IMG/VR virus record: IMGVR_UViG_3300044627_000458
Coordinates: 1-30,472 of that record
DNA length: 30,472 nt
Direction: 5' to 3' (one strand)
Source: a virus
A model generated the notes under the pieces. It was not told the DNA's origin. It saw nothing but the letters and a program-made list of their open reading frames with translations, and made no database searches. This document shows, piece by piece, positions 1-30,472 of the stretch. The translations under genes were made by a program, and so were the position numbers. Numbering within the stretch: the stretch's first letter is position 1; the number at the start of each line of letters is the position of its first letter.

Positions 1-127
1 AGATTTCCATAACACTTGGGAAGCGATTACAATGGGTTATTCTGCCTTTGATAATTTGCCTCCTTCATTTGCTGATTTCTTAATTGCTCACGTAGCCGCT
101 AAAGTTGCTGAAAAAACAGAACAAAAC
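1..127. repeat. Left copy of 127-bp terminal overlap
   Basis: Bases 1-127 are identical to 30346-30472. The capsid reading frame continues without a break from the right copy into position 128. This shows that the molecule was assembled as a circle and that the overlap is redundant. A length of exactly 127 is a common assembler k-mer size, so I read it as an assembly overlap and not a biological terminal repeat. Confidence 0.95.
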
Positions 128-676
128 ATTTGGAAAGGTGCTACTGCTACTGCAGGTGAATTTGATGGATTTGTAACTTTGGCTACTGCTGATGCTACAG
201 TTCTTGACGTTGCTTCTCCTGCTGCAGGTGGTGTTACTTCAGGTAACGTAATTGCTGAAATGGGCAAATTAGTAGATTTAATTCCTGCTGCATTGTACGG
301 AAAAGAAGATTTGTACTTATACGTTTCACAATCAGTTGCTCGTGATTATGTACGTGCTTTAGGTGGTTTTGGTGCAAGTGGCTTAGGTGCTAACGGTACT
401 AACGCAATGGGTACTCAATGGTGGAATAATGGTTCACTTTCTTTTGACGGAATCAAAGTATTCGTAGCAGAAGGAATGGCTACAGATTATATGATGGCTG
501 CACAAAAATCAAACTTATATTTCGGAACAGGTTTGTTATCAGACCAAAACGAAGTTCAATTAATTGATATGTCGCCAATCGATGGTTCACAAAATGTAAG
601 AGTTGTAATGCGTTTTACTGCTGTAGTTCAATACGGAATTGGTAGTGAAATTGTATTGTACACTCCTGCTGCATAA
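2..676 (+). CDS. Major capsid protein, C-terminal part (continues from 30077-30472)
   Basis: This is the 3' part of the capsid gene that starts at 30077. Joined across the circle junction it encodes 314 residues. An apparent ATG at 32 is internal, because the frame is open back to position 2 and continues the frame of the other end. The protein is rich in Ala, Gly and Thr, has no membrane segment, and ends just before a strong terminator, as expected for a highly expressed structural gene. It follows protease-like and scaffold-like genes, the usual place for a major capsid protein. The HK97-type fold is inferred from context and size; I see no diagnostic motif. Confidence 0.75.
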   Translation, partial: DFHNTWEAITMGYSAFDNLPPSFADFLIAHVAAKVAEKTEQNIWKGATATAGEFDGFVTLATADATVLDVASPAAGGVTSGNVIAEMGKLVDLIPAALYGKEDLYLYVSQSVARDYVRALGGFGASGLGANGTNAMGTQWWNNGSLSFDGIKVFVAEGMATDYMMAAQKSNLYFGTGLLSDQNEVQLIDMSPIDGSQNVRVVMRFTAVVQYGIGSEIVLYTPAA

Positions 677-694
677 TCATAATAAATAAACAAG

Positions 695-728
695 AAAAGG
701 TGGTGCAATAAACATCACCTTTTTTTTT
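695..728 (+). terminator. Intrinsic terminator after the capsid gene
   Basis: An 11-bp stem (695-705 with 713-723, one G-U pair) closes a 7-base loop and runs into a T tract to 728. It lies 19 bases after the capsid stop codon and probably sets the capsid mRNA level apart from the genes downstream. Confidence 0.85.
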
Positions 729-791
729 ATTAATGCTTCAAACAAAAAAGATAATTAATTGATTATCAATAACTTATAAAAAAATTTCAAA

Positions 792-1319
792 ATGGCTTGT
801 GATATAACACTCGGAAGATTAGAACCCTGTAAATCAGCAGTAGGCGGTTTAAAAGCTGTTTATTTTGTGAATTGGGGTGATGCAACAGGATACACGTACA
901 ACGCAACAAATACAGATGTAATTGACACCGTTACAGGTACACCTTCAGCATATAAATACGAATTAAAAGGAACGAATAGTTTTGACCAAACTATAACTTC
1001 TTCACGTGAAAACGGAACTACATTTTTTGACCAAAGTGTAAAACTTCAGTTGAAAAGTTTAGATATTGTTACACATAAACAAATCAAATTGCTTGCTTAT
1101 GGTAGACCACAAGTGATTGTAGAAGATAACAACGGAAACTTATTCTATTGTGGTTTAGAACACGGAATGGAAGTTACAGGTGGAACTATTGTTTCAGGAA
1201 CTGTAATGGGCGATTTATCAGGATACACATTAGAGTTGAAAGGAATGGAACGTGTAGCAGCTAATTTTATCGGTGATGATTTAGCAGGCGCAGGATTTAC
1301 TATTGTTTTAGGTAGTTAA
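792..1319 (+). CDS. Putative major tail tube protein
   Basis: The product has 175 residues, is rich in beta-prone Thr, Val and Gly, and has no membrane segment or enzyme motif. The C-terminal half (GGTIVSGTVMGDLSGYTLEL, residues about 131-150) has the alternating pattern typical of beta-barrel tail tube proteins. The gene is a single unit between two terminators, directly after the capsid gene, which suggests high expression as a repetitive virion protein. It could instead be a head decoration protein. The family assignment rests on general resemblance and context, with no catalytic signature to confirm it. Confidence 0.5.
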   Translation: MACDITLGRLEPCKSAVGGLKAVYFVNWGDATGYTYNATNTDVIDTVTGTPSAYKYELKGTNSFDQTITSSRENGTTFFDQSVKLQLKSLDIVTHKQIKLLAYGRPQVIVEDNNGNLFYCGLEHGMEVTGGTIVSGTVMGDLSGYTLELKGMERVAANFIGDDLAGAGFTIVLGS

Positions 1320-1341
1320 TTTATTCTTACAATTTAATTAA

Positions 1342-1365
1342 GGGTGGCATTAGCTACCCTTTTTT
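1342..1365 (+). terminator. Intrinsic terminator
   Basis: A 7-bp stem (1342-1348 with 1353-1359, one G-U pair) with loop ATTA is followed by six T residues. The stem GGGTGGC/GCTACCC closely resembles the terminators at 9312, 14816 and 20936. Confidence 0.85.
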
Positions 1366-1367
1366 AT

Positions 1368-1412
1368 TTTAAAACAATTTCGACTTTTATTTATTATTTA
1401 ATAAAAAATAGA
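1368..1412 (+). promoter_or_regulatory. Conserved late leader or promoter, copy 1
   Basis: This stretch, directly after a terminator and ending at the ATG of the 1413 gene, aligns without gaps to 20987-21031. Shared blocks are TTTAA, ACAATTTC, TTATTATT and AATAAAAAA, with the same distance to the start codon. It is likely a promoter with an untranslated leader for a structural gene unit. It lacks a TAnnTTTG box, so it may depend on another factor. Confidence 0.45.
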
Positions 1413-1754
1413 ATGATAGTTTTAAAGGATTCTACATACACACAAAATTTCAAGTTTATGCCACGTAGTTGTAATATTACTTCTATGGTGTTTAAAGATG
1501 AATTAGCAAATGTAGAACACGAAATAGAAAACCCTGTACTTGTAACAGAAAAGTATTGGATGCAATTTCAAGAAGATTTAACGTTTGAATTTCTAATAGA
1601 TGGGCGTACATATAACTTAACTTGTTTTGATGGCGCAAACGTCGTTTATAGAGATAAAATAATGTGTACAAATCAATCTATTTCTACATACACAATTAAT
1701 CAGGGTGTTTACGTTGCACACGCTACATCTAATGAATTTATAATATATGACTAA
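1413..1754 (+). CDS. Hypothetical protein before portal
   Basis: The product has 113 residues from the ATG at 1413. A longer reading from GTG 1344 would start inside a terminator stem and is rejected. The protein is soluble, with alternating hydrophobic and polar segments suggesting beta structure, and has Cys at a few positions (about 20, 71 and 85). I do not recognise a family. It overlaps the portal start by 8 bases, so it is probably translationally coupled to it and may be a minor virion component. Confidence 0.75.
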   Translation: MIVLKDSTYTQNFKFMPRSCNITSMVFKDELANVEHEIENPVLVTEKYWMQFQEDLTFEFLIDGRTYNLTCFDGANVVYRDKIMCTNQSISTYTINQGVYVAHATSNEFIIYD

Positions 1755-3543
1755 TAATATTTCAGTTGTTAATTTATCGGCTTATACATCGCCTGAAATT
1801 CGAGAAAGTAAAAGAAATAATTACATCGAATACGGAAACGATAACAATTACTTTCAGTACTTAATTGATAGATTCCTTTATAGTACTTCAAATGGTGCTA
1901 TTATTACCGGTATTACTAATATGATATACGGTAAAGGATTAGGTGCATTAGATGCTAATAGAAAACCTAACGAGTACGCACAAATGGTGTCTATCATTAA
2001 ACCTGACTGTTTAAAGAAAGTAGCATTAGAACGCAAGTTATTAGGAATGGCTGCAATGCAAGTTGTAATGGAAAAGAATTTAGTTAAATCTATTTCACAT
2101 TTTCCTATGCATACTTTACGTGCTGAAAAATGCAACGATAAAGGCGAAATTGAAAATTGGTATTACTTCCCTGATTGGACAAAAAAGAAGCCAAGCGAAG
2201 AACCTAAAAAGATTCCTGCTTTTGGTTTTGGTAATGGAAACGAAGTAGAAATTTATATTATTAAACCATACGTTTCAGGGTTTCACTATTATACACCTAT
2301 AGATTATTCAGGCGCTTTGCCTTATGCTTATTTAGAGGAATCAATAGGCGATTACCTTATTAACGATATTGCCAACGGATTTAGCGGTACTAAAGTTATC
2401 AATTTCAACAATGGTATTCCTTCTGAAGAAATGCGTGATAGAATCAAACGTGATGTTCTTTCTAAGGTAACAGGCGCACAAGGTGAAAAAGTAATTATAG
2501 CTTTTAATGCCAACGCTGAATCTAAAACTACAGTAGATGATTTACCTTTAACTGATGCACCTGCACATTACGAGTACTTAAGCAAAGAATGTTTTGAAAA
2601 ACTAATCGTAGGACACCGTGTAACTTCACCTATGCTTTTAGGAGTACGTACAGGTGATGGTGGATTAGGAAACAATGCAGATGAAATTAAAACTGCTACT
2701 TTATTGTTTGACAATATTGTAATTAAACCATACCAAGAAGAAATTTGTTCAGCATTAGATACAATTTTAGCAGTAAATAGTATTTCTTTAAAATTATACT
2801 TTAGAACTATTCAACCATTAGAATTTACTGATTTAGAAAACACTACAACACAAGAACAAGTAGCTGAAGAAACAGGTTTAAGTTCACACACTTGTTTAGC
2901 TTCTGAATCTATAGCTGATGAATTAATAAACAAAGGCGAAGTATTAGGTGATGAATGGTTATTGATTGATGAAACAGAAGTAGATTACGATTTAGAAGAA
3001 GAATTAGATTTTGAATTAGAATCTATAAATAAAAAAGAAGATAAATCACTACTATCTAAAGTATGGAATTTTGTTAGTACAGGAACTGCAAGGCCAAACA
3101 TTAAAAGTCCTGAGCAAGATAAAGTAATTGATGGTGTAAACTTTATTACACGTTACGTTTATAGCGGTAATTTAACAGGCGAAAGAGAATTTTGCAATAA
3201 AATGTTAAATGCAGATAAAGTATATCGTAAAGAAGATATTATAGCTATGAAAAATCAAAAAGTAAATCCGGGCTTTGGTGTTAAAGGTTCTGATTTTGTG
3301 GATGTTTGGTTATACAAAGGCGGGCCGAGATGCGAACATAAATGGTTACGTAGAACGTATGCAAATTTAGAAGGTGTAAAAGTTGACCCTACAAGTGGAA
3401 CTGCTAAACCATTAAGCAATAGAATAGCTGAAAAGTACGGATATAGAATTAGAAACGAAAAGGAAGTATCTATGAAGCCTGCTGATATGCCAACAAAAGG
3501 TTACACACAAGAATATTGGGATAAAATGGGATTTAAAAACTAA
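1747..3543 (+). CDS. Portal protein with C-terminal extension
   Basis: The product has 598 residues. The first part (about 1-430) fits a portal: mixed alpha/beta with motifs such as GITNMIYGKGLG near residue 55 and a helix-rich stretch near TSPMLLGVRTGDGGLG (about 294-309), followed by an acidic linker (about 410-440). Portals form the dodecameric DNA gate at one head vertex. Residues about 450-598 form a separate domain with Cys, His and Trp residues (YKGGPRCEHKWLRRTY) and a C-terminal PADMPTKGYTQEYWDKMGF tail. Its place resembles that of MuF-type fusions seen after other portals, but I cannot match the family. The next gene is a connector, which supports the call. Confidence 0.75.
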   Translation: MTNNISVVNLSAYTSPEIRESKRNNYIEYGNDNNYFQYLIDRFLYSTSNGAIITGITNMIYGKGLGALDANRKPNEYAQMVSIIKPDCLKKVALERKLLGMAAMQVVMEKNLVKSISHFPMHTLRAEKCNDKGEIENWYYFPDWTKKKPSEEPKKIPAFGFGNGNEVEIYIIKPYVSGFHYYTPIDYSGALPYAYLEESIGDYLINDIANGFSGTKVINFNNGIPSEEMRDRIKRDVLSKVTGAQGEKVIIAFNANAESKTTVDDLPLTDAPAHYEYLSKECFEKLIVGHRVTSPMLLGVRTGDGGLGNNADEIKTATLLFDNIVIKPYQEEICSALDTILAVNSISLKLYFRTIQPLEFTDLENTTTQEQVAEETGLSSHTCLASESIADELINKGEVLGDEWLLIDETEVDYDLEEELDFELESINKKEDKSLLSKVWNFVSTGTARPNIKSPEQDKVIDGVNFITRYVYSGNLTGEREFCNKMLNADKVYRKEDIIAMKNQKVNPGFGVKGSDFVDVWLYKGGPRCEHKWLRRTYANLEGVKVDPTSGTAKPLSNRIAEKYGYRIRNEKEVSMKPADMPTKGYTQEYWDKMGFKN

Positions 3544-3546
3544 CAA

Positions 3547-4047
3547 ATGGCACAGGCACTATTTATAACTCGTGATGATATTGTAAAATTTACTGCATTA
3601 AATGGGAACATTGATACTGATAAATTTATACAGTTTATTAAAATCGCTCAGGATATTCATATACAGAACTATCTTGGTACTCGATTATTTAAAAGGATTA
3701 ATGATGATATAGTTTCAGGTGATTTAGAAGAACCGTATACAACGCTTTTAAGCACTTATATTAAACCTATGGTAATACATTGGTCTATGGTAGAATATTT
3801 GCCCTACGCTGCTTATACTATTGCTAATAAAGGTGTATTTAAACATTCAAGCGAAGCAAGTACAAACGTAGATAAAAACGAAATAGATTTCTTAATAGAA
3901 AAAGAACGTGATGTAGCACAATCTTACACAAATAGATTTATAGATTATATGTGTTTTAATCAATCTTCGTTTCCTGAATATAACCAAAATTCCAACGCTG
4001 ATGTATATCCGGATTCTTCTGCAAATTTTACAGGATGGATACTATAA
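3547..4047 (+). CDS. Head-tail connector protein
   Basis: The product has 166 residues and is largely helical in its first 130, with pattern ITRDDIVKFTALNGNIDTDK at residues 7-26 and KIAQDIHIQNYLG following. It resembles the adaptor or head-tail connector proteins that follow portal genes in Bacteroidetes phages (a DUF6712-like type). It would form the ring docked under the portal. It starts three bases after the portal stop codon, so the two are probably translated together. Confidence 0.6.
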   Translation: MAQALFITRDDIVKFTALNGNIDTDKFIQFIKIAQDIHIQNYLGTRLFKRINDDIVSGDLEEPYTTLLSTYIKPMVIHWSMVEYLPYAAYTIANKGVFKHSSEASTNVDKNEIDFLIEKERDVAQSYTNRFIDYMCFNQSSFPEYNQNSNADVYPDSSANFTGWIL

Positions 4048-4175
4048 AAGAAACATACAAACCCAAAGAAAAGAACGTACAAAAATTACAATTATTTTTA
4101 AATAAAATAGAAAATGAGTTTAAACTTCACACACATAAAATCCGATACGTTCGAGGCAGTAAACTTCGAGATTAA
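4035..4175 (+). CDS. Small hypothetical protein, overlapping
   Basis: This 46-codon frame starts within the last codons of the connector gene and ends 62 bases inside the next gene. The product is basic and rich in Lys (MDTIKETYKPKEKNVQKLQL at its start). It fills the 66-base gap between the two neighbours and has the usual overlap-type start, which favours a real gene. The long overlap with 4114 argues against it. No family is recognised. Confidence 0.35.
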   Translation: MDTIKETYKPKEKNVQKLQLFLNKIENEFKLHTHKIRYVRGSKLRD

Positions 4176-4446
4176 CGTAGATACTGTACCGGTAGATTTA
4201 ACAGATACTACTATTCGTATGCAATTACGAAAAGAATACGGTGGTGTAGTAGGTTTATCTTTAACTTCTGTAGGTAATGCAGGAATTACTATTACAGATG
4301 CTGCAAACGGCTTATTTAAAATAAATCAGCAAATCATAAACATACCTGCTTTTAATTATATTTATGATATTGAGTTTGATTTTGATGGCATTGTTAAAAC
4401 TTATATTTCAGGGAATTTTTTAATTAAAAATGATGTAACCCGCTAA
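4114..4446 (+). CDS. Putative baseplate/fibre adaptor protein
   Basis: The product has 110 residues and a beta-sandwich-like pattern: LTDTTIRMQLRK near residues 29-40, then FKINQQIINIPAFNYIYDIEF and TYISGNFLIKNDVTR at the end. This resembles the N-terminal domain of baseplate upper proteins (BppU-like) that hold receptor-binding proteins. Its stop codon overlaps the start of the large fibre gene (TAATG at 4444), which suggests that the two products are made together and interact. The assignment is by pattern only. Confidence 0.5.
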   Translation: MSLNFTHIKSDTFEAVNFEINVDTVPVDLTDTTIRMQLRKEYGGVVGLSLTSVGNAGITITDAANGLFKINQQIINIPAFNYIYDIEFDFDGIVKTYISGNFLIKNDVTR

Positions 4447-6761
4447 TGTGTGAAAATGTAAACATAAACGTTTCTGAAACAAATGAAACAATTAATATAG
4501 TATCTTCTGAAATTCAGGAAGTAATTGATATTAATGTGTTTGAAACTACTGAAGATGTTACTTTAAACATTACTGAACAACTGATTCAGGTAAACATAAA
4601 CAAAGTAACTTCTGCTGAAATAACTAATACATCACAATTAATAAACGACGGAGAAGATGGTATTAATCCGTTTATAACGGCGGCAGATATTCCCGCAAGC
4701 TTACTTGTAGCGTTACCATTTACAACCGACCATTTAACCGCGACTAATAACGCTTATGTAGTTGGCGATGTGGTTTGGTATCTCGGAAACGTATACCGAT
4801 GTATTGCAAACAACGACTCGATACTTCCAACGTCAACGACTTACTGGACAAATTTAGGCGCGGGCAATCCGCTTGTCGCTCAACCTTCGGACTGGAACGC
4901 AACCAGCGGCAATAATCAAATTTTAAACAAGCCTACTATTCCTGCTGCTGGAGTCACTTCGGTAGGTTTGACAATGCCCTCAGCGTTTAGCGTAGCAAAT
5001 AGCCCAATCACAAGCGCAGGAACTTTGGAAGTTACAGGTGCGGGCCTTGTATCTCAATACGTGCGAGGCGATGGCTCACTTGCAAACTTCCCAACTTCAA
5101 CAGGTGGAGGGTCGTCTTTGGCTTTTTACTTAAATGGCTCAGTTTCGCAAGGCACTTTTGGCGGCGTTGCATTTAAAGAGATGGACCGAACTCCGATATT
5201 AGGGGCGGGAACTGATTTTACAATTGCAGCAAACGGATATATTCAAAGTTTTATAACCGACGCAAACGTTCCTAATTTATTGGAAATTCCTGCGGGTAAT
5301 TGGAACTTTGAAACCTATTTTAGTGCCTCAAGCAATGGCGGTAGTCCATCATTTTACCTTGAATTATACAAATGGGATGGAACGACTTTATCATTAATAG
5401 CGTCAAACTCAGCAAATCCCGAAGGCATTACCAATGGAACGGCAACACATCTTTATCTTAGTGCATTACCTGTCCCACAAACAACGTTAGCTTTAACCGA
5501 TAGGTTGGCGGTAAGAATATATGTAAACAATTCGGGCCGTACAATTAAACTACATACTGAAAACGGACACCTTTGCGAAGTCATTACAACATTTTCAACA
5601 GGATTAACTGCGCTAAACGGATTGACTGCGCAAGTGCAATCATTTGCAACAGGCACAAGCGGAACGGATTTTGCTATAAGTTCAACAACTGCAACGCACA
5701 CATTTAATCTTCCAACGGCTTCGGCTGCAAATCGTGGAGCTTTATCGTCTACGGATTGGAGTACATTTAACGGCAAATTTACACTTCCCGCACTAACAAG
5801 CGGCAGCGTTTTATTTTCAAATGGCACGACCATAGCGGAAGACAATGCAAACCTATTTTGGGATGACACGAATAATCGTTTAGGGATTGGAACGGCAACG
5901 CCAACATCAAGGCTTCACATTGCTGCTCAAGGTGCGTTATCAACTGACATAGCTTTTAAAATTAGAAATTCTGCAAATACAGCAGACATTTTAAATGTGA
6001 ATGGATTAGGTGTGATGGAAATGATAAACACTACTCTTTCATTACAATTAGTTAATACAACAGGTTTAGGAGTTCAATTTAGAAATGGTGCAAGTTCAAC
6101 ATCATATACATTAAGAGGATGGAATACAAATACAGGTGTTTATACTCCGCTTAATATTGATGCTAATCCATTAAACTTAAACACATTATCAAATTCAAAA
6201 GTAATTTTTGGAAGTGGCAACGTACTAATAAACACCACAACCGACTCAGGCTATAAATTAGACGTAAACGGCACAGCGAGGATTCAGGGTAATACAACTA
6301 TAAACGGATTTTGTTTTAACAATGGTATTTTTTCAAATAGTGGAGCAGTTAACATTTACCATAGACAAGACATAAGTGTTGGTGTTGGTATACAAACAAA
6401 TTCAGCAACAACATCAGTTTCAAGAACTACTTTTGTGATTAACGATAATTTTGCGCCAACAACAGGGACAAATACATTTAGTAATGTAACTTTACAACCT
6501 ATTATTAACCAAACAGGCGGAGCAAGTGGAATAACAAGAGGATTATATATTGCACCTACTTTAACGGCTGCGGCTGATTGGCGTGCTATTGAGGTTTCAA
6601 GCGGAATTACTATATTAGGCGCAGCAACAACGGCTAAGGCTTCGCTTAGAATACCAAGCGGAACTGCACCGACATCACCAACAAACGGAGACATTTGGTT
6701 TGATGGAACTGATTTAAAAATGAGAATAGGAGGAGTTACAAGAACAATAGTAGTACTATAA
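4446..6761 (+). CDS. Tail fibre / receptor-binding protein
   Basis: The product has 771 residues. Residues 1-60 are acidic and repetitive (NINVSETNETINIV) and probably attach to the baseplate. The centre is Gly/Ser/Thr-rich and beta-prone. The distal half has two fibre-type repeats, LGIGTATPTSRLHI (about 480) and SGYKLDVNGTARIQG (about 605), typical of flavobacterial phage fibres, and ends with NGDIWFDGTDLKMRIGG. No S74 chaperone domain is visible. Base use changes sharply from about 4640: GCG, CGA, TCG and GGC codons become common, in contrast to the AT-rich neighbours. The sequence becomes AT-rich again near 5960-6230. This suggests mosaic acquisition of the host-range part. Confidence 0.75.
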   Translation: MCENVNINVSETNETINIVSSEIQEVIDINVFETTEDVTLNITEQLIQVNINKVTSAEITNTSQLINDGEDGINPFITAADIPASLLVALPFTTDHLTATNNAYVVGDVVWYLGNVYRCIANNDSILPTSTTYWTNLGAGNPLVAQPSDWNATSGNNQILNKPTIPAAGVTSVGLTMPSAFSVANSPITSAGTLEVTGAGLVSQYVRGDGSLANFPTSTGGGSSLAFYLNGSVSQGTFGGVAFKEMDRTPILGAGTDFTIAANGYIQSFITDANVPNLLEIPAGNWNFETYFSASSNGGSPSFYLELYKWDGTTLSLIASNSANPEGITNGTATHLYLSALPVPQTTLALTDRLAVRIYVNNSGRTIKLHTENGHLCEVITTFSTGLTALNGLTAQVQSFATGTSGTDFAISSTTATHTFNLPTASAANRGALSSTDWSTFNGKFTLPALTSGSVLFSNGTTIAEDNANLFWDDTNNRLGIGTATPTSRLHIAAQGALSTDIAFKIRNSANTADILNVNGLGVMEMINTTLSLQLVNTTGLGVQFRNGASSTSYTLRGWNTNTGVYTPLNIDANPLNLNTLSNSKVIFGSGNVLINTTTDSGYKLDVNGTARIQGNTTINGFCFNNGIFSNSGAVNIYHRQDISVGVGIQTNSATTSVSRTTFVINDNFAPTTGTNTFSNVTLQPIINQTGGASGITRGLYIAPTLTAAADWRAIEVSSGITILGAATTAKASLRIPSGTAPTSPTNGDIWFDGTDLKMRIGGVTRTIVVL

Positions 6762-6780
6762 AATAAAAAAAAATAAAAAA

Positions 6781-7032
6781 ATGGCACAAATTCAACCGAT
6801 TAACTTCCCCTTTACAGGAGAAGCAACAACATTAAAAGTTTTAATCCTTAACTTTGAAACGACTGCAACTACTTGCACTACTTACAACGAACTACTAACC
6901 GAAGAAGGCGTAGTTTGTTCGTCTTGGAACTACACGCTGACTGACGAAGAGTTTGCGGAGTGGGGCGAGGATAACACGTGGGTAGAGACCTGCGTAGCAA
7001 AAGACAAAAACATAACTATTTTAACATACTAA
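6781..7032 (+). CDS. Hypothetical protein downstream of fibre
   Basis: The product has 83 residues, is acidic (TLTDEEFAEWGEDNTW near residues 52-67), and has four Cys residues and no membrane segment. Its codon use matches the GC-richer block of the fibre gene and not the rest of the genome, so it was probably acquired with the fibre. It may be a fibre cap, assembly factor or fibre-associated protein. The family is not recognised. It is preceded by a very A-rich leader. Confidence 0.65.
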   Translation: MAQIQPINFPFTGEATTLKVLILNFETTATTCTTYNELLTEEGVVCSSWNYTLTDEEFAEWGEDNTWVETCVAKDKNITILTY

Positions 7033-7034
7033 AA

Positions 7035-7172
7035 ATGGAAGAATTAAACGTAATTAAGCAAGCGATTGAAATCGCAGTAAAAGCGGGCGTATATCAAATG
7101 GCTGACGTGGTTGCTTTGTCCCAAATATTGGATAAATTAGAGACGAAACTAAAAGAAAATGAAACAAATTAA
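7035..7172 (+). CDS. Small hypothetical helical protein
   Basis: The product has 45 residues from the ATG at 7035; a longer frame from 6978 would overlap the previous gene and is not preferred. It is one amphipathic helical stretch (VIKQAIEIAVKAGVYQMADV) with a charged, coiled-coil-like tail (LDKLETKLKENETN). The base composition still resembles the fibre block. It overlaps the next gene by 14 bases, which links it to the lysis cassette. Function unknown. Confidence 0.65.
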   Translation: MEELNVIKQAIEIAVKAGVYQMADVVALSQILDKLETKLKENETN

Positions 7173-7359
7173 AGAGCATTTACTGCCGATTATTTTAATC
7201 GTTTTGGGAATACTTGACCAAACGACTGACTTGCTTGTGGAATTAATTAGTCAGTTAGGATTGCCTGAATACGTAGGAACTATATTTAAGATTTTAGTAA
7301 TAACACTTGGTGCTGCAAAGCTATATTTGTCGCAACCGAATAAATTTAAAAATGAGTAA
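7159..7359 (+). CDS. Putative holin
   Basis: The product has 66 residues with two predicted membrane segments, LLPIILIVLGIL (about 8-19) and VGTIFKILVITLGAAKLYL (about 39-57), a short charged N-terminus and a Lys-rich tail. Small two-segment membrane proteins directly upstream of a lysozyme are usually holins, which form pores in the inner membrane so that the endolysin can reach the cell wall. The lysozyme at 7642 lacks a signal peptide, so a holin is needed. The assignment is by topology and position. Confidence 0.6.
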   Translation: MKQIKEHLLPIILIVLGILDQTTDLLVELISQLGLPEYVGTIFKILVITLGAAKLYLSQPNKFKNE

Positions 7360-7645
7360 TTTAGAATCAGAAAGATTAGACAGAATAGAACAACACTTAA
7401 AATTATTAAAACAAGATAGTGAAATTCGTTCTTCTGATATAAAAGAAATTAAGCAAGCATTAATAGGTTCTGCATTAAACGACTATAAAGGTTTAGTATG
7501 GAAAATATCGGATATTGATAATAGAGTAACTGAACTTGAAGATAACGATAACGAAATGAAAGTTTATGTTAGACAGGCTAAATTTGTAGTTGCTGCTTTT
7601 ACTGCTGCATTAGTTACTTTACTTTTTAAAACTTTTTCTAAATGA
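7352..7645 (+). CDS. XhlA-like coiled-coil membrane protein
   Basis: The product has 97 residues from the ATG at 7352. Residues 1-70 are charged and coiled-coil-like (SERLDRIEQHLKLLKQDSEI), and a single C-terminal membrane segment (about 77-93, KFVVAAFTAALVTLLF) is followed by FKTFSK. This is the layout of XhlA/haemolysin-type lysis proteins, which act with a holin. It lies between the holin candidate and the lysozyme, overlapping the first by 8 bases and the second by 4. It may be a holin partner or antiholin. Confidence 0.55.
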   Translation: MSNLESERLDRIEQHLKLLKQDSEIRSSDIKEIKQALIGSALNDYKGLVWKISDIDNRVTELEDNDNEMKVYVRQAKFVVAAFTAALVTLLFKTFSK

Positions 7646-8088
7646 AATTAAATTCAGAAGGTTACCGGTTAATCACAAAATTTGAAGGTTTTAGTGCTAA
7701 ACCATATTTGTGTTCTGCAAAAGTTCCTACGATAGGTTATGGGAATTGTTACTACACAAACTCAAAAAAAGTAACGTTACTCGATAAACCAATTACAGAA
7801 GCAGAAGCGTTTGAAATGTTTAAAGAAATAGCTGATAGATTTGCTGATAAAATAAGTAAGTTAGTTACCTATCCTATAAATCAAAATCAATTTAATTCTT
7901 TAGTTTCACTATCGTACAACATTGGAATAGCAGCTTTTCAGTTATCTACTTTATTAAAAATGGTAAATGAAAACGCAAAGAATCCAAAGATAAAAGACCA
8001 ATTTTTACGTTGGAATAAAGCAGGTGGTAAAGTAGTACGCGGATTAACATTAAGAAGAAATGAAGAAGCATTTATATATTTTAGTTAG
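7642..8088 (+). CDS. Endolysin, GH24 lysozyme (muramidase)
   Basis: The product has 148 residues and cleaves the glycan strands of peptidoglycan at cell lysis. The GH24 (T4/P22 lysozyme) triad is visible: Glu15 in KFEGF, then eight residues to Cys24, then five to Thr30 in TIGYG, the E-8aa-C-5aa-T form with Cys in place of Asp. QFNSLVSLSYNIG (about 91-103) is the second conserved stretch. There is no signal peptide, so export through a holin is expected. Length is normal for the single-domain family. The gene ends inside the spanin gene. Confidence 0.93.
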   Translation: MKLNSEGYRLITKFEGFSAKPYLCSAKVPTIGYGNCYYTNSKKVTLLDKPITEAEAFEMFKEIADRFADKISKLVTYPINQNQFNSLVSLSYNIGIAAFQLSTLLKMVNENAKNPKIKDQFLRWNKAGGKVVRGLTLRRNEEAFIYFS

Positions 8089-8548
8089 TTTAGTATTACT
8101 ATCTTGTGGTTCAAGAAAAGTACAAATAAACACTACAGAAATTAAAAAAGATTCAAGTGTAACTACAACTCAAATAGATAGTAGTAAATCTATTAAAACT
8201 ACAGATGATTCTACTAATATTAATATTGATACTGAAGAAACTGAAATTTGTATAATTCCCTTAGATTCTACAAAAGAAATTAAAGTAAATGGTAAAACGT
8301 ATTTTAACGTGAAATTACGCATTAAAAAACGTAAAGACAATACTACATACCAAAATACTAATAAAGTTGCTCAAATCGATTTAAAACACGTTATAAAGCA
8401 TACTGAAGCTAAAAGTTCTACCAAACAAAACACTAAAGTTAAAAATATAGACAAAAAAGAAAGTATTTTAAACTATTGGTGGATTTTATTAATAATCATC
8501 TTAATTTATTTAGCTTACAAATGGCAAAACAAACTACGACTACTTTAA
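8060..8548 (+). CDS. Probable unimolecular spanin (lipoprotein with C-terminal TM)
   Basis: The product has 162 residues. The N-terminus is a lipoprotein signal (MKKHLYILVSLVLLSC, with Cys16 as lipid site). The middle is a Ser/Thr/Lys-rich periplasmic segment, and residues about 139-153 (YWWILLIIILIYLAY) form a C-terminal membrane helix. An outer-membrane lipid anchor and an inner-membrane helix in one protein is the architecture of u-spanins such as T1 gp11, which fuse the two membranes in the last step of lysis. It overlaps the lysozyme gene by 29 bases in another frame, typical of lysis cassettes. Topology is predicted by eye. Confidence 0.7.
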   Translation: MKKHLYILVSLVLLSCGSRKVQINTTEIKKDSSVTTTQIDSSKSIKTTDDSTNINIDTEETEICIIPLDSTKEIKVNGKTYFNVKLRIKKRKDNTTYQNTNKVAQIDLKHVIKHTEAKSSTKQNTKVKNIDKKESILNYWWILLIIILIYLAYKWQNKLRLL

Positions 8549-8655
8549 AAATTGAAAAAGATATTTCAAGACCAAATATTCACGCTAAATCTAAAAGTTC
8601 TAAATTAAAAACTTCTAAGAACTATAAAAAGCAATATACAGGACAAGGTAGATAA
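8521..8655 (+). CDS. Small basic hypothetical protein
   Basis: The product has 44 residues and is very basic, with a Ser/Lys-rich centre (IHAKSKSSKLKTSKNYKKQY) ending GQGR. It overlaps the end of the spanin gene by 28 bases. Similar short basic proteins near lysis genes occur in Bacteroidetes phages as far as I recall; function unknown. It may bind nucleic acid, from its charge alone. Confidence 0.6.
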   Translation: MAKQTTTTLKIEKDISRPNIHAKSKSSKLKTSKNYKKQYTGQGR

Positions 8656-8815
8656 AATACTTTTTTAAGCTATATTATATATATTATTATATTATATTAT
8701 AATTTAGTTATATATTTAGTATTATTATATTATATTATATTTTTTAGTTATATATTTAACTATATTTAGTGTTATATTATATATATTATTAAAATTAAAA
8801 ATAAAATAAATCAGC
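8656..8815. repeat. AT-only repeat region, possible origin or unwinding element
   Basis: About 150 bases are almost only A and T, made of TATATTAT-type runs. The 16-mer TTTAGTTATATATTTA occurs at 8703-8718 and again at 8743-8758, and TATATTTAGT at 8711 and 8761. No gene is visible here. Such a region melts easily and could be a replication origin, unwinding element or packaging-related site. No DnaA-box cluster is seen, so the role is a guess. Confidence 0.4.
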
Positions 8816-8910
8816 CGTTTTAACGCATTGTTTTTATGTCGGGTATACAAGTATATCAAAACACAAAGAAAGTTCGTTAGAAACGCTTAAAATGCAATAT
8901 ACGATATGTT

Positions 8911-9279
8911 ATGGCTAAAAAAGTAAGTAGAAGTTCGTTAGTTAAAAAGTTAGATACAATTTTCAGTCAATACATACGCCAAAGATACGCAGTAAATGGT
9001 GTAGCTGAGTGTATTACTTGTGGTAAGCAAGATGAATGGCGTAAACTACAGGCGGGCCATTTTATGAGTAGAAGGCATTACTCAACACGTTGGAACGAAG
9101 ATAACGTACAAGTTCAATGTTATGCTTGTAATGTTATGCGAAGTGGTGAACAATACTTATACTCAAAATACTTGGGTGAAACAATGTCAATAACTTTATT
9201 AAATGAATCGAGAAAAACAGTTAAATTTGCCGATGTAGATTTGCTCGAAAAAATAGAATACTATAAAAGTAAAATATAA
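8911..9279 (+). CDS. NinG-like recombination nuclease
   Basis: The product has 122 residues. It shows the NinG (Rap) pattern: C34-x2-C37, then LQAGHF with His50, MSRRHYSTRW, and C70-x2-C73. The Cys pairs would bind zinc in an HNH-like fold. Lambda NinG is a structure-specific endonuclease acting on recombination intermediates. It would fit here with the ERF protein and exonuclease. It is about half the length of lambda NinG, so it is a compact member. It is the last gene before the terminator at 9312. Confidence 0.85.
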   Translation: MAKKVSRSSLVKKLDTIFSQYIRQRYAVNGVAECITCGKQDEWRKLQAGHFMSRRHYSTRWNEDNVQVQCYACNVMRSGEQYLYSKYLGETMSITLLNESRKTVKFADVDLLEKIEYYKSKI

Positions 9280-9311
9280 TTTGTCTGTTCTTTGTTATTT
9301 CTTTGAAAATT

Positions 9312-9339
9312 GGGTAGTTTAATAGCTACCCTTTTTTTT
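9312..9339 (+). terminator. Intrinsic terminator after ninG-like gene
   Basis: A stem GGGTAG (9312-9317) pairs with CTACCC (9326-9331) and is followed by eight T residues. It marks the end of the long late transcript and insulates the early promoter at 9344-9398. Confidence 0.9.
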
Positions 9340-9343
9340 GCTT

Positions 9344-9398
9344 AAATGTTAAAGTTTTGTTAAAAAAAATTAGTATATACTTTTTTAATATACATTTG
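9344..9398 (+). promoter_or_regulatory. Early promoter region A with GTTAAA direct-repeat box
   Basis: The -7 type box TACATTTG (9391-9398, consensus TAnnTTTG) lies 29 bases before the ATG at 9428. Upstream is GTTAAAGTTTTGTTAAAA (9348-9365), two GTTAAA units 11 bases apart. The 22 bases 9344-9365 are identical to 20375-20396, and a close copy lies at 14897. No TTG element is seen at the usual spacing, so the box may bind an activator or repressor. Confidence 0.6.
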
Positions 9399-9427
9399 CT
9401 CCATCAAACAATAACAAATAACAAATT

Positions 9428-9532
9428 ATGAAAACATTTTTAAAAAACTTTATTCAGAAGGCCGAGTACCAATACACATTTTGCTTTATAGCAGCAATGT
9501 ATTTTTTATTACAAATAATTTTTAGATACTAA
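9428..9532 (+). CDS. Small membrane protein
   Basis: The product has 34 residues, with an N-terminal charged part (MKTFLKNFIQKAEYQY) and one hydrophobic segment (TFCFIAAMYFLLQIIF, about 17-32). It is the first gene after promoter region A and ends in TAATG with the next start. A small early membrane protein; function unknown. Confidence 0.6.
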   Translation: MKTFLKNFIQKAEYQYTFCFIAAMYFLLQIIFRY

Positions 9533-9720
9533 TGAAAGATTTAATAGATTACCAAAGATTTCAAATTGAAGCATTACAAAGAAATGTTTGCAAAATGAAT
9601 AGTTTACTATCACAGTTAGAAACTTACTGCTTTGAATTAGCAGCAGATGATTGCCCTACAGATTACAAAAGAATAATTAAACAACAGATTTATAATTTAA
9701 AACAAGAACAAAATGCCTAA
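9532..9720 (+). CDS. Hypothetical protein
   Basis: The product has 62 residues and is mostly helical and coiled-coil-like (FQIEALQRNVCKMNSLLSQL), with three Cys and a Lys/Gln-rich end. Its start is coupled to the previous gene (TAATG), and it overlaps the ERF gene by 8 bases, so it belongs to the recombination operon. Family not recognised. Confidence 0.7.
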   Translation: MKDLIDYQRFQIEALQRNVCKMNSLLSQLETYCFELAADDCPTDYKRIIKQQIYNLKQEQNA

Positions 9721-10288
9721 AACAGAAATGACATTAGCAGAAAAACTATCTAAAATACAGGTAGAATTTAAGTCGAATAAAAGTAGATTTAATAGCTTTG
9801 GTAAATATAACTTTAGAAGTGCTGAAGATATATTAGAAGGATTAAAACCATTTAACGAAAAGTATGGTGTTTACTTTACTATTCGTGAAGAAGTAAGTGT
9901 AATATTTGAAACTACACCAATACTAATTTCTACTGCTACTATTCACGATAACAACGAAATTAACGAAATAGAAGCTACTGCAATTGTCGGTGTAGATTTA
10001 CAACAAAAAGGTATGCAAGTTCCACAACAGTTTGGTTCTGCTTCATCTTATGGTAAAAAGTATGCATTAGGCAACCTGTTACTAATTGACGATACACAAG
10101 ATGCTGATGCTACTAATTCACACGGTAAAGAAAGTAAACCTGTAACAGAAGATAAATGGCTAAACAAAAATACACCTGAATTTAATCAAGCTATTGAATA
10201 TTTAAAAAAAGGTGGTAATATTGCAACGATAGAAAATAAATATAAATTAGCAAAATCAGTAAAAGAAGAACTTTTAAAAATCAAGTAA
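9713..10288 (+). CDS. erf: ERF-family single-strand annealing protein
   Basis: The product has 191 residues. It has the ERF family layout: an N-terminal MTLAEKLSKIQVEF helix, FNSFGKYNFRSAEDI (about 27-41), a central beta core with TTPILISTATI, and the diagnostic stretch QFGSASSYGKKYALGNLLLI (about 105-124) followed by an acidic DDTQDAD. ERF proteins anneal complementary single strands and allow phage recombination and genome circularisation. The C-terminus is variable, as in the family. A RecE-like exonuclease is encoded at 15292, and an SSB-like protein follows directly. Confidence 0.9.
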   Translation: MPKTEMTLAEKLSKIQVEFKSNKSRFNSFGKYNFRSAEDILEGLKPFNEKYGVYFTIREEVSVIFETTPILISTATIHDNNEINEIEATAIVGVDLQQKGMQVPQQFGSASSYGKKYALGNLLLIDDTQDADATNSHGKESKPVTEDKWLNKNTPEFNQAIEYLKKGGNIATIENKYKLAKSVKEELLKIK

Positions 10289-10290
10289 AT

Positions 10291-10587
10291 ATGAGTACAT
10301 TAATTAATTTTAGTTTAAGGGTAGATAAACTACCAAAAGAAAAGTTTGTAATTGGTAAAGATGGTGCAGTATACTACAACGGCACAATATCAATTAGTGA
10401 TGAAACAAACCAATGGGGACAAAATGTTTCTATTACTGATTCACAAACACAAGAAGAACGTGAAGCTAAAAAAGCAAAAAACTATCTTGGCAACGGTAAA
10501 GTAGTTTGGACAGATGGTAAAGTAACAACTGCTACAAAGCAAGAAGCAAAAGCAGCAGTAGAAGAAACTTCGGATTTACCATTTTAG
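10291..10587 (+). CDS. SSB-like single-strand DNA-binding protein
   Basis: The product has 98 residues. The first half looks like a beta-barrel (INFSLRVDKLPKEKFVIGKD, then YYNGTISISDETNQWGQNVS), the second half is charged, and the protein ends in DLPF, the acidic-hydrophobic tip by which SSB proteins bind partners. It starts two bases after the ERF gene. I infer a small OB-fold single-strand binding protein working with ERF. It is shorter than host SSB and not a clear sequence match. Confidence 0.6.
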   Translation: MSTLINFSLRVDKLPKEKFVIGKDGAVYYNGTISISDETNQWGQNVSITDSQTQEEREAKKAKNYLGNGKVVWTDGKVTTATKQEAKAAVEETSDLPF

Positions 10588-10594
10588 ATTTAAT

Positions 10595-10617
10595 AGGGGT
10601 GTAAAAGCCCCTTTTTT
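10595..10617 (+). terminator. Intrinsic terminator after SSB-like gene
   Basis: A 6-bp stem AGGGGT (10595-10600) pairs with GCCCCT (10607-10612, one G-U pair), loop GTAAAA, followed by a T run to 10617. It may attenuate transcription into the ATPase gene 12 bases downstream, for which no separate promoter is seen. Confidence 0.75.
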
Positions 10618-10628
10618 AATAAAGACAA

Positions 10629-11477
10629 ATGACAATAGACAAAGATTCGCACAGATTAATAATGCAGTTGTATGAAGAAGAATGTTATATAAACCCTTTA
10701 GAAAAAATAGAATATCCGTTACCTGCTATTTCATTTGGAACTAAATCATTTGAAACAAAAGATGGTGTAATTGAATATCCTATTCCTGTAGGAACTTATG
10801 GTAACTTTAGCTTTGTACAAGCACCGCCTAAAAGCAAGAAAACATTTTTTATTAGTTTACTTTCAGCAGTATATTTAAACGATGAAATAAACGGAATATC
10901 AGGTGATTTAAAAGGGAATAGAAAAGGTAAACATTTAATTCATTTTGACACAGAACAAGGTAATTTTCACGCTTCTTTAGTTTTTAAAAGACCAATGGAA
11001 ATGTCCGGTAATAAAATAGAAAACTATCACACTTACGCATTAAGACAACTAAGCGCAAAAGATAGAATTGATTTTATAGAATATTGCCTTTATGAAAAGT
11101 TAGAAGGTAAAGAAATAGGTTTAGTAATTATAGATGGTATTGCAGATTTATGTTCAGATGTAAACAATATTGAAGAATCTAATTTAGTTGTCCAGAAGCT
11201 AATGAAATGGACAAAGGAACTGCATTGTCACATTGTAACTGTTATTCACTCTAATTTTGGAACTGATAAACCTACAGGGCATTTAGGTTCAGCATTAGAA
11301 AAGAAGGCCGAAACACAAATACAATTAGAACTAAACACAGTAAACAAAGAATTAGTAACCGTATCGTGTAAAAGAAGTAGAAATACAAGTTTTGAAAACT
11401 TTAGTTTTAAAGTAAACAAAGCAGGTTTACCACAAGTAGAAGGTAATTTATACGATGTATTAAAAGGAGTATTTTAA
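10629..11477 (+). CDS. RecA-fold (RepA/AAA_25-like) ATPase, possible helicase
   Basis: The product has 282 residues. It resembles RepA-type hexameric helicases and related RecA-fold ATPases: a P-loop-like APPKSKKTFF (65-74), a HFDTEQ strand with a likely catalytic acid (105-110), Walker B GLVIIDG (164-170), and TVIHSN (204-209) where RepA-like proteins have a conserved His. The P-loop is unusual: the Gly before Lys-Thr is replaced by Lys. It may load or drive replication, since no other helicase is recognised. A role as recombination mediator is also possible. Confidence 0.7.
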   Translation: MTIDKDSHRLIMQLYEEECYINPLEKIEYPLPAISFGTKSFETKDGVIEYPIPVGTYGNFSFVQAPPKSKKTFFISLLSAVYLNDEINGISGDLKGNRKGKHLIHFDTEQGNFHASLVFKRPMEMSGNKIENYHTYALRQLSAKDRIDFIEYCLYEKLEGKEIGLVIIDGIADLCSDVNNIEESNLVVQKLMKWTKELHCHIVTVIHSNFGTDKPTGHLGSALEKKAETQIQLELNTVNKELVTVSCKRSRNTSFENFSFKVNKAGLPQVEGNLYDVLKGVF

Positions 11478-11478
11478 G

Positions 11479-11769
11479 ATGCAATTAGAAAACAAAATTC
11501 AGGAACTAAAAACAGAAGCAGCACGAATGGAATTACATTGGTGTGATAATAGGGAAATGCTGCATTACTTTAGAACACTACAGGCTGATTTACATTTAAT
11601 TGAAAGATTGTGTAATAGAGAATCTAAATTTGATTACATTGCGCTCGAAGAAGTAATAAACGGATTGCAAGATAAAGATGAAACACTAACTGATATAACT
11701 GTTAACTTTCAAATTAAACCGATACAACGTGAACGAAAAGAAGCACGTATAACCGCTAAAATGTTTTAA
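11479..11769 (+). CDS. Hypothetical protein
   Basis: The product has 96 residues with a helical N-terminal half (MQLENKIQELKTEAARMELH) and a C-terminus rich in Arg/Lys (RERKEARITAKMF). It is preceded by AAGGAG nine bases before the ATG, one of the few Shine-Dalgarno-like sequences here. It begins one base after the ATPase stop and is therefore likely to be co-translated with it. Family unknown. Confidence 0.75.
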   Translation: MQLENKIQELKTEAARMELHWCDNREMLHYFRTLQADLHLIERLCNRESKFDYIALEEVINGLQDKDETLTDITVNFQIKPIQRERKEARITAKMF

Positions 11770-11771
11770 TT

Positions 11772-11984
11772 ATGATTTTATTTCTTGTTTGCTTTTGTGT
11801 AATTTGTTTAATAGTATTTCAGTTTGTGGACTGCGAAATACTTATTACTCCAATTAAAGGTGTAATGCTCGGTGCATTATATAACGATGATGATTTTGAA
11901 GATGAAGTAGAACATACTATACAAGTGCTCTTATTTGTAATTTCATTTTCTTTTGTATGGACAACAAATGGCTCAACCAAGTAG
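11772..11984 (+). CDS. Small membrane protein
   Basis: The product has 70 residues. Two hydrophobic segments (about 1-18, MILFLVCFCVICLIVF, and about 50-62, IQVLLFVISFSFVW) flank an acidic loop (NDDDFEDEVE). It overlaps the sigma-like gene by 28 bases. A two-pass inner membrane protein of unknown role. Confidence 0.6.
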   Translation: MILFLVCFCVICLIVFQFVDCEILITPIKGVMLGALYNDDDFEDEVEHTIQVLLFVISFSFVWTTNGSTK

Positions 11985-12496
11985 CACAGCACCACAAAGA
12001 ATGGATTAAGATAATTAATTCGTTTGGTGAATATGATTACGCTGAAGATATTGTGCAAGAAACGTACATAGCTTTGTACAAGTATGCTGATGCTACAAAG
12101 ATTATAGATGCTTCAGGCAATGTTAGAAAGGGTTATGTGTTTTTTACGCTTAAAAGTTTATTCTTTCAGTACTATAACAAGAAAATGAAAGTAAATAAAG
12201 TTTCTATAGATGAACAGTTTACCTTGTTTGATGATTCTAATTTAGATGAACACAATGCTTATAATGATATTTGTTTGCTAATAGATGAAGAAATAAAAAA
12301 TTGGCATTGGTACGACGAAAAACTATTTAAACTTTATAGGGATTCTGATATGTCGATGCGTGATATAGCAAAAGAAACAAACATTAGTTTAATATCAATT
12401 TTTAATTCAATAAAAAACTACAAAGAAATTTTAAACACTAAATTCAATAAAGATTATCAGGATTACATTAATAACGATTATAACGGAATTTACTAA
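11957..12496 (+). CDS. Phage sigma-70-like factor
   Basis: The product has 179 residues. Residues 28-45 (YAEDIVQETYIALYKYAD) match sigma region 2, which contacts core polymerase, and residues about 122-160 (DMSMRDIAKETNISLISIFN) form a region 4-type helix-turn-helix. The linker is short and acidic. Such proteins are frequent in Bacteroidetes phages and would redirect host RNA polymerase to phage promoters. The late leaders at 1368 and 20987, which lack the host -7 box, are candidate targets. Alternatively it is a divergent DNA-binding protein without sigma activity. Confidence 0.7.
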   Translation: MDNKWLNQVAQHHKEWIKIINSFGEYDYAEDIVQETYIALYKYADATKIIDASGNVRKGYVFFTLKSLFFQYYNKKMKVNKVSIDEQFTLFDDSNLDEHNAYNDICLLIDEEIKNWHWYDEKLFKLYRDSDMSMRDIAKETNISLISIFNSIKNYKEILNTKFNKDYQDYINNDYNGIY

Positions 12497-12507
12497 AACA
12501 AAAAATT

Positions 12508-12888
12508 ATGGCACGAGGTAGAAAAAAAGCAGCAGGTTTAGGTGATACCATAGAACAAATCACAGAAGCAACAGGAATTAAAGCAGTTGTAGAAAAGTTT
12601 AGCAAAGTAACAGGTGTGGATTGTGGGTGTGATAAACGAAAAGAAGTATTAAACAAATTATTTTCTTATCACAAACCTAATTGTTTGGTAGAAGAAGATT
12701 ATAATTATTTGACTGATTTATTTGCAGTATTAAAAGACCAATTAACAGTTAATCAGCAATACAAGTTAATAGATATTTATTATAGAATTTTTAATAAAAA
12801 AATAGAAAATTCAAACTGCGCTTCTTGTTGGAGGGATAGAGTAAACGAAATTAGAAAAGTTTACAACGAATACACAATAGATGCTTAA
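12508..12888 (+). CDS. Conserved hypothetical protein with Cys motifs
   Basis: The product has 126 residues. It begins with a basic segment (MARGRKKAAGLGDTIEQITE), then GVDCGCDKRKEVLN (about 36-49), a helical centre and a C-x2-C near the end (NCASCWRDRV). The DCGCDKR stretch recurs in Bacteroidetes phage proteins that I remember as uncharacterised. The four Cys could bind a metal. It overlaps the next gene by 8 bases. Confidence 0.7.
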   Translation: MARGRKKAAGLGDTIEQITEATGIKAVVEKFSKVTGVDCGCDKRKEVLNKLFSYHKPNCLVEEDYNYLTDLFAVLKDQLTVNQQYKLIDIYYRIFNKKIENSNCASCWRDRVNEIRKVYNEYTIDA

Positions 12889-13273
12889 TTGGAAAGAAGA
12901 AGATTTATTTAATTGGTTAAAGGAAAATAAATTTCCTGATTTAGTTAAATCTAAAAATCAAATGTCAAGATGGGATTGTTACTCACCTGACACTAAATTT
13001 AGGTTGGAACTAAAATGCAGAAAAGCACATTACGATACTTTACTACTTGAAAAGAAAAAGTACGATGCAATGATAGAAGAATGTGAAAAGCATTTAGATA
13101 TTCCTTTGTATATTAATTCAACACCGCAAGGTATATTTTCGTTTAACCTTTTAAAAATATTACCAATATGGGAAATTAATTATTTAAATCCTGCAACTAC
13201 ACAATTTACAAACACAAACAGAATAGCAAAAGAAGTAACATATTTACAAATCAAATTAGCAGAACAATTATGA
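12881..13273 (+). CDS. Putative PD-(D/E)XK nuclease
   Basis: The product has 130 residues. Asp32 in RWDCYSP and the ELK motif (Glu43-x-Lys45) with an 11-residue spacing fit the PD-(D/E)XK core, followed by a helix (LLLEKKKYDAMIEE) that would carry supporting residues. Small phage enzymes of this fold cut recombination junctions or damaged DNA. It sits in the operon with the ATPase and methyltransferase. The fold is inferred from this motif alone. Confidence 0.5.
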   Translation: MLNWKEEDLFNWLKENKFPDLVKSKNQMSRWDCYSPDTKFRLELKCRKAHYDTLLLEKKKYDAMIEECEKHLDIPLYINSTPQGIFSFNLLKILPIWEINYLNPATTQFTNTNRIAKEVTYLQIKLAEQL

Positions 13274-13626
13274 AAGAAAACCCAATACAATTAGAATACC
13301 TAAAATCAGTATTACTATCGCAGTTATTACTTGAATCAAATGAAAATTTGTATTTTACAAAGCAATACAAGCAGCAGATTAAACACAAAATTAACTCTTT
13401 AAATAAAGATTTAGAAGAAGTAGTACGTACAGAATATGCAACAATTTATAAAACTGATGCAGAAATGACAACAAACATTTTAAACGCAATAGAAGATGTA
13501 ATTTATAAGTTACAAACCTGCACTATAGATGAAATTGTAATGATAAATGCAGTAATTGATAAATACAAAGAAAATAAAGAATGGTTTGCTGAATATGCAC
13601 AAGCAGAATTTTTAAGAATAGAATAA
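13270..13626 (+). CDS. Hypothetical protein
   Basis: The product has 118 residues, nearly all helical (LKSVLLSQLLLESNENLYFT), acidic at the end and without motifs I recognise. It overlaps the candidate nuclease by 4 bases (ATGA), so it is translationally coupled and may be its partner. Confidence 0.7.
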   Translation: MKENPIQLEYLKSVLLSQLLLESNENLYFTKQYKQQIKHKINSLNKDLEEVVRTEYATIYKTDAEMTTNILNAIEDVIYKLQTCTIDEIVMINAVIDKYKENKEWFAEYAQAEFLRIE

Positions 13627-13642
13627 TTTTATTTAATTATAT

Positions 13643-14206
13643 ATGAAATATAAAATAATTTATGCTGACCCGCCTTGGAGTTATTATAATGATAGTACTG
13701 CAAAACAAAATTGCACAACTATAAAAGGGATGAGGAGACCACCATATCCAGTAATGAGTTCAAATGATATAAAAAATTTACCTGTAAAAAAAATTACTGA
13801 TGATGATGCTATTCTTTTTATATGGACTACAGATTATCATTTATCAAAATGTATTGATGTTATAAATTCTTGGGGATTTAATTATAAAACAATAGGTTTT
13901 GTTTGGAATAAAAAAAATAAAAAAGGTTTACCTGTTTGTTTTATGGGTGCTTATACAATGAAAAGCGGAACAGAATTATGCCTTCTTGCTACAAAAGGAA
14001 AAAATGCTCATAAATTAGTTTTAAAGCATAATGTTAGAGCATTAATTGAAAGTGAAAGAGAACATCACTCAAAAAAACCAAATGAAGTAAGGACAAGAAT
14101 AGTTGAACTTCTTGGAGATTTACCAAGAGTAGAATTATTTGCTCGTGAAAAATTTGAAGGATGGGATGTTTGGGGTAATGAAATAAATAATTCATTTTCT
14201 TTTTAA
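13643..14206 (+). CDS. MT-A70 family DNA N6-adenine methyltransferase
   Basis: The product has 187 residues. The catalytic motif DPPW is at residues 9-12 (IIYADPPWSYY), and the SAM-binding part is near the C-terminus (RVELFAREKFEGWDVWGNE), the order typical of MT-A70 enzymes. It transfers a methyl group from SAM to the N6 of adenine in DNA. No restriction enzyme lies nearby, so it is an orphan methylase, probably for protection against host restriction or for regulation. The codon pattern is somewhat different (more AAA/AAT, few tight overlaps), which may indicate separate acquisition. Confidence 0.92.
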   Translation: MKYKIIYADPPWSYYNDSTAKQNCTTIKGMRRPPYPVMSSNDIKNLPVKKITDDDAILFIWTTDYHLSKCIDVINSWGFNYKTIGFVWNKKNKKGLPVCFMGAYTMKSGTELCLLATKGKNAHKLVLKHNVRALIESEREHHSKKPNEVRTRIVELLGDLPRVELFAREKFEGWDVWGNEINNSFSF

Positions 14207-14466
14207 TGGCAAAAAAACAAGAAGTAAAATACTACCCTGCACATCAAGAACTAAATGATATGCGAATTTGCCACCAAAATAATTTAGCTTATGTAATAGT
14301 TCCTGCAGGTGGTAATAAGTATTGGATTAGCAAGTACAGTTTAAACGATTTACACAGGCAAATTTATTTAGAAGAAAATAACGTGAGAAAAGAATTTAGC
14401 CAATACGAAGCAGATAAAAAGATTATGGAACTTTACACACAACACTCAAAACGATTTAAAAAATGA
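14206..14466 (+). CDS. Hypothetical protein
   Basis: The product has 86 residues: a basic start (MAKKQEVKYYPAHQELNDMR), a small beta-prone middle (AYVIVPAGGNKYWISKY) and a helical charged end. It shares TAATG with the methyltransferase stop and overlaps the DUF3310 gene by 4 bases. Function unknown. Confidence 0.7.
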   Translation: MAKKQEVKYYPAHQELNDMRICHQNNLAYVIVPAGGNKYWISKYSLNDLHRQIYLEENNVRKEFSQYEADKKIMELYTQHSKRFKK

Positions 14467-14684
14467 CACCAAACCACTACGACAATAACAAAAGCTACGA
14501 TGTAATAGATTTTGTAAAAGATTATGATTTGAACTTTAACGAAGGCAATGTAATTAAATATGTAGCACGTGCAAGAAAGAAAGACAATCACATAAAAGAT
14601 TTAGAAAAAGCAATAGATTATTTAGAAAGAGAATTAACACACGTAAGAAAAGAACAAGCAAAATGGATAGAACTGAACAAATAG
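14463..14684 (+). CDS. DUF3310 family protein
   Basis: The product has 73 residues. It matches the DUF3310 pattern: a leading HYD followed by YDVIDFVKDYDLNFNEGNVI and KYVARARKKDNHIKDLEKAI. These small proteins are widespread in phages, sometimes named nucleotide kinase-like, but have no proven activity. It overlaps the next gene by 22 bases. Confidence 0.88.
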   Translation: MTPNHYDNNKSYDVIDFVKDYDLNFNEGNVIKYVARARKKDNHIKDLEKAIDYLERELTHVRKEQAKWIELNK

Positions 14685-14830
14685 AATTTGAAACATTAGA
14701 ATTAGAATTTAGATTAACGCAGCTACTCAAGAAACGAGAACAACTATATTTGAAAGGTAGCAATGATGAAAAGCTAAATGATAAAATTAGAGCAATACAA
14801 CACGAATTAAGAAATAAGGGTAGCAATTAG
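14663..14830 (+). CDS. Small coiled-coil hypothetical protein
   Basis: The product has 55 residues, highly charged and helical (ETLELEFRLTQLLKKREQLY). Its start overlaps the end of the DUF3310 gene, and its stop codon lies inside the terminator stem. Probably an oligomeric small protein; function unknown. Confidence 0.6.
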   Translation: MDRTEQIEFETLELEFRLTQLLKKREQLYLKGSNDEKLNDKIRAIQHELRNKGSN

Positions 14831-14838
14831 CTACCTTT
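14816..14838 (+). terminator. Probable intrinsic terminator
   Basis: The stem AAGGGTAGC (14816-14824) pairs with GCTACCTTT (14830-14838, one G-U pair), loop AATTA, followed by an interrupted T run. The stem matches the GGGTAGC family of the other terminators but overlaps the last codons of the upstream gene. The weaker T tract makes it less certain. Confidence 0.6.
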
Positions 14839-14896
14839 GTTCATTAAAATAGTTTGTTCACGTAAACGTAAACACAAAATAAAAGTGAACAGTAAG

Positions 14897-14947
14897 TGTT
14901 AAAGTTTTACTAAAATGTATTTTGTATTAATAACTTGTTTATATTTG
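14897..14947 (+). promoter_or_regulatory. Early promoter region B with GTTAAA box
   Basis: GTTAAAGTTTTACTAAAA begins at 14898, and the -7 type box TATATTTG lies at 14940-14947, with 42 bases from start to start (43 in region A). The second repeat is degenerate (ACTAAA). A TTTG at 14921 could act as a -33 element at a short spacing. The ATG of the next gene is 24 bases downstream. Confidence 0.6.
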
Positions 14948-14971
14948 CTTATAATTTAAAAACAAAGACAA

Positions 14972-15088
14972 ATGGCATACTCAAAAAATCCTTTACCAAA
15001 ACGAGAAACTATATTTGAAATACAATATAGATTAAAACAAGAAGCAAAAGAATTACTAAACAAACTAAAAGAACAAAAAAATGACTAA
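14972..15088 (+). CDS. Small basic hypothetical protein
   Basis: The product has 38 residues, basic and helical (ETIFEIQYRLKQEAKELLNK). First gene of the unit started by promoter region B; overlaps the next gene by 8 bases. Function unknown. Confidence 0.6.
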   Translation: MAYSKNPLPKRETIFEIQYRLKQEAKELLNKLKEQKND

Positions 15089-15290
15089 GACAGAAATTTT
15101 ACAAGAACTACAACTACTAACTGATTTAGCAAGTACAATGAATGATTCATTTACTTATAACAAGCTAACTAAAGTTATAACTTCTTTAGAATCTTTATGG
15201 CAAACAGAATATGCCTACTTTGAAGAAATTAAACAAGTATTAAACTACGATGAAACAATGGACAATTTAAACCAATTAAACATTAGATAA
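15081..15290 (+). CDS. Hypothetical protein
   Basis: The product has 69 residues and is an all-helical, acidic protein (MTKTEILQELQLLTDLASTM). It ends one base before the exonuclease gene. It may be an accessory to that nuclease, but I recognise no family. Confidence 0.7.
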   Translation: MTKTEILQELQLLTDLASTMNDSFTYNKLTKVITSLESLWQTEYAYFEEIKQVLNYDETMDNLNQLNIR

Positions 15291-15291
15291 A

Positions 15292-16059
15292 ATGATTACA
15301 ACTTTAGACAACAAGATTTGGGACAAAAAAGAAATTTTAGATAATATGTACAGTGATGACTTTTACTATGGTTATTTAGGAAAACAAGCATTATCATCAT
15401 CTACATTGAAAATGGTGCTTAAATCGCCTAAAACATATAAATACGTAACAAAGTATGGTCAAGCAGAAACGCAACCGTTACGTGATGGTAAACTATTCCA
15501 TACATTGATATTAGAACCCGAAAAGATAGATACGTTTGTAATTGTAGATGCAGCAACAAAAGCAGCAAAAGCATACAAAGAAGCAAAGGCAGAAGGTAAA
15601 GAAGTTTACACATCTTCAGAAATGCGTGATGCAGAACGTTTAGCTGATGCAATTTTAAAGAATGATGAAGCAGTACACTATATGAGTAAAGCAGGATTTG
15701 AAGTACCTGAAATAGCAATGATAGACGGATTACCATTTAGAGCAAAAGCAGATATATTACGTGAAAATATGATAGTAGATTTAAAAACTACTACCGGATT
15801 AAATGAATTTCGTTATTCAGCAGATAAATATAGCTACGATTTGCAGGCTTATTTATACCGTGAAATGTTTGGTGTAGATGAATTTGTTTTTGTGTGTATT
15901 GACAAAGGTAGTTTAGATATTGGTATCTTTGAATGTTCAGATGAATTTTACCAAAGAGGAAAAGAAAAATTAGAGCAGGGAATTAGTAACTATAAATATT
16001 TCTTTGGTCAAGATAGTGATGTAGATTTGAATCAGTATGTATTACGTGGAATTTTATAA
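15292..16059 (+). CDS. RecE-like (PDDEXK) 5'-3' exonuclease
   Basis: The product has 255 residues. Motifs of the exodeoxyribonuclease VIII-like PDDEXK family are in order: LRDGKLFHTLILEPE with His70, FRAKADI with Asp154, the DLK core at Asp163-Lys165 (IVDLKTT), and YSYDLQAYLY with Gln185. It would digest duplex ends to leave 3' single strands for the ERF annealing protein. Separation of exonuclease and annealing gene by about 5 kb is unusual, since such pairs are normally adjacent. Length matches the nuclease domain alone. Confidence 0.88.
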   Translation: MITTLDNKIWDKKEILDNMYSDDFYYGYLGKQALSSSTLKMVLKSPKTYKYVTKYGQAETQPLRDGKLFHTLILEPEKIDTFVIVDAATKAAKAYKEAKAEGKEVYTSSEMRDAERLADAILKNDEAVHYMSKAGFEVPEIAMIDGLPFRAKADILRENMIVDLKTTTGLNEFRYSADKYSYDLQAYLYREMFGVDEFVFVCIDKGSLDIGIFECSDEFYQRGKEKLEQGISNYKYFFGQDSDVDLNQYVLRGIL

Positions 16060-16069
16060 GTAATAAATT

Positions 16070-16735
16070 ATGAAAATATTAAATCTATATGCTTGTTTAG
16101 GTGGTAACAGATATAAGTGGGATGAAGTAGCACAAGAGGCAGGTATTAAAATTGAAGTGACTGCTATTGAATTAGATGAAGAAGCTGCAAGATTATATCA
16201 AGAAAGATTCCCGAATGATAAAGTAATAGTTACAGATGCACATCAGTATTTATTAGATAACTTTAAAGAGTTTAATTTTATTTGGAGTTCTCCACCTTGC
16301 CCAAGCCATAGTAAAGTAAGAGTGAGCCAAAAAAATAGAGAAAATTTTAATTTTTTATATCCTGATTTAAAATTATATGAAGAAATAATTTTTTTAGATA
16401 ATTTTTTTAATGGAAAATATGTAGTTGAAAACGTTACACCATATTATGAACCATTAATTCCTGCACAAAAAAGAGGTAGACATTTGTATTGGACAAATTT
16501 TAATTTGCCAATAGATTTAAAAGAAAGAAAATTAAATGGAAGTTTATGTTTAATGGAAAATGAAATAAATGTGCTTTCTGAATTTCACGATTATGATTTT
16601 AGAAAATATAAAGGAAATCAAAGATTAGATAAAATGGCTCGAAATTTAGTTGACTATGAAGCAGGAAGAACTATTTTTGAAATAGCATTAGGAATAGTAA
16701 ACAAAAAACAAACTAACCAAATAGAATTATTTTAA
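16070..16735 (+). CDS. DNA cytosine-C5 methyltransferase
   Basis: The product has 221 residues. The SAM-binding strand LNLYACLGG is at 4-12, the catalytic Pro-Cys at Cys77 (SSPPCPSHS), and ENV at 120-122, all typical of m5C methyltransferases. It is short: the target recognition part is reduced, so specificity may be broad or limited. The C-terminal stretch NLVDYEAGRTIFEIALG could fill the last conserved motif. It is an orphan enzyme with no nuclease partner and probably protects the genome from host restriction. Confidence 0.88.
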   Translation: MKILNLYACLGGNRYKWDEVAQEAGIKIEVTAIELDEEAARLYQERFPNDKVIVTDAHQYLLDNFKEFNFIWSSPPCPSHSKVRVSQKNRENFNFLYPDLKLYEEIIFLDNFFNGKYVVENVTPYYEPLIPAQKRGRHLYWTNFNLPIDLKERKLNGSLCLMENEINVLSEFHDYDFRKYKGNQRLDKMARNLVDYEAGRTIFEIALGIVNKKQTNQIELF

Positions 16736-16745
16736 ATAAACAATT

Positions 16746-17042
16746 ATGACAATAGAAATTTTTAATCAAATTAGAGTTTGGGCATTTAACAAAGGAATCT
16801 ATAATAATTCAGATTCAAGAACACAGTTTTTAAAACTACAAGAAGAAGCAGGCGAATTAGCAAAAGCATTACTACACAACGATAGGGATGAAATAATAGA
16901 TGCTATAGGTGATTGCATTGTAGTATTAACTAACATTGCACATTTAGAAGGTTTAATACTTGAAGACTGTATTGCTTCTGCTTACGATGTTATTTCTAAA
17001 CGCACAGGCAAAATGGAAAACGGAACATTTAAAAAAGATTAA
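16746..17042 (+). CDS. MazG-like nucleotide pyrophosphohydrolase
   Basis: The product has 98 residues. The MazG metal-binding acids are visible: EEAGEL with Glu34 and Glu37, then Glu49 and Asp52 in DEIIDAIGD, in all-helical context. These enzymes hydrolyse (d)NTPs to monophosphates and, in phages, may alter nucleotide pools or ppGpp signalling. Single-domain length. It shares TAATG with the next gene. Confidence 0.85.
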   Translation: MTIEIFNQIRVWAFNKGIYNNSDSRTQFLKLQEEAGELAKALLHNDRDEIIDAIGDCIVVLTNIAHLEGLILEDCIASAYDVISKRTGKMENGTFKKD

Positions 17043-17263
17043 TGAAAGAAATTACTGCTGAACATTACAACCTTGCATTATACGAATACGAACAAGGAAT
17101 GAGTTTAGAAGAACTACGTGAGGTTATAAAACACTACGAAGATTTAGAACTATTTGAAGTTTGTCAGGGTGTACATTTAGCAGTAGAAGTAATTAGATTT
17201 CACATCTTATTTGATGAAGCAAAAAAGCAAGAAATAAAAACAAAGAAATTAAAATGGAAATAA
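17042..17263 (+). CDS. Hypothetical protein
   Basis: The product has 73 residues, acidic and helical, with a basic C-terminus (EIKTKKLKWK). It is coupled to the MazG gene and overlaps the DnaA-like gene by 10 bases. Function unknown. Confidence 0.7.
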   Translation: MKEITAEHYNLALYEYEQGMSLEELREVIKHYEDLELFEVCQGVHLAVEVIRFHILFDEAKKQEIKTKKLKWK

Positions 17264-17766
17264 ACAATAAAATAAAAGAATTAGTATTACAACAAACTAA
17301 CATAAATGTAGATGATACTACACGTACACGTGAGCAAGTAGAAGCACGTAGTTTATATTACACACTAATAAAAGAAATAACACCTAAAACAACTTTAAAG
17401 CAAATAGGTAAATCAGTAAATAAGAATCACGCTACAGTTATACACGGATTGAATCAATGGGATATGCTTGTAAGATACAACCCAACACTAAACAAGTACA
17501 AGGAACGCATTTTAAAGATGTTTGACAAAGAAATAGATTTAACTGATATAGATTTACTACGCAAACAAATTAACCGCTTACAAGGTGAATTAATAGATTT
17601 ACAAATAGAGAATGAAAAACTAAGAAAAGAATTATTAAACGATGCTGAACCAACAATAAAAGAAATAAAAGAATTATTAGCTAAATTTGCAGGCACAGAA
17701 CATCACGAATTATTTTTGTTTAGATTAAATCAATTAGTAGATATAAATAGCAAAAGAAAGATATGA
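17254..17766 (+). CDS. DnaA domain IV-like DNA-binding protein
   Basis: The product has 170 residues. Residues 24-68 resemble the C-terminal DNA-binding domain of DnaA: RTREQVEARSLYYTLIKE, TLKQIGKSVNKNHATV and VIHGL, the signature region that reads DnaA boxes. No AAA+ domain precedes it. A coiled coil follows (about 100-135, QINRLQGELIDLQIENEKLR). It may bind the phage origin and recruit other factors, or titrate host DnaA sites. A similar reduced form is known from some phages, but the function here is inferred. Confidence 0.65.
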   Translation: MEINNKIKELVLQQTNINVDDTTRTREQVEARSLYYTLIKEITPKTTLKQIGKSVNKNHATVIHGLNQWDMLVRYNPTLNKYKERILKMFDKEIDLTDIDLLRKQINRLQGELIDLQIENEKLRKELLNDAEPTIKEIKELLAKFAGTEHHELFLFRLNQLVDINSKRKI

Positions 17767-17966
17767 GTACACCAAAAGAAAGAGCGCAGATATTAATGCG
17801 ACTAAAAGCAGGATACAAACCAATACATAAATACAATAATGGTTTAGGTGCTACACTATGTAATAAATGCAGCATAATAATAACAACAGGATTACAAGAT
17901 GAAATAATGTGTGAAAGTTGTATAAAAGAAATAGAAGTTAAACTAATAGATGAAGATAAAGAATGA
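17763..17966 (+). CDS. Small zinc-ribbon protein
   Basis: The product has 67 residues. Two C-x2-C pairs (CNKC at about 33-36 and CESC at about 50-53) with spacing typical of a zinc ribbon, and a basic N-terminus (KERAQILMRLKAGYK). It overlaps both neighbours by 4 bases (ATGA), which indicates translational coupling. Probably nucleic acid-binding; no family named. Confidence 0.7.
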   Translation: MSTPKERAQILMRLKAGYKPIHKYNNGLGATLCNKCSIIITTGLQDEIMCESCIKEIEVKLIDEDKE

Positions 17967-18217
17967 CACCAAAAGAAAAAGCAATTGAATTATTAGGTAA
18001 ATTTAATTTTACTCACAATAAAGTTACAGGAAAATTTTTATTTCATCAAACTTTAAATGAAAGTAAAAGATGTGCATTAATTGTAGTAGAAGAATTATTA
18101 TCTGAAACAGAAGAAATAGATGGAATGCGAATTATAAATAACCCGTATTGGTTAGAAGTAAAAAATGAAATATGTGATTTTGGAAAAGAATTAAAACTAA
18201 AAGATATACAAATATGA
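17963..18217 (+). CDS. Hypothetical protein
   Basis: The product has 84 residues, starting MTPKEKAIELLGKF and containing CALIVVEELLSE and YWLEVKNEI. Short proteins of this pattern recur in Bacteroidetes phages and prophages without known function. Its start overlaps the zinc-ribbon gene and its end the next gene, each by 4 bases. Confidence 0.7.
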   Translation: MTPKEKAIELLGKFNFTHNKVTGKFLFHQTLNESKRCALIVVEELLSETEEIDGMRIINNPYWLEVKNEICDFGKELKLKDIQI

Positions 18218-18453
18218 AAAACAAAACAGTAGAATACTTAGTTGATAAAATAGTGCAATTAAGAATAAATGAGTTTAAGTTAGAAGATAAAAACAGAAAA
18301 CTTGAAAATGAAAAAAAAGCAAGTGATAATATAATTCTAAACTACAAACAAGAAATAGCTAATTTAAGGGTAGCACTATCTACTTTACAAAAGCAAGAAA
18401 CGAATACAAATGAACAACCTGAAGTTATAATTACTGATAGAGATGACAAATAA
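18214..18453 (+). CDS. Coiled-coil hypothetical protein
   Basis: The product has 79 residues, with a long coiled coil (KLEDKNRKLENEKKASDNII, about 22-41, continued to about 60) and a polar C-terminus. Overlaps both neighbours. Probably forms dimers or bundles; role unknown. Confidence 0.65.
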   Translation: MKNKTVEYLVDKIVQLRINEFKLEDKNRKLENEKKASDNIILNYKQEIANLRVALSTLQKQETNTNEQPEVIITDRDDK

Positions 18454-18583
18454 AGAAAGAGCAGAACTACTACATAAGAAATACACTAAAGACTATTTAC
18501 GATTTGTAGTAAGTGGATATGTTAAACAAGGTTATCCTGAATGGGTAGAAATAGGAAAAGAACTTAAACAACTTTACAAATGA
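18443..18583 (+). CDS. Small hypothetical protein
   Basis: The product has 46 residues (MTNKERAELLHKKYTKDYLR at its start), basic, with aromatic residues in the centre (YLRFVVSGYVKQGYPEW). It overlaps its neighbours by 11 and 4 bases. Function unknown. Confidence 0.65.
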   Translation: MTNKERAELLHKKYTKDYLRFVVSGYVKQGYPEWVEIGKELKQLYK

Positions 18584-18693
18584 AACTAACAGAACAAGAC
18601 AGAAAAGAAATTAGATTTTTAGCTAAAACTGCATTTAAAGTTTATGTAGGTTTATTATTAACTTTAGCCATTATGTTTATTATATTTGATTAA
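18580..18693 (+). CDS. Small membrane protein
   Basis: The product has 37 residues: a charged amphipathic N-terminus (TEQDRKEIRFLAKTAF) followed by a membrane helix (VYVGLLLTLAIMFIIF, about 21-36). It starts in an ATGA overlap with the preceding gene. Function unknown. Confidence 0.6.
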   Translation: MKLTEQDRKEIRFLAKTAFKVYVGLLLTLAIMFIIFD

Positions 18694-18747
18694 TAAACAA
18701 AAAGAAGAATAGATTATTTTTATTTCATTAATAATTACTTATTTGAT

Positions 18748-19053
18748 ATGGAAGATAGAAGAAAATTTAACGGTGGTAATAAAAACGCAGGCCGTAAATC
18801 AAAAGTGGAAGAAGAAAAAGTAAACAACATCTTTTTAAAAGCATTAGGTGAACTTTACAATAAAGAAACTGAAGAAGAAACAAAGATTGAATTTGTTAAA
18901 ACTACTTTAATGGATTCACAACGTGGACAGTTGTTTATAGCTGAACACATATTCGGCAAACCAAAAGAAATTATAGAGGCTACACACAACGTAAATGATT
19001 TTAATATAAAAGACATCTTCAAAGTTGGGAATAGCAATAAATCAGAAATATAA
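18748..19053 (+). CDS. Putative terminase small subunit
   Basis: The product has 101 residues. The start (MEDRRKFNGGNKNAGRKSKV) has the NGG-N-AGRK pattern seen at the N-terminus of phage small terminases and related DNA-binding proteins, followed by a helical region. It directly precedes and overlaps the large terminase gene by 29 bases. Small terminase recognises the phage DNA for packaging. The family is inferred from this motif and place. Confidence 0.65.
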   Translation: MEDRRKFNGGNKNAGRKSKVEEEKVNNIFLKALGELYNKETEEETKIEFVKTTLMDSQRGQLFIAEHIFGKPKEIIEATHNVNDFNIKDIFKVGNSNKSEI

Positions 19054-20233
19054 TTTACTTGGTTCAGATAGTAGATACTTTGTAATAACAGGAGGAAGGG
19101 GAAGTGGTAAATCATATTCCCTTAATTCCTTTTTACTATTGCTTACTTATGAATCAGGCCACGTTATATTATTCACACGTTACACATTAACTTCTGCAAA
19201 CGTTTCTATTATTCCTGAGTTTATAGATAAAATTGAAAGAGCTGATTTAAGCAGCGACTTTTATATAACTAAAGATGAAATAGTAAATTTAAAAACAGGT
19301 TCTAAGATTCTATTTAAAGGTATTAAAACAAGTAGTGGTACACAAACTGCTTCGCTTAAATCTTTAGCAGGTGTTACTACTTGGGTATTAGATGAAGCAG
19401 AAGAATTAACAGATGAAGAAACATTTGAAAAGATTGATTTTAGTATAAGAACAAAAGGAATACACAATAGAGTTTTATTAGTGTTAAATCCTGCAACAAA
19501 AGAACACTTCATTTATAAAAAGTTCTTTGAAGATAAAGGTGTACAAGCAGGAAGCAATTTAATAAAAGGTGATACTACATACATACACACTACATACTTA
19601 GACAACATAGAAAATCTATCTGAATCATTTATAACACAGATAGAGAATATAAAACAACGTAGACCGGAAAAGTATAATCATCAGATATTAGGTGGATGGA
19701 TGGACAAAGCAGAAGGAGTTATATTTACTAATTGGACAATAGGCGAATACAAACAAATAGGTAAATCTATCTTTGGTCAGGATTACGGATTTGCAGCAGA
19801 TGAATCAACACTATTAGAATGCAATATAGATACATCTAACAAACGAATATACATTAACGAAAGGTTTTATCTAAAAGGTTTAACAACATCGCAGATATAC
19901 AGTTTAAACAAGCAGCACGCAAACGATGCTTTAATAGTTGCTGATTCGGCAGAACCAAGATTGATTAGTGAACTACAAACATTAGGTTTGAATATTGTAC
20001 CTGCAGTTAAAGGTCCTGATTCAGTAACGTATGGCATTAGTATTTTACAAGATTATGATTTGATAGTATCACCTGAATCTATTAATTTAATCAGGGAACT
20101 AAATAACTATTGTTGGTTGGAAAAGAAATCTAAAACTCCACAAGATGCACACAACCATTTATTAGACCCATTACGTTATTGCGTTACTTACCAATTAGAA
20201 AATAAAAACAAGGGTAATTACTTTGTTTACTAA
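19025..20233 (+). CDS. terL: Terminase large subunit
   Basis: The product has 402 residues. Packaging ATPase: Walker A GGRGSGKS (23-30), Walker B WVLDEAEEL with Asp123 and Glu124, and the coupling motif LVLNPAT (about 153-159). The C-terminal nuclease has GQDYGFAADEST with the first acid, VADSAEP and the DAHNHLLDPLRY motif, as in Terminase_3 enzymes. It cuts and pumps DNA into the head. The start is unusual: the frame has a stop at 19007 and no ATG before the P-loop, so translation probably begins at TTG 19025, 29 bases inside the small-subunit gene. Confidence 0.95.
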   Translation: MGIAINQKYNLLGSDSRYFVITGGRGSGKSYSLNSFLLLLTYESGHVILFTRYTLTSANVSIIPEFIDKIERADLSSDFYITKDEIVNLKTGSKILFKGIKTSSGTQTASLKSLAGVTTWVLDEAEELTDEETFEKIDFSIRTKGIHNRVLLVLNPATKEHFIYKKFFEDKGVQAGSNLIKGDTTYIHTTYLDNIENLSESFITQIENIKQRRPEKYNHQILGGWMDKAEGVIFTNWTIGEYKQIGKSIFGQDYGFAADESTLLECNIDTSNKRIYINERFYLKGLTTSQIYSLNKQHANDALIVADSAEPRLISELQTLGLNIVPAVKGPDSVTYGISILQDYDLIVSPESINLIRELNNYCWLEKKSKTPQDAHNHLLDPLRYCVTYQLENKNKGNYFVY

Positions 20234-20383
20234 ATGACATACGGACAATTCATAGCTACGATACAATGCTACATACATCACGTTAAAAACGTAGAAGTAG
20301 ATATTGCTTTACCACGAAACATTGGTGAAATAAAACTAATGCATAAGATGTATGAAATAGCAGCAGCATACTTAAAATGTTAA
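20234..20383 (+). CDS. Small hypothetical protein
   Basis: The product has 49 residues and contains several His and Cys residues (MTYGQFIATIQCYIHHVKNV). It begins at the base after the large terminase stop codon, and its own stop codon lies inside the GTTAAA box of promoter region C. Function unknown. Confidence 0.6.
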   Translation: MTYGQFIATIQCYIHHVKNVEVDIALPRNIGEIKLMHKMYEIAAAYLKC

Positions 20384-20439
20384 AGTTTTGTTAAAATTAA
20401 CATTGAGTGTTAATAATGTAAAAAGTAGGTGTATATTTG
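20375..20439 (+). promoter_or_regulatory. Early promoter region C with GTTAAA box
   Basis: The 22 bases 20375-20396 are identical to 9344-9365. The -7 box TATATTTG is at 20432-20439. The distance from GTTAAA to the -7 box is 53 bases, exactly ten more than in region A, one DNA helical turn, so the box faces the same side. The leader after it (AACAACAAATAAAAACACA) resembles that of region A. Confidence 0.6.
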
Positions 20440-20470
20440 TCAAAGAAATAACAACAAATAAAAACACATT

Positions 20471-20635
20471 ATGAAAACTTTAAAATTACAAAACGTAGAA
20501 ACAGTAGATGGGTTTAATAACATCACAGGTATTTATACCTTTATTGGTAGAATAGAAAATACATATTCTATTTTGGTTGAATGTATTGATACAAAAGAAT
20601 TGTTTTCAATTAGTGATTCTTATTTATACAGATAA
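20471..20635 (+). CDS. Small hypothetical protein
   Basis: The product has 54 residues, beta-prone (TGIYTFIGRIENTYSILVEC), acidic, starting 31 bases after promoter region C. It ends one base before the next ATG. Function unknown. Confidence 0.65.
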   Translation: MKTLKLQNVETVDGFNNITGIYTFIGRIENTYSILVECIDTKELFSISDSYLYR

Positions 20636-20636
20636 T

Positions 20637-20909
20637 ATGAGAACCTACAAAATTAGTTATTACACAGAATATGCTGATGAATGTTTTGATTCAGAAGCTA
20701 CAATAGATGCCACAGGTATTTACGATGCGCTTATAACGTTTAATTCTAAGAATGTATGTAAACGTATATACAAAGTAGAAGAAATGCCTACAATGACCTT
20801 AGAACGCAGAATAGAACTAAAGGTAAATGAAGGGAACGATGTATGGATACCATACGCACAAATATCACAATCACTTCGGGATTTTTGGATAGAGTATTTT
20901 AAGAAATAA
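20637..20909 (+). CDS. Hypothetical protein
   Basis: The product has 90 residues from the ATG at 20637, one base after the previous stop; an earlier start at 20577 would overlap that gene fully. It is acidic with Tyr/Trp-rich ends (RTYKISYYTEYADECF). It is the last gene before a strong terminator, so it forms a two-gene unit with 20471. Function unknown. Confidence 0.7.
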   Translation: MRTYKISYYTEYADECFDSEATIDATGIYDALITFNSKNVCKRIYKVEEMPTMTLERRIELKVNEGNDVWIPYAQISQSLRDFWIEYFKK

Positions 20910-20935
20910 AATTGGTTGGTTAAATAGTGGGAAAT

Positions 20936-20961
20936 AGGGTAGCAGAAATGTTACCCTTTTT
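20936..20961 (+). terminator. Intrinsic terminator before the tail operon
   Basis: The stem AGGGTAGCA (20936-20944) pairs with TGTTACCCT (20949-20957, one G-U pair) with a GAAA tetraloop, followed by T residues to 20961. It separates the early half from the late tail genes. Confidence 0.9.
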
Positions 20962-20986
20962 CTGTTTCAATAGCTTTGCTATTTTG

Positions 20987-21031
20987 TTTAATACAATTTC
21001 ACATAAAAGTTATTATTAAATAAAAAACTTT
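20987..21031 (+). promoter_or_regulatory. Conserved late leader or promoter, copy 2
   Basis: Aligns base for base with 1368-1412 over 48 bases including the ATG, as described there. Both copies follow a terminator directly. A TAGCTTTG at 20971 matches the host -7 consensus and could be an alternative promoter for this copy only. Confidence 0.45.
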
Positions 21032-21709
21032 ATGAAGTTAGAAATTTCTATACCTACATCTTTAAAAGAAATAACATTAGAACAGTACCAAAGATTTACA
21101 AGTATAGCTAAATCAAATCCTGAAGGTGATTTTTTGCAGCACAAGATGATTGAAATATTTTGTGGTTTATCGTTAAAAGAAATATCACTAATGAAGTTAA
21201 AGGATATTAACGCTATAACAAACAAGTTAGGCGAAATGTTCAATAACAACTATTCGTTAATTCAAACATTTAAACACAAAGGTTTAGAGTTTGGTTTTAT
21301 TCCTAATTTAGATGAAATAAGTTTAGGTGAGTATACCGATTTAGAAACATATATTTCTGATTGGGATAATATGCACAAAGCAATGGCAGTTTTATACAGG
21401 CCTGTAATAAATAAGCTAAACAAGAAATACCTAATAGAAGAATACAAAGGTTCAGCAGAATATTCAGAAGCATTATTACAAATGCCTTTAGATGTAGCTT
21501 TAGGTGCAATGGTTTTTTTTTATCATTTAGGCAACGCATTGTTGATGTCTACCCTGAATTATTTGGAGACGGACAAAGCATTGATGGATTTAGCAGAGAA
21601 GCACAGTTTGGCAGAAAATGGAGTTGGTATAGTTCCTACTATGGTCTTGCTCAGGGAGACGTTAGAAGATTTGATGAAGTTTCAAAACTTCGGCTTACAA
21701 CCTGTTTAA
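21032..21709 (+). CDS. Tail assembly chaperone, zero-frame product (G-like)
   Basis: The product has 225 residues, acidic and mainly helical (LKEITLEQYQRFTSIAKSNP, about 11-30). Its place, a few genes before the tape measure, and its size match tail assembly chaperones, which hold the tape measure during tail assembly. Codons 162-163 lie in a run of nine T. After it the zero frame continues for 62 residues (YHLGNALLMSTLNYLETDKA at first). Codon use there changes to TTG, GAG, ACG and CTC, unlike the rest of the gene, which is a sign of constraint from a second frame. Confidence 0.75.
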   Translation: MKLEISIPTSLKEITLEQYQRFTSIAKSNPEGDFLQHKMIEIFCGLSLKEISLMKLKDINAITNKLGEMFNNNYSLIQTFKHKGLEFGFIPNLDEISLGEYTDLETYISDWDNMHKAMAVLYRPVINKLNKKYLIEEYKGSAEYSEALLQMPLDVALGAMVFFYHLGNALLMSTLNYLETDKALMDLAEKHSLAENGVGIVPTMVLLRETLEDLMKFQNFGLQPV

Positions 21710-21783
21710 CTTATTTAACATTTGAAAAAGAAAAAAACGAATTAGAAGCACAACAACTAAGAAGAAATGAAAACATATTATAA
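21032..21783 (+). CDS. Tail assembly chaperone, -1 frameshift fusion (GT-like)
   Basis: The first 163 residues equal the zero-frame product. A -1 slip on T_TTT_TTT joins an 87-codon frame that begins LSFRQRIVDVYPELFGDGQS and contains FGRKWSWYSSYYGLAQGDVR and KLRLTTCLTYLTFEKEKNEL, giving 250 residues. The frame has no stop to 21781. The W-rich part looks like the T-type domain of tail chaperones. The stop overlaps the next ATG (21767) by 17 bases, as genes here usually do. This resembles lambda gpG/gpGT in logic, but the overlapping codons are unusually many. Confidence 0.7.
21513..21521 (+). other. Slippery site for -1 frameshift
   Basis: Nine T residues include the heptamer T_TTT_TTT in the correct zero-frame phase (21514-21520). 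tRNA-Phe could re-pair fully in the -1 frame. Transcriptional slippage on the T run is an alternative. I see no clear stimulatory stem downstream. Confidence 0.65.
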
Positions 21784-22228
21784 AGTTACAGAAGCATTAC
21801 GTGATTCACTACTACAGGATGGTATAGTAAACAACTGTTCTACAGGTGATATTTTCAACGTAGATTTAAACAAGCGTACTATATTCCCTTTAGCACACGT
21901 TATTGTAAATAGTGTAGCAGAATCAGCAACAGGTAATACAAACCTATTTAACGTTTCTGTGTTACTTATGGATGTTTGCGATATTTCACCTGATGAATCT
22001 ACTGATTTGTGGTTAGATAACGATAACGAACAAGATATATTTAATACACAATTTGAAATAGGTAAACGATTTGTAGAATCAATGCGTAGGGGTGATTTAT
22101 ACACGTTAGGTTATCAGTTAAACGGTAATGCAAATTACGAAGCGTTTAGTGATAGGTTTGAAAATAAGTTAGTAGGATGGACTATTACATTTAATGTAGA
22201 AGCAGCAAACGATACAACTATCTGCTAA
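21767..22228 (+). CDS. Tail completion / neck-like protein
   Basis: The product has 153 residues with an alpha/beta pattern (YYKVTEALRDSLLQDGIVNN at the start, LVGWTITFNVEAANDTTIC at the end). The closing WTITFN-type strand and position before an HK97 gp10-like gene suggest a tail terminator or tail completion protein. It overlaps the next gene by one base (TAATG). Family inferred from context. Confidence 0.5.
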   Translation: MKTYYKVTEALRDSLLQDGIVNNCSTGDIFNVDLNKRTIFPLAHVIVNSVAESATGNTNLFNVSVLLMDVCDISPDESTDLWLDNDNEQDIFNTQFEIGKRFVESMRRGDLYTLGYQLNGNANYEAFSDRFENKLVGWTITFNVEAANDTTIC

Positions 22229-22767
22229 TGGCATATAATCTAATAAATACACAAAAGACATTAGAACGCTTTAGAGACTATGTAATACAACAAAGTAGAA
22301 CTAATCTAACTAAAGGCGATAAAAACGTTACAAGCAATTTATATAGCCAATTAAAAGGTGAAGTAAAAGCAATGCCTAATTCAATAGGTGTTTATTTTGA
22401 AATGCCTGCTTATGGACAATTTCAAGACAAAGGAGTAAAGGGTAAATTCAGTTCATTAAAAGCACCAAACTCACCGTTTAAATTTGGTAGTGGTACAGGT
22501 AAGAAAGGTGGATTAACTGAAGGAATAAACAAGTGGGTAAAAGCACGTAGAATACAATTTAAAAAGAAAGACGGTAAATTTATGAGTTATGAATCTACTG
22601 CATTTATGATTACACGCAGTATTTATAACAAAGGAATACGACCAAGTTTATTTTTTACAAAACCATTTGAAGCAGGATATAAAAAATACATAACAGAAGA
22701 TTTAATAAAAGGATTCGCATTAGATGTAGAAGATTTAATGAAAACAAGTTTAAAAGATATAAAATAA
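22228..22767 (+). CDS. HK97 gp10-like head-tail joining protein
   Basis: The product has 179 residues, basic, with an N-terminal helix (TLERFRDYVIQQSRTNLTKG) and MPAYGQFQDKGVKGKFSS, resembling the EYG.. pattern of gp10-like virion morphogenesis proteins, which join head and tail. C-terminal RPSLFFTKPFEAGYKK is another typical stretch. It shares a stop/start overlap with both neighbours. Confidence 0.6.
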   Translation: MAYNLINTQKTLERFRDYVIQQSRTNLTKGDKNVTSNLYSQLKGEVKAMPNSIGVYFEMPAYGQFQDKGVKGKFSSLKAPNSPFKFGSGTGKKGGLTEGINKWVKARRIQFKKKDGKFMSYESTAFMITRSIYNKGIRPSLFFTKPFEAGYKKYITEDLIKGFALDVEDLMKTSLKDIK

Positions 22768-23867
22768 TGAAAGTAATAAATGCACGTTCACCATACTTTA
22801 TAGGGGTAGATGAAAACGACCAAGTAGCAGCACAATTAAGGTTATTCATTTGGAATAAAGGTGAAACAGAACCTGCTACACCTACATACACTATTGAAAA
22901 GAAAATACCTTCTACAACGCAGCCTTTAATTGTATTTAATATTTCGCCTTACATAGCTGAACAAATAGAAACAATAGATGCTGTGCCACGTTCATTTGCT
23001 CACGAAGATGTAAATGATATGTGGGTTTATGTACGTGCTGAATGGTATTATAATGTTGCAGACGATAAAACGTGGGTGCTTGTACGTGAAATTAATTACA
23101 TTGGTGTAAGTGGGTTTAATAATTATTTAGGTGGTGCAAACCAAGTAGTAACTGCACCTATTGTTTATTTAACTAATCCTACAATTACGCAGTATTATAA
23201 CGAAACTTTAGCACAAGATAAATTACCATATTTTAACGTACTAATTGAACACGATGGAGTTTCAATAACTGAAGCAAAGTGGACAAATAGAAGATACGCC
23301 ACATCAAGCACACAAGTATTATTAGATGATTCGTTTGCTGCTGATACATATATATTTATGATACCCGCAAAAGATGCAGGAATAGCAAACCATAATTTTG
23401 GAAATGATATAATAATAGAATCAGAATTAACAGGCACACTACAACCTACAGTTACTTTTTTACCTGTGTGTGAATCTAAATACACTCCTGTAATTTGTGA
23501 ATTTATAAACAGATTTGGTGGGTGGCAATTTCTTACATTTTTTAAAGCACAAACAAATAACGTAGAAGTTAAGAATAGTGAATTTAGATTACTACCTGAT
23601 AATTGGGATTACAATCCATTAAGAAATCAAACGCAGCAGTTTAATTTTAATGGCACGCAAAGTGTTAAACTAAACACAGGTTGGGTAGATGAAAACTATT
23701 CTGATTTAATGTTTGATTTAATGGCAAGTGAAACTATTTTATTAGATAACAAACCTGCTAATATTAAAACTAAATCAATGCCAATTAAAACAGGATTAAT
23801 GGATAAGATGATTAATTACGAAGTTGAGTTTATCTATAGTTACAATCTAATAAACGATGTAGTATAA
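22767..23867 (+). CDS. Structural protein, tail or baseplate
   Basis: The product has 366 residues, beta-rich, without enzyme motifs or membrane segments; contains an N-terminal ARSPYFI and many Asn/Thr residues. It lies between the joining protein and a 794-residue structural protein, with single-base TAATG overlaps. Most likely a distal tail or baseplate component. I do not recognise the family. Confidence 0.55.
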   Translation: MKVINARSPYFIGVDENDQVAAQLRLFIWNKGETEPATPTYTIEKKIPSTTQPLIVFNISPYIAEQIETIDAVPRSFAHEDVNDMWVYVRAEWYYNVADDKTWVLVREINYIGVSGFNNYLGGANQVVTAPIVYLTNPTITQYYNETLAQDKLPYFNVLIEHDGVSITEAKWTNRRYATSSTQVLLDDSFAADTYIFMIPAKDAGIANHNFGNDIIIESELTGTLQPTVTFLPVCESKYTPVICEFINRFGGWQFLTFFKAQTNNVEVKNSEFRLLPDNWDYNPLRNQTQQFNFNGTQSVKLNTGWVDENYSDLMFDLMASETILLDNKPANIKTKSMPIKTGLMDKMINYEVEFIYSYNLINDVV

Positions 23868-26251
23868 TGCAAAGTGTAGAAATATATATTTACGTTGATG
23901 GTGTAGCAAATCGAATTGAATTGTTTGGCGATGAAAAAATTTCGGTTGTTTCAAGCATACAGAATTTTAGCGATTTAGGGAAACTGTTTACGGATTATTC
24001 AAATAGCTTTACAATTCCTGCAAGCAAACATAACAACGCTATTTTACGCCATTGGTACGAATCAGCAGTAGGTGAAACAAACTTAGAAAACCCACAAGAT
24101 GTAAATGGTGCTTTTGACCATAGAATAAAGTATTACGGATTTATTGAAATAGATACTATTCCTTTTCGTGATGGTAAATTTACAATGGATAAAGCCAATA
24201 AGAAAAACGGGTTTATAGAATCATATACAATTAATTTCGTTGGTAACTTAGTTCAATTAAAAGACAAATTTAAAGAAGACAAATTAAATAGTTTAAGAGA
24301 TGCTAACGATGTAAGTTATTATGATGAATTAAATTTTGAATACAATCAATCAAACGTAGTTACAGGTTCTTATGCTAACGTAAAATTTCCATTAGTTGGT
24401 AGTGATAGACGTTTTGAGTTTATGACAGGAACGGCAGAAGATATAACCACAGTTCCAGGCCAAATAGATTATAGAACTTTGTTTCCTGCAATTCGAGTTT
24501 CGAAAATACTACAATATATTCAATCGGCTTATGGCCTTATTTTTTCAGGTGAATTTTTAAATAGTCAAACTTTTACTGAATTATTTTTATACTGCAAAAA
24601 TGCTGAAGAAATGCAGGTTAGAACTGAACTATTACAAGTTAATTTTACAAGTTTAACAGGTAATCCAACTACATCATCAGGAGAATATAATTTAACTACA
24701 AACACATTAAATGTTATACGTAGACAAATTTATATGGAGCGGTTTGGCTCTTTTATAACTGATTATCCTGATATAAGTAGATTTTCTATTCAAATAAATA
24801 CAGTATCAACAAATTATAATATTCACGTTTATAATAACGGTATTCCTTTTACAAGTTTCTTAAATCAAAGCGGAAATACAACTTTTCAATTTTTATCTTT
24901 AGGAGAGTTTTTTACTGATGTTTATAATTTTACATTTTTTGTAAATTCAGACGATGCTGCTGTAACATTTGAAAGTAGAATCATAAGCAGTTATTTTAAA
25001 TTTGTAAGTACAGGGCCGAGTTCAGCAAGCGATATTTATTCCGCAAGGCACGACGCAATAGGAACGTGGCAAACAAGTACAGGGTTTATAAATATTAGAA
25101 ATTACGTACCCGATTTAAAAGTAACTGATTTTTTAACAGGATTAGTTAAGATGTTTAATATGGTGATTGCGCCAACTGCCGAAAATACATTTGATTTTAT
25201 ACCACTTGAATTATGGTATCAAAATGGGGATGAAATAGATATTACAAAATTTATTCAGGCAAATGAATTAGAAATAGGCAAACCTAAACTATTTAAACGG
25301 ATTGATTTTAAACACGAAACTTCAGAAAATGTTTTAAATAATTTTTATAGAAGCGCAAACAATAACCAAGAATATGGCGATGTGTTTTTTGAAAATCCTA
25401 ATTCAGCGTTTACAGAAAATTACGAAGTTAAAACACCCTTTGAAGATGTAATGTGGGAACGTACTACAGGCGAAAACTTTTTAACCACAACTATGTGGAA
25501 TAAAGATTTGCAACCATATACACCAAAGCCTGTTTTAATGTATTACAATGGACTGCAAGGATTAGGCCCTTATGCTGATAATATAATTTTTAGCGATGGA
25601 TTAACCACAATTACACGTTCATTTTATAATAGATTTTCAAATGAAATACAATTAGGTGGTTCTGATTTGTCTTACTTACAAACTTTAAATTGGGGTGTAG
25701 AAAATTCAGTATGGAATTTAACATTTGCACCTAACGGATTATATCAGCGTTTTTATAGTCAGTACATTTTAAATTTATACAACCAACGCACAAGGGTAAT
25801 AAAAGCAAAAGGAAATTTTAATCCTTATTTATTAGCTTCAATTAATTTAAACGATAGGGTAATAGTTTCTAATAAACGATATATTATAAACACACTTACA
25901 ACTGATTTAACAACAGGTGAAGTAGAATTAGAATTGCTAAACGATTTCAGAGATATATTGCAAGACACAACCTACTTTAGATATTCAAACATACCATTTT
26001 TAATAGTAGATAATACTGCACAGGTAGTTCAATTTATAATATACAAAAACAACTACGATACATTTGATGTAAAGCTATCTACTGACTTTTTAAGCTATCC
26101 ATTAACAACTGATAACGATACTGATATATTGTTAGAAGTAACTATTCCTGTTAACGCTACGGCAGCAGATAGAAACGATATAGTGATATTAGAATACTTT
26201 GAAAACGGAGTTGGAACTATAATACAAATACCTGTACTACAATATGCTTAA
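23867..26251 (+). CDS. Large tail-tip / baseplate protein
   Basis: The product has 794 residues. The start (MQSVEIYIYVDGVANRIELF) and GKLFTDYSNSFTIPAS (about 38-53) recur in structural proteins of Bacteroidetes phages; the remainder is beta-rich with many aromatic residues. KVTDFLTGLVKMFNMVIAPT (about 414-433) is typical of tail hub or tip proteins in general form. It precedes the tape measure, the reverse of the usual order. Function is inferred from size and place. Confidence 0.55.
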   Translation: MQSVEIYIYVDGVANRIELFGDEKISVVSSIQNFSDLGKLFTDYSNSFTIPASKHNNAILRHWYESAVGETNLENPQDVNGAFDHRIKYYGFIEIDTIPFRDGKFTMDKANKKNGFIESYTINFVGNLVQLKDKFKEDKLNSLRDANDVSYYDELNFEYNQSNVVTGSYANVKFPLVGSDRRFEFMTGTAEDITTVPGQIDYRTLFPAIRVSKILQYIQSAYGLIFSGEFLNSQTFTELFLYCKNAEEMQVRTELLQVNFTSLTGNPTTSSGEYNLTTNTLNVIRRQIYMERFGSFITDYPDISRFSIQINTVSTNYNIHVYNNGIPFTSFLNQSGNTTFQFLSLGEFFTDVYNFTFFVNSDDAAVTFESRIISSYFKFVSTGPSSASDIYSARHDAIGTWQTSTGFINIRNYVPDLKVTDFLTGLVKMFNMVIAPTAENTFDFIPLELWYQNGDEIDITKFIQANELEIGKPKLFKRIDFKHETSENVLNNFYRSANNNQEYGDVFFENPNSAFTENYEVKTPFEDVMWERTTGENFLTTTMWNKDLQPYTPKPVLMYYNGLQGLGPYADNIIFSDGLTTITRSFYNRFSNEIQLGGSDLSYLQTLNWGVENSVWNLTFAPNGLYQRFYSQYILNLYNQRTRVIKAKGNFNPYLLASINLNDRVIVSNKRYIINTLTTDLTTGEVELELLNDFRDILQDTTYFRYSNIPFLIVDNTAQVVQFIIYKNNYDTFDVKLSTDFLSYPLTTDNDTDILLEVTIPVNATAADRNDIVILEYFENGVGTIIQIPVLQYA

Positions 26252-26402
26252 ACAAATATTAGAACTTCTGCAATGCACAGAGCATTACGGACAAAGCGAA
26301 TTAATAGAAATTGCTAAAGGTAAATACGAACTACCTTCAACATTTAAAAAAGGATATACACAAATTAAAAGGGAAATGAAATGGCTGAAAAGTACGAAAT
26401 AG
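26244..26402 (+). CDS. Small hypothetical protein before tape measure
   Basis: The product has 52 residues, basic (MLKQILELLQCTEHYGQSEL at first). It overlaps the upstream gene by 8 bases and the tape measure start by 22. The overlaps are typical of the phage. It could be a small tail assembly factor; no family recognised. Confidence 0.55.
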   Translation: MLKQILELLQCTEHYGQSELIEIAKGKYELPSTFKKGYTQIKREMKWLKSTK

Positions 26403-28174
26403 ATTTAGAGTTAAAAAGCAATTTTGATAAGGTTGTTAAAGATGTAAACGACCTTAAAAAAGGTATGCAAAATGTCCAAAAGGAAACTGAAGATATTGGC
26501 AAATCAGCAAAGAACGCAGAAAAGGGTGTTAAATCTATTGGTGAAGGATTTAAAGCGATAGGTTTATCTATTAAAGCAATGGGTATAGGTTTGCTTCTTG
26601 AAGCTTTTGCTATACTTAAAGATGTGTTTTCACAAAATCAAGTAGTAGCTGATAAATTTGCAACTGCTTTAGGTGCTTTATCTAAAGTATTTAATGATTT
26701 AGTTAATTTTTTAATTAAAAATATTCCTGTTGTTGTAGATTTCTTTAAAGATATATTTGAGAATCCACAAAAACACATTGAAAAATTAGGAACTTTAATT
26801 CAAGAAAATTTAATTGAACGCTTTAATTCGTTATTAAAAACCGCAGGTTATTTAGGCGAAGCATTAGGAAACTTGTTTGAAGGTAAATTTGCAGCCGCAG
26901 TTGAATCAGTTAAAAAAGCAGGTAAAGAATCAATAGATGTTTTTACAGGTGTAAACAATTCGGTTGATAGAGCAGGAGAAGCTATCGATAAAATTGGTGG
27001 TGCAATTAGTAAATATGGTAAAGAAACTTGGAACGCGGCAGCAGCAAATGTAGCATTACAAAATGCAGCTTTAATTGCAGCAGCACAGCAAGCTAAATTA
27101 GTTGAACAATATGATAGACAAGCAGAGGCACAAAGACAAATACGTGACAATGATTTATTAAGTATTGAAGATAGAATAACTGCAAATAATAAATTAAAAG
27201 ATGTTTTAGACAAACAAGAAAAAGCAATGATTTCTGCGGCTGATTTACAATTGCAAGCAGCACAAAACACTTATGCTAATAACAAATCAATAGAAAACCA
27301 AGTAGCTTTAATTAACGCGCAAGCAAACATAGAGGGTGTACTTGCACAGGTTAAAGGCTTAAAAAGTGAACAACTTTCAAATGAAATTTCTTTAACCAAA
27401 GAATTAGTTGCTTTAAAACAAACTGATGTTGATGCTACTGCTGCATTAGCTTTAGAAAATAAAAAGTTTAACGCTTCTTTAAATGATGATAATATAGCAA
27501 GATTAAATGCAGAAAGAGAAATACTACTTGCTGAACAAGAAACAGAAAGACAAAGATTACAATTAAAAATCGATGGTGCGGCAGAAGGTACACAAGCAAG
27601 GGTAGATGCTGAAATAGAATACAAAACAAGAATGCAAGAAATCGGAAACGAAATTAAGCAAAATGAAAAAGATAATGCTGATGCAAGTAAAGAAATAGAA
27701 AAAGAAAAAGCTGCAGCACGTGATGCTTATTTAACTGCGGGAAGTAATGCTTTAAAAAATGCTGCTGCTTTGGCAGGCGAAGCTACAGATGCAGGTAAAG
27801 GATTAGCTATTGCGGCTACTACAATAGATACGTATCAATCAGCAGTTAGTTCTTATAAATCGTTATCAGGTATTCCTGTAGTCGGGCCTGCATTAGGTGC
27901 TGCTGCTGCGGGTGTAGCTATTGCAACGGGTTTAATGACTGTAAAAAATATATTAGCAGTTAAAGTTCCCGGTGGTAGTAGTAGTGGTGGTGGTGCTCCC
28001 GCTACAGGTGCTGCTCCTAATTTTAACGTAGTAGGTGCTACAGGTGTTAATCAATTAGCAGGTGCAATTAGCAATAGAGAACAACAACCTGTCCAAGCGT
28101 ATGTAGTAGCAAATAACGTAACTACTGCGCAAGGTTTAGATAGAAATATAATTCGTTCAGCTACATTAGGATAA
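26381..28174 (+). CDS. Tape measure protein
   Basis: The product has 597 residues, largely helical. The N-terminus is coiled-coil (NFDKVVKDVNDLKKGMQNVQ), then hydrophobic stretches (AIGLSIKAMGIGLLLEAF at about 60-77), repeated Ala/Gln/Lys heptads in the middle, an Ala/Gly hydrophobic part (GIPVVGPALGAAAAGVAIAT) and a Gly/Ser linker near the end. Tape measure proteins set tail length; at about 1.5 angstrom per residue this predicts a tail of about 90 nm. The protein fits a short siphovirus tail. Confidence 0.85.
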   Translation: MAEKYEIDLELKSNFDKVVKDVNDLKKGMQNVQKETEDIGKSAKNAEKGVKSIGEGFKAIGLSIKAMGIGLLLEAFAILKDVFSQNQVVADKFATALGALSKVFNDLVNFLIKNIPVVVDFFKDIFENPQKHIEKLGTLIQENLIERFNSLLKTAGYLGEALGNLFEGKFAAAVESVKKAGKESIDVFTGVNNSVDRAGEAIDKIGGAISKYGKETWNAAAANVALQNAALIAAAQQAKLVEQYDRQAEAQRQIRDNDLLSIEDRITANNKLKDVLDKQEKAMISAADLQLQAAQNTYANNKSIENQVALINAQANIEGVLAQVKGLKSEQLSNEISLTKELVALKQTDVDATAALALENKKFNASLNDDNIARLNAEREILLAEQETERQRLQLKIDGAAEGTQARVDAEIEYKTRMQEIGNEIKQNEKDNADASKEIEKEKAAARDAYLTAGSNALKNAAALAGEATDAGKGLAIAATTIDTYQSAVSSYKSLSGIPVVGPALGAAAAGVAIATGLMTVKNILAVKVPGGSSSGGGAPATGAAPNFNVVGATGVNQLAGAISNREQQPVQAYVVANNVTTAQGLDRNIIRSATLG

Positions 28175-28370
28175 ATAAAAACTATTAAAAAACATATTAC
28201 TATAAATAAAAACTTGCGCTGTTAAGTATTGATTTTAAAGGGATTTTTAATTTAATAAACAAACTAAAAAAAAACAACAGGTAATATATAAAATAAAGAA
28301 AGTGCTTTAAAACGCAAAAAAAGCTATTTAAAACAAAATCAATAAAATTTAATTTTAAAATAAAAACAAA
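28175..28370. other. AT-rich intergenic region before the head genes
   Basis: This 196-base stretch holds no open frame of coding character. It is very A-rich and probably carries the promoter and leader of the head operon. I find no TAnnTTTG box and no copy of the late leader; a weak GCTTT/AAAGC hairpin without a T tract lies near 28303-28323. Confidence 0.5.
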
Positions 28371-28949
28371 ATGCGAATAGTAGAATTAATATTAGATGAT
28401 GATAAAGCTACAGGTGTAGAAGCAATTTCAATTGTAGAAAATCCTGCAATAGAAGAAAACTTTGTAGCACTAAATAAAGAAATAGAAATTAAACTTGCTG
28501 AAGTAGATTCTGATAAAAGAATTTTAATGGGTGCTGCATTAATACCTAATAAAAATATTTACAGAAGAAGCGGTGATGATGAATACTATATTTTCTTTTC
28601 AAAAGATACAGTAAAAAAAGCAAGTGAGTTATATCTAATGAATGGGTTTCAAAATAATGCAACTTTAGAACATAGCACAAAGTTAAAAGATTTATCAGTA
28701 GTTGAATCTTGGATAGTAGAAAGTGAAGTAGACAAATCACGTAACTATGGTTTAGAAATGCCTATTGGAACTTGGATGGTTTCTATGAAAGTAAACAACG
28801 AAGATATTTGGCAGGAGTTTGTTAAAACTAAAAAAGTTAAAGGTTTCAGCATTGAAGGATACTTCAGCGACAAAGTAGAAATGAACTTTCAAAAAGCTAA
28901 AGATGATGAATTGATTGAAAAAATTAAACAACTACTAAAAGATGAGTAA
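28371..28949 (+). CDS. Prohead protease, XkdF-like
   Basis: The product has 192 residues. The start has the XkdF pattern (GVEAISIVENPAIEENF, 15-31), then a conserved block with LIPNKNIYRR, and the catalytic candidates His101 (LEHSTK) and Ser160 (KGFSIEGYF). Enzymes of this family cut scaffold and capsid N-termini during head maturation. It heads the group protease, small protein, scaffold-like, capsid. It overlaps the next gene by 8 bases. The catalytic assignment is by analogy. Confidence 0.85.
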   Translation: MRIVELILDDDKATGVEAISIVENPAIEENFVALNKEIEIKLAEVDSDKRILMGAALIPNKNIYRRSGDDEYYIFFSKDTVKKASELYLMNGFQNNATLEHSTKLKDLSVVESWIVESEVDKSRNYGLEMPIGTWMVSMKVNNEDIWQEFVKTKKVKGFSIEGYFSDKVEMNFQKAKDDELIEKIKQLLKDE

Positions 28950-29094
28950 AGAAATAAAAACAACTTCACCAAAAGGCGGTAAACGTGGTTGCTTGTGTAA
29001 AGATAATACGTACAACTCTAAATGCTGCAATGGTAAGTTACGTGAACAAGGTATAGGTACTTTAGTAGGACAAGGCAACGAACCTGCGCAGTAA
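28942..29094 (+). CDS. Small Cys-rich protein
   Basis: The product has 50 residues, basic, with a C-x-C and a C-C pair (GKRGCLCKDNTYNSKCCNGK) and a GIGTLVGQGNEP tail. Short proteins of this kind are found next to head genes in Bacteroidetes phages as far as I recall. The Cys may bind metal. It starts inside the protease gene. Function unknown. Confidence 0.65.
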   Translation: MSKEIKTTSPKGGKRGCLCKDNTYNSKCCNGKLREQGIGTLVGQGNEPAQ

Positions 29095-29140
29095 TTTATA
29101 ACAATTTAAAACAACAATTATTAATATAAAAAATTTTACT

Positions 29141-29512
29141 ATGACACCTGAAGCACTAAAGATTTTAAACAAGTTTCAAAAAACTGAATTAACTGCGCAA
29201 AAAGTTGAATTAGCAGCAGGTGATGAAGAATCAAAAAAAATAGAAACTATTTGGAAGGAAGGCCAAAACATCAGAAGTCAAGCATTAAAAGAAGCTATTT
29301 CCAAAGTTGATGCTTATACTAAAGAAATGGTTAATTTAAGAGTAAAAATGTTTAAAGATTCACAAACATTTTCTGCAAAATATAAAGAATTAGTTGGTGA
29401 AAGTGCAGATAACACTCAACAAATAAAAGATTGGAATAATGCTATTAGAATTGCTGATTCAAGAATAAATGAATTAGATAGTTTTAAAAAACAATTATCA
29501 GGAATACTTTAA
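29141..29512 (+). CDS. Coiled-coil protein, possible scaffold component
   Basis: The product has 123 residues, all-helical with coiled-coil heptads (KVELAAGDEESKKIETIWKE, then ADSRINELDSFKKQLSGIL at the end). It lies between protease and scaffold-like gene. It may be a scaffold or chaperone for capsid assembly. Not recognised otherwise. Confidence 0.6.
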   Translation: MTPEALKILNKFQKTELTAQKVELAAGDEESKKIETIWKEGQNIRSQALKEAISKVDAYTKEMVNLRVKMFKDSQTFSAKYKELVGESADNTQQIKDWNNAIRIADSRINELDSFKKQLSGIL

Positions 29513-29530
29513 ATAACTAAATAAGTAAAT

Positions 29531-30067
29531 ATGAATGTAATTAACGAAATTAAAACTCTTTTGGGAATGGAGGTAAAACTTGCCCAAATGAAACTTGAAG
29601 ATGGTGTTACTGTTATCGAAGCAGAAGTGTTTGAAGCAGAAGCAGCCGTATTCATTGTAAATGGTGAAGATAGAATTGCTTTACCTGTAGGGGAATACAA
29701 ACTTGAAGATGGAAACATTTTGAAAGTTGAAGTAGAAGGTGTTATTGCTTCTATTGAAATGCCTGCTGAAGAAGCCCCTGCTGAAGAAGAAGTTGCGCCT
29801 GAAGCTGAAGTAGAAGTTGAAGCGCAAGCTGCTGCTCCTAAACGTGTAGTTGAATCAATCACTAAAGAAATGTTCTTTTCTGAAATTGAAAAACTACGTG
29901 CAGAAATTGCTGAATTAAAATCAGTAAAACAAGAGTTAAGTGCTGAAGTTGATGTACAACCTTTAACACACTCACCGGAAGTTAAATCTTCTGTTAAATT
30001 AAATAAAATTTCATCTAATCGAACAATGTCTACACAAGACCTTGTAATGTCTAAACTTTTTAACTAA
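29531..30067 (+). CDS. Scaffold-like protein upstream of capsid
   Basis: The product has 178 residues, strongly acidic. A beta-prone N-terminal half (MKLEDGVTVIEAEVFEAEAA) is followed by a Glu/Ala/Pro-rich stretch (about 79-100) and a coiled coil (FFSEIEKLRAEIAELKSVKQ). The gene ends 9 bases before the capsid start. Length, acidity, coiled coil and place are those of a capsid scaffold, which the protease would remove. No sequence family is certain. Confidence 0.55.
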   Translation: MNVINEIKTLLGMEVKLAQMKLEDGVTVIEAEVFEAEAAVFIVNGEDRIALPVGEYKLEDGNILKVEVEGVIASIEMPAEEAPAEEEVAPEAEVEVEAQAAAPKRVVESITKEMFFSEIEKLRAEIAELKSVKQELSAEVDVQPLTHSPEVKSSVKLNKISSNRTMSTQDLVMSKLFN

Positions 30068-30076
30068 ATATAAAAA

Positions 30077-30472
30077 ATGGCTACTACTACTTCTATTACT
30101 TCTACCTACGCGGGAGAATTTGCAGGGAAATACATCTCAGCTGCATTATTATCAGGTTCAACTATTGCAAATGGTGGAATCGAAGTTTTACCTAACGTAA
30201 AATACAAACAAGTAATTCAAAAAATTGCTACAGATGGTATTGTAAAAAATGCTACTTGTGATTTTGATGCTACTTCTACAGTTACACTAACTGAAAGAAT
30301 TATTACACCTGAAGAATTCCAAGTAAATTTACAACTTTGTAAAAAAGATTTCCATAACACTTGGGAAGCGATTACAATGGGTTATTCTGCCTTTGATAAT
30401 TTGCCTCCTTCATTTGCTGATTTCTTAATTGCTCACGTAGCCGCTAAAGTTGCTGAAAAAACAGAACAAAAC
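30077..30472 (+). CDS. Major capsid protein, N-terminal part (continues at 2-676)
   Basis: This is the 5' part of the capsid gene, 132 codons from the ATG at 30077, open at the right edge and continuing in the same frame at position 128 across the circle junction for 314 residues in all. It begins MATTTSITSTYAGEFAGKYI. The A-rich leader AATATAAAAA precedes the ATG. Features are described under the 2-676 entry. Confidence 0.75.
   Translation, partial: MATTTSITSTYAGEFAGKYISAALLSGSTIANGGIEVLPNVKYKQVIQKIATDGIVKNATCDFDATSTVTLTERIITPEEFQVNLQLCKKDFHNTWEAITMGYSAFDNLPPSFADFLIAHVAAKVAEKTEQN
30346..30472. repeat. Right copy of 127-bp terminal overlap
   Basis: Identical to 1-127. It closes the circle: removing one copy leaves 30,345 bp. 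Confidence 0.95.

Follow-up and report, generated by a model that had tools for sequence, protein, structure and literature searches.

A probable two-product phage gene of the tail-assembly-chaperone type with a proposed frame change on an invariant nine-T run and two overlapping conserved C-termini

The DNA under study, referred to below as the window, was the complete 30,472-bp viral record IMGVR_UViG_3300044627_000458. It very probably contains a two-product gene of the tail-assembly-chaperone type in which slippage occurs on a run of nine T residues (T9). According to the proposed mechanism, this gene of a siphovirus-like Bacteroidota phage would yield two proteins. Normal reading would give a product of 225 aa, 62 of them beyond T9, and a fraction of expression would shift to the -1 frame at T9 and give a 250-aa product with a different C-terminal domain of 87 residues. 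Because neither frame stops soon after the run, two conserved C-termini would be specified by the same ~190 nt; the doubly coded stretch in relatives would extend to as many as 88 codons, nearly the whole -1 domain. The identity of the slipping machine, the ratio of the two products and their role as chaperones are inferred from the features described below, the coordinates of which are given in Table 1.

Table 1. Positions in the window of the proposed two-product gene, its parts and its neighbours
Feature	Position	Strand	Remarks
Slip site, nine-T run (T9)	21513..21521	+	Zero frame GTT TTT TTT TAT; heptamer T_TTT_TTT in phase
Zero-frame ORF, gpG-like, 225 aa	21032..21709	+	Residues 1-163 form the shared N-terminal domain, which ends at the slip; stop TAA at 21707-21709
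Dual-coded stretch, 62 zero-frame codons under the -1 frame	21521..21706	+	Wobble-site change reduced; omega <1 in both frames; stop avoidance
-1-frame extension, 87 aa plus stop	21520..21783	+	Residues 1-163 plus the extension would form the 250-aa gpGT-like product
Next gene, 153 aa, phrog_30964 (unknown)	21767..22228	+	Shares its first 17 nt with the end of the -1 frame
Tape-measure-like protein, 597 aa, presumed client	26381..28174	+	phrog_1538 tail length tape measure, E 1.8e-4; phrog_21537 virion structural, 4.6e-23
Terminase large subunit, upstream neighbour	19025..20233	+	

The initial annotation had described an in-phase T_TTT_TTT within a nine-T run, followed by 62 open codons in the zero frame and 87 in the -1 frame, and the coordinates agreed with this description. 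The zero-frame tail of the window protein includes ETLEDLMKFQNFGLQPV, and the -1 domain includes WSWYSSYYGLAQGDVR. The codon usage of the zero frame was said to switch to GAG, TTG, ACG and CTC, and codon counts confirmed that the switch is real. TTG accounted for 7 of the 62 codons of the overlap vs 46 of 5845 in other genes, GAG for 3 vs 25, ACG for 2 vs 38 and CTC for 1 vs 3; GC3 in the window rose from 0.24 to 0.48 in the overlap. The openness of the two frames was compared with chance by fixing the protein of one frame and redrawing synonymous codons from the phage's own usage. With the -1 protein of the window kept constant, 0.025% of draws left the zero frame open over all 62 codons; in the converse test, with the zero-frame protein kept constant, 0.9% left the -1 frame open. 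The longest -1 run in the 17 other window genes tested was 57 codons, and none reached 62. The dual openness of the window frames is thus far beyond chance.

Relatives were gathered by searches with each frame and then with distant relatives as queries. The zero-frame domain was found at 335 loci, and the -1 domain was located in the -1 frame at 333 of them. The two remaining loci were a contig end without the -1 domain and locus L103, in which the frames are fused. Both frames recurred in 333 related contigs down to ~28% protein identity, and the conserved core of the -1 domain was WxWY...GD...F...L. At 331 loci, the in-phase run consisted of nine (T9, 322 loci) or ten Ts (T10, 9 loci), and it was nowhere shorter; the T10 loci were mostly due to the next codon being TTC or TTG. 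At one locus (L326), a stop upstream interrupts the gene, yet the T9 run is present. The initial annotation had proposed a programmed shift to the -1 frame at this run with two alternative C-termini, to be abandoned if the run or the -1 frame was not conserved in homologues or if the run contained a sequencing error. Conservation in the 333 contigs supported the proposal and removed both objections. In L103 (478-1239), T10 replaces T9 and the fusion product is a single ORF; the locus is either a naturally occurring mutant, with slippage yielding the short form, or the result of misassembly.

The overlap was 62 codons long at 133 of 332 loci, at least 50 codons at 326 and at least 79 codons at 117, with a maximum of 88. 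In the longest class, the zero-frame stop lies three codons ahead of the end of the -1 frame. Six loci had overlaps of fewer than 50 codons; two of these (L214 and L332) were rejected as short overlaps since both run into contig ends.

The only named phage relatives found were Nonlabens phages P12024S and P12024L, which carry T9 and the -1 domain with an overlap of just 25 codons. The products P12024S_38 and P12024S_39, together with phrog_32199, are direct homologues: both frames and a T9 run in phase are present in P12024S, with an overlap of 25 codons unlike the 62 of the window, and the annotation lists two hypothetical genes, unrelated to each other, at this place. For this region (L156:12001-12695), the sequence indicates one gene with a T9 frame change. 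Five loci came from Bacteroidota genome assemblies, and the hosts are therefore considered to be Bacteroidota. One of the five, in a 319-kb scaffold of Flagellimonas onchidii (L160, NZ_SRXX01000003), has T9 and a 70-codon overlap and is probably a prophage; some relatives may thus be prophages.

Two routes would lead to the same fusion protein: a tenth U would be added to the mRNA by RNA polymerase, or the ribosome would move by -1 on U_UUU_UUU. The site was found to have an X_XXY_YYZ heptamer in phase, as is characteristic of ribosomal sites, and also a conserved A/T homopolymer of approximately nine with long runs avoided elsewhere, as is characteristic of transcriptional slippage sites. When relatives were clustered at 80% identity (58 clusters), the slip Phe codons were TTT in 116 of 116 cases, and 23% of the other Phe codons of the same genes were TTC. 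Replacement of the eighth T by C would be silent in both frames (TTT to TTC in the zero frame and TTA to CTA in the -1 frame) and was found in 0 of the 58 clusters. For E. coli ribosomes, slippage on U_UU.C was reported to be no less efficient than on U_UU.U (PMC4066793).

The occurrence of homopolymers was determined in 341 other genes of these contigs. Runs of at least nine As were observed 4 times vs 25.5 expected, T8 runs 3 times vs 13.3 and T7 in heptamer phase 23 times vs 38.5, i.e., at 60% of expectation. Run avoidance is therefore length-dependent and unspecific to the ribosomal phase; replication slippage could be an added source of the avoidance of long runs. In the coding DNA of all loci, A runs of at least nine and T runs of at least eight were strongly depleted. 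Avoidance of this kind has been discussed in connection with transcriptional slippage at runs of nine As or Ts, a known slip length for polymerase (PMC1088944), and for A7/U7 in all frames in E. coli (PMC4066793).

Possible stimulators of ribosomal slippage, which are common at such sites but dispensable, were also considered. Downstream RNA structure was not in excess: the mean fold z-score of 54 diverse sequences was -0.13, no lower than elsewhere in the gene, and a conserved downstream RNA stimulator was rejected on this basis. An upstream SD-like element was likewise rejected, its motif being present in just 7 of the 58 clusters. Lambda-type chaperone frameshifts often occur without stimulators, and sites of this type need no known one. 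Therefore, the absence of stimulators does not exclude the ribosome.

These data have to be weighed against purely ribosomal -1 frameshifting on T_TTT_TTT, with the flanking Ts kept just by the encoded amino acids. Every relative that has a run keeps the heptamer in phase, the outer Ts fall where V/L/I and Y/W/F/L codons force T, and known chaperones use ribosomal slip sites, namely T_TTT_TTG in P2 and UUUUUUC in SPP1 (PMC6316719). Nevertheless, the eighth T is never C, even though TTC would be silent in both frames and equally slippery, in-phase T7 heptamers persist in ordinary genes at 60% of expectation, and neither a conserved structure nor an SD-like stimulator accompanies the site. A purely ribosomal origin is accordingly a serious contender that falls somewhat short of an even chance. 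On sequence grounds, RNA-polymerase slippage appears slightly ahead of ribosomal -1 frameshifting, and both may contribute. The full proposal, that the phage family sets the ratio of two chaperone forms by polymerase slippage on the invariant T9, with up to 88 codons encoding two selected C-termini, lies only just below an even chance. Thus, of the lambda-like logic suggested initially, the frame change and the two C-termini stand, but slipping by the ribosome is not established, considering the invariable TTT, the run avoidance and the lack of a conserved stimulator.

Selection on the overlap was then estimated. Diversity at zero-frame codon positions 1, 2 and 3 (42 sequences) was 0.29, 0.21 and 0.52 upstream and 0.23, 0.33 and 0.30 in the overlap. 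Substitutions in independent close pairs were classed by their effect in both frames, and omega values were obtained with a multiplicative model and outside synonymous baselines, the upstream synonymous rate being used as the baseline; simple NN/SN and NN/NS ratios were dropped because they were confounded by codon position. An earlier set of pairs required equal zero-frame length, which biased stop counts; the final set was free of this requirement, and the omegas were similar. In the 62-codon class (73 pairs), omega for the zero and -1 frames was 0.26 and 0.47 in codons 0-20, 0.54 and 0.29 in codons 20-40, and 0.37 and 0.29 in codons 40-60. In the long class (40 pairs), the corresponding values were 0.23 and 0.35 in codons 0-20, 0.44 and 0.21 in codons 20-40, 0.45 and 0.13 in codons 40-60, and 0.46 and 0.11 in codons 60-88. 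Thus, the zero frame dominates up to codon ~20 and the -1 frame thereafter.

The strength of zero-frame constraint beyond this point depended on the baseline. The synonymous rate of the -1-only region was 0.61 of the upstream rate, and zero-frame omega in codons 20-40, calculated from this ratio, was near 0.9 under the -1-only baseline. Constraint on the zero frame is thus firm for the first ~20 codons and weaker and baseline-dependent further on. Mutual constraint of the two frames, as suggested in the initial annotation, was confirmed insofar as both are under purifying selection, but it is uneven along the overlap.

The zero frame past ~20 codons might be passively open and functionless, with only the first ~20 codons dual-coded. 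This would agree with the omega values of up to 0.54 in codons 20-40, or near 0.9 with the other baseline, with the drop in confidence of the AlphaFold model after residue ~180 and with the Inhavirus relatives, in which the zero-frame stop is located 16-25 codons after the slip. However, the zero frame is stop-free to codon 50 at nearly all loci, and two of the six exceptions are contig ends. In addition, given the -1 protein, an open zero frame from codon 20 onwards had a probability of 0.0035 for the window and of less than 1/4000 for the 88-codon class, which argues for some use of the far tail. A functionless tail is consequently quite possible, but we consider it rather less probable than a used one.

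The -1 frame of the window is open from 21415 and is without any ATG, GTG or TTG; therefore, a frame change at the T run is needed to reach it. Initiation of the -1 ORF as a separate gene, by an internal start or by re-initiation, is suggested by the annotation of P12024S, which has its own 55-codon ORF there, but it is highly improbable, since only 2 of the 58 clusters have an ATG no later than codon 5 past the slip and the conserved LxFRxR start of the -1 domain directly abuts the T run. For the window, separate initiation was rejected unless a non-standard start codon is used, as no standard one is present. Finally, the probability that the gene is broken, or that its layout stems from faulty sequencing or assembly, is negligible: homopolymers are error-prone and L103 has T10 with a fused frame, but the layout recurred in 333 contigs of diverse sample origin and both frames were under purifying selection, which ruled out an error behind the window arrangement.

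The identity of the gene was examined by profile and structure comparisons. The window protein matched Pfam PF10109 (Phage_TAC_7) with an E-value of 0.15, below the cut-off, and phrog_166 'tail protein' was matched at 7e-4 in the best of three relatives tested. No similarity to lambda gpG, HK97 gp13 or P2 gpE was found by hhalign, no match was found in a PDB fold search, and no named chaperone family matched above the threshold. The BFVD matches were all unnamed phage proteins, including a 191-aa protein of Flavobacterium phage 6H that is gp10 by its length; the profile also aligned with phage 6H gp10 (E 4.5e-5). This gp10 is a distant homologue of the zero-frame domain, and downstream of it, an unannotated -1-frame stretch that includes YFASFQKYLTSATIF and, further on, WEILIRMYDITKRSLDEEAAYKKLEKK was found on the minus strand (L337, NC_021867, 10048-10351). 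The transition into this stretch needs more than one shift or reflects a hidden sequencing error. In the AF2 model of the zero-frame product (pLDDT 80.7), the slip lies inside helix 153-180. The AlphaFold models predict a confident N-terminal domain ending in the helix that holds the slip; the zero frame would extend this helix, and the -1 frame would form a linker followed by further helices.

The tape-measure-like gene lies downstream on the same strand, with four genes intervening. Structural genes were found at both ends of the record, with the tape measure and a head maturation protease at 26381-28949 and capsid-like and portal genes at 32-3543; therefore, the record probably represents a circularly permuted genome with its cut between head genes. 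As in gpG/gpGT systems, the gene is small, its product would be lengthened by a -1 shift to an overlapping ORF, and the slippery site is conserved in phase. The assignment as a tail chaperone made in the initial annotation is thus probable by gene size, position and weak family matches, with membership unproven by sequence or fold; the window gene probably works like a gpG/gpGT chaperone. If the analogy with lambda gpG/gpGT holds, the short form would be abundant and coat the tape-measure protein, and the long form would be rare and recruit the tail-tube protein.

The gene shares with lambda gpG/gpGT the use of one gene, a shared N-terminus, a -1 shift and an alternative C-terminal domain. Lambda differs in that its slip site is GGGAAAG, the zero frame ends 5 codons after the slip and the gene adjoins the tape-measure gene; there is also no profile similarity. 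The same logic applies to P2 gpE/gpE+E', with slip site T_TTT_TTG, and to HK97 gp13/14, neither of which has profile similarity to the window gene. The zero frame continues past the slip for 6 codons in P2 and 8 in TP901-1. In SPP1 17.5/17.5*, the zero-frame overlap is 61 codons (173 aa, of which 112 are shared), as predicted from sequence only (PMC6316719). SPP1 is comparable by layout, with a -1 change at a T-rich site in a Bacillus phage chaperone gene upstream of the tape measure; it differs in its slip site, UUUUUUC vs T9 here, and in a far longer -1 extension, 297 aa in all. An overlap of 62 codons, initially considered unusual, is therefore unusual in comparison with lambda, P2 and TP901-1 but not with SPP1.

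Polymerase slippage at a run of nine occurs in Shigella mxiE. To our knowledge, there is no case of it in a phage tail chaperone, and none was found in the open-access literature searched. The present site resembles the 9A/9T sites of T. thermophilus dnaX and IS elements in being a homopolymer of nine in run-depleted coding DNA (PMC1088944).

No report on the present phage family, the hosts of which are Flavobacteria-like bacteria, was found in the open-access literature searched. Because the overlap in SPP1 is 61 codons, overlap length alone is not new. What is new is the comparative evidence of dual coding, the class with overlaps of 79-88 codons, where dual coding covers nearly the full -1 domain, and a T9 pattern suggestive of polymerase slippage. 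For this conserved gene of the structural module, the C-terminal domain is absent from current annotations. The gpG/gpGT ratio is a classic example of quantitative control by recoding, and the family, with its 58 clusters, is large enough for both frames of a long overlap to be traced comparatively. These findings indicate that two C-termini can share almost all their DNA, and the family allows a direct test of whether the host RNA polymerase, instead of the ribosome, may set the chaperone ratio.
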